64,000 bases of DNA from NCBI GenBank assembly GCA_030849805.1, contig JASANZ010002269.1, positions 87,216 through 151,215 of the forward strand. Reading direction: 5' to 3'. Source of the stretch: Sergeia podlipaevii (Eukaryota; Euglenozoa; Kinetoplastea; Trypanosomatida; Trypanosomatidae). Below the pieces are notes generated by a model that was not told the DNA's origin, did not search any database, and worked only from the letters and a program-made list of their open reading frames with translations. The position numbers and the translations under genes were made by a program. Below, in pieces: positions 1 to 64,000 of the stretch. Positions within the stretch are counted from its first letter, which is position 1, and each line of letters starts with the position of its first letter.

Positions 1-899
1 GAGGAAGCGACTAATGATTGAAGAGGAGGTGTATTTGCATGGAGGTGAAGGGTTCCGTGTGACCCCCCTTTTTTTGTGTATTTGCTTTTTTTTTTTTGGA
101 GGGGAGGGGGAGGACATTGTCGTTGTTGGAGTATCCGCACACGCTTGACTCTTTTTTTTTTTCTTCTTCTTCTTCTTTGTTGAATAGGACATGGCATTGG
201 TGTCGAGGGCGCGTTTATGATTCCCATGCCTTATGTGAAACCGTTAAGAGTCTAATTTTGTATTTATCAATAAACGCGCTTTAACAAGTCCATTATTTTC
301 TCCCTTCTTTTCTCTACGTCTTATATATATACATAAATTGTTGTTGCTACCAATGGAAACGTAGATACGAAAGTGGGGGAGAGAAAGATGGAGAACTTAT
401 AAAATAAGATAAAGTAAAAAGAATTCAAAAATATACCAGCAAAGAATGCACATTAGTACTTCCACGGATAAGAAAGGCTGCCATATGAGCATGCTGTCCT
501 CCCACTTCGCATCAAGGAAGCTCTTTACGATTACTGTTATTTCTTCTCAGGTGCGAATCTATTTTGCCTCACTGGTTTGCTCTGTGTGTTATTATATATA
601 AAGCGCTTTAAACTGGTATATCATTCAATGATTCTTTTCTTTTATTTTTCTTCTTTTCTTTTTCCTTTTATTGGTATTAGTAAATAGTAGGGAAGCTGGT
701 TCCCTCACTTTTTTTTCTACGTTTTTTTTTTTCTCTCTTCCCTACCCTTTTACCTGCTCTTTATAGTTGTTATCTTCTCCGCAAGCAAGAACAGCAAAAG
801 GTCTGGTGAGGAGGGGATTTTTTTTTTCTATTAAGTAGATATTGCGCCTCCACAGTGTGCATTCGTAAGCTCTTTTTTTCAGCACACACTTTCTGTGTC

Positions 900-926
900 A
901 ATATATATATATATATATATATATAT
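900..926. repeat. (AT)n microsatellite
   Basis: About 13 uninterrupted AT units in the non-coding spacer before the first gene. Similar dinucleotide tracts recur in nearly every spacer of this window, so no special role is implied. Confidence 0.95.
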
Positions 927-2599
927 CGCGTGAGTGGGGTGACTTTGACAGCAGTTTACTCGCCTAGTCAAAAAATTTCATAGCAAAAAGTCCGTCAATC
1001 CATTATCATCGCACTACTTACCTCCCACTATTGAACTCAAGTGTTCTGCTGCTTGAAAACAGGTCAAGTATATATATGGATTTATCTTACATTCACATAC
1101 ACATTTCTCTTTTCCACCTTTGGTAGACAAACGAAAAAAATTGTTTAGCTCTTTATTGATCCTTTTCTTTCGTTTGCGATTGTCTTTGCTTGTGTGCGTG
1201 TGTGCGTGTGTGTGCTTCCCTTTTAATATAGCAGTACTACATCATTTTTTTTTCTTTTCATTTTTCTTTTTTATTCAGCTCACTGCCACCAAAAACAGTT
1301 TCTGTTTTTTTAAAAAAGAAAAAGAAAGACATTTTTCTCTTCATACCATCATCACAATCTTCTAATTTACGCAATAGTCGTTGTTGGTATACACACCGTT
1401 AGCGCAGAGAGATATAGGAGAGCAAAACAGCGCTTGTAACTTTTTAGTATATACCTCCCTGCAAACCTGAAGAAGTTTAGTTGAGAGCAATTCCCACAAC
1501 GCCGGAGAATACAAAAAAAAAAAAAAAAACATAATAGAAAGTACAAAAGTAGTTTTGTTGTTGTTCTCACTAACTGTCGTCTTACTATTTTTGTTGTTGT
1601 TGTAGGGTGTACGCTAGCGTTGGCCACTAACAGTTTAAAAGAGAAAAAAGAGAAATAAGCGTCACAATCAGCAGTTTGCCGCCCACGAAACATATAGAAA
1701 TATTGATTTGCTCGAGGCGTGTGCGTGTGTGTGTGCTGTGCTTTCTCCTTTATACTTCTAAGTTGTTTTTACGCTAGGAGAAGCAAGAGCTTCTATATAT
1801 GGATCCTAGTATCTGTTTTTATTTTCTTTATTTCCCTTTTTATTAGGTGCTGATAGCGTGGAGCGCAACAGTGTTTTATTGTTGCTGTCATTCGCATAAA
1901 TCTTTGGTAGTTTTTTTTTTTTTTTGAAGTTGTAGAAGTTTTTTTTTACTAAATTGCTTGTTCTTTTATTTTATTTCTTTAATCATTATTATAATTTTTT
2001 ATTATTGTTATTATTATCAGTTTTATTTGTGTGGTTTTATTCTATTTTTTTTTTTGAATCTTTTTTAAAAACGAAATATATTGGTTAATAACAAGTACAG
2101 GTCAAAGGTGGAGCATATATATATATATATCAGAATACTCAATATTTATTATTGCTATTTTCATCATTTAACCCCCTTTTTTAGTAGTCTGGGGCTTTGT
2201 GCTTTTCGTTACTTTACTTTTCTTTTCTTTTTTCAGTGTGTGTTTTTTTTTGTTTGCTTTTTGTTTTTTTTGCTTTCTTGAAAGTACGCCAGTGTAGCGG
2301 ATACTTTTCAGCTATTTTTTTTTTCCCTTTTTTTTGCTGCATTATCTTTTACTTCTTTACTTTTTTTTTACGGTGGTGGGTGATATAACAACAGTTTTTT
2401 TTTTTTGCTGTTGTTGTTGTTGTTGTCGTCGTCGTTGGTGTTTTTCTTAGATTTTGCGCTTTTTTTTTTTTTTTTTGCTTTCCAAATCTCTTTGACGTTG
2501 TTGGCCGTTCAAAAAAATTGCCAAAAAAAAAGAGAAAAAAAAAAGAGTGACCCCATTACTGCGCCAATTTAAGTCTTAATTAATACTATTAAGAACAGG

Positions 2600-2631
2600 T
2601 CTTTTTCTCTTTCCCTTCCTTCCTTTCTGAG
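2600..2631 (+). promoter_or_regulatory. Predicted trans-splice acceptor (polypyrimidine tract plus AG)
   Basis: An almost pure C/T tract at 2601-2628 is followed by an AG at 2630-2631, only 12 nt before the ATG at 2644. Tract, AG and ATG in close order is the usual signature of spliced-leader addition in kinetoplastids. It supports 2644 as the true start. Confidence 0.75.
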
Positions 2632-2643
2632 TTATACACTGGA

Positions 2644-5019
2644 ATGTCCTCGGAGGATCAGCCAGCACACTTCACTTCATCTTTAGATGGGGTCTCAACG
2701 CCTTGCCCGATGACATCGAAGGAGGTTCATAGACCAAGTGTGCGCTCGCACTCTGGCCTTGGGCGAAGCCGCATGTCTTTCTCTAGTCCCAACATCATCA
2801 GTAGTAATACCCCTGAGATTTCTTTATCACTAGGGGGGGACACGCATCAGCCAGAATGCCCGCGCAGTCCACCACGCGGAAATTTCTCACGCATTGAAGT
2901 CGTTCCGCACACCCATAAAGTGTCTAGCCGTCTCTTTTCCCTAGTAGGACTGCGTCAACAAACCAAGTTCTACACTGTTACAACGAGTGGCAACGCGAGT
3001 ATCGCGAGCAACAGCACTTCCACAGCTGCGCGACAACCCGTCTCATCCTCCTCACTCCCCGACATCTTGGCACCCTCACCGAGGCTTAGGCATATGGCTC
3101 ATAGTAGCAACCATCTGCCACAATCACCTGAGGTACCGAGGAAACCCTTGCATGAGACCTTTGTGCCTTCATATTACAAAATTCGTCGTGCCGCCGGCGG
3201 CGACAATGGTGGTAGCGACGCAGGTCATGATTTTGCCGCTGCCAGTGGTCCCCTGACAGACACCGTAGTGGCAAGCAACTATGGCAATAAGGATGGAACC
3301 AGTACCGTGGCAGCCACGACAGCTGTCGATAGCGATACCTCGAGCCTTTTCTCTCTGCAGTCAGACGGCGAGGAAGACAATAGCGCTGTAGAAGGAGTCG
3401 GTGGGTGCCGTGTGTTCCCGTCGTTGGCGCCGATGGATGCGGTGCGATCCGCCATTTTGCTTCCCACAGCAGCACCAGCAAGAGTTCAACAGGGTACGAC
3501 AGTATATGGTGACAAGGGTCAAGACCCTCTTCAGGAGTTTCAGCACCCGCTGAGCATAGGCGGCGTGAGGAAAGACGCAGAGGATGCGCAGCAACAGACA
3601 GCATCGACGATGGCCGTCTCACCTTCCACACAGTCCTCCTTTGTGGATGCGGCCACGACACTGACAGCTGATAGTTTGGGACTTCGCAGTGCGTCCGGAG
3701 GGGCAGTAAACGGTACAGCCGCGGCCACGAACCGGACATCTCGTACGGCTAGCAGCACACTTTTCAACTGTAGTTTTGACTCACGCGGGCTCAGAGATGC
3801 GGGATCAGAGATCGAGCGCACGAAATATCAGACGATTATTAAAAAGACTGAGCAGCAGGGCGTTAGCCTAGAAGATGCAGACACAGAGGCCGTTGACGAG
3901 TTGGCAGAGTACATCTCACATCACGTGCAGCATACCCAGCAGTCACGCACCGCGGTGGCGTGGTTCCGAGGAAGCCGCAGCGCAAGTGCAGGCGGTGCCA
4001 CAACGCTGGATAATGTCGGGGATAGTGTGGTCGCAAGCAACGATAGCGACTGTGACAGCGGTACTACCTCACGTCTGGCTAACTCGATGAACCGTGTCTC
4101 GGTTCTCATTGCCGCAGGTGGTGGTGGTGGTGGTGGTCGGCAGCGCAGCGTACTGTGGACTCCCTTTGAATATCATGAAGATATGCCTCACTCTCCTACT
4201 AATCCTTTTCTTAGTCAAGATACTTCTATGCCATCGATCTACTGCGGCAGCCGTCTTGGCAAGGACAACTGTAACAGCACAAGTGCAAGTGGCTATGACT
4301 ATTCCCCCTGTTACAGCAACGCTCCTACTGAAGCATCACACACAGGTAGCAGCTCGAGGTTGATGGCGGGGCACGGCTCTCTCTCAGTACGCGTGCTGCA
4401 GCAACCAGCAGTAGCGCCACCATCTGTGATGGTCCCTGCGGCTATGTCGACGTCAGCGATGGGGCGGTTGGGTTCTCCACTCCCCAACCCTCTCTCTCTC
4501 TACTCCAACCTTCCTACCGAGCGCTCGCACGGCTCATTTAGCTTTTCCAGCGGCGCTGCAACGCCGACTACCTCAATCGGTTCCTCCGCCACTTCAAGTG
4601 GGAACCCAGTGCACAGTGTTGCTGTTCCTAGCAACGTCCGCGGCACAGAAACGGCTTCCTTGCCTGCAAATAGAAACTTCAGCTCCGGGAACATCCCTGA
4701 AAGCAGTCCGTACGCAGGGTATCCAATCGCTCTCGTTAGCTCAAGGCCTGAACACCCTCTTAATCTTCCAGAAGACGATGAACAGTCAGACTGGGACGCG
4801 CCACTCAAGACAGCCATGCCACGTACCGCGTCCTTGGTGCGGCGTGTGCCATCAACAAGTAGTAGCGCTGGAAGTAGTCAAGTGGGCCGCACAGCAATCA
4901 TATCTGAGACGGTACCGCACCGTGAGCAACTAGCGCGGCGAGCACAGGAGGATTATGAATTATATACCGCCATCATCAAGGGACGATTAAAACTGGATGT
5001 AGCAATATCTACCCAATAA
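2644..5019 (+). CDS. Hypothetical Ser/Thr-rich low-complexity protein (791 aa)
   Basis: I do not recognise the family. The protein is dominated by Ser, Thr, Ala and Gly and is probably largely disordered. It has a Gly run near residues 491-499 and many Ser-Pro and Arg-x-x-Ser sites suited to phosphorylation. The most ordered parts appear to be the segment around residues 395-450 and the last ~35 residues, where a charged helix (EQLARRAQEDYELYTAIIK) stands out. No membrane segment or signal peptide is visible. The start is the first ATG after a strong splice acceptor (AG 2630-2631), giving a 12-nt leader. Coding is supported by 2.4 kb of uninterrupted frame with balanced composition between T-rich spacers. 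The minus-strand frames inside it are shadows. A cytoskeletal or signalling scaffold is possible, but nothing in the sequence shows it. Confidence 0.85.
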   Translation: MSSEDQPAHFTSSLDGVSTPCPMTSKEVHRPSVRSHSGLGRSRMSFSSPNIISSNTPEISLSLGGDTHQPECPRSPPRGNFSRIEVVPHTHKVSSRLFSLVGLRQQTKFYTVTTSGNASIASNSTSTAARQPVSSSSLPDILAPSPRLRHMAHSSNHLPQSPEVPRKPLHETFVPSYYKIRRAAGGDNGGSDAGHDFAAASGPLTDTVVASNYGNKDGTSTVAATTAVDSDTSSLFSLQSDGEEDNSAVEGVGGCRVFPSLAPMDAVRSAILLPTAAPARVQQGTTVYGDKGQDPLQEFQHPLSIGGVRKDAEDAQQQTASTMAVSPSTQSSFVDAATTLTADSLGLRSASGGAVNGTAAATNRTSRTASSTLFNCSFDSRGLRDAGSEIERTKYQTIIKKTEQQGVSLEDADTEAVDELAEYISHHVQHTQQSRTAVAWFRGSRSASAGGATTLDNVGDSVVASNDSDCDSGTTSRLANSMNRVSVLIAAGGGGGGGRQRSVLWTPFEYHEDMPHSPTNPFLSQDTSMPSIYCGSRLGKDNCNSTSASGYDYSPCYSNAPTEASHTGSSSRLMAGHGSLSVRVLQQPAVAPPSVMVPAAMSTSAMGRLGSPLPNPLSLYSNLPTERSHGSFSFSSGAATPTTSIGSSATSSGNPVHSVAVPSNVRGTETASLPANRNFSSGNIPESSPYAGYPIALVSSRPEHPLNLPEDDEQSDWDAPLKTAMPRTASLVRRVPSTSSSAGSSQVGRTAIISETVPHREQLARRAQEDYELYTAIIKGRLKLDVAISTQ

Positions 5020-7046
5020 TGAGAAAGGGGGGGGGAACTGAAAGAGAGGGAGAAGAAAAGAAATATGAGGTACGCAATTGAGAAAAAAATGTTAATGTGG
5101 ATGCTATTTTATGATTGTGTTGATCATTGTGGAGGCACGTGGTATCACTCGTTTTTTTCTGTTTTTTTTTCTCGATACGCACACGCGTGTGCGTACTGTA
5201 AGCGTTGTTTTATGAGTGGTAGTAGTAATGGTAGTGGTGGTGTGAATATATTGCCACGTCACACAGCTTGAGCATAAGCAATGCGTCGGAACTTAGTACC
5301 ATACACATACATCCCCCCCTCCCGCCTTGCCTTTATCCATTATTCCAGTATTTTTTTCCTTCTTTTGTAGTGGAGAGAAAGAGTTCAAGTGACTGAACCA
5401 GAAAGCAAAAAAAAAACTAGGAAAACCTCTACATGATTAGTATTTTTTTGTTGTTGCTTTTCATCGGTGTATATTTGTCTTTTCATTTTCATTTTCAACC
5501 TCACGCAATCATTCTGTCTATACCAATGATGCGCGCAAGATGGGAAAAGGCGTTGTTGTTTTTTTTGTTAAACTTTTGATTTTCTTATATTATCTTTGCT
5601 GCTTCATACACGTGCACAGATATCCATATATAATTCCTATTGCATTCCTATTTTATTATTAATTAATTATTTATTTATATATATATATCTATTTTGCGAG
5701 TTTACGCAAGGTTTTTTTTCTTTTCTTCATTTTATTTACTTGCTAGTTACCATTGTGGGGGGGGGAGGGATACGCAAGAAAGCTGGTCTGGTGACACCAA
5801 AAGTTGAACAGTTTCGACAACGTGGTGCTCCCAGACAAATCAGTTCTTCACCTTTTTGCGGTACCTTTTCTTTTTTTGTGTGGCTACGATATCTCTGATA
5901 GAGCAATTGATGTATGTTTACTTTTTCCCATTTCTTTTTGAAGGATAAAGAAAGGGCGTTTAGAGGCATTATGCATTGACACATTTAAAAAATATGTCAA
6001 GTACCTCGCAAAGACTCCTATATTGCTTTTTAAAGTTTCTATTTTTTTCTTTCTACTTACTTTGGTTCATGGGCTGAAAATCACTCCAGAGCGGAGAGCT
6101 CGCTCAGCTAGTCAAATCTATATATAAGTGAACTCATGAGAATATGCGTAAATTCATAACACGTGAGCTTTTTTTGTCTCTTTGCACGTGTGTGTATGTG
6201 TTGTTGCTTTTTCCTCTGCATTGATTGTTTTTTACGTTTCAAATTACTCTCTATATATATACCTTTACAAAAGGTGTTTTTTTCTTTGCTCTTGTGTGCA
6301 GATGCGTGTTTCTTTATTGCTAACGTTGCATTTCAGGAAACTGCGAGCGTCCTTTTTTTTTTTCTTCTATATCTGTCCATTCAGTTGGATGCAAAGGATG
6401 ACGTTATCTTGAGGATTTACTTATCAAGAAAAATATGGTAGCAAATATATATACCTATGGGTAACTTCCTGTTTGTTATTAATATCATCACCTATGTATA
6501 TATATACATATATATACATATGTGTGTATGTGTTTAATGAACAAGTGTTTGAGCGTCAGCATATGTGCTTTGGGCATATTGACATGCTTTTATACTTGTG
6601 CATTCACTCGGTCGTGCATACGACATTGAACAACGTTTCTCTTTCCTTTTTTTTTATCTTTCTTTATTCCTATTCCAACAAAGTGTCTGGTTGTCTGTGA
6701 CAGATGTTTTTTTTTTAATGTGCTTGAGAATGTGTTTTCTTTATTTTCTTTTCTGCTTTCTGTCAAGAGTGTGGGCAAGCAACGTATTTAAAAAAAAAAA
6801 AATAGAAAAGTAAGATACGATTGTGAAAGCCAATTGGGAGACATCTAAATCATATGTGGCTCCCTATTTCATTTTTTCAATACATATGAAAATGTGTCAA
6901 CCCTTTTTCCTATTTACCCTTTTACCCACTGAAATGCAACTTGAACACGAGAACAACATGGTGAGCACAACTGTGTGTATGCGTAGGAAGATATACCTCC
7001 TTTGTCAGGAGAAGAAACAACCACACGCGCACCTTTTACCACTTTC

Positions 7047-7090
7047 ATTTATTTATTTATTTATTTATTTTGTATGTGTGTGTGTGTGTG
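7047..7090. repeat. Compound (ATTT)n-(TG)n microsatellite
   Basis: Six ATTT units run directly into about nine TG units in the spacer before the gene at 7448. A separate (TTTC)n tract follows about 60 bp downstream. Confidence 0.9.
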
Positions 7091-7394
7091 TTCTACGCGT
7101 GTTTGGGTTAAGGTGCCTTGGCATACAGTCCTTTGATTTGTCTTTTCTTCTTTCTTTCTTTCTTTCTTTCTTTCTCTCTTTTGCTTTTATAGCTGTCAGT
7201 TGCTTTGGGTGACCCGGGGAAGCATCTCCTTTTATAGTGACTTCCAGCAGAATAGTCTATTGTGCGAGCTTGAGCACGCGCACGCATATATATATAAAGA
7301 GAGACAAAAAGAACGTAAAGCAATATACTAGAATTAAAGTCAATAGTAAGAAGAGAAGGAAGAGAGGCATTCTCTGCATACTAGAGCTGTGAAC

Positions 7395-7414
7395 CTATCT
7401 TCTTCTTTTTTAAG
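7395..7414 (+). promoter_or_regulatory. Predicted trans-splice acceptor
   Basis: The tract ctatcttcttcttttttaag ends in an AG at 7413-7414, 33 nt before the ATG at 7448. The reading frame stays open upstream to this AG but holds no earlier ATG, so 7448 is the first usable start on a spliced mRNA. Confidence 0.75.
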
Positions 7415-7447
7415 TTGAGTGGCTCACGATTACTGTTAAAACTCATC

Positions 7448-10400
7448 ATGTCTTCTTTTCCGCTGAGCGAAGATGCGACAGTAGCGGCTACTAGTGCAGC
7501 GCCTGCTGCTTTGGAATCTGGGACGCTGCACTTAGACGCTACCGATATGTCGCTGAAGCGCCAGCGCGAGGCAGACAAACCTGCTGGTGCTACCGCTGCC
7601 GCTGTAAGACGTGTGGAGCCTGCGCAACAAAATCAGGTTCCCGCAGTAGTCATGGGCTTTGCTGTCGCCGATGACGACGAAGACGAGGAGGAGGCTCAAG
7701 AAATTGATCAATATGACGGAGAAGATGAAGGCCTTTCAGGTGTGGAACTTGCTGAGGTGGAAGTGGGAGAAGGAGAAGAGGGCAACGAGGAGGCAATGGG
7801 TGATGATGCAAAAGAAGGGGAGGGGGAAGATACACAGGATGACGATAGTCACAGCGCACTTGTGATGCGTCTTGCGGTAGCAGAGGTGAGAGAGCGGGAG
7901 CAGATGGATCGCTTTCGCTTTGTTCAGCGTACCGCCGTTGTTGAAGGCAAACTTCTTCAAGGATTTATTGATGAGCAGCAAGAGCAGCACCAGTTGTGGA
8001 AGGAACAGAAGGAAGCAGGGAGTCAGCAGCAGAAGCCGGCATACAGTAGTAGTGGTGATGTAGAGGGAAAGAACGATGCACGCGAACTGACGCTAGACTG
8101 CGTAGAGGCTGCAGAACGACAGAATGTTCAGCTTTCTGCACTTCTATTAGAAATTGGTCATGTGCGTGATGAAGCGACTGCTCAAAAAGTTCACAGGGCG
8201 ACTTTACAAGATTTAGATAGCCTGATTGCTGCCGTAGACACCGCGGCGCCTTCTCTTGAGGCAACGCGTCGTGCGCTAGGCAACATGTGCGAGGCAGCTC
8301 GTATTTCTCCAGCTCTCAAGATCGCCGACGCTAACGATGGAGAGCCTGAACTGCGGAAGACGGAATCCCACGTGCTCATCCAGGGTAGTAAGCAGGACAC
8401 CCGCGAGGGGGACGAACAGCAGAATGAGTCGTTATTTGTTGATGCTATATACACGCGTATGCTTAAGTATGCCAATGATAGCAGCCGTGTTGCCAATCTC
8501 TTGGATAGAGCTGTGCGTGAGATCACAGACGCGGAGCGTCGTGCGGCTGCGCAGGAGCTGCTCCACGCGATCAAAAAAGTAGAAGAAGCCAATGTGCAAA
8601 GTGTAGAACGGTTGGAGATTTTAGCAAAAGGAAGAGCGATTGTGCAGTCAACGCTAGATCGTTTATTACTTCCCGGGCAGGAGTGGGCTCTTATGAGTTC
8701 ACAGGCTGCACTCGCAGATAGGGAGACACTTTTGTCATCTGCTGTCGCTCTCGCGGAACGGCGCATGCTCGCACGTAGCCACCTGCGAGCTGCACAAGTA
8801 CAGCAGCTACGGGATGCTCTTGCACTCAAGCTGATCACTAACACTACTGGTGCTGGTGCGACATCGTCAGGTGCTGCCCCTACTAGCAACAGCAAGCAGA
8901 GTACCACTGACTCTGCCTCTTTAGCTACTATGCTGAAGGAAATTGAAAGCACAGAGGCACAATGCAAGCGTTTAGAGTACTTGCGCCGCAGTTTAGCACG
9001 GGAGGTGATGCTTCTGCGCAAGGACGTCCTTTCGCGTGGGATGAGACCTCCCTCAGCTTCTGTGTCTGCCTCCTCGTCTTCTGCAATGGGCGTATGTTCT
9101 GCGTCATCTCCACTGCTGAAGTCGAGCCTGTGTGATCGTGCTGTTGCTGCTGCTCTGATGCGCGAGTGCAGTGCTAAATTCACCGCTGTAGCTGCCCACT
9201 GCATGGCTCACGCGGGAAGTGCGTCAACATCCAGCAGCAACTCCTGCTTGTCTGGCTCTGCGGAGCAGGCGCATCTGATGGCTCGTGAAGGTGTAGCAAC
9301 GAGACAGAGAGCACTCAGCGCGATGCTAGCGAACAACATGGCCATGTGGCAGAAGCTGCAGGACGCGGTCATTACAGTGGACATTGCCTCCGATACTGAT
9401 AAGGCAAGCGCGCTCGCACAGGCGCTACTGAAACGTTGTGGGTGCTCTACAGGAGGTGAAGAAGAGAGGGGTAGTGTTCCGGCAATAAACGAAGAGGGAG
9501 AGCAAGGGGAAGATGAGCAACCAATGAATCTCCTTCAGCTCCAGTGCTGTGTTCTTCGCGCCTATCGACAGCGCCTTGAATTTATGTGTGAAGCAGCCAG
9601 CGAGTACCTTGTACAGATACAACGAGAGGTGGTAGTACCAGAGGCGCGAGAAAAGATGGAGGTGGCGCTGCTTGTTAAACTTGCCTACCTCGCCGATCGT
9701 CACCATCTTGCCACCGCGCTAGCAGAAGACTTCGAGGAATTTGGCGGTGAAGCCGACGCGGACGATCTGTTTCCGCTAGTCCCTCCCTCTCCTCCAACGG
9801 CCTTCTTTGCTGCTTTGGAACCCTGTGAGGCTGGATTGCTCTCTTCTTTCGCAAATGGTGAAGAAAGAGAAGGGGAGAATGACGATGAAGAAGAGGAAGG
9901 CCACCATCTGCTCGCCATACCTAGTCTCCCTACCAGTGTCGACAAGGAAATGAGTTTGTTTCAGTCTGTTTCTCAACAAGCGCATGACTCTGTGCGAGGC
10001 GAGTGGGCTGCCGTCGGCGATGCATACGAGCGAACGAACGCACAGGTTGTCTGTCTAGCTAATCTTCCCGTGGCGGAGGCACCAGAGAAGCTGCAAGAGG
10101 CACATGCGACGCGGGAGGCGCTACTTAAGCAGTTGCAGGTGGCGCGCACCACAGGACAGCAGGTTGGTGCGATAAGACAGCAGATTGCACAAACTGAAGC
10201 TCAGCTTGCGGATTTGCGAGCAGGACGCAAGGCACGCCTTACACAGCAGCTTGAACAGCAAAAGGCAAGGCTAGCAGAAATGCAGGCTTCTATTGAAGCC
10301 CAGCGCGTGGCTCATGAAGCGGCGGTGGCTTCAGCTGCTGCGATGAAGTCCGCTCAAGAGGCCCAGGATGCTCTAGCAAGTGCCACGATCAAGGAAGAAC

Positions 10401-11041
10401 GCATCTCAACACCAATGCAGCCACCAGACATGCTCACTGTTCCTCTGGACCACATTGGTAGTGGTGTCGCAACAAATAGTGACCCCATTATGCTACAGCA
10501 TGTAGAGCCAGCTACTACGCAAATGGTAGGCAATGAGGAGAACGCCGAACCACAAGGGACGGAGTCGCATGCGACTGGGGTGGAGCTAGCCATAGATGTG
10601 AAGGTGGAAGAGGCATCTGCTGAGAACGAACAGAACGGTGCAGCAGCGACGCAACTGCCACCGCATGCGCAGTACTGGCATGGAGGGGAGGAACCGCTTG
10701 CTGGTGGGGAGGGCCCTGCAGAGGGAGAAGAATACGCAGGTAAGGAACAGTACGAAGAAGCAGAGGAAGAAGGTGGTGAGGAGCAACAGCAGCTGCTTCA
10801 AGGAGAAGAGGAAATAGGGATGGAAGCATGTGACACTATGTCTGGAGAGCAAGAAGACGAGGTGAGTGATGCTTTTGTGCCGTCGTACATTGGCGAGGAT
10901 GCGCACCAAAGTGCTGTAGAGTCGGTTGCTGTGAAGCAAGAACAACAGCAGCAGCAAGAAGCCTTGCCTTCTACCACAGCGGACTCCCCTTTTCAAGCTG
11001 ACAATCCGTTCACCTCGGGGTTTGCCTACGATGATGAGTGA
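7448..11041 (+). CDS. Hypothetical acidic coiled-coil protein (1197 aa)
   Basis: I do not recognise the family. Residues ~75-130 are a strongly acidic Glu/Asp stretch. Residues ~140-520 and ~830-980 have the Ala/Glu/Gln/Leu/Arg heptad composition of long coiled coils, joined by Ser-rich linkers. The C-terminal quarter is again Glu/Gln-rich with Gln runs. The last 12 residues contain an Asn-Pro-Phe tripeptide (N1186-F1188), a motif that EH-domain proteins of endocytosis bind in other eukaryotes. Here that is only a suggestion. There are no membrane segments. The start at 7448 is the first ATG after the acceptor AG at 7413-7414. The long minus-strand open frame at 8191-9204 is the antisense shadow of this Ala/Glu-rich sequence. 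A structural or scaffold role is plausible. Confidence 0.88.
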   Translation: MSSFPLSEDATVAATSAAPAALESGTLHLDATDMSLKRQREADKPAGATAAAVRRVEPAQQNQVPAVVMGFAVADDDEDEEEAQEIDQYDGEDEGLSGVELAEVEVGEGEEGNEEAMGDDAKEGEGEDTQDDDSHSALVMRLAVAEVREREQMDRFRFVQRTAVVEGKLLQGFIDEQQEQHQLWKEQKEAGSQQQKPAYSSSGDVEGKNDARELTLDCVEAAERQNVQLSALLLEIGHVRDEATAQKVHRATLQDLDSLIAAVDTAAPSLEATRRALGNMCEAARISPALKIADANDGEPELRKTESHVLIQGSKQDTREGDEQQNESLFVDAIYTRMLKYANDSSRVANLLDRAVREITDAERRAAAQELLHAIKKVEEANVQSVERLEILAKGRAIVQSTLDRLLLPGQEWALMSSQAALADRETLLSSAVALAERRMLARSHLRAAQVQQLRDALALKLITNTTGAGATSSGAAPTSNSKQSTTDSASLATMLKEIESTEAQCKRLEYLRRSLAREVMLLRKDVLSRGMRPPSASVSASSSSAMGVCSASSPLLKSSLCDRAVAAALMRECSAKFTAVAAHCMAHAGSASTSSSNSCLSGSAEQAHLMAREGVATRQRALSAMLANNMAMWQKLQDAVITVDIASDTDKASALAQALLKRCGCSTGGEEERGSVPAINEEGEQGEDEQPMNLLQLQCCVLRAYRQRLEFMCEAASEYLVQIQREVVVPEAREKMEVALLVKLAYLADRHHLATALAEDFEEFGGEADADDLFPLVPPSPPTAFFAALEPCEAGLLSSFANGEEREGENDDEEEEGHHLLAIPSLPTSVDKEMSLFQSVSQQAHDSVRGEWAAVGDAYERTNAQVVCLANLPVAEAPEKLQEAHATREALLKQLQVARTTGQQVGAIRQQIAQTEAQLADLRAGRKARLTQQLEQQKARLAEMQASIEAQRVAHEAAVASAAAMKSAQEAQDALASATIKEERISTPMQPPDMLTVPLDHIGSGVATNSDPIMLQHVEPATTQMVGNEENAEPQGTESHATGVELAIDVKVEEASAENEQNGAAATQLPPHAQYWHGGEEPLAGGEGPAEGEEYAGKEQYEEAEEEGGEEQQQLLQGEEEIGMEACDTMSGEQEDEVSDAFVPSYIGEDAHQSAVESVAVKQEQQQQQEALPSTTADSPFQADNPFTSGFAYDDE

Positions 11042-11795
11042 GTAAGCAGAGGATCACACACTGCATGTGCATCTGCGTGTGTGTTTTTGAAACAATTTGA
11101 GTGAGTACGTGAAATAATATTGTATATATAAAGAACGTTTGAGCGCGTCTACAAGTGAATGGCCTCTTGTACGATACCTTTTGACTACCGTTTTGTGATT
11201 TGAGAGGAAAACTCAAAAGGAATAAAGACAAGGCAACAGACTATGGATTAATACATTATCTTGCCCCCCTCCCCTCCTCCTTTCTTTCTTTCCTCTCTTC
11301 ACTTGCATTCCCTTTATTTTTTCCTATCTTTCTCTCTCTCTCTCTCTGGGCTTAGCTAGCATACATAAATTTGAAAAGAGGAAAAAAATATAAGCACACA
11401 AGGTCTTGTTCCACTTCTGTGTATCCCCTTTATTGAGAAAAAAAGAAAAAGTGCAAGCATATATATATATATATATATATAAGATAGATAAGATAGATAA
11501 GAAGTATACGTAAGAGCCTCTTTGTCTTGTGTACCTGCTGACAGCGAAGCATAGCTCCAGTATTCAAGTATCAAGAGAAGAAAAGATAGAAGGGGAAAAG
11601 GTTGATTTCCAAGCGCTGCATACGTATCTATTTCTTGTGACTGTCTTGGGATACTATATATTGAATCCCGTCGTTGCTCCTTTGGGTGGGGCTCTCTTCT
11701 TTTCTTTTTCTTCTTTTCTTCTTTTTTTTTCTTTTTCTTCAGCTACTTTGCTGCTGTTATTGTTGTTGTTTTTCCTTCCTCTCTTAGACGCGTAC
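11042..11795. other. Spacer with (AT)n and GATA repeats and a long pyrimidine tract
   Basis: No gene seen. It contains a CT-rich stretch at 11261-11347, (AT)n at about 11460-11480, a GATA-type repeat at about 11481-11500, and the ~90-nt pyrimidine-rich acceptor region of the GPI1 gene. Confidence 0.75.
11697..11787 (+). promoter_or_regulatory. Predicted trans-splice acceptor of GPI1
   Basis: A long T/C-rich tract (11697-11785) ends in ctcttag, with the AG at 11786-11787. The ATG at 11796 follows after only 8 nt. The open frame continues 5' of this AG but is hydrophobic T-run translation, so it is excluded from the protein. Confidence 0.8.
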
Positions 11796-14700
11796 ATGAC
11801 TTTCACTTCTGATATATGCTCACTCGTGTGGCCTGTGATAGTGCCCAAAGATGGTGATGCGGCAGCACAGCACACAGACGTGAGTGGGTCTTGGATTGTG
11901 GGATGGAACCCACGTGGTCTCTCCGTGGTGGTGGCGTGCTTTCTGAAAGGAATGTGCTTCTCGGACGCGGAGGCGGAGCTTCGGCGTATCAAGTATGTGC
12001 TGCGAGACTGCCCGGTGCAAGCTGGAGTTCCGAAATACAGCACTCTGCAGCTGCTGGGCTACATTAGAGATCGCTCGACCTTTTCCATCTCCGCTAGTAG
12101 TCCCATCACTCCAGTTCCATCTATGGCTAGTGCGAACGCTAACGCGCACGGGGGTGGCTTTCCTGATGCAGAGACGCTCAAGGCTGACACCCACATCCGT
12201 CACATGCGACAATGCAACGATATTTGGCTAGAGCTCCTTCCTGGTCCTATGCTGGGTGAGGTTTGGTGCTGTGGGTATCGTGTGCAGCCGTGTCAACTTC
12301 ATGTCATTCGACTAGACCCGGCACTGCGCTACTCGCTCAAGCCAACGGTCTACTCAGCCACCGCACTCTATTCTGCAAGCGGGGTGCGGCAGCTCATGAC
12401 GGGCCGCAAGCCGCTCTGCATCCCCGGAGCTCTGTCCAATGTGGAAGGGGTGCTACTGCCTGATGTGATGAAGTCAGAGAGTGCACCGAGGATCCAGCAG
12501 CAGCGACAACAGCGGCGAATGCAGAAGCCGCTGGCGGGCATACACGGCACGCCTCCTTCTTCACATCGTAGAGGCGTGGCCTCTAGCAGTCTCACTGGAG
12601 TCATTCCAAGTAGTGGTGGTGTCGGTCAAGGGCATCTCGGCGGGAGTTTTTCAACTTTTATCAGCAACCGGGACTCCATTGACGCACACTCCCTTGACGG
12701 CTCGTCTGTCACGACCTCTAACTGTCTCGACAGTGATGGTGATGATGCCGTGTTTGCTCGGGAAGGCGGTAGAGAGCATGAGGACTCGAGCAAGCGAACG
12801 AGTCGCACACGTCGTCTGGGCGACGCGGACACAGTCATCAGTGAAGCGACCACTGGCGTATTCTACGGCGGGGGCAGAAATAACAGCTTTTTTCAGGCAG
12901 AAGTCGGGTGCTCTTCTGTGATAAGCAAATCAGCACGCGCTGTTGTTGCCGCTGGTGAGGAGGCACGTGATGGTGCCTCAGATGAGCCTGAAGCGAAACC
13001 CGGGGTGCCGCCCAGACTAGACTTTCCAACAAGCGTTGATCAATCAGAAATGGGCGTCATGCTGGCGATGTGCAAGGCAGGCCGTAATGCGCGGCGTGTC
13101 GCATCTGGTGAGGCACCTCACAACTTTGACTACAGCGATACCATTACTCCTAGCGCACGCTGTGTATACGGCGGAATGTTTCCCTCCCCGCAGCCCTCTG
13201 CTGCGGCTACTCCGGTGCGAGGCGTAAGAGCATCCATCAACGCCAGCAGCAACACCGCGAGTACCGATGCGACGACGACGACGACGGCACAGCCTCAACC
13301 AAACGGTGTGGCTTCAGCCGAAGATGATGAAGAATCTGGACGGAGATTGCAAGGCCTTCTCATGGGCTGCTTCGACACTGTTCTGCAGGTGCTTCTGCTT
13401 CTACTCAGGTTAGTTGCGCCACTCAGTCGTTTTTCGTGGACGATGGGGATATGTGAGCTCCGCCTACGTGAACTTGTTAACCTTGTTTCTCTCCTTCTCG
13501 GCCGAACCCAGTCCTGTGGTCTGCACCCTGCATTGCCACATATTGTCAGCAAGTCTGTCAGTGCTCGTAGTGTGTGTTACTACGCCTACATTGCACGCAG
13601 GGCAGTCGACATGGTGCTTGGCGGCCTCATTAGTGCTCTACTGGTGGCTGGTGGGCCTAGCTTATACGCCAACGCACAGCATTTGACACGATTTTTCTTG
13701 TATGAAATTCACATGTCGTACATGGACTGGTTTGACGGGTGGCCTGCGGGCTTGAAGGTCAATGAGGATCTCAACATGACGCTTTGCTTTTTAGCGAAGC
13801 TAGTGCTTGAGTGCTGGGACACGCTCATGGTGTGGGCTCCGTCACGCTGGTTTGCCTTCTGTGTTCATCTCTTTTTCGGCCCATCCACCGCTGCAACAAC
13901 GGCTACTATGGGTGGTATGAACCACGCGCTCGCCTTGCCTCCCCAAGGAGGAGGAGGAACGCTAGCAGAGATGAATGACAGCGTGCTGCAGTTTCACTTT
14001 GCCTCGTCTGATCCCCGCGCCAGCACGGACTACTTGTGGATTGTTCCAAGTTACAATGTGATTGTCACCATGTCTGTGTTAGGTGCAAGTTGCGCGGCTG
14101 CTATGGTAGCGGACCTCACCGGTCTTGTCTCGATGCATCTACGCTTCTTGTATCACGCCGTCGCGCTGCTCTACCGCTTTGCCAAGGCGCTCCTTAGTAG
14201 CCTCTTTAAGCAGTTTCGCGGCCTTAAATACAACCCTCTGCGTAGCCGTATTGACGCTTATGACTTCCAGGCGGATCAGATGCTCATGGCGACCTTTCTC
14301 TTCACTATTATTATATTTTTGTTTCCCACACTCGCCGTTTACTACGTTTATTTTGCGTTGATTCGTGTCTCTGTGTGGCTTGTGCAGGACTCTCTGCTGG
14401 CCGTCGCCCACGTCGTGCTCTACCTGCCGGTGTTTCCGCTTCTCCATTGGTTCTTTCAAGGTCCAAAGCTCACGGGAGGCATCGTTCTCTCGACCCCTGT
14501 AGCAACAATGACACGTCAGTACCCAGCTCTCAAGACAGACGGCAACCGCGAGGTAGCCAGCCGTACGGTCGAGTTTGAGCTACGCTCCACGCGGCTGCCT
14601 GTCAGCTACGTTCTCACCGACTTTGCTGTGGTGGTTGGAGTGCTTGTGAGGCCCTTTGCACCAACCCGCGTACTCTCCCTCATTGTGAGTGGGACGCTGT

Positions 14701-14822
14701 CGAAGCCGACGAATTTATTGAAGGAACTGGTTCCTCATCTTGTCGCAGACTGTGTGAACCCTCCGTGCACGCTATGTGTGCACGAGTCTCACAGTCCAAA
14801 CCTTGACTCTAAAAAGGCATAG
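11796..14822 (+). CDS. GPI1: GPI1/PIG-Q subunit of GPI-GlcNAc transferase
   Basis: PIG-Q/Gpi1 belongs to the ER complex that moves GlcNAc from UDP-GlcNAc to phosphatidylinositol, the first step of GPI-anchor synthesis. The C-terminal half (residues ~600-900) carries the family core, which I recognise from PIG-Q: GWPAGLKVNEDLN, FRGLKYNPLRSRIDAYDF, then a strongly hydrophobic region with LFTIIIFLFPTLAVYY. Several membrane spans are visible at about 605-625, 750-785 and 830-890. The N-terminal ~190 residues (GSWIVGWNPRGLSVVVACFL) match the soluble N-terminal part of Gpi1. Between them, residues ~220-500 are a Ser/Arg/Gly-rich low-complexity insert that the animal and yeast proteins lack, and it makes this protein (1008 aa) unusually long. 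The start follows an 8-nt predicted leader. Family assignment is firm. Confidence 0.93.
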   Translation: MTFTSDICSLVWPVIVPKDGDAAAQHTDVSGSWIVGWNPRGLSVVVACFLKGMCFSDAEAELRRIKYVLRDCPVQAGVPKYSTLQLLGYIRDRSTFSISASSPITPVPSMASANANAHGGGFPDAETLKADTHIRHMRQCNDIWLELLPGPMLGEVWCCGYRVQPCQLHVIRLDPALRYSLKPTVYSATALYSASGVRQLMTGRKPLCIPGALSNVEGVLLPDVMKSESAPRIQQQRQQRRMQKPLAGIHGTPPSSHRRGVASSSLTGVIPSSGGVGQGHLGGSFSTFISNRDSIDAHSLDGSSVTTSNCLDSDGDDAVFAREGGREHEDSSKRTSRTRRLGDADTVISEATTGVFYGGGRNNSFFQAEVGCSSVISKSARAVVAAGEEARDGASDEPEAKPGVPPRLDFPTSVDQSEMGVMLAMCKAGRNARRVASGEAPHNFDYSDTITPSARCVYGGMFPSPQPSAAATPVRGVRASINASSNTASTDATTTTTAQPQPNGVASAEDDEESGRRLQGLLMGCFDTVLQVLLLLLRLVAPLSRFSWTMGICELRLRELVNLVSLLLGRTQSCGLHPALPHIVSKSVSARSVCYYAYIARRAVDMVLGGLISALLVAGGPSLYANAQHLTRFFLYEIHMSYMDWFDGWPAGLKVNEDLNMTLCFLAKLVLECWDTLMVWAPSRWFAFCVHLFFGPSTAATTATMGGMNHALALPPQGGGGTLAEMNDSVLQFHFASSDPRASTDYLWIVPSYNVIVTMSVLGASCAAAMVADLTGLVSMHLRFLYHAVALLYRFAKALLSSLFKQFRGLKYNPLRSRIDAYDFQADQMLMATFLFTIIIFLFPTLAVYYVYFALIRVSVWLVQDSLLAVAHVVLYLPVFPLLHWFFQGPKLTGGIVLSTPVATMTRQYPALKTDGNREVASRTVEFELRSTRLPVSYVLTDFAVVVGVLVRPFAPTRVLSLIVSGTLSKPTNLLKELVPHLVADCVNPPCTLCVHESHSPNLDSKKA

Positions 14823-15706
14823 TATGGAAGAGGCGGGGAGAGAAGGAGGGACTTAGCTGAACGGCTGCGCGGCAACCAACTTGGTGAAGCTACCGTCTGT
14901 TAGTTTGGCGACGCATCTGCATCACCTCTTTATTATTAATACTCTTATTACTATTTTAGGGATGTTGCGTGACTGTAGCGATTTTGTTTCTGTTATTATG
15001 TGTGCGTGCATGCGTGTAAGTGGTTTGGTGCTGATGGTATACATATGTCAGCTTTTTGCCTATCTCCCCGCGTCTTTCTCTGTGAGGTTCGTAAGTATGC
15101 ATACGCGCAACACATGCATGGCCATATATTTATATAACGTGTTTTTTTCTTCACGATGTCACACTGATGGCTTCCTTCATTAGTGCAAGTTACTGAACAT
15201 CCCTCTCACTCTTCTCCCTTCCACGACGAAGGATGGGCCTTGCTAGCGGTTGCCTCCATCTATTTTATTTTCTCTCTTTTCTTTCAATCGCTTGCTTTCT
15301 TATCCCTCCTCGCTTGCTGCACTTTTTTTTTTCTTTGCGTGTGTGAATATATATCTGATGAAGCTGGTCAGCAAAAGGAGTAGTATATAGGGATTTTCTT
15401 TTTTTTTCTTCTTGATTTTTCCCTTTCCTATATCGTAGATCACTGATATTACATATATATTTAACTCGATCTACGTAGTTAGTTGGTGCTTCGTCTTTAA
15501 ATTGCTACTATACAAAGCTTTTATTTTATCTGTATTGCCTGGCATAAGGGGATCTCTTATTTAATCTTTTTTTTTAAAAGAGGAAGCAAACCTCTTTACT
15601 GTTGTTGTCACTTTTTTTTCTGGTTATCCAGCACAACTAATTTTTTTTAAAAAAAAAATTATATATATAAAGGGGAAACTGAGAAAAACTAGAAAAGTAC
15701 AGTGGC
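14823..15706. other. Spacer; A/T palindrome near the next start
   Basis: No gene seen; the 100-codon frame at 14881-15183 lacks a convincing ATG context and protein-like composition. Near its 3' end, a run of 8 T followed by 10 A (15641-15658), flanked by AA and TT, forms a perfect A/T palindrome between two candidate splice acceptors of the kinase gene (AG at 15630-15631 or 15671-15672). Confidence 0.65.
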
Positions 15707-17956
15707 ATGACCACTTCCGTACCACAGGGAAGCAGGGGCGAGAGCTCTTCGCGGCATCATCCCTCCTTGTCTATGTTCCCTGAGCAAGTGATCGGTAGCT
15801 ACGCTATTGGGGAAACTATCGGCCGAGGAAGCTTTGGAAAGGTAAAGAAAGGTCGTCACCTGCACACCGGCGAGACGGTTGCTATAAAGATTCTCAATCG
15901 TCTAAAGCTGAAATCTGCCAATATGGACAAGAAGATTCATCGTGAGATTGAAATCTTGCGTCTCTTCTCACATCCAAACATTTGCCGACTGTATGAGGTC
16001 ATCTCTACACCAACTGACATGTATCTCATCATGGAGTATATTGAGGGTGGTGAGCTATATGACTACATTGTGAACAAGGGCCGTGTGCGCGAGGCGGAGG
16101 CACGGTATATCTTCCAACAGGTCGTGTGTGCCATCGAGTATTGCCATCACTTCCGCGTCGTTCACCGCGATCTCAAGCCAGAGAATATCCTTCTTGGGCC
16201 TGGACTTCAGGTAAAATTGATTGACTTTGGTCTTTCTAACATTATGAAGGACGGTGAGTTCTTGACGACGTCGTGCGGCTCCCCCAACTACGCCGCCCCC
16301 GAGGTTATCTCTGGCAAGCTTTACTTTGGTCCAGAGGTGGACGTGTGGTCTTGTGGCGTTATCCTCTACGCACTTCTGTGTGGTTGTCTTCCTTTTGACG
16401 ATGATAGCATCCCGCTGCTCTTCAGCAAAATTAAAAAAGGAAAGTACTCTATTCCGTCCTCAATGGGGACTGGCCCGCGAGGGCTCATTCAACAGATTCT
16501 TATCGTCGACCCCCTCGTGCGTGTCACCATTCCTCAAATTCGCGACAACGCCTGGTTTAACCAAAATATACCCATGCGTCTCTCGTACAATGAGTCCCTC
16601 TTCGCTGCGCAGGAGGACCGCATTATATCTGTGCTGGCAAGCGAGACGGCAAAGCGACTTAATATGCGAGAGAAGGATGTCCGCCGGGAGCTGGACAAGG
16701 GGAGTGGGTCAGCGTACGTGGCGTACAACATCCTCCTGGACGCGCAGCGCCGTCGAGAAATCGCCGCTGAGGTGCGAGAGCTAGGCATGACCAACGAGGA
16801 CCAACATCACCCACACCTGCACGGCGCTTCGGGTGCCGGTGGAGTCAGTGGTGTCAGTGGAGTTGGTGGTGTTGGTACTGGCATCATGGGTGTGGCAGAC
16901 GGCTTTACCCCAACGGCGACGGAGCGGGAGCTGAACCTGGGCCTTATGCTCACGCAGAGCCCCGCCATGGAGGTGATGCTGGAGCACTCGGACGCAACCG
17001 CGAACAAGAGCACGTACAATACCGGGGCGTTTTTGCCCGCATCGTCTCATGAGGGTCGTAGTGCCGGTGGTCTGTCTGCGAGCGCAGGGACACAGCAGCA
17101 GTCCACCTCCCCGTCAGTTGGCTCCTTCCGCATGACGCGGTGCATCCAGAGCGCTGGCATGTGCGCCTCTCCTTCCTCGCCCCCTCAAGGCACGCTGTGC
17201 AGCACCAACAGCTTCAAGCGTACGAGCGCCGGCAGCATGGGCAGCGGCGGCGCGCCGTCCCAGCTGGGGGTGAGTTTTGGGGACCAACCCCGCGTTGGCT
17301 CAGTGGCCCGCAAGCACCCCATGTATACCGCAGAGGAAGAGCAGTTTCTTGTGGAGCACAACGTTGGCTGGCGTATCGGCCTCATGACAGACTTTCACGC
17401 GGAGCAGGCGCTTCTTAGCATCTACGACGTTCTGCGAGTTTTTCACATGGAGTGGAAGGTCCTGTCGCCCTTCCAGCTCAAGACGCGTACAACTCGCGCA
17501 ACATGGGAATTTATTGCGAAAGGCGGACCTTCGCGCCGCACAAGCCGCTCGGTAACCACCGAAGGCGCCTCCACGACTTCCACGCCAATCCCGATCGAAA
17601 ATGCGAAGGCTGGCGATAGCAGCGATGACCCAGAAAGCAACGAGCTTGTAGGCTCTCTTGAGAGGGATGAACGGGGTCTGCGAGGTCGAGGAACCGGTGC
17701 AGTCCACACCTTTCAGGTGTCCCCCTCGCCCCCTTCACAGGCCACACGTAGTGAGGCGGCAGTGCTGCAGCAGACCGCACCTCTCGAAGTGAGCGAGCCC
17801 CCATCCACGCCGATTGTGATAACGATCCACTTGTTCCGCATTCATGAACGGCATGACAAGGGTTTTCTTGTGGACTTTGGTCTCGCACGTCATCACCTCG
17901 TCGGCATGGACATTATCTTGCGGCTCTCAGATGAACTTATCAGTCGTATTGGATAA
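15707..17956 (+). CDS. AMPK/SNF1-type protein kinase catalytic (alpha) subunit
   Basis: Serine/threonine kinase sensing cellular energy status as part of an alpha-beta-gamma heterotrimer. Visible kinase elements are the Gly-rich loop GRGSFGKV (39-46), ATP-binding Lys61, the HRD triad at 153-155 (catalytic Asp155), DFG at 173-175 and the activation segment FLTTSCGSPNYAAPEVI. In that segment Thr188 aligns with AMPK alpha Thr172, the upstream-kinase site. After the kinase core (to ~290) comes a UBA-like autoinhibitory segment (~305-350), as in AMPK alpha. A long Gly/Ser-rich linker (~365-540) follows. The C-terminal regulatory domain is split, with VGWRIGLMTDFHAEQALLSIY (start of helix) near 550 and the final strands VITIHLFRIHERHDKGFLVDF near 705-730. 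The short N-terminus and close match in the activation loop separate it from MARK or CAMK kinases. Trypanosomatids commonly have two alpha paralogues, and I cannot tell which this is. Confidence 0.94.
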   Translation: MTTSVPQGSRGESSSRHHPSLSMFPEQVIGSYAIGETIGRGSFGKVKKGRHLHTGETVAIKILNRLKLKSANMDKKIHREIEILRLFSHPNICRLYEVISTPTDMYLIMEYIEGGELYDYIVNKGRVREAEARYIFQQVVCAIEYCHHFRVVHRDLKPENILLGPGLQVKLIDFGLSNIMKDGEFLTTSCGSPNYAAPEVISGKLYFGPEVDVWSCGVILYALLCGCLPFDDDSIPLLFSKIKKGKYSIPSSMGTGPRGLIQQILIVDPLVRVTIPQIRDNAWFNQNIPMRLSYNESLFAAQEDRIISVLASETAKRLNMREKDVRRELDKGSGSAYVAYNILLDAQRRREIAAEVRELGMTNEDQHHPHLHGASGAGGVSGVSGVGGVGTGIMGVADGFTPTATERELNLGLMLTQSPAMEVMLEHSDATANKSTYNTGAFLPASSHEGRSAGGLSASAGTQQQSTSPSVGSFRMTRCIQSAGMCASPSSPPQGTLCSTNSFKRTSAGSMGSGGAPSQLGVSFGDQPRVGSVARKHPMYTAEEEQFLVEHNVGWRIGLMTDFHAEQALLSIYDVLRVFHMEWKVLSPFQLKTRTTRATWEFIAKGGPSRRTSRSVTTEGASTTSTPIPIENAKAGDSSDDPESNELVGSLERDERGLRGRGTGAVHTFQVSPSPPSQATRSEAAVLQQTAPLEVSEPPSTPIVITIHLFRIHERHDKGFLVDFGLARHHLVGMDIILRLSDELISRIG

Positions 17957-18794
17957 GACCACCTTGAAGTCCCCCTTTTCATTTCCTTGAATTTTTTTTT
18001 TTTCAGTGTTTGGAGTCTATACACTTTCACAAGTTGTTATCAGTCAATGTCGCATGGGGCTAAGCACGTACGTACAGAAAAGGAAAAATTATAAAATCAG
18101 CAAGGACACTTCGGAGAAAGGAAGTAACTCAACGACAAGGTGTTCATTGTGTAGCATCACGCGCTTGTCAGTCCTTTCTATGGATTTGAGTTGATTAACT
18201 GTTGATTCGAACGCTCAAAGAAAGAAAAAAGAAAAAAGGAAAGAGAAGGGAAAAGAGAGATGTCTTCAGGGTGAACTACTAAACGTGAAAAGAAGTCAGT
18301 GGGTGTGTGCGTGTGTCTTGAGCTGAATTCGGTAATTTCATTTTAGCGAGTGTTTCTTAACATGGTAACATTTATCGAATGCGTACGTGTTGTTGTTGTT
18401 GGACTTCTTTTTTTTTCTTCTTCCTTTTTTTTTTCCCTTTCCTTCTTTCTTTGATCGGAAAGGCGAGGAGAGCATCACTGAGCGCATACTCACACACACA
18501 CACACACACACATACGCATATAACGCACAAATATGAATAGTAATCGCAGTGCATTTATTTTAAGAAAAATGCCAGAGATGGGAAAATGTGCTTCTTTGAA
18601 TGCTCTGGTTACAAAAATAACAACAAGAAAAATGAAATGAGAAAAAAAAAAAAAGCAGAATGAGAGGCACATACCGTGTTTGTGTTTTTGTGTGCGTGTG
18701 AGCATAGTGTTCATACTTGTTACTCCAGTCTCATATAGGGAAGTGTTCACTGTTGTATACATATTTTTTTTTACAGAAATCCCCCCACTTTCTT

Positions 18795-18825
18795 TCTCCT
18801 TTTTTTTTTAAAAAAAAAAAGGAGA
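18795..18825. repeat. Perfect inverted repeat (T10/A11 core with TCTCC/GGAGA ends)
   Basis: The left arm 18795-18809 (tctcc plus ten T) is the reverse complement of 18811-18825 (ten A plus ggaga), with one extra A between. It could form a 15-bp hairpin in RNA or a cruciform in DNA. It lies mid-spacer, over 900 nt from either gene. Confidence 0.9.
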
Positions 18826-19206
18826 GTCCACATATATTTGTACACGACAAATGGGCATTTATGTGACTCAATAAGATATCACGAGTGCGGGGGTGTGCGT
18901 CACGTTGCGTATGTTTAGGTATACTATTTCAGAAGAAGCTTTGCTGTTTTCTTTCTTTCTTTCATTGCTCTCCTCTGCGTACAGTAGCGAATCCAGATAT
19001 GAAAAATAGTAAACGCTGGCAGTGGTGATAATGATGTTTGGTGTCACACTGATATTGTTGCCGTTGCTTTAATTGTTGCTATCAGATATAAATATATTTA
19101 TATATATACTTGCTTTTTTTTCCCCCTTGTTCTCGCCTACAATTTCATGTAGTGCCGTAGTGGCCGGTAGACTGTTAGTTCGTTACCCACTACGGATGTA
19201 AGTCAG

Positions 19207-19209
<3 letters not shown>

Positions 19210-19247
<38 letters not shown>
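19210..19247. repeat. (GT)n microsatellite
   Basis: About 19 uninterrupted GT units, the longest dinucleotide tract in the window. Shorter GT/CA tracts occur at 18490-18512, 27954-27980, 33956-33982, 50576-50599 and 61437-61456. Confidence 0.95.
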
Positions 19248-19250
<3 letters not shown>

Positions 19251-19772
19251 GCCTGTTTAATCGCAGTTGTCTCCATTGCAAAGGATCTTAAGATGTTTGA
19301 TGTTTTTTTTCAGGGAAATGATATATATTGTTTTCAATTATATAAACAGTGTTGTCGCTTACATTGCGGAATATAGGTGTCATGCGCGGGTCGCGAATAG
19401 TGGCAAAAAAAGAAAATGTAATGGACTAGTTTCCACAGTATGCAGATACTACTTTGAGGAAGTGTTGTTGTCGGTAAGTTGCTTATCTGATCTTATCTTA
19501 TCTTTTCATTTGTCCTTTTTAAAAAAAATTGAACACCTGAAATACTTTTACTTAACATTGCTGAATGCACACTCACGCTTTGCACATATATGCAAAGCAT
19601 GGTTTAAAAAGTGTTCATGACTGAAGCTGCAGAGAAACTTCTGCTCACATTCAAGAGAGACACATTCATACGACGGTAGTGCCACGTTGTATTTTCACTC
19701 TTTTTTTTTCTTTACGAGTCAGCACATAGATATAGAGTGAAGAGACGGGAATAAGGACTTTTCTACCTCTGT

Positions 19773-21851
19773 ATGTTGCGTTACTCGCTCTGGCAGTTAT
19801 CGACAAATAGCCGACGACGCACACCAGATGTCGGTAAACTGCTCTACGGCAAGCGCAAGAACGTCGTGCACAAGGTCAGCTCCGCGAAGCCTTCTGTGTC
19901 GACTGTTCTTTCGCACACTCCCACCGAGAAGCTTGGCATGGCGGTAAAGCGTGCCTTGGCTGTTGACGAGCTATCTCGCGAGGACATCTTGGCAACCCTT
20001 AAGAGTAATCGTGCACTCAAGCGGTTTGACCGCAGTGAGGCTCTCGTGCAAGCTTTGTGTGAAGGGGGGTACCCTCTCACTGAGCATCACTATTCCCTTC
20101 TCATGGCACACGCCAACGACAGAAAGGACACTGCCAAAGCTCTTGCCTTTTGGCATGCGGCTGTGAAGGAAGGCAAGGTGAGCCCGCCGCTGCACGGCGC
20201 GCTGCTCGCTGCGTATCGCAATGCAGGCCGCTGGCGCACCGCCCTAGATCACTGCACAGCCATGTGGGAGGACAAGTTGGTGTTGGATCCTTACGCTCTG
20301 CACGCGGTCCTTAACGCATGTAGGCAGCACAATAGATGGGCGGAGGGGATGCAAACGTTCTCTGCTGCAGTCGCGCGTGGGACGCAACCAAACACAGTGG
20401 TGTACTTGGAGCTTCTTAGACTCGTTGAGCACTCTCGTCTGCCGCAACGGTGGAAGTATAGTCTTTCTGTGGTGGAAGCACTCAATGGTCAGGTGGACGT
20501 CACCGCAGGGCACTACAACTCCGTGCTCGCGACACTGCGTGGGCCCAACAACTGGGAGAGGGGCGTTGCTCTTTATCACACCATGCGCGAGCAAAGCGTT
20601 CTCCCAAGTCGCGAAACTCTCAACACGTTGATGTTGTTACATCCTCACAGCGTTTCTCACTGTATCCGCTGTGTAGCGGAGGCACACAGTATCGGTATGC
20701 CAGTGACAGACAGCATGTACCGCGCCGTCCTTGGCAATCTTTTTCGTCTCAAACTTGATCACGAGGCTTTGCATTTTGCGGAGCGTGAGTACCGCAATGA
20801 TACGCGGGACACGAGCAACCCCGCCACCTCCACCCTTGCTTTAAGTATGGCGATGCTGGATGGTCTTCTCGCCCATCCTCGACCTCATGACGCACTTATG
20901 CTGTTGCAAACATTCGAAAGCAAAGTGGGCGACGTCGTCGCTGCCGCCTCGCGCGGTCTTGGGACGATGGGAGACCCATCACAGCGGTGGCTTGTACAAG
21001 GGCGGGTGGCCGTGGTGGATCACAACGTAGTTCTGAGCCCACGCTTTGAGTCTGTTGTGGCGCACCACTATGACTCCGTATTTATTCCCTTCTCTAGCGT
21101 GCGGTTGCTGGTACGCCGCGCACGTGAGGTCGGGGGCACTAGTGTGCAAGGGCGTTACATGAAAACTGTTCTACAGCGCCTCAGTGTTTCACTGAAGAGC
21201 GAAGAGTGGCGCATGGCACGTGTGATGCCCCTCACTCATCAAATACTAGCGCACACCTACCTTACTGGTGGCGGGCCTACCTCGCCTGAAGCACTCGACG
21301 AGCTCCGCGCCGTGGCAGCACCACATACCAGTAGCTACTCGCAGCGGCTGCTTGACAGCATTAGTGACATCTACGACAAGGACGATGGCAAGGTGACAGA
21401 TGAGAAGAACTTGCTTGCAGAGCAACAGCAGCCACAATCCCACAGCATTGCCATCCGGCAGTCGGGTAGTGCTGTGACTAAAACTGGTTGCGACGCCAAG
21501 CGCGTTGCTCCGTTGGAAGAGACGATTCTCCATCATGCCGATCGCATCACATCCGCTGAACGCGTGCTTTCCGTCGCCGCGATGCTCAAGTCTCTGAATC
21601 CAGACTCCAACGTGCATCTTCTTTCAACCAACGATGTGCAGCTGCAGGTGGCACAGCGCTGGAACCGTCTGCGGCCCCACCTGCCTCTTACAGTAGTTGT
21701 ATACCCTGAGGAGTTGCTTAGCAAAGCACCTCCAGCGGGATCAAAGATGCCGCATGTCGCGAGTGAAGAGGCCGACGCGCGTGGGTCTACTGGTGGAAGA
21801 GGGAGGGAAGGTAGCTCATCACCCAACAACCACTTATTCTTTCCTTCTTAG
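19773..21851 (+). CDS. PPR-repeat protein with PIN-like C-terminal domain, probably mitochondrial
   Basis: The N-terminus (MLRYSLWQLSTNSRRR) is basic and hydroxylated with no early acidic residues, as in mitochondrial presequences. Residues ~100-350 contain helical pairs with pentatricopeptide-repeat spacing, such as HGALLAAYRNAGRWRTALDH, LHAVLNACRQHNRWAEGMQT and YNSVLATLRGPNNWERGVAL, so RNA binding is likely. The C-terminal part looks like a PIN-type ribonuclease fold: VAVVDHNVVLS has an acidic residue (Asp416) ending the first strand. A helix with Asp/Glu follows (HADRITSAERVLSVAAM), then HLLSTNDVQLQVA with Asp621 in the place of the PIN TND motif. Kinetoplastid PRORP (protein-only RNase P) also joins PPR to a nuclease domain, but its GANV and DDW signatures are absent. 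PPR family is secure; the PIN reading is inference. The start is 52-56 nt after a predicted acceptor. Confidence 0.82.
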   Translation: MLRYSLWQLSTNSRRRTPDVGKLLYGKRKNVVHKVSSAKPSVSTVLSHTPTEKLGMAVKRALAVDELSREDILATLKSNRALKRFDRSEALVQALCEGGYPLTEHHYSLLMAHANDRKDTAKALAFWHAAVKEGKVSPPLHGALLAAYRNAGRWRTALDHCTAMWEDKLVLDPYALHAVLNACRQHNRWAEGMQTFSAAVARGTQPNTVVYLELLRLVEHSRLPQRWKYSLSVVEALNGQVDVTAGHYNSVLATLRGPNNWERGVALYHTMREQSVLPSRETLNTLMLLHPHSVSHCIRCVAEAHSIGMPVTDSMYRAVLGNLFRLKLDHEALHFAEREYRNDTRDTSNPATSTLALSMAMLDGLLAHPRPHDALMLLQTFESKVGDVVAAASRGLGTMGDPSQRWLVQGRVAVVDHNVVLSPRFESVVAHHYDSVFIPFSSVRLLVRRAREVGGTSVQGRYMKTVLQRLSVSLKSEEWRMARVMPLTHQILAHTYLTGGGPTSPEALDELRAVAAPHTSSYSQRLLDSISDIYDKDDGKVTDEKNLLAEQQQPQSHSIAIRQSGSAVTKTGCDAKRVAPLEETILHHADRITSAERVLSVAAMLKSLNPDSNVHLLSTNDVQLQVAQRWNRLRPHLPLTVVVYPEELLSKAPPAGSKMPHVASEEADARGSTGGRGREGSSSPNNHLFFPS

Positions 21852-22178
21852 AGAGCTGCTACAAGGAAGAGTGTATGTGAGTGTATGTAAAGCACGCACA
21901 CGCAAGAGTCACATCGGAGGAGATGGTGTCTTCACAGATGATAGCTAACAATTACGAGAATAATGAGCCACAATTTTCCCTCCCCCTTTTGATGTCGAGA
22001 AACGCACCGTGTTACGTACCGAGCAGCTCCTGTTGCTGATAGTCGGTGTTGTCCACACTTTGGAATATATCTCTTCTTGAAAAAAAAAAAAAATGCGTGC
22101 TGTCTTTTTTATATATATTGTTTTGCTTTATCTATATTCATTTTTTTTGCTTGTTTTCTTTATCTGGCAATAAGAGCA
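21852..22178. other. Short spacer with acceptor tract
   Basis: No gene seen. A T-rich tract at about 22098-22166 precedes AGs at 22173-22174 and 22175-22176, leaving a leader of only 2-4 nt before the ATG at 22179 if those are used. Confidence 0.6.
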
Positions 22179-24077
22179 ATGGCCAACTTCCCGTCGACAT
22201 TTCCGCCAGCTCTAGTCGCGCACTGCCTAGATGGCTCAGTGCCAGCCGAAGTCTTTACAGATGCGCACTCTCAACTTGCTATCATGCCTCGTTATGTACG
22301 CGTGCACCCAAGCCACCTAGAGGAGGTGTGTGACGCGGGCGATGAAGAGGCAGTGAGCCTGTGGGGTAGCGCCTCCTCGCTCACCTCTAGTGGTAACTCG
22401 CATAGTGCCAACGATGACAAAGTTAAGGGGGACCATGATGACCTCAGTACTATTATTGAGGCACTCGTCTCTTTAAACAGTACCCCACTAGCTTCTTCTT
22501 ATGACATCACATCACATCTGCCTCTTAGCACGCGTCTCCGCCTTGGTCTCTGTCGCCTCTTGGGACTTCCTCTTCATGACGTGGTGCCTGTGATGTGGCT
22601 TCCATGCTATTGCTTTGCTCTGCCTAGGCATTTTTCCTTGCATAACAGTCTGCCTTTTCAGCGTGCTGTGCTGGTAGGCATGGATGCCGCGTCCATGGCA
22701 GCTGTGGTGGCACTACAGCCACGGAGAGGAGAAGCAGTGCTGGATCTCTGCTGTGCTCCGGGTATGAAACTTCAGCTTATCGCGGATGCAGTGGCGCCTA
22801 CTGGGGCTAGCACGAGTGATGGCACCTCAAGCGGCGGTGTTGCCGTAGGAGTGGACCTCAGCGTGGATCGCCTCTTTGCATGTCGCTCAGTCGTGAAGAA
22901 ACACGCTGCTAGCAGCGCATCTGCTACATCCTCAGCCCCCATCGCCTTATTCGCCGCTGACGGGAGCACCTTCTCTCTTCACGAAGCACTTGGCAGCTTC
23001 GACACCGGCGAGAGGGCCTCTGTGAACGCTGGCACCGGTCTTACTGCTCGAGAGGAACGACGCCTGCGACAGATGCATACGTCGGGGAAGAAGCGACCAC
23101 GCTCAGCCACTGGCTCCTTCTCTCCTTTCTCTCAGTCTGCGGCTTCGAACATGAACGAGGGTGCTCCACTCGTAGTATACGCGAGCGCGGAAGCGCGTCA
23201 GGTGCTGGTAGAACTCTGTCATGGAACCTCAGAGAATAGAGGCAGTGACAGCTGTGGATTAGGTTTGTTTGACCGTGTTCTCGTGGACGCAGAGTGCACG
23301 CATGACGGATCTCTGGCGCATCTTTGGTTAGGCAACGAAGGCACTATCAAAGGAAAGAGTGCAGGTATTGAAGTGGGGAAGTTTTACGTCGCCGCGAATG
23401 CAAACATGGAACAACAAGAGGAACAAGATAGCAAAGGTGCGAGAGATACACGCCAAAACCTTCCGCATGGTGGTGGTATTGATAATCTGCATCGGATGCA
23501 ACGCATGAACGTGGCGCAGCTTGCAGGAGCCAATGACTCTCTTTTGGATCTTCAACTAGCCCTTCTTCTTAACGGCTACTCCCAGCTGCGACTAGGCGGG
23601 GTGCTAGTTTACTGCACCTGCTCCTTCTCCTATCAGCAAAATGAAAACATTGTGCATCGCTTTTTGCAGCTTGTTAACTCGTCATCGCAAGATGAGCAGC
23701 AACAGCAGCAGCAGCAGCGGTACGTGTGTGGTGTGCGTGTACGCGCCGTCCTGGTACCTGCCTTCTCCCGTGCGCATGAGGCTGCCACAGCTACCTCCAC
23801 CACAACAACTCCTACTGCTCCACTGAACAAGAGAAGAGAGAGCAGCGATGACCGTGTTGCCGCTTGTCTGCGTTTTGAGGATTCCTCAGCGGAACTCGCA
23901 CTGCAGGACAGGTTGGATCGCACAAACAAGATGTATAGCGTAGTGGCACGTGGAGCAGCTACCGCCGGGCAGACAGAAGAAGTCAGCGGTTGCACGGTGG
24001 GATCGAGGCTGTGGCCAGCTGAGTTTCAAACAAGTTTTCAGTACATTGCGAAAATACACAAGATGGAAGTGGAGTGA
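22179..24077 (+). CDS. NSUN-type RNA (cytosine-5) methyltransferase
   Basis: NOL1/NOP2/Sun-family enzyme that methylates C5 of cytosine in tRNA or rRNA using S-adenosylmethionine. The SAM-binding motif I is LDLCCAPGMKLQLIAD (Asp189 at the start). Motif IV is VDAECTHDG with Cys373, the Cys used for product release, in an E-C-T context instead of the common P-C. Motif VI is YCTCSFSYQQNEN with Cys481, the expected nucleophile. Both catalytic cysteines are kept. The segment before motif I (LPFQRAVLVGMDAASMAAVVAL) fits the usual region of this family. Insertions at ~260-350 and ~385-450 and a poly-Gln tract near 510 are low complexity. I chose the ATG at 22179 because the open frame upstream is T-run translation. 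There is no obvious mitochondrial presequence. Which RNA it modifies cannot be told; the E-C-T-H-D-G motif suggests a subfamily distinct from NOP2 and NSUN2. Confidence 0.9.
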   Translation: MANFPSTFPPALVAHCLDGSVPAEVFTDAHSQLAIMPRYVRVHPSHLEEVCDAGDEEAVSLWGSASSLTSSGNSHSANDDKVKGDHDDLSTIIEALVSLNSTPLASSYDITSHLPLSTRLRLGLCRLLGLPLHDVVPVMWLPCYCFALPRHFSLHNSLPFQRAVLVGMDAASMAAVVALQPRRGEAVLDLCCAPGMKLQLIADAVAPTGASTSDGTSSGGVAVGVDLSVDRLFACRSVVKKHAASSASATSSAPIALFAADGSTFSLHEALGSFDTGERASVNAGTGLTAREERRLRQMHTSGKKRPRSATGSFSPFSQSAASNMNEGAPLVVYASAEARQVLVELCHGTSENRGSDSCGLGLFDRVLVDAECTHDGSLAHLWLGNEGTIKGKSAGIEVGKFYVAANANMEQQEEQDSKGARDTRQNLPHGGGIDNLHRMQRMNVAQLAGANDSLLDLQLALLLNGYSQLRLGGVLVYCTCSFSYQQNENIVHRFLQLVNSSSQDEQQQQQQQRYVCGVRVRAVLVPAFSRAHEAATATSTTTTPTAPLNKRRESSDDRVAACLRFEDSSAELALQDRLDRTNKMYSVVARGAATAGQTEEVSGCTVGSRLWPAEFQTSFQYIAKIHKMEVE

Positions 24078-24287
24078 AGAGAACGAAACGTTTAACTTCT
24101 TCTGCATAAATAATTGTATACGGTTGTTACCTTTAAATATATATATATATATATAAAGAGACGTGGCAAGACACACAACCTCTATGAGCTCACAAAGCCC
24201 CCAGTGATTTTTTTTTGTTATTTAGAATTGTTTCTGTCTTGTTCTTCGCTTATTTTGAATATATATTTTTTTTATACGTTATCCTTT

Positions 24288-24325
24288 CCCCCCCCCCCTC
24301 TTCATCCTTTCTTGGAAATGCACAG
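24288..24325 (+). promoter_or_regulatory. Predicted trans-splice acceptor
   Basis: A C-rich pyrimidine tract (24286-24313) is followed by an AG at 24324-24325, 6 nt before the ATG at 24332. It supports that ATG over the upstream open frame, which translates the T tract. Confidence 0.7.
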
Positions 24326-24331
24326 AAGCTC

Positions 24332-25339
24332 ATGTCTGGGGCGGTGCGCGGCTTGCGGCTGCTGCCGTGTCGTAGCCCTCAGTTATTTTCTCAATCAGTT
24401 GCAGTGCGGCGCTTCTCAACTACTTTACGTTCGCCAGCACAAGCACTTCATGAAGCCACCGCAAGTGGCTCAACATCTCTTAAAGAGTCTTTCCAGTGCA
24501 CTTTAGATTTTCCTACTAGAGTTGCTGCACGAATGTCTGTACCTTTCACCTGCAGCGTCACTAGAGTTAAAGGTGAGGAGCGGGAAGACGTGAGCCACGT
24601 TCAGTCGTTACGTGTAGGTGCCTTTAGTTCACTCAGCGCACGTCATCAAGAACAGTTGAAATACCTGGAGCAGCTACTCGCACGCGCTGCACAGCAGGTC
24701 ACGCAGACTGCCTCTTCCGCCCCTTCGTTACCTCGCCCGGAAGGGGGTAGCACGCAAGTATTTGTTGTTTGTTCTGCAACGTCCGAGCTGGACGGCGATC
24801 ATCCACAGGCACCGCATCACCATCACCACCACTACAGCTCTGATGTACACGACAGTACCGCTGGCAAGATGGTAACGAGTACCGGCGTGAATCATGCCTT
24901 TCACCGCAGCATGAATCCCGAGGGCGGCACACTGCGAGGCATCCTCAAGGGATGCGCTGAGCAGAACATGTTTGGCATGGTGGCCGCCCAAGGACTTCCT
25001 TACATATCCATCACGAACATCTATTTCATGTCGACTACAACTACCACTTCACAAGTCCAAGCCAATAGCAAAGCAAGTGACGACTCCTGTGCGAGCTGTA
25101 GCACTTGTGTCGGAGACCACACAGAGAAGCCGCGCACTGGTGGCGCATCATTCCCTTGCGCGGAATGCTGGCGGCACCTGGCGCACGTCGGACACCTCAG
25201 GCAGCACAAGGGTCTTACCCCGCTAAGATTGTTTGTTCGTATTCTTCGTGAGGAGCCGTCAGCGATTCATGTGCTGAGCATTGCACAACAACGACTGAAG
25301 GAGAGGCCAGCCCCTGTAGAGGTCATTTTGGTGACGTGA
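24332..25339 (+). CDS. Divergent cytidine deaminase-like zinc protein with mitochondrial presequence
   Basis: The protein (335 aa) has the two zinc motifs of the cytidine deaminase superfamily. KGCAEQNMFGMVAAQG carries the C-A-E motif (ligand Cys208, proton-shuttle Glu210). FPCAECWRHLAHVG carries P-C-x-x-C (ligands Cys276 and Cys279). A Cys in the first motif is typical of free-nucleoside CDA and blasticidin deaminases, whereas ADAT and APOBEC use His. The gap between motifs (~66 residues) is about twice the usual because of an insert holding C-x-x-C-x-x-C (SCASCSTC), possibly a second metal site. The N-terminus (MSGAVRGLRLLPCRSPQLFS, followed by RRFSTT) is a textbook mitochondrial presequence with a likely R-x-F-S cleavage site. 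A six-His run lies near residue 155. The substrate could be deoxycytidine or an RNA; the sequence does not decide. Confidence 0.8.
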   Translation: MSGAVRGLRLLPCRSPQLFSQSVAVRRFSTTLRSPAQALHEATASGSTSLKESFQCTLDFPTRVAARMSVPFTCSVTRVKGEEREDVSHVQSLRVGAFSSLSARHQEQLKYLEQLLARAAQQVTQTASSAPSLPRPEGGSTQVFVVCSATSELDGDHPQAPHHHHHHYSSDVHDSTAGKMVTSTGVNHAFHRSMNPEGGTLRGILKGCAEQNMFGMVAAQGLPYISITNIYFMSTTTTTSQVQANSKASDDSCASCSTCVGDHTEKPRTGGASFPCAECWRHLAHVGHLRQHKGLTPLRLFVRILREEPSAIHVLSIAQQRLKERPAPVEVILVT

Positions 25340-25784
25340 GTGTAGGCATATATATACTCTCCTATTTTTCTTTGTCTCAGTGATGCTGTGTCACGCTGTG
25401 TCGTCACATATAACACTTTGTCTGCGTGAGTTTGTAACTTAACTAGTAAACTAACGGAAAAACTCCCACATATTAGGGAGCTAGTTGAGAATTGAAAGTG
25501 CAGGAGGCTGGAAACAACTGTTGGGTATCTAATCAAGACAGTGGAATGGACGACCTCTCCCTTTCAGTGCTATTTTATTTTTTTTAGAGGAAAAGCTTAT
25601 TTCTTCGCAGCACTGGTGTTATTATTTGCTGATATTGTTACATTTGTTACTATTTTATTCGATTTGCTTTTTTTTTTTGGGAAACAATATAGCACAATTG
25701 GAATCAAAGAAAAAAGTATCTCAGCAAAAAATCTTTGCTTTATATAAGTTTGGCTAAGTTTTGTAGCCTCCAGTTGGTCAAAAG
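25340..25784. other. Spacer, no gene seen
   Basis: A/T-rich, with a T run at about 25668-25678 that probably serves as the acceptor tract for the next gene. No recognisable RNA or repeat. Confidence 0.7.
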
Positions 25785-27209
25785 ATGTGGGGCTTATTAG
25801 TGGAGGATGAAGGCGCTACCAATAGCACTGCAAATACACATGAGGCGCGTCCCGCGGCTCTGTCAGACCTCTCGGCTGTTCCATTAGCGGCCCATGCCGA
25901 TAGCGTGCCTTGCTCTCGATGGAAAATGCAGTCTAGAAGTGATGCACGTTGCGCGCAGGTAGAAAGCACGGTGGAGGCCACTGCTATGTCCGTTAAGAAG
26001 TCAAGAGGGGCCAATGTAGTCAAATCCATTGGTCCCTTGGCAGACTGGGAACGTGCCGCTGTGGAACTCTATCGGGCAATACGCGGAACGACGGCAACAG
26101 CGACAGCAGCACCCGGTGAAGGAGAAGAAGAAGAAAAGGCAGCGACTACAGATGCGCTGCCAGATGAGGCTCTTCTCTTTAGCGCCTTCTCTCTTTCTGA
26201 AGGCGCCACTACCTTTTCTCTTCCATGTCAACTGGAGCGGCAGGTGCGTAGTCAAATAGCACAAGATGAGCCTACAAAGGCATCAGCTCGCCCGTTGTTG
26301 CTTCAGTTTCTTTTACAGACAAATCTCTTGCCAGTGGCAAGTGTTGGGCTGAGCGCCACTACCACCGCAGAGTGGTTCATCAGACACAAGAGCTGCTTTT
26401 TGCAGAAGAAGGATCAAGACATTCCACACTGTGGCTCAACTCCCACATTATACGGCGCACCGCTCCTGCATGATATTGCGACTTTGCTGGTACGAACAGG
26501 CTGCTTGAACTTGGAGTCCGCTGTCGTGTGGCTTCTCACTCTCTCCGAGGCTCTTGTGCAAGGCTTGTGTCCTGCAGAAGGCAGTGAAGCAAACACTGCA
26601 AATACTCAGTGGAAGGTGGCGGCTGGCGTCGTGGCGACAGTCTTTTCTCTTCAGCAGCAGCAGCAGCCGCACGCTTCTTTGTCCTCCCGTGAGTGTTGGG
26701 AGATCTTCTCTGCATATTTTTATGAGGCGGCACTTACGGCTGCGTTCGATGCGCTTTTATCACACGGCGCAGACGGTGTCAGTGTACTAAAGGCTGAAGG
26801 AACTGAGATTAATGCGCAGGAGGGCAGTATTCATAACCTCAACGAAGTCATCACAGAGACAAAAGCAGGCAGTCCAGAATATGCAAGGAAGGGAGCAAAC
26901 GGTACAGCTTGTGCTACTCGCTCTGTAGAAAGCCGTGCAGCGCTATATTCCACAAGTGATGCTCTTCTACGCCTCTGCTTCCTTGCAAAACAGAACACAG
27001 CGTTTGCACTACCTTCAGTAATTGCCTTATCGGCATCAGCGACACAAGCAGAATTTGTTCTTTCGTCTCCCTCGATGGAAGAAGCTAGGTATCTGCTGCA
27101 GCGACGCTGGGCGGGCCTTGCTTGCCGTGCAGTTCAATGCACGGAGTTGCTACGTGAGCAAGCCGTGCATCTGCACCGTGCCATTCTGATTGACTTTCTT
27201 ATATCTTGA
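25785..27209 (+). CDS. Hypothetical protein (474 aa)
   Basis: I do not recognise the family. The first ~75 residues are Ala/Ser/Thr-rich and unstructured. From ~85 onward the sequence alternates Leu/Ala-rich amphipathic helices with acidic loops, for example PLADWERAAVELYRAIRG, ARPLLLQFLLQTNLLPVA and ESAVVWLLTLSEALVQGL, suggesting a mainly alpha-helical fold. A short Gln run sits near residue 290. No membrane span, signal peptide or catalytic motif is evident. An internal ATG at 25986 (residue 68) is an alternative start that would drop most of the disordered leader. The frame is closed by a stop at 27209 and followed by a T-rich spacer. Confidence 0.8.
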   Translation: MWGLLVEDEGATNSTANTHEARPAALSDLSAVPLAAHADSVPCSRWKMQSRSDARCAQVESTVEATAMSVKKSRGANVVKSIGPLADWERAAVELYRAIRGTTATATAAPGEGEEEEKAATTDALPDEALLFSAFSLSEGATTFSLPCQLERQVRSQIAQDEPTKASARPLLLQFLLQTNLLPVASVGLSATTTAEWFIRHKSCFLQKKDQDIPHCGSTPTLYGAPLLHDIATLLVRTGCLNLESAVVWLLTLSEALVQGLCPAEGSEANTANTQWKVAAGVVATVFSLQQQQQPHASLSSRECWEIFSAYFYEAALTAAFDALLSHGADGVSVLKAEGTEINAQEGSIHNLNEVITETKAGSPEYARKGANGTACATRSVESRAALYSTSDALLRLCFLAKQNTAFALPSVIALSASATQAEFVLSSPSMEEARYLLQRRWAGLACRAVQCTELLREQAVHLHRAILIDFLIS

Positions 27210-28067
27210 TGCCTCCTCCCTTCGTTCTTCCAGCAGGACTAAGAAAGGAAAAGTCGTATCACATTTGATTTTAGTTTGTTTGTTTTCTTTGTTTTTTTTT
27301 TTACCCAAACTAATCATCTAATCGCCCATTTATTATATCATATAAACACAAATTCTCTCGTCGCCGCTTTTTTCACGACTGTGATATACCCAGATTTTCT
27401 TCTTTTATATACGTCATCCCGTTCCAAAGCAAAAAAAAAAAATCGCTTGGTTCTATCTCATGTAGTCCTTTCTCTCATATATATATATGTTCCAAAGAGG
27501 CAAACTTTTTTTTGACTCTTTTTTCTCTCTCTTTATCATTATTGCGTCCCATTTAATTTGTATCGATCCGCCTTTGTTATTCTTTTTTTTTTTTATGCTG
27601 CTTTGTTTCGTTTTTTTTTTTTTTGTAGTGCCTAGAACGCTAGAAAGCTCTTCATATCGCTATTCTGGGCAAAGTGATTCGATCAACACAAACTTCTGTC
27701 TTTCAAGGGGGAAAAGAAAGCGGAGTGGAAGTAGGCTGAAGCTAACACTTTCATCTGCCCGCAATCACGAATTTTTTTATTTTAGATTTATTTTTTCTCA
27801 TTCATTCAAGTCAATTTTACGTACTGAGTGTTGTTTGATTAGCTGTTTCTCTATTTGCCTGTTTACGTACCGTAAAGCGTCTGTGTTTGTGCTGTTGTTG
27901 TTTTTGCTTTTTTTTTTTGCTGAATTCTATCTACTGCTGCTTACATCCATATATCACACACACACACACACACACACACATTTTGCTGTCGTTGGGTGCA
28001 TAAGCGCCTTTTCATTATTATTCTTCAGTTGTAAGCGACATTAGTGAAACAAAAAAGAAAAAGCTGA
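27210..28067. other. T-rich spacer with (CA)n and acceptor
   Basis: The open frame at 27487-28044 is Phe/Leu-rich translation of T runs and is not supported as a gene. (CA)n occupies 27954-27980. The tract ending ttattattcttcag gives an AG at 28027-28028, 39 nt before the next ATG. Confidence 0.75.
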
Positions 28068-31000
28068 ATGAGTGCACAAGCTTCTTCACCGGACCTCAAG
28101 TCCAAAAAGCGTGTGGCAGCAGCGCTCCATAATACCACCGAGGTCGCTCTCTTACGCACGCACTATTACAAATGGCTCGACTTTATAAAGCGAAGACGAC
28201 TTCACACACATCTGCAGCGGTGCTCAGTGAGCCTCAAGCACAACAATATGCGGCGTAGCTACTCTCGCGTGTTTATGCAATGGCTCTCGTGCACGCAGCG
28301 AAACGCTTCTCAGCAGGCACGAGAGGGCATAGTACTACGCAAGGACGTGCCGCTTCGCACGAAAAGTGACACGATAGCGGTGGTACATCGCTACTTTCGT
28401 AAGTGGCGCTTGCACTTGCGGTATCGCAAACAGCGCACTATTGCCAACGTCGGCGCGCTCGAGAGAGCCAACACGCATCGTGTGAGACAAGGTGCATTTC
28501 ACACGTGGCGCACTCACCTACTTACCAAGAAAGTAGAGGAACTGTCTAAAATAAACGCTAGAGAAGAGGAAGTGCAGGAGCTGCGTGGTGCAGCACTACG
28601 AGCCATTGAGGCCTTTGGAGGCTCGAACAAGCCACGAGATGCCATCCTTGCAGAAACGAAAGAGGATACCCCTGAGAGACTAGCAGGAAACACAAAACTT
28701 ATCGGAGACGAACTCCGCAACTTGAGTGAGGATATGGTGGTGGTGCTTGTCCTGACATCAATGTGGTCTAGCGAAGGCGCGGATGAGCACGTCAGTGACA
28801 TTTTAGAGAAGATGTGGGAGCGCATGAACGCCTCTGAGAAGCAGGCAGCCGAGGCGATGGAGGCAGTGGAGATGACGGACTGCGTGATGAAGGCCGCCCT
28901 TCAGGCACTGGAAGGTCTCTGCGTAGCCGCAACCTCTCTTAGTGGAAGTGGTGGTGCTCCTTGTGCGCCTGTTTCTTCTTCCTCGGCATTCTCTGCGAAG
29001 CATGAGGATGATAAGATGGAAGCAGCGCGCGCTCGAGCGCTAAAGGCGGTCCAGGAAAGTGGCAATGACACCCCACTTCGTCTTCTAGATCAGTGTGCAG
29101 AGGTGAAGGAGCTGCTACCGCGTATTCGACAGAAGGAAACCGAGTTGCTGCGTAGTGCCGCGGCCTTTGGCGTAGTAGCGCTGGGTGGAACGAAAGGTCT
29201 TCAAGCAGTTGAAGCGAATGCGGCAATTCCAGATGATACGGCAGAAGAAACAGCTGCAAAAGGAGCTAATATTGCGGAAATGTTAATTGACTTGTGTAAA
29301 GCTGTGGAGCCGGTGGCTGTGCCCTGTGCTTTGGAGAAAAGTAGGCATGACGGTTGGGGCGAGGATTTCATTCCACCACTGGTTGAGCGGCTCACAGCAC
29401 TGCAAAGACAGTCTGAGACGCTTGAAAACGAAAATGCCCGCATGCAACAGCAACTGCAAGACCGCGACGCAGCTATAAAGGAACTCCAGGTGCAAGGAGA
29501 GAAACTGCAGAAGGATTTAAATCAACTGGAGGAGCGGCGAGCAGCAGAGAAGCACAATTTAGAAATGGACGTGGCGGCGCTGGATAAGAGTAACAAGGAC
29601 CTTCAGCAAGAAGTGTGGGATGCGGAGGCGCGACAGCGCGCGCAGGAGGAGGCACTTGCAAGACACATGCAAGACTCCCTGTTGAAGGTGGACAAACTTG
29701 AGAAACAAATTGCCGAGGAGCGGGCTCACCAGGCTGAAGCCATCGCACGCATCATGAAGGCACTTGATCAGTTGCGTGAGGCCGCGCGCGCCACCGCTGC
29801 AAAGCTTTGTGGTGCGCAGACGTTGAACCTCAAGTCTAGCTTGAACTTAGGCTCACCGGTCCCCTTCTCTGAAGCTGAGGGAGAAGGGGGAGTGGAAGCA
29901 AAGGGTTCTGTCGACCCTCAGTTCGTCCTTTTGAGCACAAGTGATGCCACTCCCTCCTCCTCCTCCTGTCCACTGCTCACAGAGCGGGAAGAAATGGCGG
30001 AAGCACTACAAAGGGCACAGGAGTTCCTCGCTGCCGCTCTCAAGGGGGTAGATCTTGATAAGATACCTGTGCTGGAGGCAATCGACGCGATGAAGGCGGA
30101 GGCACGCACTATGGTGAAGGAGAATGACACCCTGCATGAGCATATCAAGAACATGAGTGTACTGAATGAAGCCCTGCATGACGTACTGGGAACCGTTTTA
30201 GTCATGTTGCAGACTCCCAGTGCAGTGGACGAGGCTGCCGTGGCTGAGGTTGCAGCCAAGGCCCAGAGTCTGTCTGAGCACGGCCGCGCTACCCCCTTGA
30301 ATGTGCTCACAGCTGTCAATACCCTTCGCTTGCAAAGCGTGGAGAGCTCCTCGCAGCTATCTGACGGTGTATTGCAAGCGGACCAGACGCCACTGTCGTC
30401 TGCAGAGCTTCTCAAGTTGTATACCGACCTTTTCTCCAAGACAACGACGCAGCTGCATGAACGCACAGCGGACAGCTCACGCTACCAAGCCCTTAGTGTT
30501 TTCCTGCGAGACATCATCCGCGATAGTATTGCAAGGCTAAGATTGGTGACCTCCTGCCACTCCCCCTCCGTTGGGAGCACTCCGCTATCTTCTCGGGCCT
30601 CGCTCACACTAGCATGTCATCCGCCACCACTGCTGCGAGGCGAAGACCCTTCCCTTTACGTGGAGTACATCCTGAAACTCGAGAACAGCCCAGCTGAAAG
30701 CAAGCGTGCTGTTCAAGACCACCTTAGCCACGACTCTGCCCTAGAAAGCCACGATGAGGCTTCAGCGCCCTCAACGTGGGAAGTGGTTGCTGAGTACCAC
30801 GACCGTCTCGCGCTTCTTATGGAGGTGCTTGCGCAGTACGACGAGGCGCTCTGTGAAGAGAAGGATCACACGGATCAGATCACCACTGAGAACGCACAAC
30901 TGCGAATGGACAGCAAGAACGCCTTGGCGGTGCTACAGGGGTGGTGTGGTACAGTATCAGGAGGAGGGAGAGGCAAAACGCCAGCTGCGAAGGAAGTACT

Positions 31001-33623
31001 GAATCCTACTCAACCCCCATCTGTGGCCAGCGGAGACGACGAGGCGGATGGGGGAGATCTCCTGCCGCTTGTGGAGGAAGTCCGCCGCACCCTTGCGGGG
31101 ATCAAGAACGTGGCCGAGGAGAGCGTCAACCCGTTGGCGAGTACAGGGGCCAGCACTGTATCGCAGCCAGATAGTGGCCTCGACTCTACTCTGACGGCGT
31201 CCTCTAAGATACACATTACCGACCTTCCGACGCTGCTAACCACTGTAGAGACAATGGCGAGGAAGTTGCAAGAGTTCCGAGGGAGCGTGGCCGATGGCAT
31301 TACTGCGCTTGGCGGGCAGCGGATAGATCCTAAAGTAGTAGGTGGAGTCGTTGCTGCTGGTGGTGCAGAGGATGGCACACCGGCGGCGGTGGCGGTGGTG
31401 GACGTTGATACAGCAATTGGCAGGCACCTTTCATCCATGTGTCAAGAGGTGGGGGATTCTATTCAGGAGGTGAAGAGGATGCTTGGCATTGAGGATGAAG
31501 AGCCGCGCCCGACCGCTGCTGATGCGGCTGCAGCAACGACGGCACCGAAGTCGGTGACGCTTCGCAGCATATTGCCTGCTATCAAGTTTAAGATTACCGA
31601 GCTGGAGGAGATGCGGCATGAGTCAGAGAGGCTGCTCAAAGGCCTGGATCACGCCTTTAACGACGATGCCGACTCCCTCAACAGCTCCTGCGCCTCTATC
31701 TTTACAATTGGACGCACTCTGAAGCCGAAGAAGAAGCCTTTTCCCGCCCTCGAGTCGAACCCGGGGAGCGAGATGATGTCCCTCTCTCACTCCGGCATAC
31801 TTAACAAGAAACCGCGCCGTGAAGTGTTGACGACGACGCAAGGTCCTGTTTCAGTGGAAGCGCGCATGCGGGCTCTTCGCGCTAGTGCCCGCGGCAAGCT
31901 CGATGAAGTGCACGATCTTCGGCAGACGTGTCGGCTTGCGATCAACGTGATAGAAGGCACCTTTGTAAAAGGCGCTAAACCCCCGGCGTACGGCGAAGCG
32001 CTTGTACCACTTCTCATTACTCAGATTGAAGAAATCAAGCAAGCACTTCCCGAGGCTGAGGCTGCCCTAGCGGCATTCTCTTTTGATCCAAACGACAAGA
32101 ACTCCACAAGCGGCAATGCGACGACACCACCAAGCGCTATCACGGTTGGCACACGCCTCGCCACTCTCGCCAAAGCCTTGCAGTCTCTTGTGATCGAGCG
32201 CGATAGCCTGCAAGAGGCCCTGGATGGAAAAGCACGGCAGAGCAATATGATTTTGGAAAACTTGAATACCACTACTGCCACCCTCAACAGCCGTATTGAT
32301 GGCCACCGTGCAGAAATTGAGAAGTTGACGGAGAAGTGTAGGGAGGTCGGCAAGCAACTCGCAGAGGAGCAGGAGACAGTGGCGCGGCTACAGTTCCAGC
32401 GGGAGCAGATGGCAGCTGAGAAGAAGGAAACTGAAGCGGCACTGGTGCAGGCGCGCACACGGGCAGATGGGATGGAGGCGAGGTTCATCACTTCTGTGAA
32501 TGAAAAGAAGCAGCTGGAAGGCATGGCAGAGCAACTGGGTCGGGAAATCAACGTGATGGCCACCTCGCTTGCAAGAGCTCTTGTCGCGCTCCCCGGTTGC
32601 ATAGAGACCACCACCACCACCATCAATACCTCCTCCTCTGCAGTGCCAAAGTTACAGCGCGGCCGCAGCGTAGGAGGAGAAGGCCAGCCGACTAAGGCGC
32701 CACAGAGCCGATCAGAAGAAGGAGAGAAAGGAGCACAGAGGGGGAGGGCAACCGAAGGAGAGGTGAAAAATGCGTTGATTGCGCAACTTCATGCTGATCT
32801 TAAGGGGGAAGCGCTGGCAACACTAGTAACGGAAAGAGTTGCACAAGGCCGTGCCCTGGTACGTCGTTCCTGGGCTGATCAGCAGCACCTTCTCTCCAGC
32901 CTCCGCGCTGATCTTGAAGCACTGAAGGACTATGTGCGTAATGCCTACGTGACAGAGATGGAGCCTATCTGTCGCGCTGTGCTACTCGAGGTCTGTGGTG
33001 AAGATACTGAGAACCTGCGCGTGGAGAATGAATTCTTGCGCACCCGCGCGCTGCAGCGAGAGGCATTCGCACGTGACAACAAGGCACTTCAACGCTCTCT
33101 CGAGGTGGCCACAGCGCAGGTAGAGGCGATGGACGAAGAGAACATTGCACTGCGTCGCTCGCTCGCGGAAATGCAGGTTGCGCAGACTCTTGAGCGGACA
33201 GCACCAGAACTAGGGAATAACGATGCTGCATCCGCGCGCTGCAAGGCTGCGGAGGCTGCGCTGGCGAAGGTGGAGCGCCGCATGATCCAGAGAGCCACCG
33301 CACTCACTACAGAAGCCATTGTATCTATTTCTGGCGAGGAGCTCACGCGTGTGTTTGGTGTCACAGCGGAGCACACGCTTGAGCTATACTCCCGTGTGCG
33401 CCAGTCTGTGGAGGAACTGTGCCGCGCGTACAACACTCTCAGTAGCGAGACGACAAGAAGTGTTGTGGCGCCTCCGCCGACGACCTCTCAGAGGCGGTTT
33501 GCTACTTCGCTGGATACTCAAATGCAGGAGCTGCGGCGCATGGTTGATGAAGCCGATAAGCTTTGGCAGTGCATTCCCCCTCTTCTCCGTGCTCCGTACA
33601 GCGCACGCTCTCTTGCCGTCTGA
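28068..33623 (+). CDS. Giant coiled-coil protein with SFI1-like N-terminal repeats (1851 aa)
   Basis: The N-terminal ~155 residues carry four basic helical repeats, each with an aromatic three residues before a Trp: Y33-W36, F69-W72, F110-W113 and F144-W147, spaced 34-41 residues (for example HRYFRKWRLHLRYRKQ). This is the pattern of SFI1 repeats, which bind centrin at centrosomes and basal bodies. From ~155 to the end it is mostly long heptad-rich coiled coil (dense around 440-570, 1370-1500 and 1570-1780) interrupted by Ser/Ala/Gly-rich hinges. No membrane or enzyme motifs are visible. A role at the basal body, flagellar root or another centrin-bearing structure is inferred, not shown. The start lies 39 nt after a good acceptor. 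Family identity beyond these modules is unknown. Confidence 0.87.
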   Translation: MSAQASSPDLKSKKRVAAALHNTTEVALLRTHYYKWLDFIKRRRLHTHLQRCSVSLKHNNMRRSYSRVFMQWLSCTQRNASQQAREGIVLRKDVPLRTKSDTIAVVHRYFRKWRLHLRYRKQRTIANVGALERANTHRVRQGAFHTWRTHLLTKKVEELSKINAREEEVQELRGAALRAIEAFGGSNKPRDAILAETKEDTPERLAGNTKLIGDELRNLSEDMVVVLVLTSMWSSEGADEHVSDILEKMWERMNASEKQAAEAMEAVEMTDCVMKAALQALEGLCVAATSLSGSGGAPCAPVSSSSAFSAKHEDDKMEAARARALKAVQESGNDTPLRLLDQCAEVKELLPRIRQKETELLRSAAAFGVVALGGTKGLQAVEANAAIPDDTAEETAAKGANIAEMLIDLCKAVEPVAVPCALEKSRHDGWGEDFIPPLVERLTALQRQSETLENENARMQQQLQDRDAAIKELQVQGEKLQKDLNQLEERRAAEKHNLEMDVAALDKSNKDLQQEVWDAEARQRAQEEALARHMQDSLLKVDKLEKQIAEERAHQAEAIARIMKALDQLREAARATAAKLCGAQTLNLKSSLNLGSPVPFSEAEGEGGVEAKGSVDPQFVLLSTSDATPSSSSCPLLTEREEMAEALQRAQEFLAAALKGVDLDKIPVLEAIDAMKAEARTMVKENDTLHEHIKNMSVLNEALHDVLGTVLVMLQTPSAVDEAAVAEVAAKAQSLSEHGRATPLNVLTAVNTLRLQSVESSSQLSDGVLQADQTPLSSAELLKLYTDLFSKTTTQLHERTADSSRYQALSVFLRDIIRDSIARLRLVTSCHSPSVGSTPLSSRASLTLACHPPPLLRGEDPSLYVEYILKLENSPAESKRAVQDHLSHDSALESHDEASAPSTWEVVAEYHDRLALLMEVLAQYDEALCEEKDHTDQITTENAQLRMDSKNALAVLQGWCGTVSGGGRGKTPAAKEVLNPTQPPSVASGDDEADGGDLLPLVEEVRRTLAGIKNVAEESVNPLASTGASTVSQPDSGLDSTLTASSKIHITDLPTLLTTVETMARKLQEFRGSVADGITALGGQRIDPKVVGGVVAAGGAEDGTPAAVAVVDVDTAIGRHLSSMCQEVGDSIQEVKRMLGIEDEEPRPTAADAAAATTAPKSVTLRSILPAIKFKITELEEMRHESERLLKGLDHAFNDDADSLNSSCASIFTIGRTLKPKKKPFPALESNPGSEMMSLSHSGILNKKPRREVLTTTQGPVSVEARMRALRASARGKLDEVHDLRQTCRLAINVIEGTFVKGAKPPAYGEALVPLLITQIEEIKQALPEAEAALAAFSFDPNDKNSTSGNATTPPSAITVGTRLATLAKALQSLVIERDSLQEALDGKARQSNMILENLNTTTATLNSRIDGHRAEIEKLTEKCREVGKQLAEEQETVARLQFQREQMAAEKKETEAALVQARTRADGMEARFITSVNEKKQLEGMAEQLGREINVMATSLARALVALPGCIETTTTTINTSSSAVPKLQRGRSVGGEGQPTKAPQSRSEEGEKGAQRGRATEGEVKNALIAQLHADLKGEALATLVTERVAQGRALVRRSWADQQHLLSSLRADLEALKDYVRNAYVTEMEPICRAVLLEVCGEDTENLRVENEFLRTRALQREAFARDNKALQRSLEVATAQVEAMDEENIALRRSLAEMQVAQTLERTAPELGNNDAASARCKAAEAALAKVERRMIQRATALTTEAIVSISGEELTRVFGVTAEHTLELYSRVRQSVEELCRAYNTLSSETTRSVVAPPPTTSQRRFATSLDTQMQELRRMVDEADKLWQCIPPLLRAPYSARSLAV

Positions 33624-34432
33624 GCAAATGTTTTTTTTTGTGTGTGTGTGTGTGTTTGTCTGCGTGTCTGCCTGAGTCCTTTCTTCTGGCTTGCTTTCCA
33701 TCTAACCTTTCGAAGAAAGAAGGATAACTTTGTCTGTATCAGTTCAACATATTTGTGTAACAATACTTCTCGATGCCCCTTTTGAGTGGAGGCAATATTC
33801 TTTTTCTTGCTCTAAAGAAGAGGAGCTTTGAGTGCTTTGACCTTGGCTATCTTAGCATTTATCTCCATTATGGTTTCTTCTTTGGTTAATATATTTTTTT
33901 TTTACGTTGTTGATTCAATCTATATATCTCGTACGTTATTGTGCGTGTATGTGCATGTGTGTGTGTGTGTGTGTGTGTGTGTTCGCAGCTAGTGGCACCA
34001 GTGGGTTATTTTTTTTCAATCGTATATCTGTATATTTACTATTACTATTACCGTATTTTTTTTTCTCTCTCTCAAGGTATCGTGTTTATCAAAATATCAT
34101 TTAAATCTTCTAGAGTATTATGGTGCATATTTGCATTTTATTTATATAGTTATATCCTATATTGTTACGATGGTATATGTATGGTTTCTTCTTCTTCTTT
34201 TTTCACTATTCCTTGCTCTGTTCTACCCACTTTTGTCTGTCCGCTTTTTTTTTTTTTTTGAAAAGGAAACGTGCACAACATTTAGCATCTTCAACGGAAA
34301 AAAGGCATCTGTACAACGTCATCACATTTTTTTTAAAGTGAGGAAGGTCATTGTGTCTTTCATCCATTGAGGCATCTTTTTTTTCTTCTCTTTATTTATA
34401 TTTTGAAAGCGTGCATTTTGTATTAGGCACTC
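33624..34432. other. T-rich spacer with (GT)n
   Basis: No gene seen. (GT)n tracts lie at about 33640-33656 and 33956-33982. The tract from 34377 to 34404 with an AG at 34408-34409 is the likely acceptor of the ligase gene, giving a 23-nt leader. Confidence 0.7.
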
Positions 34433-37400
34433 ATGAATGAAGGCAATACTGCGCTATCAAAAGACTTTGCATCTCCCTTCCAAACTTGGAAGGGCACTGT
34501 GGGTGATGGCAGCACTACTCATAGCACGAGTCTCGTCGATGCTCCAAGAGCCTTGCAATTGATTTCACAACAAGAACAACAACAACAACAACACTCTGGG
34601 CCGACACCATTGCAGTACCCGTTCATGCGCATATGTCAACTCTTTGAAAAAATACTGATCTCTGTGAGCAAGGCGCAGCAGTATGCGTATCTGGATATCT
34701 TTTGGAAAAGTCTACCGCGTGACTGTTCCTTCTTCCCATACATGCGCCTGCTCATCCCCCAGCTTGACAACGTGCGGCCAATGTTCCAGCTCAAGGAAAG
34801 TAAACTGGCGAAGCTCTACGTGGAGATTATGGGACTCTCTGGTCGCAGTCAAGACGCACAGCGCCTCTTACACTGGAAGGATCCCTCCAAGAGCGTTATT
34901 GAGACCACGTGCTTCAGTGATGTGATATACGTCATCCTCCAGCACAAGGGAGGGTTTAATCGTTTTGGGCAACGCTCTGCTGTCACTTCCAAACGAGAGC
35001 GTGTTGATGGGAACGCTAGCAGTAGCGACAATATCAGCAACAATGATAGCAGCGCTTCAGGCTTTCTTTCCGTGGACGGGGTCAACACTGCGCTTGACCG
35101 GCTCGCAGAGGCGCCGAGCACGGCAGTTCGCAAGGCCATTCTTCTTGATCTCCTCCGTCGCACCACAGCCCTTGAACAAAAGTGGCTACTGCGCATTATT
35201 CTTAAAGACATGAAGTTCCGCATGACGCACCAGTCCATTCTTTTCGCCTTTCACCCAAACGCACTGGACATGCACAACAGCACGTGTGACCTGCAATATG
35301 TCTGTGATACCTGTCTAGCCGAGATGAACACCCCAGTACCAGGGTCGGTGGCGAGTGGTATTTTTCTGTTCCAGCCACTGCGTCCTATGCTTGCAAGTCC
35401 AGTCTCGGCGCGGCGCCTTGAGCAGCTCCTTGCGTGTGATAAGATTATGTTAGAGCCCAAGTACGACGGAGAGCGAGTCATGATTCACGTGGACGCAGAG
35501 AAGGTGATGTACTGGACTAGGAACGCGAAGAACTTCTCTTCCTTGTACGGCCCTAAGTTTGATGACATGGTGCGGAAAGCATTTGCTGTGGGCAAACGCT
35601 GTGATATTCCAGGGTGGACGGAGCACCATCGCTCGTCCACTTTATCACAAGTCACGATGGATAATATCATTATTGATGGAGAGTTACTTGTGTTCGATGG
35701 CGCGGCGAATTGTTTTGTGGGATTTGGTATGAACAGGGCCTTCGCCACCGCTGGCGAGGCCTCCCTCAGCGGGGGCGGCGATGTGGATGGCGTGCAACGT
35801 TGGTTCAGCTTTATCGCATTTGATATTGTGCTATTGAATGGGAAGTCGCTCATGCACTTACCGCTCGTGACGCGCCGAGCCCTCATGAAGCGCGTCTTCA
35901 CAGAAGAGAAGAACCACTTTGAGATTGTGCGTTCTGAACAAGTCCGCACAACGGCAGAGATCCTCTCAGGACTTGAGCAGGCCATCGCAGATAAGAAAGA
36001 AGGCATTATTCTCAAAATGGGTGACAGTCCGTACGTGCCAGCGGAGCGAAAGCAACGCTGGGTGAAGATCAAGACAGACCACATCGCCGGTCTCGCTGAC
36101 GCGGTGGACCTTGTTGTGGTGGGTGGATACTATGGCACCAAATTCGGCCAGCGACATATCTCTCACTTCTTGCTCGCTGCGTGGGTCAATGGGTCGTCAG
36201 CAACGCCAACGGATGCGGAGGCATTGTTTCATACCGTCTGTAAAGTTGGTAACGGGTACACGAGTGAAGAGTTGAACCTCATCAACACGAATCTGCAGCC
36301 ACATTGGGAGTCTATGCCGACGCGGCAGACGATTCCTGCATGGCTCGATGGGTGGAAGCCTCTTGGAAGCGACTTGACCCCTGACGTTTACGTACACCCG
36401 CGTAACTCCCTTGTACTCGAAGTGTTTGGGTACTCGTTCACAGAGACGAACAACTATCGTGTTGGGTACACAATCCGCTTTCCCCGCATGTTGCATATTC
36501 GCTGGGATAAGTCACTTCAAGACGCCACGGACCTATGCACGTTGGCGGCCATACGGGACGCCTCACAAGACACGATACGACGCAAAGTGGCGGAAGGGAA
36601 AGATGAGCTGGTGACCGCGATGGCGCTCAAGTGGCGTCGCAGGCGAGATGGAGTAGCTGGGAAGATGGAAGGAGAAGGAGGCACTTTGGTCAAGGAGGAA
36701 GGGGACAACAACGATGGCGCCACCACCGCACTCCCGCCACGCACCATTGCCATGAGCGACGAGCAACTTGCTGTAGCTACTCTCAAGTCTTCCTCGGAAA
36801 TCATTGATCACATTTTTGCCGGATACGAGTTTTGTGTTCTCTTTACAGCCTCTCAGTCCTGCCGTGATCGGGGCAGCGGCAGCAGTGTTGACGCTGCCAC
36901 CGTGACGCGCAGCAAGACCTCCATTGAGCGCTTCCTGCTGCAGCATGGTGCCCAGGTAGTAGCCAATCCAGGCTCTCGTACCTCCCTCCTTCTGGCTTCC
37001 ACCAAAGCGGCCCCCAAGGTGAGGAACTGGGTACGCATGTGCGAGAACAAGCCTGAGCAAGTACTCAAGAAGTATGCTGCCACCGATGTCGCACACTGCG
37101 ACTGGGCTCTGGACTGCGTAGAGGCTAGCACCGTGCTACCCTTGGCACCGAGAAACATGCTCTACAGCAGCCCCTCTCTGTGTGCAAAGTTCGACCTTGT
37201 GCTAGACCCTTTTGAAGACCACTACTATGAGCCTTGCACTTTGGAAAGCCTGCGGCACTCACTGAAGTTGGCGCGTAAGGCGGTGGTGAAACAAGAGGAG
37301 GAAGAGGAAGCAAAGGTGTTTTCTGCGATAAAGAGACGGAGAACAGAACAGGGGAAGACCTCCCGCACCCAAGGCGGTGACGAGGGAGCTTTCCCTGGAG

Positions 37401-38011
37401 ATGGTCACCGCTCACTAGTGGCGGTTTCAACGTCTGTTTACGAAGGCAGGCACCGCCTTGGTCTCCTTCCGAGCACCGCAGTCCCTATTGCAGCCATCTC
37501 ATGGACTCTGTTTGCCCCTCTCACAGGGCCTACTGAAGGTACTGCTACCATCACGCAGCTAGGCAGCATCATTACAACAACAGCAGCAGCAGCACAGTCA
37601 CCATCTCTCTCCAACGCAGTGGCTGCTGCCTGGCTTGCAGCACGCCCGTCTGCCACTATGCTGCGCCTCATCGATGAGGAAAAGCAGGAGGTAGAGAAAC
37701 AACGAAAGCGGCGACAAGGACAACGCGTGGCGAAAGGCGAAGAGAAGAAGATGGATATGATGAAACGGTCTGCCAGTAGTAGTGAAATTGGGGAGGCGAC
37801 GGCACGTGAAACCACACGCAAAGCCGCGTTGCTTCCTTCTGACAGTTTATTTAGGGTACTGCCCAGCCCCCAAGAATGGACGTCCATGCAGTTGGTGACG
37901 ATTGCGAACTACATTGTAGAGGACGGCTGCTGCGTGGTGTCTGAGAGTGCGGAGGCGCGCATTTTCATAGATCCTGAAGGTCGTTCGTGGAGAAGAGATG
38001 TAGGTGCTTGA
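34433..38011 (+). CDS. LIG4: DNA ligase IV (ATP-dependent, BRCT-containing)
   Basis: Seals double-strand breaks in classical non-homologous end joining, normally with XRCC4. The N-terminal DNA-binding domain (~55-290) shows PYMRLLIPQLDNVRP, LAKLYVEIMGL and ALEQKWLLRIILKDMKF, all close to LIG4. The nucleotidyltransferase core has motif I EPKYDGER with catalytic Lys343, motif III IIIDGE (Asp415), motif IV KKEGIILK (Glu523) and motif V WVKIK (Lys545, Lys547). The OB domain has GGYYGTKFGQRHISHFL, YVHPRNSLVLEVF and GYTIRFPRM, as in LIG4 and unlike ligase I or III. The first BRCT begins near IIDHIFAGYEFCVLF (~790). A segment at ~915-950 with DHYYEPCTLESLRHSL aligns with the human XRCC4-interacting region. 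A second, insert-bearing BRCT (~1005-1190) closes the protein. At 1192 aa it is longer than the ~911-aa human enzyme, mainly from charged inserts at ~720-775 and 1080-1150. No frameshift or lost catalytic residue is seen. Confidence 0.95.
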   Translation: MNEGNTALSKDFASPFQTWKGTVGDGSTTHSTSLVDAPRALQLISQQEQQQQQHSGPTPLQYPFMRICQLFEKILISVSKAQQYAYLDIFWKSLPRDCSFFPYMRLLIPQLDNVRPMFQLKESKLAKLYVEIMGLSGRSQDAQRLLHWKDPSKSVIETTCFSDVIYVILQHKGGFNRFGQRSAVTSKRERVDGNASSSDNISNNDSSASGFLSVDGVNTALDRLAEAPSTAVRKAILLDLLRRTTALEQKWLLRIILKDMKFRMTHQSILFAFHPNALDMHNSTCDLQYVCDTCLAEMNTPVPGSVASGIFLFQPLRPMLASPVSARRLEQLLACDKIMLEPKYDGERVMIHVDAEKVMYWTRNAKNFSSLYGPKFDDMVRKAFAVGKRCDIPGWTEHHRSSTLSQVTMDNIIIDGELLVFDGAANCFVGFGMNRAFATAGEASLSGGGDVDGVQRWFSFIAFDIVLLNGKSLMHLPLVTRRALMKRVFTEEKNHFEIVRSEQVRTTAEILSGLEQAIADKKEGIILKMGDSPYVPAERKQRWVKIKTDHIAGLADAVDLVVVGGYYGTKFGQRHISHFLLAAWVNGSSATPTDAEALFHTVCKVGNGYTSEELNLINTNLQPHWESMPTRQTIPAWLDGWKPLGSDLTPDVYVHPRNSLVLEVFGYSFTETNNYRVGYTIRFPRMLHIRWDKSLQDATDLCTLAAIRDASQDTIRRKVAEGKDELVTAMALKWRRRRDGVAGKMEGEGGTLVKEEGDNNDGATTALPPRTIAMSDEQLAVATLKSSSEIIDHIFAGYEFCVLFTASQSCRDRGSGSSVDAATVTRSKTSIERFLLQHGAQVVANPGSRTSLLLASTKAAPKVRNWVRMCENKPEQVLKKYAATDVAHCDWALDCVEASTVLPLAPRNMLYSSPSLCAKFDLVLDPFEDHYYEPCTLESLRHSLKLARKAVVKQEEEEEAKVFSAIKRRRTEQGKTSRTQGGDEGAFPGDGHRSLVAVSTSVYEGRHRLGLLPSTAVPIAAISWTLFAPLTGPTEGTATITQLGSIITTTAAAAQSPSLSNAVAAAWLAARPSATMLRLIDEEKQEVEKQRKRRQGQRVAKGEEKKMDMMKRSASSSEIGEATARETTRKAALLPSDSLFRVLPSPQEWTSMQLVTIANYIVEDGCCVVSESAEARIFIDPEGRSWRRDVGA

Positions 38012-38437
38012 TAATTTTCATTTGTCGCCTTTTTTTTTTCTAATCGTGTTGCGCAGCTACGCATCATTCATTTATTTATCTATCTGCGCATTTTGCCTTT
38101 TGCCCTATTTGGAAAAAAAAAAAGAAGCGTTTATAAATGTGTTTTTGTTGCTGTTGTTGTTATTTTTTGTACAGTTACTTTGCTCATAGGCGTAGCACTT
38201 AGCACATAACCTTCACTATGATTGACAAATATATATATATTGCGTTTAAACCTTTCTTTAATGTCTTGTATCATCGTGTGTGATACCATGGAAGGAACAT
38301 TCTATTGCAATTTAGCTCTCTCTCTAGCATATACATATACATATACATTAATATATACAATTAGGAAGCGAAGAAAAAAAAAGGGAACTTAGTTCTTACA
38401 CATATTCGCGAAACTCAAAAAGGTATTAAAAGATACA
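38012..38437. other. Spacer, no gene seen
   Basis: A/T-rich, with CATATA-type repeats near 38328-38350 and a short CT tract with AG at 38326-38327 as a candidate acceptor for the fumarase gene (111-nt leader). Confidence 0.65.
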
Positions 38438-40153
38438 ATGGCAAGTCATATGTGTGACCAGTGTGACCTCGGCTGCCATGGCAAGGCCGGTGTTGCGGAT
38501 ATCGAAGACGCCAAGGCACAACAGGGTCAATTCCACTACTCCTCTATCTTCCAGCCCACCGACCCCAAGCACGAGAACTATCAGTACTACACGGTCCCTG
38601 GAAGCGAGAAGTACGTGGAGGAAGTGGAAGTGTTCGGCAAGAAGGTTCTCAAGGTGGACCCCGAGGCACTCACCGTGCTCGCGCACGACGCTTTTGCTGA
38701 CGTGCATCACTTCTTCCGCAAGGAGCAGCTCGAAGGATGGGCTCGCATTTTGAAGGATCCCGAGGCCTCTGAAAACGAGAGATTTGTCGCTGAGACTCTC
38801 TTAAAGAACGCGTGCATTGCCGCTGGCCGCATTCTTCCCACCTGCCAGGACACCGGCACGGCCATCGTGCTTGCTAAGCGCGGTGAACTCTGCTGGACCG
38901 GCGGTGAGGACGAGAAGTATCTCTCGCATGGTATCTGGAAGTGCTATCACAACCACAACCTGCGCTACAGTCAGACCGCCGCACTTGACATGTTCAAGGA
39001 GTGCAACACCGGCGACAATCTTCCCGCTCAGTTGGATATGCTTGCGGTGCCTGGGAATGAATACGAGTTCATGTTCGTCGCCAAGGGCGGCGGTTCTGCC
39101 AACAAGTCGTTCCTTTACCAAGAAACGAAGGCTTTGCTCAACCCCAAGTCACTTCGTGCGTTCATCACCGCCAAGCTGAAGACTCTCGGTACCGCGGCCT
39201 GCCCTCCGTACCACATCGCCCTCGTCATCGGCGGCACCAGCGCGGAGATGACCATGAAAACGGTGAAGTTGACTAGTTGCAGATACTACGACACGCTGCC
39301 AACCACCGGCGACAAGTACGGCCGCGCCTTCCGTGACCTTGAGTGGGAAAAGATTGTGATGGAGATTGCCCAGTCTTCTGGCATCGGCGCTCAGTTTGGT
39401 GGTAAGTACTTTGCCCACCAGATCCGCGTGGTTCGCCTCCCTCGCCACGGTGCTTCTTGCCCAGTTGGTCTTGGTGTGTCGTGCAGTGCGGACCGCCAGA
39501 TCCTCGCCCATATTGATAAGCGCGGTATCCACATTGAGCAACTCGTCAAGGATCCCGCTCAGTACCTTCCCGAGGCGAGCCCTGAGAAGCTCACCACAAA
39601 CTCGGTCGCCATTGACCTCAACCAACCAATGGATGAGGTGCGCCAGGTGCTCAGCAAGTACCCCGTTGGCACTCGCGTTATGCTCACCGGCACCCTCATC
39701 GTCGCTCGTGATATCGCGCATGCAAAGATCTTTGAGGACCTCAACAACGGTGTGCCCCTGCCTGACTATGTAAAGAACCACCCCATCTACTACGCTGGTC
39801 CCGCCAAGAAGCCCACGGGTATGGCTTCCGGCTCCTTCGGCCCCACCACCGCCGGCCGCATGGACAGCTACGTCGACCCCTTCATGGCTGCTGGCGGCAG
39901 TTTTGTTACCCTTGCCAAGGGCAACCGCAGCAAGGTGGTCACGGACGCATGCAAGAAGCATGGCGGCTTCTACCTGGGCAGCATCGGTGGTCCGGCCGCC
40001 ATCCTGGCGCAGAACAACATCACCAAGGTGGAGTGCCTGGCCTTCCCTGAGTTTGGTATGGAGGCGGTCTGGAAGATTGAGGTCGTTGATTTCCCGGCCT
40101 TTATAATCGTGGACGACAAGGGCGACGACTTCTACGCTAAACTGCTTGCGTAG
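38438..40153 (+). CDS. Fumarate hydratase, class I (iron-sulfur), cytosolic type
   Basis: Interconverts fumarate and malate. In kinetoplastids the class I enzyme occurs as mitochondrial and cytosolic isoforms. This one (571 aa) lacks a presequence and starts [18 protein letters not shown], like the cytosolic Leishmania form. The three cysteines expected to hold the 4Fe-4S cluster are Cys136 ([10 protein letters not shown]), Cys255 ([10 protein letters not shown]) and Cys349 (GVSCSADRQ). From memory these align, with an offset of 3, with Cys133, Cys252 and Cys346 of L. major FH. The signatures [13 protein letters not shown] and [14 protein letters not shown] are intact. Codon use is C-ending and uniform, more biased than in neighbouring genes, as expected for an abundant enzyme. 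The minus-strand open frame at 39149-40183 is a shadow created by this bias. It is a homodimeric enzyme, unrelated to the class II fumarase of mammals. Confidence 0.97.
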
Positions 40154-41807
40154 AAAGATGGGATGAGAAGAGAAATAAAGCAAGGGGACAGCAAAGGAAA
40201 CATCTGGCAGAACTACGTTTCAAAGCGGTAAGGTTGACACAGACACACAAGTAAAGGTACAAAATCATCAAAAATACGGGTACATTCGTTGTTTCCAAAC
40301 TCTTTTTTCCTATTTTTTTTCTTGTGTCGCACATGCGTACTTTGGTGACGAGTCATTTTTTTATTTTTTTTCAAAAAGTCTAAGGGATGTAGAGAAAAAA
40401 TTTGTTCCGGTATTGCAGCGCAAGAGCATACCCTTCCCCTCTCTTCTCGTATAATATTCAAAAGAAAACAAAAAGGTAGCAGAAACATAAAACGTTTTGT
40501 TGATAAAGCAAATGGGACACTCACACTGTTCGTTGCTTTTCTTCGTTTTCTAGTATGTTTCGTCGCATCACATGAACTGTGTCAAAGGCTAGAAGCAGCA
40601 GCATTAAACTCAAAAGGGCTGCTTTTACTGGGGGGGGGATGTGTGTGTGTGTGTGTGCCTCTTTAATCCTGCTTTCGAAAGTGTAAATGATTGGGAGAGG
40701 TCGATCATCTTTATTTATATTTTTGCTTCTCTGCTGATTCATTCCATCGCGTACAAGCACACATACGCGTATCGTACTGAGAGCCACTTTCTCTCCCACT
40801 CTCTGTTTTACATCTTTTCTTGTTTGCTGTTACCAATACTGTTATTGTTATTGTTTCATTTTTGTTATCAATATATATATTCTTTTTTTTCGTCAAAAGA
40901 ACGCTTTTTTTTTCTTCTTTTTTTTTGCTTTGAGTGTATGTATCGTTGAGTCCTGCTTTGTTGCTCAACTTTATGCCGTACATTATAAGAAAACGTAGCA
41001 AATGGTTGCGAGAAGAAGATATTGGGGTGGAGTGGGGGGGAGAGTAAACAAAGAAAGAGCCAAAATGTCAATAGCAATATAACAGGACGTGCCATATCAA
41101 TATATCATTTCTTTTTTTTTCTTTTGTTTATCGGTGACTTAAACTTACAATTTTCTTCCATCTGTTGGGCTAGAGACTTATTTTCTTACATTCATTACGT
41201 ACTCGCAAGTAGCATTCAACCATATATATATATAGCCGTTGCGGTATTGTACGGTCGTTTTCCTACGAAACTCCATAAGTTGTGAATATATATGGACAGT
41301 CAAAAGAATGAAACACACACACACACACAAACAAAATAAAAGAGAATCAACATCGCCCAACTAACGCGTATGTGGAGGGGGGGGTATCTATCTGTTGTAC
41401 GTTCTGCAACCACAGCAACGTTTGCGTAGATGAACGATATTTTATTTTATTTTTATTATTATTATTATTTTACTTATATATTTAGTGTGTCTTCTCTCGT
41501 CGTGAATAATTTGCATCCTTTTTGTTTGTTTGTTTGTTTGTTTCTGCACTTTTCCTTGTGCTTTTTTTTTTCTTATGCGTGAATCCCTTTGTGTATATGT
41601 GTAGAAAGGTATACATATATATATATATATATATACATTTATTTATTTATCAAAAGGATATATTTAAACATCATTTGCTTAGACAGTCATAACATATACG
41701 TGTCATTGTTGTTTTCATTTACCGTTAGCAGTTGAAGGAGCAATTTTATAAACAGATAAGAGGCGGAAAAAGAACAGAAAAGGAAAGAAAAAAAAAAGAA
41801 GAGCACC
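40154..41807. other. Long A/T-rich spacer with several microsatellites
   Basis: No supported gene in 1.65 kb. It holds (GT)n near 40642-40658, (TTTG)n at about 41519-41544 and (AT)n at about 41617-41635. A T/C-rich stretch ending accgttag (AG 41727-41728) is a candidate acceptor for the next gene. Confidence 0.65.
41519..41544. repeat. (TTTG)n microsatellite
   Basis: Six TTTG units in the spacer upstream of the prenyltransferase gene, followed ~75 bp later by an (AT)n tract at about 41617-41635. Confidence 0.9.
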
Positions 41808-43940
41808 ATGTCCGCATCCTCCTCCTCTTACGCTACTACGTCATCTTCCTCCTCATCTTCTGTGTGTGAAATGCCGTCTGGGGAGGAGCAGCTTTATCAA
41901 GCGTCCAGAATGGAGGTCTTAGAGTCTCTCTGTGCCGACGTCACCCCGCAGCCTGAGCCTGCTCACGTTTGCGTGCCCATCCGTTACAGTAACAACTTTA
42001 AGTACATCATGGGTATCTACCGAACTCTCCGCGCAGAGGTGGAGGCAGGGTGTTTAGCATCTGCTTCTTCTCCGGGGGCAGCGGCGCGGTGGCTGCTGGT
42101 GCTTGCTTTTGCAATGCGTGTGTGTTCTTCTCATTACACCGCGTGGAAGGATAGAAGGGACGTAGTACTCAGCTCCTCTGTGATCGCAATGGCAACGCGC
42201 GATCAGCTTCCTCGTGTCTCAGTTGTCAGCAGCGACAATGGAACGGAAAAGCCACCAGGGACGAGCACGGAGCAGTGGCTCAAGGACATGCTGGAGGGGG
42301 CAAGCAAGAAGCAAAAGATACTTGACGAGACTGCAGCCAACTGGCTGCCTGGAAAGAGCGACATTTTTCACGTCAACAGTGACGGCAGCAGCCGCGGTGG
42401 CGAGGGCGTAGGCGATGTGAATGTATGGCGGGCGGTGCACTGGGAGATTTCTACGGTTCGCTGCTTTTCACGCAACTATCACAAGAACTTTCAGGTGTGG
42501 CACCACCGCAAGGAGCTGCTCCACAGTGCTCTCGCTACCATCCCACTGGCTGATAAGCCACACGTGATGGCAACGGTAGAGAACTTTGATGCGTACTTAC
42601 AAGCTCAAGGTACTGGGCTATCTTTGGTTGATATGGATGAGCGCACGGTGTGTGAAGGGGTGCTGCTTGAGAGAGACGCTAAAAACTATCATGTGTGGCT
42701 CCATCGCTCGTGGTTCTTGCACGCCTTCTCCTTTTTAGTTGCACCGCCATCGTGGGAGGCTCTTGCTGAGCGCTACACATTACTATCAGCACCATCGGCT
42801 AGCCTTCCATTGAATGAAGCCTCAGTACTCTTCAAGATCAACGCCAATTGGATGGAGGAGGAACACTGTCTGGCAGCAACGCTTCCTCCATCTCCGCTTA
42901 CCGAGGAGCTGCGCTTCACTGCTAAGATTATCAAGGAGGATCCGTGGAATAACTCCGCATGGTGTCATCGGCTGCTGCTGCTGCGTCAAGATCTTCTCGT
43001 GTACCTTCTGAACAGTCCACAGGCGAGGCTGGAGAATGACAAGGAGAGCATTTCACCACAATTTGAGCACATTATCGTCAGCATTTGCAGAGAGGAACTA
43101 CAGTATACACTTCAGTGGGTGGCACTAGAGCCGTGTAATGAGGCTGCACTGGTGCACGCTCGCACGGTGGCTGCTTTGTGTCAGTCAACTCTGTTGCGAT
43201 ACGCTCTGTATCATGCGTTGAGTGACGCTGATAGCGGCGGGAAGGGAAGAGATACATCACAAGAGGACGAAGAGGAGTCTAGTAAAGAGACACTCTTGAC
43301 ATCTGAGTTGGTCTCTCCCGTCGCAGCTGCACGCAAAGGCAGCTATGTGGACGACAGCACCGACTACCATATTGTCCGCTCACCTTTGCTCTATGTGCTA
43401 CACCAGGGAGGCATCAGCAGACGGCTGTCATGGAGTAAGTATGCGCAGACATTTGCTTTGAGCTGCCAGCTGCAGTGCTGTCTTGAGGGTGACATTGCTC
43501 CGGTGGTGCGGGCACGCGAGCAAGAGGTCTTTGACGCACTTGCCACTGAGGCAGACAGCGAGACGCCACCTCGCGAGCCTTTCCTGACCGGAGCCCAGAT
43601 GATACTGGACAACTTTCATCAGGTTGCGGCAACCCAGTATCACCTGTGCTTTGCGTTTCTTGAGCAGACCTGGACGTTGTTTCTGTCGGATGAAGCGAAG
43701 GAGGCGATGACGCAAGTGAGGAGCGCAGAGATGTACACCATGGCCGGTGGCATTGCGAGAGATCAGTGCATCGCGGTTAGTAGCGAATCCAGTGACCTTG
43801 GCACCCTTCAGGTAGAGGAGGCCTTTTTTCAGAATGAACTACGCGCCTTGCGGCTGGCAAAGCAACTTGTATATGAGGACGAAATACGCATCAAGTACTG
43901 GAAGCATGAAATCATGATTCTTTTGCAGCGTGATTACTAA
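41808..43940 (+). CDS. Protein farnesyltransferase/GGTase-I alpha subunit
   Basis: Alpha subunit of the CAAX prenyltransferase, which attaches farnesyl (or geranylgeranyl) to C-terminal Cys. The PPTA repeats follow the order of mammalian FNTA: YSNNFKYIMGIYRTLRAEV (~62), HYTAWKDRRDVVL (~110), YHKNFQVWHHRKELL (~223), RDAKNYHVWLHRSWFL (~288), EDPWNNSAWCHRLLLL (~376) and EPCNEAAL (~440). The conserved Lys-Asn-(Phe/Tyr)-x-Val-Trp-His-His-Arg motif is kept. No leucine-rich repeats are present, arguing against Rab GGTase alpha. At 710 aa it is nearly twice the ~380-aa mammalian subunit. Inserts lie between repeats (~150-205, ~318-350, ~475-510), and a C-terminal ~200-residue extension is unlike FNTA. 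Enlarged subunits are known for trypanosome farnesyltransferase. The N-terminus begins with a poly-Ser run. Confidence 0.92.
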   Translation: MSASSSSYATTSSSSSSSVCEMPSGEEQLYQASRMEVLESLCADVTPQPEPAHVCVPIRYSNNFKYIMGIYRTLRAEVEAGCLASASSPGAAARWLLVLAFAMRVCSSHYTAWKDRRDVVLSSSVIAMATRDQLPRVSVVSSDNGTEKPPGTSTEQWLKDMLEGASKKQKILDETAANWLPGKSDIFHVNSDGSSRGGEGVGDVNVWRAVHWEISTVRCFSRNYHKNFQVWHHRKELLHSALATIPLADKPHVMATVENFDAYLQAQGTGLSLVDMDERTVCEGVLLERDAKNYHVWLHRSWFLHAFSFLVAPPSWEALAERYTLLSAPSASLPLNEASVLFKINANWMEEEHCLAATLPPSPLTEELRFTAKIIKEDPWNNSAWCHRLLLLRQDLLVYLLNSPQARLENDKESISPQFEHIIVSICREELQYTLQWVALEPCNEAALVHARTVAALCQSTLLRYALYHALSDADSGGKGRDTSQEDEEESSKETLLTSELVSPVAAARKGSYVDDSTDYHIVRSPLLYVLHQGGISRRLSWSKYAQTFALSCQLQCCLEGDIAPVVRAREQEVFDALATEADSETPPREPFLTGAQMILDNFHQVAATQYHLCFAFLEQTWTLFLSDEAKEAMTQVRSAEMYTMAGGIARDQCIAVSSESSDLGTLQVEEAFFQNELRALRLAKQLVYEDEIRIKYWKHEIMILLQRDY

Positions 43941-44978
43941 ACGAAGGATGGCGAAGATGGATTTGGAAAGATGGGAAAAAAATAATAATAATAATAATTC
44001 TGCGCAGTGATTGCGAGAGAGCGTATAGATGGAGATATACATGGTTGATATATAAAGATGGAGTAGGGAGCCCACATAAGCACATAGGCACGAAATGAAT
44101 TTAGTTATGTTTATGTGTATACCACGTACCTTCTGCAGTGGGGGTCTATTTTTGTGCTAACTTTTCTGTTTCCCTTCTCACTTTGGTCTACCCTCACTCT
44201 ACAATATACGTTTTTCTTCTTCTTTTAAAAACTTTTAGTGGAGTGAAACCAGGCCCAATATTGTCTACTATCCAGCGCAGTTTCATATATATAGCAAAGT
44301 CTTCTCAACACATTTAGGGATTTCATTTTATTATTTCTGTTATTATTTATTATTTATTCATTTTTTTTTTTTTGATTGCTATAGTTATTCACGGCTTCCT
44401 TCTCTATAGCACTATACATTGCATTGCTGTAGTGTTTAGTGAACACTCAAGAAGAAACACGCTTGGAAAAATTGCAAGACAAAAAAATAATAAAGAAGGA
44501 GGGTGATAACACAAGCCCTGCCCTTACATATCTATATATATATTCACTTGCTCTGCTGTACGTGCTGTAGAAATACTATTTGTAAAGTGGTATTGCATGC
44601 TTTAATTGAGCAACTGTCTGTTTTAACTGTATTTTAGTTATTTATTTATCTTTTAAAAGGTAATTTTAGTCTCCTCACACACAAATATATACTGTTTTTG
44701 AGAGTTTTATTGACTTTGTATTCTTCGCAAACAAAAACAAAAACGCGCTAGTGTTGCGTGCGGCCACTCTAGCTACTGTTGTAAAGTGGCTATTGTCGCG
44801 CTCGTAGTGCTTTATTATTTACTGTGTAGTATATATATATATTTTTTTAGGTACCAATTATATAGATTTTTTTCACGTTTATTCGTGCTTGTGTAAGTGT
44901 GAGTGTGAGTGGGGTGCGTGTTTGCATTTTCTTTGTGTGTGTGTGTGCTTTTGTACCTCCACTTATAGAAATATATAT
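43941..44978. other. Spacer, no gene seen
   Basis: A/T-rich with T runs and short AT tracts; no RNA or protein gene recognised in about 1 kb. Its 3' end carries the acceptor of the lipid kinase gene. Confidence 0.65.
44929..44968 (+). promoter_or_regulatory. Predicted trans-splice acceptor
   Basis: The T/G- and pyrimidine-rich tract ends ctccacttatag with an AG at 44967-44968, 10 nt before the ATG at 44979. The frame is open further upstream (from 44889) without a better ATG, so the shorter start was chosen. Confidence 0.7.
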
Positions 44979-46322
44979 ATGGAGTTTCCAACCGATGAGC
45001 ACATCCGCGGGTATCGCCCGGAGAAAGTAGTGGCGATGGTCAACACCGGCAGCGGAGAGCGCTCATCTGCGAGCTTTGTACTGGAGCAGCTCAAGAAGAA
45101 CCTTGGTAGTGACGCCGTTTTTGACCTCTTTCCTGTGTCTGGAGGTCCCCCGGCCATCGCAGAAGCAAAGGAGTTTCTCGTGGAAACGCAACCCAATATG
45201 GTGATTGTCGCCGGCGGCGATGGCACAGTTTCACTTGCAATGGACATTACGGACTCACTGCGCAAGTCTGGGAAGATTGACGCGAACACCGCGCCGATCG
45301 CGGTGCTTCCTATGGGCACAGGCAACGACCTCAGCCGTAGCCTTGGCTTTGGAGGTGGGTACTCCAAGCCAGTTTCCAAAGCCAGAAAAAACTTTGAGGC
45401 GCGCCTCGACAAGATATTTACAGCGCAGCCTCAAATGGTGGATCGCTTTCTTATTAATATTCACGTCAAGTCCGCTGCCTTGAGCGCACGCAGTTCTAAA
45501 ACCGGGAGTGGCTGTTACTGCGGCGGCTTCTCAGACACGAAAGTGACTGTCAAGACGACCTCGCACATGGATAGTACAGCTGCTGCTGTGGCGAAAGAAA
45601 GGGAGCCTGGAAATCCCATGATACCACCTCTGTCCACGGAGAGTTCCCAGCACAATGATGGCACCTTCAGCGTACCGATGACAAACTACTTCTCAGTTGG
45701 CTTTGACGCAACAGTTGCGTCAAACTTTGGAGAGTTCAGGCATAACAACCCCGAAATGTGTCAATCTCGCGCTGCAAACAAGCTGTGGTATGGCTGCTTT
45801 GGACTGCGTGCTCTCTCAGAGTCGAGCTCATTCCCAAAAAATCGACTGAAGCTGATTATTGACGGAGTTGAGGTGAAGGTGCCATCAAATGCCAAAGCGC
45901 TTATCGTGGGGAACATGATCACCTATGCGGCAGGCACTGTGCTTTGGAAAGACTCCAAAAGCAGCTATCAAAAACCCGCGGTGGATGACAAATTAGTTGA
46001 GGTAACATCTCTTGATGGTGTGTGGCATCTTGTCGGAGTACGCATGCATACCCAGTCTGCGACAAAGCTTGGGCAGGGTACCAACATTGAGCTGCATGTG
46101 CCAGCCAACTATGTGATGCAGTACGACGGGGAACCAATTCCTTCAATTGGAGACGAGGCCACAGATGCGATTATTCACATTTCTCATCTTTCTCAATCGC
46201 TGGGGATGCGGATCAACACAGGGGTCATTGGCGGAGATGAATACCATGAAGACGTCGTTCCTCTTCACAACGAAGAAGAGCATTCAGGTCCTCAAACCAT
46301 TTTGGAGCAAGAAGGGAGATAG
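44979..46322 (+). CDS. Diacylglycerol kinase
   Basis: Phosphorylates diacylglycerol to phosphatidate. The catalytic domain (~14-150) has the nucleotide-binding VAGGDGTVSLAMD, with GGDGT at 79-83, and VLPMGTGNDLSRSLGFGGG, the hallmark of DAGK rather than sphingosine kinase. The accessory domain (from ~240) shows NYFSVGFDATVASNF, SRAANKLWYGCFGLRAL and the closing YDGEPI seen in DGKs. An insert of ~60 residues at ~170-230 (Ser/Thr-rich, with CYCGGF) separates the two. No C1 domains, EF-hands or PH domain are present, so this is the minimal catalytic form (447 aa), probably soluble or peripherally membrane-bound. Family assignment is secure and regulation unknown. Confidence 0.92.
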   Translation: MEFPTDEHIRGYRPEKVVAMVNTGSGERSSASFVLEQLKKNLGSDAVFDLFPVSGGPPAIAEAKEFLVETQPNMVIVAGGDGTVSLAMDITDSLRKSGKIDANTAPIAVLPMGTGNDLSRSLGFGGGYSKPVSKARKNFEARLDKIFTAQPQMVDRFLINIHVKSAALSARSSKTGSGCYCGGFSDTKVTVKTTSHMDSTAAAVAKEREPGNPMIPPLSTESSQHNDGTFSVPMTNYFSVGFDATVASNFGEFRHNNPEMCQSRAANKLWYGCFGLRALSESSSFPKNRLKLIIDGVEVKVPSNAKALIVGNMITYAAGTVLWKDSKSSYQKPAVDDKLVEVTSLDGVWHLVGVRMHTQSATKLGQGTNIELHVPANYVMQYDGEPIPSIGDEATDAIIHISHLSQSLGMRINTGVIGGDEYHEDVVPLHNEEEHSGPQTILEQEGR

Positions 46323-47113
46323 GTGAGAGAAGGGGAAAAAAGTAGATAAGAAACGTATCGTGTGTTCGCTCGTGTATTCCCCTGTAACCACTTAAGCGAG
46401 AGTGTGTGTCTATTTTTTATTTTTATAGTTGTGTTGTCATATATGCGTCCTGGGTTCTGTGCCTAGTGTGTGTGTGCGTGTGAGTTTGTGTATATATCGT
46501 TATGAATATTATTATTTTTGCGTTGCATTTTTTTTTGTCTCTTTGACGCAACTGTAGATGGATGTCAACTTACTCCCCTACTTCACTTACTTCTGAACAC
46601 GAAACGCAAAGGTTATGAAGGAGTTCATTTGCTACCACACACATATATCGATGGCGAGTTTCAGTTTTATTTTTATTGCTATATCCTTTTCTTTTTTCAT
46701 GTAAATTGCAATCTATATAGATAAAATATCCTCCTGTAGGTTGAAGAGTTTTTCAAAAGAAAGGGCAAACTTCTATCTATCAATTCATCTTGTACGTGCC
46801 CAATTCACAGCATATATCCTCTCTGGCATGCTGCATAGACAAACACTACACACGTTGCTGATTATGTCACTGCTTCGATCCATATACTGCTTTCGCTGAG
46901 CTCACTGTATTTTTTTCTATTTTTTTTCTTCTTTCCTCCCCTTTCTTTACAGTCTTTTTTTTTTTTGTAAATCACCTTTTCAGTGTTACTGTTGCGACTT
47001 CAAAGGGCATTCTTGTCATTGGAGGCACTATAGTCATCGTACGTCCTCACATAGTCACACATCTACTTCAACATTGCTCACATCTTCCCGTCCCCTTTTT
47101 ATGTTTTCCTTTT

Positions 47114-47209
47114 TGGCCATGAGTGATGAATTAACTGAAAGAATAACACGCATCTATTTTTCGGATTGTTATAATTGACGAGATTCTTTCCTGTGCTACT
47201 GACTGGTCA
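47114..47209 (+). ncRNA. Probable C/D box snoRNA, copy 1
   Basis: C box GTGATGA at 47123-47129 and D box CTGA at 47199-47202 are 69 nt apart, in the size range of trypanosomatid C/D snoRNAs. They are framed by a 6-bp terminal stem, 47114-47119 with 47204-47209 (tggcca/tggtca, one G-U). A C'-like TTGACGA lies at 47175-47181. The D guide would be gattctttcctgtgcta (47182-47198), identical in copy 2. A weak D' (cgga at 47162-47165) is less certain. C/D snoRNAs guide 2'-O-methylation of rRNA and in kinetoplastids often lie as tandem clusters inside polycistronic units. I cannot assign the rRNA target. Confidence 0.65.
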
Positions 47210-47282
47210 CCCGTCTCATGAACTGTTTCCTTCTGCATCCTGCAGCACACTGACACTATTGAACATGAATCCCTCTCATGGA

Positions 47283-47378
47283 TAGCCGTGAGTGATGAGT
47301 TAACTGAAAGAATAACACGCATCTATTTTTCGGATTGTTATAATTGACGAGATTCTTTCCTGTGCTACTGACTGGCTG
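47283..47378 (+). ncRNA. Probable C/D box snoRNA, copy 2
   Basis: Second copy, offset by 169 bp. C box GTGATGA at 47292-47298, D box CTGA at 47368-47371 and the same guide region. The terminal stem 47283-47288 with 47373-47378 (tagccg/tggctg) has changed on both sides yet still pairs: G-C becomes A-U, G-U becomes G-C and A-U becomes G-U relative to copy 1. Paired change outside an otherwise near-identical body argues for a functional RNA stem. Confidence 0.65.
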
Positions 47379-47581
47379 CCTATTTGTGTCGTTTTTTTTT
47401 GTGGTTAAAAAAAAAGGTTTATTCAAGTAGCCATATCCGTTACATAACGAATAGTATTGGTTTACTTTATGTATATAAAGACAACTATACACCGCATGAC
47501 ATGCGATTCTTATACACGTACGAAGCAGTGAATACGGCTAATTTTTGTCTCGATCCGTAATAATGAAATCACCTCCACCTT

Positions 47582-47641
47582 TGATTGATGTCTTTTTTTT
47601 CTCTTCATTACTATTACTATTGTTTTTTTTTGGTATTTTAG
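47582..47641 (+). promoter_or_regulatory. Predicted trans-splice acceptor
   Basis: A long pyrimidine-rich tract (47590-47636) ends in ggtattttag, with the AG at 47640-47641. The ATG at 47735 follows after 93 nt, across the TACA repeat. Confidence 0.7.
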
Positions 47642-47680
47642 TACAGTAAATACAGGAATAACGTGAACTCATCACTCCTC

Positions 47681-47713
47681 TACATACATACGTACATACA
47701 TACATACATACAT
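47681..47713. repeat. (TACA)n microsatellite in a 5' leader
   Basis: About eight TACA units with one ACG interruption, lying between the predicted acceptor AG and the ATG at 47735, so it would be part of the mature 5' UTR. Confidence 0.85.
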
Positions 47714-47734
47714 ATATTTATATTTTTATATCTA

Positions 47735-48295
47735 ATGAGCGCGGCTCGCCGGTTGAATGTTGCACCAGCGATTGCACGGTGCACCGCTTCCGCTTTCGGC
47801 GTAGCGATACCGTTCCTTAGAGCAGCCGCTTCTCCCGTCACAATAGGTATAGGTACAGCTTGCGCTGAGCAAAGAAGGTTTCGATCCGACTCTGCAACTT
47901 CCCAGAGCCCAACCACACAAATTCAGAACGCACAGTCGTCACAACAGCAACAACAGTCAAGTAAGGAGACACCGCGCCAGTTTGTCATGAATGGGGTTCA
48001 GTATCCAAGCTATGCCGTCATGCTGGACGCGTATGATGCCCAGCTGAGTAGCGCCGCAACACAAAAAACGGATCAACTGCGTGCGAAACAAAATAGGCTA
48101 AAGGATGCCGCTGAGGGCAAATCAGCTGCGGTGGAAGGATGGTGGATGGAGTACACACGGGTGATAATGCCTGTGTTGATTGTGCTGTGGTTCTATCTAT
48201 TAGACGAGGTGAATCACAATTGTGCGGTGCTAACGCATTTGCAGATAAAGGAGCACAGCAAGAAGTCTAACTCAGTACGCTGGGAAACCATATAA
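47735..48295 (+). CDS. Small mitochondrial single-span membrane protein, unknown function (186 aa)
   Basis: The N-terminus MSAARRLNVAPAIARCTASA is basic and hydroxylated without acidic residues, a likely mitochondrial presequence, with a possible cleavage near RRFRSDS (~49). A Gln-rich linker follows (~65-78). The segment MNGVQYPSYAVMLDAYDAQL, a short charged helix (~100-125) and one clear membrane span (TRVIMPVLIVLWFYLLDEV, ~139-157) come next, ending with a basic tail. The layout resembles small accessory subunits of inner-membrane complexes, but I recognise no family. The open frame extends upstream to 47663 without an ATG. The ATG at 47735 is therefore the start. Confidence 0.8.
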   Translation: MSAARRLNVAPAIARCTASAFGVAIPFLRAAASPVTIGIGTACAEQRRFRSDSATSQSPTTQIQNAQSSQQQQQSSKETPRQFVMNGVQYPSYAVMLDAYDAQLSSAATQKTDQLRAKQNRLKDAAEGKSAAVEGWWMEYTRVIMPVLIVLWFYLLDEVNHNCAVLTHLQIKEHSKKSNSVRWETI

Positions 48296-48879
48296 AACGA
48301 AACACACGATTTATCCAATGGCATGTGCAACAGAGAGTTGCTTCTACACCAGTCATTGGCATTTTTTGATGGTGTTATTGTCCTTTTTTTTTCGTGCTTT
48401 CTTTAAAGTAGTAAAGAAGTGAAGAGTATTTGTGGTTGTGTGTTTGGTTTTGAGCCTGTTTCATCTGGAAGAGAGAGAAGGATGGCGTGGGCAGGGCCAC
48501 GTGCGATAGCGCTGCGTCAGGAAGCACATGTGGTCAGTTGCGACTTGGTATTTAAAAAAACAAAGATATATATCTATATGCTTTTCTTCTACACATTCTT
48601 TTTCGTTGTTGAGAGAATGTGTCATAGCAGCGCTGCTGTTTTCCTGGGTGGAGGGTAAGAAGCGTTGCACCCCCATCCAGGACGTCCCTTCACAAACTAA
48701 AGATGGAAACTATAGATACTCCTGCTCTCTCACACTAAATGCGTTGAGCGTCTTGGTTTACTATTTGTTTCTCCAATTTTGTTTTGCCTTTTTATGTTCT
48801 CAATTGTTTTATGTGCTTTCTGCCTACATGTATGAAGGAAGTTCCTCAAAAGAAATTAACTAGTGTGCGTGTGGGTGGT
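48296..48879. other. Spacer, no gene seen
   Basis: No protein or RNA gene recognised. The pyrimidine-rich part (48752-48830) leads to the first AG at 48836-48837, just after an in-frame ATG at 48832. Confidence 0.65.
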
Positions 48880-50556
48880 ATGCCTCCAAAGCGCATTGCA
48901 GCAATAGACAGCGCTGCCCAACGGTTCCGCGCGTGCGCTGCCGAACAACGAGGCACCTCTTCTTCCACAGCATCAATAGAATACCAAAAGGGTACCGTAG
49001 GGCTCACCGATGCCGACCTTGAGGCCGAGGAAATTGCAAATAGTACAAGTTACATAGAAGAAGTGAAGCGCATTGACGAACGGCTGCGGGAGTTGCGTCA
49101 AGAGTCGCGCTTTCTTCCCGCCCTTTACTTGCGTCGCCGTGATGGTACCGCTGAAGATGTTCGTCGGCTGCTGCGCTGCGCGAGCAAATCATTTGAGCTC
49201 AACATGCGCTTTAAAGATATTGAAAGACTCGATGAGATGCACAGCAAGCTGTGGGAGCTTCTTAGCGCTGGCGGTCGTACGTGTGTCACAGCGGAGGAAT
49301 ATCAAACAGTGATGCGTGACTTTAATATGTGGAGGCTATCGCTGATCAACGTGGCGAAGCAGTCACAAGAGGGGCATCAAGACTCCGAGGTAGCTATAGG
49401 CGAAGGCCCGGCCACTAGCACTCAGCAGTTGCGCAATAGTACAGGAAGTGAAGTGAACAGTGCTCGACGAAGAGACAGTCGGGAGAGGTCAGGCAGCCTT
49501 GCTGCTAGCGTAGATCTCACTAGGAAAGCTGAGTCTATGTCGAGACCCGTGGATGAGGATACCGCGCTCGGTGAAGTGCTTTACATGTGCTGTGTGAAGC
49601 TTCCCCGGCCAACAATGGAATTGTTTCTTCATGGTCAGCGCAACCTTTTCAATTCCTCGGCAGTGGACATCACGTCCATCTACCAGCTCTTCGCCAAGCG
49701 CGTCTCGCTTGTAAAGAGTGAGGCGGAGTTGATGATGTGGGACACCAACAACGACGGAAAACTGTCTGAGGATGAGATTGAAAACTACATGCAGGACCTT
49801 GTTCCCCGCATTGCCGCCTTACGCGACATTTCCGAAGCGGTTCTCCCATTTTACTGTTGCACTGCCTGCCGCCGCATCTTGTGGGATCTTGATCCTGGCA
49901 GTCGTGGCATCATCCGCATTAATGCGCTGCTAGCGAGTCCTGTGATGGATGAATGGGTGAGCATGCAGCTTCTTACAGAGGATAACCCGCAGAATTGGTT
50001 TGGTGCAACAGTGACACAGCAGGTGTATGAGAAGTTTATGTTTCTTGACACCCGCGGCCGAGGAACGCTGAATGGTGACTGCCTGCGTAGGTACAAAAAA
50101 GGACTGCCGACGGTCATCGATGATGGCCTCCCATTTGATGTGAGCCCACTCAGCACCCTCTTTATTGACCGCTACTTTGAAACGAACATCATGATGACCA
50201 ACTCGGAGATGGACTACAGAAAATTTGTAGATTTTGTGATTGCAGTAGAGCTGCTGCCTCAGTGCTCGCGACCGCACTTCTTTTGGCGCATTTTTGACCT
50301 CGAGGGCACTGGTGCGCTTACCCCCCTCTGTGTTAACTACTTTTTCCGCGAGACGCACGCAAAGCTGGTGTCTGCCGGGCTCGATGTGCCACCCCGGGAG
50401 GTTGTCGTGCAGGAGGTATTTGACCTGATCCCCACCGCCGAACCCCTGCGCATTACGCGAGAGGAGTTTGTGAATTCGCCCCAGGCAGGACTCTTCGTGG
50501 CCCTTATCATAGACTGCTTGTCGTTCTGGACCTATGAGAACCGTGAGCAGCGGTAG
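48880..50556 (+). CDS. PP2A regulatory subunit B'' of TON2/FASS (PPP2R3C) type, EF-hand protein
   Basis: B'' subunits direct PP2A to its substrates and bind calcium. One canonical EF-hand loop is visible at residues 288-299 (DTNNDGKLSEDE, with D, N, D, S and E at ligand positions). Two degenerate ones follow (LDTRGRGTLNGDCLRRY near 390; DLEGTGALTPLCVNYFFRE near 475). The C-terminal end, LFVALIIDCLSFWTYENRE, matches the FASS/PPP2R3C subfamily rather than PPP2R3A/B. In plants and animals this subfamily acts in cortical microtubule or centrosome organisation, so a cytoskeletal role is a reasonable guess. The start at 48880 (MPPKRIAAID) was preferred because the first AG after the pyrimidine tract (48836-48837) lies downstream of the ATG at 48832. 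If splicing occurs further upstream, 16 residues would be added. Confidence 0.88.
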   Translation: MPPKRIAAIDSAAQRFRACAAEQRGTSSSTASIEYQKGTVGLTDADLEAEEIANSTSYIEEVKRIDERLRELRQESRFLPALYLRRRDGTAEDVRRLLRCASKSFELNMRFKDIERLDEMHSKLWELLSAGGRTCVTAEEYQTVMRDFNMWRLSLINVAKQSQEGHQDSEVAIGEGPATSTQQLRNSTGSEVNSARRRDSRERSGSLAASVDLTRKAESMSRPVDEDTALGEVLYMCCVKLPRPTMELFLHGQRNLFNSSAVDITSIYQLFAKRVSLVKSEAELMMWDTNNDGKLSEDEIENYMQDLVPRIAALRDISEAVLPFYCCTACRRILWDLDPGSRGIIRINALLASPVMDEWVSMQLLTEDNPQNWFGATVTQQVYEKFMFLDTRGRGTLNGDCLRRYKKGLPTVIDDGLPFDVSPLSTLFIDRYFETNIMMTNSEMDYRKFVDFVIAVELLPQCSRPHFFWRIFDLEGTGALTPLCVNYFFRETHAKLVSAGLDVPPREVVVQEVFDLIPTAEPLRITREEFVNSPQAGLFVALIIDCLSFWTYENREQR

Positions 50557-51044
50557 GGGTGGGTCTATGACTTGGCGTGCGTGTGTGTGTGTGTGTGTGC
50601 GTATTGCTGCGGATAACTGACTATACATTGTTGTACTTGTTATGCCTTGAAACTAAATAGAAAGTAGTGTATATATGGGTGTAGCTGTGATGGAAACAAA
50701 AAAAAGAAATTGAAAGTAAGGAATGAACAAATACGCAGGTTTGCTCCCTTTTTATTTCCTTGGTTCAATTTTTCCTCTATACCTCCTTTTCTCTTTTACA
50801 TCTTGCTCTTTATGTACCTGCAAATATCAACTCCCCTTATCTGGGGGATCAACAACTGCGGACAGAAGAAAGGAAGAACCGCGCCTTTTTTTTTCTTTTT
50901 TTTGTACGCACTGTAGTCTTGCTAAGTGACGGAGCAGTTTCACTCCTCCTGTTCTTACATATTCCTTGAACAACACGCACACACACAAAAATAAAAGAAA
51001 AAAAGAACGAGCGGAAGCAGTTGGATAGGACACTGTATCCACCA
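50557..51044. other. Spacer with (GT)n
   Basis: (GT)n at 50576-50599, then T-rich sequence with a tract at 50885-50903 and AG at 50915-50916, which would give a ~128-nt leader for the next gene. Overlapping Phe/Leu frames here are not protein-like. Confidence 0.65.
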
Positions 51045-51869
51045 ATGTCCACTATCAAGACACCCTACGCTAGCACCACGGCGCCACATCAGTCCCTCCA
51101 CGCCAAGTACCATATGGAGACGGTTCGCTTCCAGGTCGCAGAGAAGAGACACTTTGGGCTAAAGCAAGTGAAGATATGCACAGAGGAAGACGCACTCGTG
51201 GGGTCGCCACTGACTGATACCGCCGCGCAGGACCTGTGTGTACGAGGAATCAAGATGGAATCCCTCTCAATGCAATGCCGACTGAGCCCTGTGCACCTGC
51301 AAGAGCATATCACCGGTGACACGGAGGAACACAAGGTGCTCCCGGAAGGTGTGAGGCAGAGCCGTGCGCCGCAGAAGCAAGGTGGTGCCTTGCTCTCTGT
51401 AAAGCTTAGTGTCTCAACCGCAAGCACAGCGCTGTCCGGCCAACCACCGCATCAAGGGCATTCAAAAAAGAAGGATTCATTAGTAGAGGTGTCAGCACCC
51501 GTTTTGGAGGCCTTTGTGCGCACTACAGCAAGCGGGGCCTTGCAAGTTGTCCGTCAGCGCTCTTGCCATAATTTCAATAAAGTGAGTCACCTCCGCTTTG
51601 TGGATCTCACTACTCTCTCACCGCAATGCAATACTATGCTGCGCGAGAGCAACACTGGTGCCTTGCTGACTCCTCAGCACCTGTTGTGCCAATACGCACA
51701 CTCCAAGCCCGCTGCTTCACAGAAGCGTGAGCGTACAAGCACAGTAGTTGGTGAAGGCGGAGAAAGCTCTGTGTTCATATCGAAGAAGCGCAGGGTGGTG
51801 GTGGTAGATCACAATGCAGAGGCGATGGAGTTGGTGGCAGTGACATTGAAGCACAAGAAGGGGATGTAG
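51045..51869 (+). CDS. Hypothetical protein (274 aa)
   Basis: I do not recognise the family. The sequence is polar, with Thr/Ser/His/Gln-rich stretches and a few hydrophobic strands (GALLSVKLSVSTAST; SHLRFVDLTTLS). Basic clusters (AASQKRERTS; ISKKRRVVVVDH) near the C-terminus could act as nuclear localisation signals. There is no membrane span or catalytic motif. The open frame starts eight codons earlier at a TTG; the first ATG is 51045. Coding is supported by frame length and codon composition that contrast with the T-rich flanks. Confidence 0.75.
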   Translation: MSTIKTPYASTTAPHQSLHAKYHMETVRFQVAEKRHFGLKQVKICTEEDALVGSPLTDTAAQDLCVRGIKMESLSMQCRLSPVHLQEHITGDTEEHKVLPEGVRQSRAPQKQGGALLSVKLSVSTASTALSGQPPHQGHSKKKDSLVEVSAPVLEAFVRTTASGALQVVRQRSCHNFNKVSHLRFVDLTTLSPQCNTMLRESNTGALLTPQHLLCQYAHSKPAASQKRERTSTVVGEGGESSVFISKKRRVVVVDHNAEAMELVAVTLKHKKGM

Positions 51870-52310
51870 TGCGTAGCAAGCGATGTTGTTGTTTTTTGCT
51901 TTCCGTTTCTTTCCTCTCCCCCCCCCCCACTCCTCTTATGTGGTGCTTTTCTTCCTTTTTTTATCGCTTGCATGTTGGCGTGCAATCGGTGAAGAAACCA
52001 AGCGAGTAATTACACAACAGTAATAAAAAAAAAAATTCATATCTAATGTATCCTACAATAAAGAAGAAAGAGAGTACACTGGCTTTTTTTTTTAAGGTGC
52101 CTGCTGCTACCATTATGCTCTCACCCCTTTTTTTCTTTGTAACTTTGATGCTTGCTTAAACGCTTCTTCATTTATTTATTTTTGTGTGTGTGCGTCTTGC
52201 ATGCTTATTCGCATATTAGGGCGTACAACATCCATATCAGGCACTTTGAAATCATTTGAGAAAAAGAAAATCAGTGAAAGGACGCAAAACGAGAAGAAGG
52301 AGTATTTAGA
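51870..52310. other. Spacer, no gene seen
   Basis: A/T-rich with C and T runs near 51918-51930. The candidate acceptor is the AG at 52218-52219 after a T/G-rich tract. Confidence 0.65.
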
Positions 52311-53786
52311 ATGGGCATATGCGCAGCTGACTGGCGTCGCAATCCCCTCTTCCGTCTGCTCGCCTTCCTCGACAACACAGGTACACAGTATTTCAATTTA
52401 AGAGAAGAAGTCACTAGTGATGGCACGTTTACTCGTGCCGCCACAGTATTTGCATCGACAAGTGTCGTGAACGCTATCTTAGAGGCTGGCCTTGTTGCTT
52501 TTAGAGAAAACATTGTACGCTGCTTCGCCACTGAGGAAGAGCGGGCAGCTTTTCTGGCGATTATTGGTGTGCGTGGTGTGGAAAGCCTACTAGAGCCGCT
52601 GCACACAGCAGCAGCCGCAGCAACAACGACAGAAGAAGAGACCTGTGTAGCAACGTTGTCGCCTTTAATAGACGCGAGCGCTGCGGAGACGATGAGGATG
52701 ATGAAAGTAGGGCCTGGCGCACACATAGAAAAGCAAGACGAAGAGCCGTCATTTCTGGTACATAGGGCAGAGAATGGTCTGCAAAACACGAGTAAAGCGA
52801 TGAAGACAGAACTGCCAGTAACGACAGAGTGGTGTGAGGACATACTGTGTCCACACTCTCTCAGTGACTTTGTTGATTCTATCGAGAGTGGCTTTCCACT
52901 TTACCTGCTGACCCGCTTACAGGAGGTTCTTCGTATTCCTTCGAGCAGTACGTGCACGGACTCTCCGCTTGTGGAGCAGTTTCTGGTTGATGCGCTAGAT
53001 GCGTGGGTGAACAGCCTCGAGGCTGCGGAGCTGGATCGTATTATTCTGGCCTGTGGTGTCCAACCATCGGTGCTAGAGGTCGCACGCGCACGGAAAGCGG
53101 AAATGCCAAATGCCTTGGCCGACTTCTTGATTGATGTCGTGTTCCCCCCACTGCTACGCAGTGATCAAGATGGAGATGAAGATGAAGGAAAGGAAAGGCA
53201 CAACTGCGGTGCAACAGCGGGTGCGGAACCTGAGGTGCTTGACTGGTTGCTGCTTTCATATGAAAAGAACAGAGAGAGCATTGATGTGGAGGATGCTTCT
53301 TTGCTGGAGGCACCCAGTAAACGGCGGAGAGACGACGCTGGCACTGAAGGAGAAGGAAAGACCTCGGACACTGTCAACAAAAACGACGACGGTGTCGTTC
53401 TTATCGATGACACCACACAGCCGCAAGAAAACGAAGGTGACATCCTTCTCACCGCGGATAACATTGACCAGTACATGCGTGAACATCCAGAGCTGGTACC
53501 CAGGGAGATTATTAGAGAAAAACGCAAGTCATGGAGAGATGACAGTATCACCGAATTTGAGCTGGAGCATCACTACTCCGCTGCTGAACTGCGCAGTGCT
53601 ATGCAAGAGCTGATACATTTGCTTGACGCGGGCGACGATACAAGCAGTAGCGCGGAGCTGAGAAAGAAAGCGAAGAGAGCAACGAGAAAGGCAGAGTTTA
53701 TTCAGGTGTTGCTGAGCACACACAGTACTGTCTTTGGTGGCATTGCACAGAGAGGAACAGAGCTTTCTAGCGAAGGAAGAGGCTGA
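52311..53786 (+). CDS. Hypothetical protein with NLS-like and SUMO-interacting-like motifs (491 aa)
   Basis: I do not recognise the family. Residues 1-95 look folded and helical (RLLAFLDNTGTQYFNLREEV; ERAAFLAIIGVRGVESLL). After an Ala/Thr/Glu linker a second helical block spans ~180-275. Residues ~280-375 are acidic and disordered and contain a basic cluster (SKRRRDD, ~337) resembling a nuclear localisation signal. VVLIDD at 362-367, flanked by Asp/Asn, fits the hydrophobic-acidic consensus of a SUMO-interacting motif. The C-terminal helices (DNIDQYMREHPELVPREIIR and after) complete it. Nuclear localisation and SUMO binding are inferences from short motifs. The frame starts with a clear ATG, about 91 nt after a candidate acceptor. 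Confidence 0.8.
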   Translation: MGICAADWRRNPLFRLLAFLDNTGTQYFNLREEVTSDGTFTRAATVFASTSVVNAILEAGLVAFRENIVRCFATEEERAAFLAIIGVRGVESLLEPLHTAAAAATTTEEETCVATLSPLIDASAAETMRMMKVGPGAHIEKQDEEPSFLVHRAENGLQNTSKAMKTELPVTTEWCEDILCPHSLSDFVDSIESGFPLYLLTRLQEVLRIPSSSTCTDSPLVEQFLVDALDAWVNSLEAAELDRIILACGVQPSVLEVARARKAEMPNALADFLIDVVFPPLLRSDQDGDEDEGKERHNCGATAGAEPEVLDWLLLSYEKNRESIDVEDASLLEAPSKRRRDDAGTEGEGKTSDTVNKNDDGVVLIDDTTQPQENEGDILLTADNIDQYMREHPELVPREIIREKRKSWRDDSITEFELEHHYSAAELRSAMQELIHLLDAGDDTSSSAELRKKAKRATRKAEFIQVLLSTHSTVFGGIAQRGTELSSEGRG

Positions 53787-54482
53787 GGAAGTACACAGGA
53801 GGAGGAGGGAGAAGAATGAGAAGAAGAAAAAGTGGTCGTGCAAGTGGTCAATAGCAACTCCCTCGCTCACAGCTACCCACCTTAAGAGGCAATCCAGCAC
53901 TCACCTACACAAGGAGAAAACGCGCGGACACGATTGATAATACCGCGTTTCTATAGCAGCTTGCATTATTTTTTTTAAGAATTGTTTTGTATTTCTCACG
54001 TTATGGAGAACGTCAAAGATATGTTCTATATAGTGTGTGTGTATGTGTGCATGTGTGCATATTTGCTCTCATCCTGCTGGGTTATTTTTTCTGCTTTACT
54101 CTTTGCGATGCACTAATGCTGCTTCACGTACGTTCCTTTGTTTCTTCTCACATGTACTTTTTTTATTGCTTTTTTTTGTTGTTGGTTTCGTTGTAAACGG
54201 ACAGGTGAGTCGGCAAACACTTGCGAGAACTCTGACCGGCACACATCTGCTATCATAGGTACGCCTGTGCGTGTTTGTGCGTAGGTGCGTACATGTGAGT
54301 GTGTGTGCGTATATGTGGATGGAACACACATTACAATACCATTGTTACTTTTGTTATTTACTGTGTCAAAACAGAAAATAGTCACAAAAAAAAAGGAGAG
54401 CTAAATTCCCTTTTATATATATATATTAATATTCGGCAATACATAGTGAAAGAGGGAGAAAGAGAGAGACTGTCTGACCGTC
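53787..54482. other. Spacer, no gene seen
   Basis: A purine-rich stretch just after the stop (53788-53840), then TG- and T-rich sequence. No recognisable RNA. Candidate acceptors for the next gene lie after the T tract at 54152-54190 or nearer at 54446-54447; the sequence does not decide. Confidence 0.6.
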
Positions 54483-57254
54483 ATGAGGTACGCAATAGTA
54501 CTTCGACGGCAGGCATTTTCCAGTGCCAAGGTGCTTTTCTTCCTTCATGTGCCAGTAACAGCGGCATCCGTTCGCGCGCAGTCCCGCCATGCACACACGC
54601 TTGCGATGAAGGCGAGCTCACCTGCGGAGGAAACATTGTGGAACCGCACGGCGGCAGTATATCCAACTAATGGCTACCACTTACGAAACAGCAGCAATAG
54701 CAGCAAGAACTCCTTCAGTGCCTCCGTTGTGGAGGACGTCCTTGCTGATTACTCGCCCCCTGTGGCCTCTGAGGCCGTCGCTGCTGTCGTGGAGGCCGCG
54801 CCGGTCTCTGTAGTGCAAGACCGATTGGCTCAAAATCGTCAAGGGTGGGAGGAGAAGCAGCGCAGCAGGGAACGCTCCTCCGGTTCTTCTGCACCCGCCA
54901 CTTCAGGTGGTTTGTGGGGTCTTGAGCAGGTGGCGGATGCACTTTCGCGAGTCACTGCAAGGACCCACAGCTCCCCAGCTCTTGCAGGAGGCTGTGTGGA
55001 CACGAGTCTGTGGACAGAACAGCAGCATGCAGAGCTCAACGATGTGCTAGGGGCGCTGCTTTTGGCTGGGCGACGTAAAGAGTACAGCCAGTGGATGGTG
55101 CCAGCCTGTCATCTTGCCTACCAGTGCGGTCAGTCCCTGCGCTGCTGTCAGCTGTACTTTACGTGTGTTGCAGCCGAGGAGGACATGGTGGATATGAGAG
55201 AAACTTTTGCGGCTCTTGGCACACATTCAGTGGGTAGCAGCAGCGGTGGTACTTCTGTACAGTTACCAGAGTATGTCATTCAGTCTGCGGGTGCCACTCA
55301 AGACCCCCAGACGCTGCGCACGTGCCTCATACTTGCGGAACATGCCAATGCACGTGAGAGAGCGGTGGCGAGTGGGGGCTCTTCTCTAGATGTGGATGAA
55401 GCAGTACAGGGAGCGACTTGGAGAGCTGGACCTGCCGTAGTGCGGGGGCTACACGTCTTTTGGCAGTGTGTGGCCAACACCGTCGCTGGGAGGCATTTTC
55501 CTAGCAGTAAAGTGGTAGGTGATACGTTGCGTGAGGAGCGCTTGAGTGAGTTCCATAGCGTTGCGCAGCGTGCGGCGCTTGGTCTACTTGGCCTGTCATC
55601 CGCCGAGTTTGAAACTGCCTTTGCCACCTCTGTGCGCCTTGCGGTGTATGCAGCACCGAGTCCTGCTGTGAGTGCCCAATGTGCTGTGCTAATGCATGTG
55701 TTCCGGTTGTGGGCACAAAAGTGCCTGGAGCGTACTGCATCGCTGGTATCGGGTTCCAGTGAACCGCACTCTGGGGTCTTAACGTGGCATTGGCTTTCGG
55801 CACCATGTTTGAGTCTTCTCCTGCGCACCGCTATCACCGCTCGACGCTGGGACTACGCAGAGTACGTCTCTCTTTTTTTGGATTTGTATCTCGACGCCAA
55901 AGCCTCCGCTGGCATCTCTACTGCAGAACACGCAGGAGAGGCAGTGCTAGAAAGAAGAGGAGAATCAACTTTAGTGCGAATGCCTGAACAAGGACTCTCC
56001 CATCACGAGGACACGATGGTGGCCCTGTTCATTCGCTATTGCCACTTTACCCGTCAGAATACGCGTGCGTTGCAGTGGTTGCGTCACGTGTGCCAGCGCT
56101 TTCCAGCGTATACCGCTGGTTTTTCTACGATCACCGCGGCTGCTGCCATCGCCGGTGACGAGCACGATGCTGTGCTCATCACGTGGTGTCTTGAACAGCT
56201 CCTCAATGACGCCCAGGCCGACACGCCTTCCTTACAAGATGTATTCTTCTGCGTGTGCGCAGGGGCACGATGTGGTCTCGCCACCCTTGAACCGCTAGTG
56301 GATTCTCTTGTAGAAACTGGTTTGCTGCAGCTCAATGCAGAGTCTGCCTTGTATGTACAGCTGCTGAGCTGTCGGCGCAGTCCCTACTGGCGAGAGAACC
56401 TGGAAGAGCTGCTTGCTTCTTATGTTGAAAGTGAAGAAGGTTTTGCAAAGACGAATGCTCCTAAGCAGCAGAAAGAGGCACTCTCATCACGGTGCATGCT
56501 GCTCGTGTTGCTGCTTATGCAAGAAGGCGAGCACGCCCGCTTCATGACGTATTATCGGCTCTTTCTCGCGCACTGGGGCTACAGCTTCAGTCGTGACGAG
56601 CGAGCCCGGTGCGCCATCTATGCGGTGGTCTGGTGCACTTCGAAGGCAAGCACCCTAGCAGAGGAAGATGCCGTGTACGTGGCACGTGAGGTGGCGCAAT
56701 TGCTGTGTCCTAGCAGCTCCCACATCCCTCCATCGTTCGCGTGTTCTTCAATTACTTCTGAATCCAATTTGCTCTGTAGCGTGGCAACAGGCGCTTTCAA
56801 CGAGAGAGGTCAAGGTGACATGACGGAATCTACGCGCTCAAGCCTGGCAACCAAGTGGGAGGCACTACGGGCACAGTTTCCTCAAGCGTGGTGGAGACGA
56901 AATGTGAAGCGCTCGCTGACCCTGGCTGCCACTGCTGGTGGAGGGGGGAAGAAGTCACTTCGCACATCCAGAGTGACAGGACGGAGGACGGACCAAGATG
57001 TGATGGATGCGTTGGAGTGTGCCTTGACAATGAACTCTGCACGAAGCCGAGTTGCCTCCCCATCTCCCATCTTCCGTTTTCTCAAAAAAAGGAATCTTCT
57101 TCAGCTTTCACAGTCGCCCATTTCTCTTCTAGAGGGCGTTACCTACAGCATGCCCCCAGTGGAGGACATGAGCTGGCGTGACAGGGTGGCAGAAGAGGAT
57201 GGCTATGCGTACATGGAGAAACGCATCGTGTGGCAACAGTACATATCTAGTTAG
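54483..57254 (+). CDS. Large helical protein, probably mitochondrial, PPR-like (923 aa)
   Basis: The N-terminus (MRYAIVLRRQAFSSAKVLFF, then VRAQSRHAHTLAMKASS) is rich in Arg, Ser and hydrophobics without acidic residues, as in mitochondrial presequences. After a disordered segment (~55-150), residues ~165-800 are almost wholly alpha-helical with short paired helices, for example DDTMVALFIRYC-type helices and NTRALQWLRHVCQRF. They recall degenerate PPR or other helical-repeat arrays, but I cannot find regular 35-residue phasing, so the class is uncertain. The last ~70 residues hold aromatic and charged motifs (MSWRDRVAEEDGYAYMEKRI). Large degenerate helical-repeat proteins are common in kinetoplastid mitochondrial ribosomes and RNA-processing complexes, and membership in one of these is a guess. 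Confidence 0.8.
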   Translation: MRYAIVLRRQAFSSAKVLFFLHVPVTAASVRAQSRHAHTLAMKASSPAEETLWNRTAAVYPTNGYHLRNSSNSSKNSFSASVVEDVLADYSPPVASEAVAAVVEAAPVSVVQDRLAQNRQGWEEKQRSRERSSGSSAPATSGGLWGLEQVADALSRVTARTHSSPALAGGCVDTSLWTEQQHAELNDVLGALLLAGRRKEYSQWMVPACHLAYQCGQSLRCCQLYFTCVAAEEDMVDMRETFAALGTHSVGSSSGGTSVQLPEYVIQSAGATQDPQTLRTCLILAEHANARERAVASGGSSLDVDEAVQGATWRAGPAVVRGLHVFWQCVANTVAGRHFPSSKVVGDTLREERLSEFHSVAQRAALGLLGLSSAEFETAFATSVRLAVYAAPSPAVSAQCAVLMHVFRLWAQKCLERTASLVSGSSEPHSGVLTWHWLSAPCLSLLLRTAITARRWDYAEYVSLFLDLYLDAKASAGISTAEHAGEAVLERRGESTLVRMPEQGLSHHEDTMVALFIRYCHFTRQNTRALQWLRHVCQRFPAYTAGFSTITAAAAIAGDEHDAVLITWCLEQLLNDAQADTPSLQDVFFCVCAGARCGLATLEPLVDSLVETGLLQLNAESALYVQLLSCRRSPYWRENLEELLASYVESEEGFAKTNAPKQQKEALSSRCMLLVLLLMQEGEHARFMTYYRLFLAHWGYSFSRDERARCAIYAVVWCTSKASTLAEEDAVYVAREVAQLLCPSSSHIPPSFACSSITSESNLLCSVATGAFNERGQGDMTESTRSSLATKWEALRAQFPQAWWRRNVKRSLTLAATAGGGGKKSLRTSRVTGRRTDQDVMDALECALTMNSARSRVASPSPIFRFLKKRNLLQLSQSPISLLEGVTYSMPPVEDMSWRDRVAEEDGYAYMEKRIVWQQYISS

Positions 57255-58069
57255 GTTGTACTAGTGGTTTACTGGGCAGTAGCAGTGTATTTGATTGCTG
57301 TGCATATCCCCAAGAACCAACGATACTGCAGCCTTGCGCTCTGCTTGCCAAGGTTGCTGTTTTTATCTATGATTTGATGTGTTACTGTTGTTGTTGCTGT
57401 TGTGAAGGCGGTTGTGTAGCAGTGCTATTTCATTTTCAAAAAAGAAAGTAGTCATTTTTCAACTTTTTCAAGTACAGAAGCCTATTCTCTTTGTTTTTGC
57501 TTTTGACCTCTCTCACCCTCATGAGCCCACTTCGGTAGGGACTCTTGGCTTATAAGGAAAGCAATGGTAAAAAAAATCTGTACAATGTAAGAGATGACGT
57601 CCTCCTCCTCCTCCTTCTCCACACACACACAAGCAAAGAGGGTAGCAAATATTTATGCATTGGAACCCAACTGAGTATTTTTTTTTTTTTTGAAGATTCA
57701 TGGAGGGTATACAAAAACGATCCTAACTTGCTAGGAATCGCAGTCGTCTTTCAATGGATTATCAATAGACATCTGTGATTCTCTCTCTAATCCTATTTTT
57801 TTCATTTTTTTTTCGCACTTCCTCCCTATCGTTTCCTTTCCGTGCTTGAACAGACCGGCAATACGGTGCCCAATAAACAAAATATAAATCTTCTAACGAA
57901 AAAGCAAGAACTCGTTTATTGTCATTTCTCGACTGAACGAGCACGCACAAACAAAAAAAAAAAAATATAGAGAGAGTGAGAGAAATCAAGGAGAGAAGCA
58001 TATAGCAGCTCCTTCAATAATATACACACTCAGGTATTTTACCACTACCTAAAACAAGACAAAGTCACC
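57255..58069. other. Spacer, no gene seen
   Basis: A/T-rich, with CCT and CA tracts near 57600-57632 and T runs. The AG at 58031-58032 (actcag) is a candidate acceptor for the small zinc-finger gene, giving a 37-nt leader. Confidence 0.65.
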
Positions 58070-58396
58070 ATGGGAGGAAAGGCCAAGCCCACGAAGCACA
58101 CCGCGGCCGAGACCGCAAAGAAGAACCACCTCGCAACCACCAACATGGGTGGCGGCTCGGCCGGACTCCAAGACCGCAAGGGTGGTGCTGCAGGCCACGC
58201 GCGCTTTATCTGCAAGGTGTGCATGTCTCAGGCCCCCGATATGAAGTCAATGCGTCTGCACTACGAGTCGCGCCACCCAACGTTTGAGTTCAAGGAGGAG
58301 GAATTCGAAGACCTTCATGAGAAATTCGGCGGCACGACCAAGGGTGTTGCCGTTCATGGCAGCCTCAAAAGGGATAAGAAGAAGGCCAAGGAGTAG
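58070..58396 (+). CDS. Small C2H2 zinc-finger protein (zf-met2/At2g23090-like)
   Basis: A 108-residue basic protein with a Gly/Lys-rich N-terminus (MGGKAKPTKHTAAETAKKNH) and one C2H2 finger: Cys48-x2-Cys51-x12-His64-x4-His69 in FICKVCMSQAPDMKSMRLHY. The layout of a short Gly/Lys-rich leader followed by a single finger with K-V-C-M matches small eukaryotic proteins of the zf-met2 type, whose function is not established. The charged tail (KRDKKKAKE) suggests RNA or nucleic-acid contact. Codon use is strongly biased to C- and G-ending codons, like the fumarase gene and unlike the other hypotheticals, implying high expression. The start is within a good context (caccatgg). Confidence 0.88.
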   Translation: MGGKAKPTKHTAAETAKKNHLATTNMGGGSAGLQDRKGGAAGHARFICKVCMSQAPDMKSMRLHYESRHPTFEFKEEEFEDLHEKFGGTTKGVAVHGSLKRDKKKAKE

Positions 58397-59443
58397 CAAC
58401 TTCACCCTGGATGACTAAGCTGAAGGGCAAGAAGGCCACCGAGGCAGCAGAGCAGGAAGAATGGAGAGATTGAAATAATGCAGAGAAACTGGTGTATCTT
58501 TCCTTCTGGGAGGTATATCGCTTTACACGCACCTTGCTTTTTTGTTGGTGCTTTCTTAACCTATATACGTTGTCTTTTTGTTGTTGTTCTGTATGCGTGT
58601 GTGTGTGTGTGTTTGTGTGTGTGGTAGCTCCACACAGTCAGACATGACTGCGTTTCTAAAGTGCTCTGCATCAACACCAAGATATAAGGTGACAAATTCA
58701 TATATGTGTACGTGTGTGTCATGGGCATTATGCATAGCTTCACGATTTTTCCCTCGTTTTCTTTTCCTGTTGTTGTTATCATTGAAAACGCTAGCAGAAT
58801 AGCTTCCTACTTTTTTAAAACTCTTTATTGTTTGATTGTTGATTGAATTTTTTTTTCTCATTTAGTACAATCACTCACACCCACTATGGCACCCAGGGCG
58901 TATAATATGGATATGTAGACATAACAACATCGTTGTTTGTATTTGTCTCAGTCTGTTTGTTTCAATTTCCGTATCGGTGTATGTGACCTACATTTCTTTA
59001 AAAAGACTAACGAGAAAAAAAATATGAGCTAAACGCAACAAACAGCATTCTGGTATGAGCGCGTCCTTCATGTTTCCGGAAAACAGTAGCGAGTAAACAG
59101 TAGCAGTAGTAGTAGTACGACTGCTATTAGTAAATTTGTGTATATGTGGACCTATATGAGAATGGCTACGCATTTTTTTTTCCTATGTATTGCTCCTTTT
59201 TCTATTGGTATCATCATGCTTGTTTGTTGTGTTGCCTCTCTCTCTCTCTCTCTCTCTTTGCACATTATCTTTTAGATCAAGAACGAAGCTGGAGCACCAG
59301 ATACACAAGCTACATATCTTGCTACACGAGTAAAGAGCTGACTATACGTTAGTCACCATTGCAAAAATCATATATACATATATGTATATATAGGGGCTGC
59401 TAGCAACAAAGAAGAAAAGAGTTAGTCTGTGTGTGTGTACAAA
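58397..59443. other. Spacer with (CT)n acceptor tract
   Basis: No supported gene. It carries GT repeats near 58598-58622 and (CT)n at 59235-59257, followed by ttatcttttag with AG at 59274-59275, a plausible acceptor giving a ~168-nt leader for the lipase gene. Confidence 0.7.
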
Positions 59444-61087
59444 ATGGGGGTAAAGGCGATAAAGGGATCCACCTCGCCAACTGTAGAAGAGGTTGCGCGG
59501 CGCACGACGCTGCGTCCTAGCGAAGTAGCCGCGCTAAACACAGTGCAACCCATGGTGTACGCAGCCCTCGCGGCATACGTCTATCAGGCACTTAACGCAC
59601 CAGGCGAGGTAGTCGCGACTCTGCCAGAAGGATGGAAACCATTCATGACCTGCGCGGACATAAACCTTGATCGCGAGGGATACTACGCAGTGGCTTTTGT
59701 CAACACATCAGCCAAGCACTGCATTATTGCCCAGCGCGGCACCTCCGAGGTGCTTGGGCTGCGCGCGGGGGTGTGGATGTACTTTGAAGAGCCCACCATC
59801 CAGTTCTACCTTGCTGAGCAGTTCTCACGACACGTGCGCCTCAGTCTGTCCGTGCACTTTCAAGATGAGGCAGGCACATGGTTTGTGTCGTACGCCGGGC
59901 ATAGCCTTGGAGCCGTCATTGCAGCGAACAGGGCCTCCGACGAGGACACGTACGCCGTCACGTTTGAAGCGCCCGGGTGTCGCACGTTTTTACAAAAAAC
60001 GGGACGTCACGTGAACCATCAGATCGACTCTGCCGTCGTGACGTACCTGCGCGCGCCAAACCCCATCAACACATTGAAACCGCACTGCGGGTATGTAATC
60101 ATGATGCCGACACTAGAGACGATAATACCCAGCACCTTCCGTCTCACCTCACAGCCGGTACCGCAGTCGCAGGCCGACGTTCTGAACTCTTCTTCTCCGT
60201 CTTTGGCTGCCTCGCAGCCGCTGAAAGAGACAAAAGTGGAGCCCATTGATGGGGAGAAGAAGCAAGGAGCCTCCGTCCCCGCAGTCGGGGAGGGAAAGGC
60301 AAAGAACATGAAGCACGCTCAAAGTAGCAACAGCCCGCCTTCCCCTGTGTCACCGAATACTGTTTCTTCCTCTGCTACGACGGTGGCGGCGGCGGGGACT
60401 TCCTCGGCGAGTGCTTCGTCCTCGGTAAAGAACATCCTGAGTGCTGCACGGCTGAAGCTGCCCTCACTGCGGCCGCAGGAGTACATTCGAGGGTACGTGC
60501 TGGGAGGGGTTGGCATGGGTGTCCCGGAGCTACAGCAGTATGTCAGCAAGATCGAACCTGTTGTGCGGGAAATGATTGAACACACCTACCAAGTCCACTC
60601 CATCCAAGGCATTTACGAATACTTCAATAAAGAGGGCGGTGACCCGGTGGGGGACGAGGTGCGCTGCTGGCCCGCGCACTTGATGCAATTCATTGAGTAC
60701 TACAACACGTCAAGAGCGCTAGAGGACCCGGACAATCAACAGCCTCACATAAACGCAGCGTACAAGAGCATGCTAAATCGCCTCTACTACACCGAGCCAC
60801 GGGACCGCACCAAGATCTCAGTGAAGTACATTCACTCAAATTCACTACGTCTCATCTCGGCGTGGTGGCGCTTCGACACTGCGCAGCGCCGCTCGCTTCC
60901 ACTCTCCCTGCTGGATCACAAGGCTCTCAACGTTATCCGCATCGTCGACGACAACCTTACCTCATCTGTTTTGACTGCCTTTCAGGCAAAGCAGTATCTC
61001 ATGATGCTCTCCTCTAGGCCTGCTATACGCGACATGCTCTCTCGACTCTCTGAGCACGAGCACACCGTCCCTGCGAGTAAATTGTGA
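59444..61087 (+). CDS. Class 3 lipase (alpha/beta hydrolase)
   Basis: Predicted esterase/lipase acting on acylglycerols or phospholipids. The nucleophile elbow is YAGHSLGAVIAANR with Ser154 in G-H-S-L-G. The preceding strand HCIIAQRGTSEVLG, with G-T after the strand, is typical of class 3 lipases (oxyanion region), and a following AVTFEAPGCRTF strand fits the strand after the elbow. The catalytic Asp and His are not certain; D-S-A-V-V-T-Y-L-R-A-P-N-P (~200) corresponds to the region where the family carries R-x-x-N-x-x-D-P, but here the Asp is replaced by Ile after P-N-P. A Ser/Ala/Val-rich disordered insert (~250-335) precedes a C-terminal ~200-residue helical extension of unknown role. No signal peptide is visible. 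The start is the first ATG (59444); five upstream codons are open but begin with GTG. Confidence 0.82.
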   Translation: MGVKAIKGSTSPTVEEVARRTTLRPSEVAALNTVQPMVYAALAAYVYQALNAPGEVVATLPEGWKPFMTCADINLDREGYYAVAFVNTSAKHCIIAQRGTSEVLGLRAGVWMYFEEPTIQFYLAEQFSRHVRLSLSVHFQDEAGTWFVSYAGHSLGAVIAANRASDEDTYAVTFEAPGCRTFLQKTGRHVNHQIDSAVVTYLRAPNPINTLKPHCGYVIMMPTLETIIPSTFRLTSQPVPQSQADVLNSSSPSLAASQPLKETKVEPIDGEKKQGASVPAVGEGKAKNMKHAQSSNSPPSPVSPNTVSSSATTVAAAGTSSASASSSVKNILSAARLKLPSLRPQEYIRGYVLGGVGMGVPELQQYVSKIEPVVREMIEHTYQVHSIQGIYEYFNKEGGDPVGDEVRCWPAHLMQFIEYYNTSRALEDPDNQQPHINAAYKSMLNRLYYTEPRDRTKISVKYIHSNSLRLISAWWRFDTAQRRSLPLSLLDHKALNVIRIVDDNLTSSVLTAFQAKQYLMMLSSRPAIRDMLSRLSEHEHTVPASKL

Positions 61088-61749
61088 GCTTTACTTGCTT
61101 TTATTTCATTTATAACCAACCATGAAAGAAGGGTTTTGCCCGCACGAAGAAATGCAGGATGATAGTGTTGAAAGGGGGGGGCGGACGTGCTTCAATGTCC
61201 CTGGGCAGTTTTTTTTTTTTCTGCCGTTTGTTATTGCTATTGCCGCTATGTCGATGAGGTGGACTCCATATCGAGTATATCCATATAAATCCATATATAT
61301 ATATATATATATTCCTTTGTGTACGTAGTGAGGAAACATCAAAACATGAAACAAAAGAAACTTGAGAGTGAGTTGTGGAAATGTGCATGTGTTTGGCACT
61401 GAAGGGGTGAGTTTTTTTTTTGTTTTCAGAACAATATGTGTGTGTGTGTGTGTGTGAGGCGTTCACGTACTTTTTTTTTTATCAGTCCACTGAATCGTTA
61501 TCATTTCACTACTGCTATTATTATCATGTTTTTTTTTTTTGAATTGCATAGTTTGCGCACACACACACACAAGCAAGCCCCCACCCTCACTTATTCCTAT
61601 ACATTAAAAGGTAGTTATTCAAGTCACAGAAAAGGAAAAAGAAAGAGAGAGAGAGCAGGAGACCCACTAGGGACCATTTGTCTAGCCTTTTTATTATATC
61701 TAGTAGTAGTAGTATCAATACTATCATTTTGTGCTTTCGTTTGTGAATC
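61088..61749. other. Spacer with (AT)n and (TG)n
   Basis: No gene seen. (AT)n near 61294-61311 and (TG)n at 61437-61456. The tract ctttttattatatctag with AG at 61702-61703 is the likely acceptor, 47 nt before the next ATG. Confidence 0.7.
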
Positions 61750-62499
61750 ATGATGCACTCACAGGACATTGAGAGTCTTGCCAAGATGCTGGACAAGAAC
61801 GCAACTTTTGTGCGTCCCGCTGGGCAGTCCACCGGTTTTAGCCTTCAAGAGGATCCCAACTCGGTGATGGCCGCTACGGCCACCAGTCACTCCGTCTCCG
61901 CGGGCACCGTCGCCGCTGGCCCTGCCAGCATTCCACTTCCGGCCACCGTCATCGACCAGCAGCTCCACCTACCCGTTCCGTCACAGAGCAAGCAGGCGCA
62001 GGCTAAGCGCGCCGCTGCGGAGGGACGCTCTAGGCCCCGTGGCAACGAAATATGGACGCAGGAGGAACTTCGGGCGATCAAGAAGGGGGTCCCTGTTTCT
62101 TCCGCTCCTGCTGCTGCTGCCGCCGCCGCCATCGCTGCAGGCATGAATGATGATGATGATGATGAGAAGGTGGAGCCGGAGCACACGGTGCTGTATCAGC
62201 AGAATATTACTGCAGAGGACGTCTACCTTGGGGTGGACTTTACCAGGGACAACTCGAGCGCGTCAAGCGACGGCGTGGTGGTGCGGGTGGAGATGCCCAA
62301 GGTGGAGAAACTGGAGGACATTAGCATCACTGTCGAGGCGTATCGCCTGGGGGTATCCTCCGCTGACTACCTCCTGAGTGCCCCACTGCCACGGAAAGTG
62401 AAGCAAGGCGTCGCAGATGCCAAGTGGGATGCTGCAAAGAAGGTGCTGATAGTACGGCTAACGGCCGAGGACTCGAGCGACGAGGTGAAGCTGCTTTGA
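61750..62499 (+). CDS. PIH1D3/DNAAF6-like axonemal dynein assembly factor
   Basis: Cytoplasmic co-chaperone that helps fold axonemal dynein heavy chains before transport into the flagellum. The protein (249 aa) matches the short PIH1D3 layout. A conserved I-W-x-x-E-E motif (NEIWTQEELRAIKKGVP) lies near residue 100. A poly-Asp patch follows, then EPEHTVLYQQNITAEDVYLGVDF (start of the CS-like domain, ~140-162), and the domain continues to the end with VVRVEMPKVEKLEDISITVE and AKWDAAKKVLIVRLTAE. The N-terminal ~90 residues are Ala/Ser-rich, and an Ala run precedes the acidic patch. Two in-frame ATGs (61750, 61753) are adjacent. Its presence agrees with a flagellated organism. Confidence 0.87.
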   Translation: MMHSQDIESLAKMLDKNATFVRPAGQSTGFSLQEDPNSVMAATATSHSVSAGTVAAGPASIPLPATVIDQQLHLPVPSQSKQAQAKRAAAEGRSRPRGNEIWTQEELRAIKKGVPVSSAPAAAAAAAIAAGMNDDDDDEKVEPEHTVLYQQNITAEDVYLGVDFTRDNSSASSDGVVVRVEMPKVEKLEDISITVEAYRLGVSSADYLLSAPLPRKVKQGVADAKWDAAKKVLIVRLTAEDSSDEVKLL

Positions 62500-62883
62500 T
62501 TTTTGCTGAGGGGGGTATAAACAGATCCTCCCATGCATCTTGTGGTTCCTTCTTGGTATGCACACGTAGATTTTCATTTTTTGTAAGTAATCACGGTTTC
62601 ATCCCTGTATCTTCATTTATTTATTTATGAACTGTCCCCCCTCCCCCCTTCCTCTCTCTTGCGAAACTTGAATGAAATGAAATGCATTATCATGTCGCCT
62701 AAGAAGTATTCAATGTGCTCATCTCTGTTTACTCTGTCCCTACTATTAGCGCGCAATTGTGTTCGCCCACACACGAAGCCATTTTTTATTTAGAGATAGA
62801 TAGACAATACATATTAGGAAAGAATATTAAAATAAACAGCAAGTGTTGAGTGGCGAAGAAAAAAAAAAAGGAAAGGCACTCTG
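62500..62883. other. Spacer, no gene seen
   Basis: C-rich then A/T-rich sequence; candidate acceptor AG at 62792-62793 after attttttatttag, 91 nt before the next ATG. Confidence 0.65.
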
Positions 62884-63852
62884 ATGGACTACACCGATCT
62901 GTATCTCAGTCGCCGACCTCAGCAGCGCACGGATGGCACTAGTAACGACAATACTAACGTCAATCATTTCAGCAGTAGCAACGGTCTGCTGAACAGCATG
63001 GCTGGGGTAGTACCACCGCCACAGACACGCCACCACATGATGACGGGAGCTGCTCCTACCGCCACCACTCTCAGCGGGCTAGGACGCCACATTGACCAGC
63101 TTGTAGGGGGCACCCTCGCCGCGCAGGAGCAGACAGATCGTGTGGAAGAGCTTGCGCGTCGCGTGGACGCCTTTGATGAGAAGCTCCTCAACCTCACTCG
63201 ACTTATAAAACTATCGCAAGCGCTGCAGGAGGAGAAGGAAGCCGACCTGCGGCAGCAGAACGCCGAACTACGGACGCGGCTGCAACGGCAAGAACAGCTA
63301 GCAGCGCAAGTGCAGCGGGAGGCGCGGGAAGCAGCCGAAACGGTCTCGCCTGCCCTTCGAGCCGCGATCCAGAGTCAGATTGACGCCGCTCTAACTGAGC
63401 AGCGGCAGCGACTTCAGGACGAGTTTTCCCAGAAGCAACAAACACGAGAGGAGCACTGGGATGCCTTGGAGCGCCGTGTGGTGGAATTGGGAGCGACACA
63501 GCGAAGCACGCTGCAGGGACTGACGGCGGAGCTCGACAACGCTCGCCAGTGGACGCGCCGCAACATGCAGCACTTGAAACAGCACGTGGATGCGGTGGAG
63601 GCAGACCTTGAGAAAATGGCAGATAGACAAAATGACCTCACTAGCGGCTTGGAGCGGGTAGGGTGCAAGGCAGAGGTCGAGTACAAGAAGCTACGCCTCA
63701 TCTTGCAGCAACGGTCTAATGAAGCAGATGCGCTGGTTGCGATAGTAGAAAAGGAGTTGCGACATGTACAGGACGTGGCGCAGCAGCATGAGATTCTCCG
63801 CTCCACTGAGGTGCCAGCAGCACTCGAGCCGCGAGCTTTCATCAAGCCATGA
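62884..63852 (+). CDS. Coiled-coil protein, unknown function (322 aa)
   Basis: I do not recognise the family. Residues 1-65 are Asn/Gln/Thr-rich and disordered (MDYTDLYLSRRPQQR). From ~70 to ~305 the sequence is one long, nearly unbroken helix with heptads of Leu, Ala, Gln, Glu and Arg (for example EELARRVDAFDEKLLNLTRL and RVVELGATQRSTLQGLTAEL). A short tail ends in EPRAFIKP. No other domain is visible. Such proteins in kinetoplastids are often cytoskeletal or flagellar, but that is only general background. The ATG at 62884 follows a predicted acceptor by about 91 nt. Confidence 0.82.
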   Translation: MDYTDLYLSRRPQQRTDGTSNDNTNVNHFSSSNGLLNSMAGVVPPPQTRHHMMTGAAPTATTLSGLGRHIDQLVGGTLAAQEQTDRVEELARRVDAFDEKLLNLTRLIKLSQALQEEKEADLRQQNAELRTRLQRQEQLAAQVQREAREAAETVSPALRAAIQSQIDAALTEQRQRLQDEFSQKQQTREEHWDALERRVVELGATQRSTLQGLTAELDNARQWTRRNMQHLKQHVDAVEADLEKMADRQNDLTSGLERVGCKAEVEYKKLRLILQQRSNEADALVAIVEKELRHVQDVAQQHEILRSTEVPAALEPRAFIKP

Positions 63853-64000
63853 TATCTTTCCCTTTATAGATCCTATATTGTCGATTTCCTATGTAATAAT
63901 AAAAAAGGGAGGAATAGAAGAAAGGACGTGCAGGTCAATCGAGCTTCCATGCTAGCGCATTAATGCCGCTCTGTCCCACACATCAGGGACTTCGCTCTCA
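63853..64000. other. 3' flank of the last gene, window end
   Basis: Non-coding sequence after the stop at 63852; nothing else can be read before the window ends. Confidence 0.7.

What the first reader, a model, noticed from the sequence alone, without database searches (positions are those of the whole stretch)
34433..38011. Complete DNA ligase IV in a trypanosomatid-type genome
The gene carries LIG4-specific features along its full length: N-terminal domain, catalytic Lys343, motifs III-V, and two BRCT regions. Trypanosoma brucei and Leishmania are generally described as having Ku70/Ku80 but no ligase IV or XRCC4, and as repairing breaks by homologous recombination and microhomology. An intact ligase IV here would mean this lineage kept, or regained, the sealing step of classical end joining. 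No stop, frameshift or missing catalytic residue is seen.
Basis: partly seen in the sequence, partly recalled or inferred. Interest (0 to 1): 0.85.

Follow-up and report, generated by a model that had tools for sequence, protein, structure and literature searches.

The report
DNA ligase IV in a trypanosomatid
A relative of the sleeping-sickness and Leishmania parasites carries an intact gene for DNA ligase IV, an enzyme that seals broken chromosome ends, although published surveys describe this group of parasites as lacking it.

Summary
The frame at 34433-38011 (1192 aa) is a DNA ligase IV, not LIG1 or LIG3: human LIG4 is its best solved relative (E 2e-83, against 7e-33 for LIG3). The assembly has separate LIG1 and LIG3 genes. 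In a 52-row tree it falls in a six-row clade (100/100) with Novymonas esmeraldas, nested in an 18-row clade with Euglena gracilis (100/99), which fits vertical retention better than regain. The genome also encodes Ku70, Ku80 with a DNA-PKcs-binding domain, and an intact 4265-aa DNA-PKcs. XRCC4 and XLF were not found, but those searches had no working control. Published papers state that trypanosomatids lack Lig4; my ten library searches listed no contrary report. That the pathway works is inferred, not shown.

The parts
34433..38011 (+). DNA ligase IV gene (LIG4), 1192 aa, single uninterrupted frame
34375..34426 (+). Candidate trans-splicing acceptor: pyrimidine tract 34375-34393, then AG at 34408-34409 and 34425-34426
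   Evidence: sequence pattern only, no RNA data
34619..35254 (+). N-terminal DNA-binding domain (aa 63-274, DNA_ligase_A_N)
35384..36073 (+). Nucleotidyltransferase domain (aa 318-547, DNA_ligase_A_M)
   Evidence: 1.9e-36
35459..35461 (+). Codon of catalytic Lys343 in motif I (EPKYDGER)
   Evidence: invariant in the 27 rows of A2; motif rows shown for 12 of them
36152..36511 (+). OB-fold domain (aa 574-693, DNA_ligase_A_C)
   Evidence: 3.1e-9
36818..37201 (+). BRCT domain 1 (aa about 796-923)
   Evidence: hhalign 99.9%, 3.1e-33 to other LIG4, together with the next part; PDB BRCT chain 3ii6 0.00095; model pLDDT mostly 77-90 with a weak loop at 811-830; Pfam BRCT under its cut-off
37202..37297 (+). 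Stretch aligned to the XRCC4-binding region of LIG4 (aa 924-955, LDPFEDHYYEPCTLESLRHSLKL...)
   Evidence: aligned to human LIG4; pattern kept in rows P0001-P0012; PF11411 not hit in this protein
37349..38008 (+). Poorly conserved C-terminal tail (aa 973-1192) in the place of BRCT2; no BRCT detectable

Best explanation
The gene is a vertically inherited DNA ligase IV of a trypanosomatid. It most likely performs the final sealing step of classical non-homologous end joining: Ku70/Ku80 bind a double-strand break, Ku80's C-terminal domain brings in DNA-PKcs, and LIG4 self-adenylates on Lys343, moves AMP to the 5' phosphate and seals the strands, probably held by an XRCC4-like partner through the conserved stretch after BRCT1. 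Shown here: gene identity, intact catalytic residues, phylogenetic place, and intact Ku70, Ku80 and DNA-PKcs genes in the same assembly. Inferred: expression, the XRCC4 partner, and actual end joining. LIG4 would then have been present in the ancestor of the LIG4-bearing trypanosomatids and lost afterwards, more than once, in lineages that lack it.
For: PDB by sequence: human LIG4 2.4e-83, LIG3 6.5e-33, best LIG1 6.8e-28. Tree of 52 rows x 541 columns: LIG4 clade (28 rows) 100/99, the 18-row subclade with Euglena gracilis 100/99, the 6-row subclade with Novymonas 100/100. Motifs intact. Model: human LIG4 is the top structural match by Foldseek (2.1e-54; best LIG1 1.6e-32, LIG3 2.6e-32). Ku80 with Ku_PK_bind 5.2e-20, and Ku70. 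DNA-PKcs: 4265 aa without an internal stop; scanned in two pieces, DNA-PKcs_N 4.5e-10, CC3 7.7e-13, CC5 4e-23, PI3/4-kinase 2e-43, FATC 2.2e-6; PDB DNA-PKcs 4e-62 against mTOR 1.5e-36. LIG1 and LIG3 are separate genes. Codon usage like its neighbours.
Confidence: 0.78

Rival explanations
1. The protein is LIG4, but it no longer serves classical end joining: with BRCT2 gone and no XRCC4/XLF seen, it is a backup or specialised ligase (telomeres, kinetoplast DNA, alternative end joining).
For: No detectable BRCT2; XRCC4 and XLF searches empty; Leishmania is reported to keep Ku and a putative DNA-PKcs although its Cas9 breaks have not been seen to be repaired by classical end joining (PMC8377203, passages), so these factors can have other jobs.
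Against: The stretch aligned to the XRCC4-binding region keeps its pattern in rows P0001-P0012; Ku80's DNA-PKcs-binding domain and a whole DNA-PKcs are kept in the same genome; XRCC4-type proteins are often too divergent for such profiles (recalled), so the empty searches weigh little.
Confidence: 0.17
2. LIG4 was regained by lateral transfer from a non-euglenozoan eukaryote.
For: Patchy distribution among named trypanosomatids.
Against: The clade nests with Euglena gracilis and unnamed relatives, apart from animal, plant and fungal LIG4, with starred support; codon usage like its neighbours.
Confidence: 0.02
3. The contig is contamination from another eukaryote.
For: The assembly is unnamed and in 576 contigs.
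Against: Its LIG4 clade includes Novymonas; codon usage is similar to that of LIG1, LIG3, Ku and DNA-PKcs of the same assembly; the assembly's cGAPDH falls in one 18-row clade with all named trypanosomatids used.
Confidence: 0.02
4. It is a divergent LIG1 or LIG3.
For: Shared ligase core domains.
Against: Separate LIG1 and LIG3 genes; the three groups are apart in 100% of 200 bootstrap trees.
Confidence: 0.01

Closest known systems
Human / vertebrate DNA ligase IV
   Same: DBD, nucleotidyltransferase and OB domains, catalytic motifs, BRCT1, and the stretch aligned to the XRCC4-binding region
   Different: About 26% identity to a fish LIG4 (P0030) and 30-33% in structural alignments to human LIG4; longer N- and C-terminal tails; second BRCT not detectable
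'DNA ligase-like protein' of Novymonas esmeraldas (P0006) and P0003 (NCBI, organism cut off in the output, inferred Angomonas deanei)
   Same: Same clade and same domain order
   Different: 42% and 54% identity to the window protein; the source names shown do not call them ligase IV
Euglena gracilis LIG4 (P0016, recognised by the EukProt name EG_transcript, recalled)
   Same: LIG4 clade, BRCT1, stretch aligned to the XRCC4-binding region
   Different: PF11411 (3e-4) and a weak second BRCT signal (0.045) are still seen there
Trypanosoma and Leishmania end-joining set as published
   Same: Ku70 and Ku80; a putative DNA-PKcs is reported for Leishmania, Endotrypanum and Crithidia (PMC8377203, passages)
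   Different: They are reported to lack Lig4 (PMC6635534, sections 6 and 8 read; passages of PMC12578213, PMC4169256, PMC8716037 and PMC8287324)

Membership tests
DNA ligase IV | ATP-dependent ligase core DBD-NTase-OB with intact catalytic motifs | tested here: met
DNA ligase IV | Core groups with LIG4 and not with LIG1 or LIG3 | tested here: met
   support 100/99
DNA ligase IV | C-terminal BRCT1 | tested here: met
   hhalign 99.9%, E 3.1e-33; structural alignment to residue 956; Pfam BRCT itself under its cut-off
DNA ligase IV | XRCC4-interacting region between the BRCTs | tested here: inconclusive
   aligned and pattern kept, but PF11411 is not hit; binding not testable here
DNA ligase IV | Second BRCT domain | tested here: inconclusive
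   not detectable: hhalign 0.1% to animal-type LIG4 tails, against 75.9% for the tails of P0013-P0016, P0018, P0019; models of the tail are of low or middling confidence
Classical NHEJ pathway | Ku70 and Ku80 present | tested here: met
Classical NHEJ pathway | DNA-PKcs present and intact | tested here: met
Classical NHEJ pathway | XRCC4 / XLF present | tested here: inconclusive
   0 matches, controls silent
Classical NHEJ pathway | LIG4-dependent end joining in the cell | not testable with these tools
   needs genetics and break-repair assays

The most novel reading that the evidence does not exclude
A subset of trypanosomatids runs a complete Ku - DNA-PKcs - LIG4 end-joining pathway with a remodelled ligase that kept the XRCC4-binding stretch but lost BRCT2, and LIG4 was lost repeatedly and recently elsewhere (for example in Leishmania after its split from Novymonas). 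Retention may track bacterial endosymbiosis: the one named carrier (Novymonas) and the one I infer (Angomonas) are both symbiont-bearing genera, which would link end joining to the capture of symbiont DNA.
Probability: 0.15. Interest if true: 0.92.

Novelty: new member of a known kind. Interest (0 to 1): 0.78.

Why it matters
Trypanosomatids are the standard example of eukaryotes that kept Ku but lost ligase IV. This is used to explain why Leishmania and trypanosomes repair breaks by microhomology and recombination, and why gene editing in Leishmania often needs donor DNA (passages of PMC6635534 and PMC9241504). A LIG4-bearing trypanosomatid with Ku and DNA-PKcs supplies the missing comparison. 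It makes the questions 'what does Ku do without LIG4' and 'what changes when end joining is lost' testable within one family, and if descent is vertical it moves the loss from the root of the family to several later branches.

Tried and rejected
Naming the organism failed. The assembly's cGAPDH is 83-87% identical to many trypanosomatid and bacterial proteins and is placed only weakly (86/83, with two unnamed sequences). Assembly size (23.39 Mb) fits none of the 21 assemblies tabulated in PMC10441713 (tables read). Rfam rRNA searches of the genome gave no answer.

Symbiont test: a bacterial RNA polymerase alpha family gave 0 matches in the assembly; the control rang in 9 of 14. This does not show that the cells lack a symbiont, since symbiont contigs can be removed from an assembly, as was done for A. 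deanei (PMC8022732).

Spliced-leader exon pattern: 0 matches. Unassembled repeats or a variant leader would both give this, so nothing is concluded.

A second structure model of the tail had mean pLDDT 44 and is not used as evidence about BRCT2. My hhalign control between the tails and BRCT1 of other LIG4s was itself weak (6.7%), so I rely on the direct tail-to-tail comparison.

In the codon test the assembly's cGAPDH gave r 0.53 and one archaeal control 0.42, no lower than the lowest window neighbour (0.42), so that test is supportive only. In the alignment of the XRCC4-binding stretch, P0023, P0026 and P0029 of the 27 rows lack part of it.

Synteny with Leishmania or Angomonas and selection tests were not done: no trypanosomatid DNA outside this genome was at hand.

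Rows dropped: of 51 hits, 27 went into the tree. Left out were P0017 (start of the core missing), P0021, P0025, P0027-P0029, P0031, P0032 (as redundant) and P0037-P0052 (weak, partial or LigD). Of 120 listed LIG3 hits 14 were used; the best-scoring, P0173, was not. Of 80 archaeal loci 8 were used. Alignment A2 has 26 of the 51 hits.

Full report
WHAT IS THERE. The window lies at C570:87216-151215 of an unnamed 23.39-Mb assembly in 576 contigs. At 34433-38011 there is one uninterrupted frame of 1192 aa. Of the 21 ORFs of at least 250 aa in the window, 19 are on the + strand, as expected of a trypanosomatid polycistronic unit. The neighbours that Pfam recognises include a fumarase directly downstream (38438-40153), a prenyltransferase alpha subunit, a diacylglycerol kinase, Gpi1, a protein kinase, a PPR protein, an EF-hand protein and an RsmB/F-type methyltransferase. 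The gene's codon usage correlates with 15 window neighbours at 0.87, within the range of the neighbours themselves (0.42-0.88); LIG1, LIG3, Ku70, Ku80 and DNA-PKcs of the assembly give 0.79-0.84, cGAPDH 0.53, two archaeal genes -0.34 and 0.42.

IDENTITY. By sequence, the closest solved structures are human LIG4 (2.4e-83), far ahead of LIG3 (6.5e-33) and LIG1 (6.8e-28). The assembly has three matches to the ligase N-terminal domain: this gene, a LIG1 (C403; human LIG1 1.8e-170) and a LIG3 (C214, 1285 aa; placed by the tree). In the tree (IQ-TREE, LG+C20, 541 columns, 52 rows) LIG4, LIG3 and LIG1-plus-archaea are three clean groups, each one side of a branch in 100% of 200 bootstrap trees. The only eukaryotic LIG1 in it is the assembly's own, on a long branch. 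The window protein pairs with P0002 (unnamed, 69% over the core; 100/97). Six rows form a clade at 100/100: the window, Novymonas esmeraldas (P0006), P0003 (NCBI, contig of 771,299 bases, which I infer from its naming style and contig size to be Angomonas deanei) and three unnamed proteins (P0002, P0004, P0005). I call these trypanosomatid-type. Eighteen rows, including Euglena gracilis (P0016, recognised by the name EG_transcript), form a clade at 100/99; I call it euglenozoan, although most of its rows are unnamed. The branch that joins the trypanosomatid-type rows to P0007-P0012 (unnamed, bodonid-like by position only) is 87/82. This is the shape expected of vertical descent.

PARTNERS. In the same assembly: Ku80 (C559, 763 aa) with the DNA-PKcs-binding domain Ku_PK_bind (5.2e-20), and Ku70 (C54, 917 aa). 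Ku80 ends in ...EEVLDDTLLDLIS, which resembles the vertebrate DNA-PKcs-binding tail (the vertebrate motif is recalled). DNA-PKcs (C487:29931-42728) is one open frame of 4265 aa with DNA-PKcs_N, CC3, CC5, kinase and FATC domains, scanned in two pieces; its nearest solved relative is DNA-PKcs (4e-62), well ahead of mTOR (1.5e-36). One match to the SNM1-type DRMBL family and family-A DNA polymerase matches at five places (six matches) are also there. XRCC4 and XLF profiles gave nothing, but the 14 control genomes, all prokaryotes, could not ring: undecided.

HOW IT PROBABLY WORKS. From the established mechanism of LIG4 and of DNA-PK (recalled; outlined also in the passages of PMC6635534), Ku70/80, DNA-PKcs and LIG4 recognise, hold and seal a break, given an XRCC4-like scaffold. 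Gene presence and integrity are shown; expression, the scaffold and end joining itself are inferred.

WHAT IS KNOWN. Nenarokova et al. 2019 (PMC6635534; [quoted passage not shown] jaculum lost both Ku genes. A 2021 paper says that ligase IV is absent from trypanosomatid genomes (PMC8716037, passage); the T. [quoted passage not shown] see also passages of PMC12578213 and PMC8287324. A putative DNA-PKcs is reported in Leishmania, Endotrypanum and Crithidia (PMC8377203, passages). The genome papers of Novymonas (PMC8406214) and Angomonas (PMC3616161, PMC8022732) gave no mention of ligase IV to term searches of the main text. My ten library searches listed no paper whose title or abstract start reports LIG4 in a trypanosomatid; I opened 14 papers, most by term search, and left the other listed papers unopened. 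The library holds open-licence papers only, so this is not proof of absence in print.

DISTRIBUTION. In one search (51 hits among the 7989 candidates scored) the only trypanosomatid that the output names is Novymonas; P0003 is inferred. The same database holds named Leishmania, Porcisia, Leptomonas, Lotmaria and Trypanosoma proteins, and none of the 51 hits bears such a name. That supports real absence there, within the limits of a word-based search. No hit bears the name Bodo saltans either, though its LIG3 is in the database (P0185). Novymonas is described as the closest relative of Leishmania (abstract start of PMC8406214), so under vertical descent at least one loss is recent.

SCORE. As an enzyme it is a known kind. 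The surprise is the host: a trypanosomatid with Ku70, Ku80, DNA-PKcs and LIG4 together, against the published generalisation for the family.

Noticed in passing
L004:2999-6856 (G000:C214), + strand: A LIG3-type ligase (1285 aa, BRCT hits under the Pfam cut-off) in the same genome; relatives in Leptomonas pyrrhocoris, L. seymouri and Bodo saltans are named only as putative DNA ligase.
   Followed up: partly
   Followed up: yes
L005 (G000:C559), Ku80 C-terminus: Ku80 keeps the DNA-PKcs-binding domain (PF08785, 5.2e-20) and an acidic LLDL-type tail.
   Followed up: partly
G000, whole assembly: Only a cytosolic-type GAPDH and one divergent GAPDH-like frame matched (2 matches), and the canonical spliced-leader exon pattern gave 0 hits. 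Perhaps unassembled repeats; not checked.
   Followed up: no
one search hit list: No hit is named Bodo saltans, the usual free-living reference, while six unnamed proteins (P0007-P0012) fall next to the trypanosomatid clade.
   Followed up: no
window 28068-33623: A 1851-aa frame directly upstream of LIG4 with no Pfam match at E <= 0.001.
   Followed up: no
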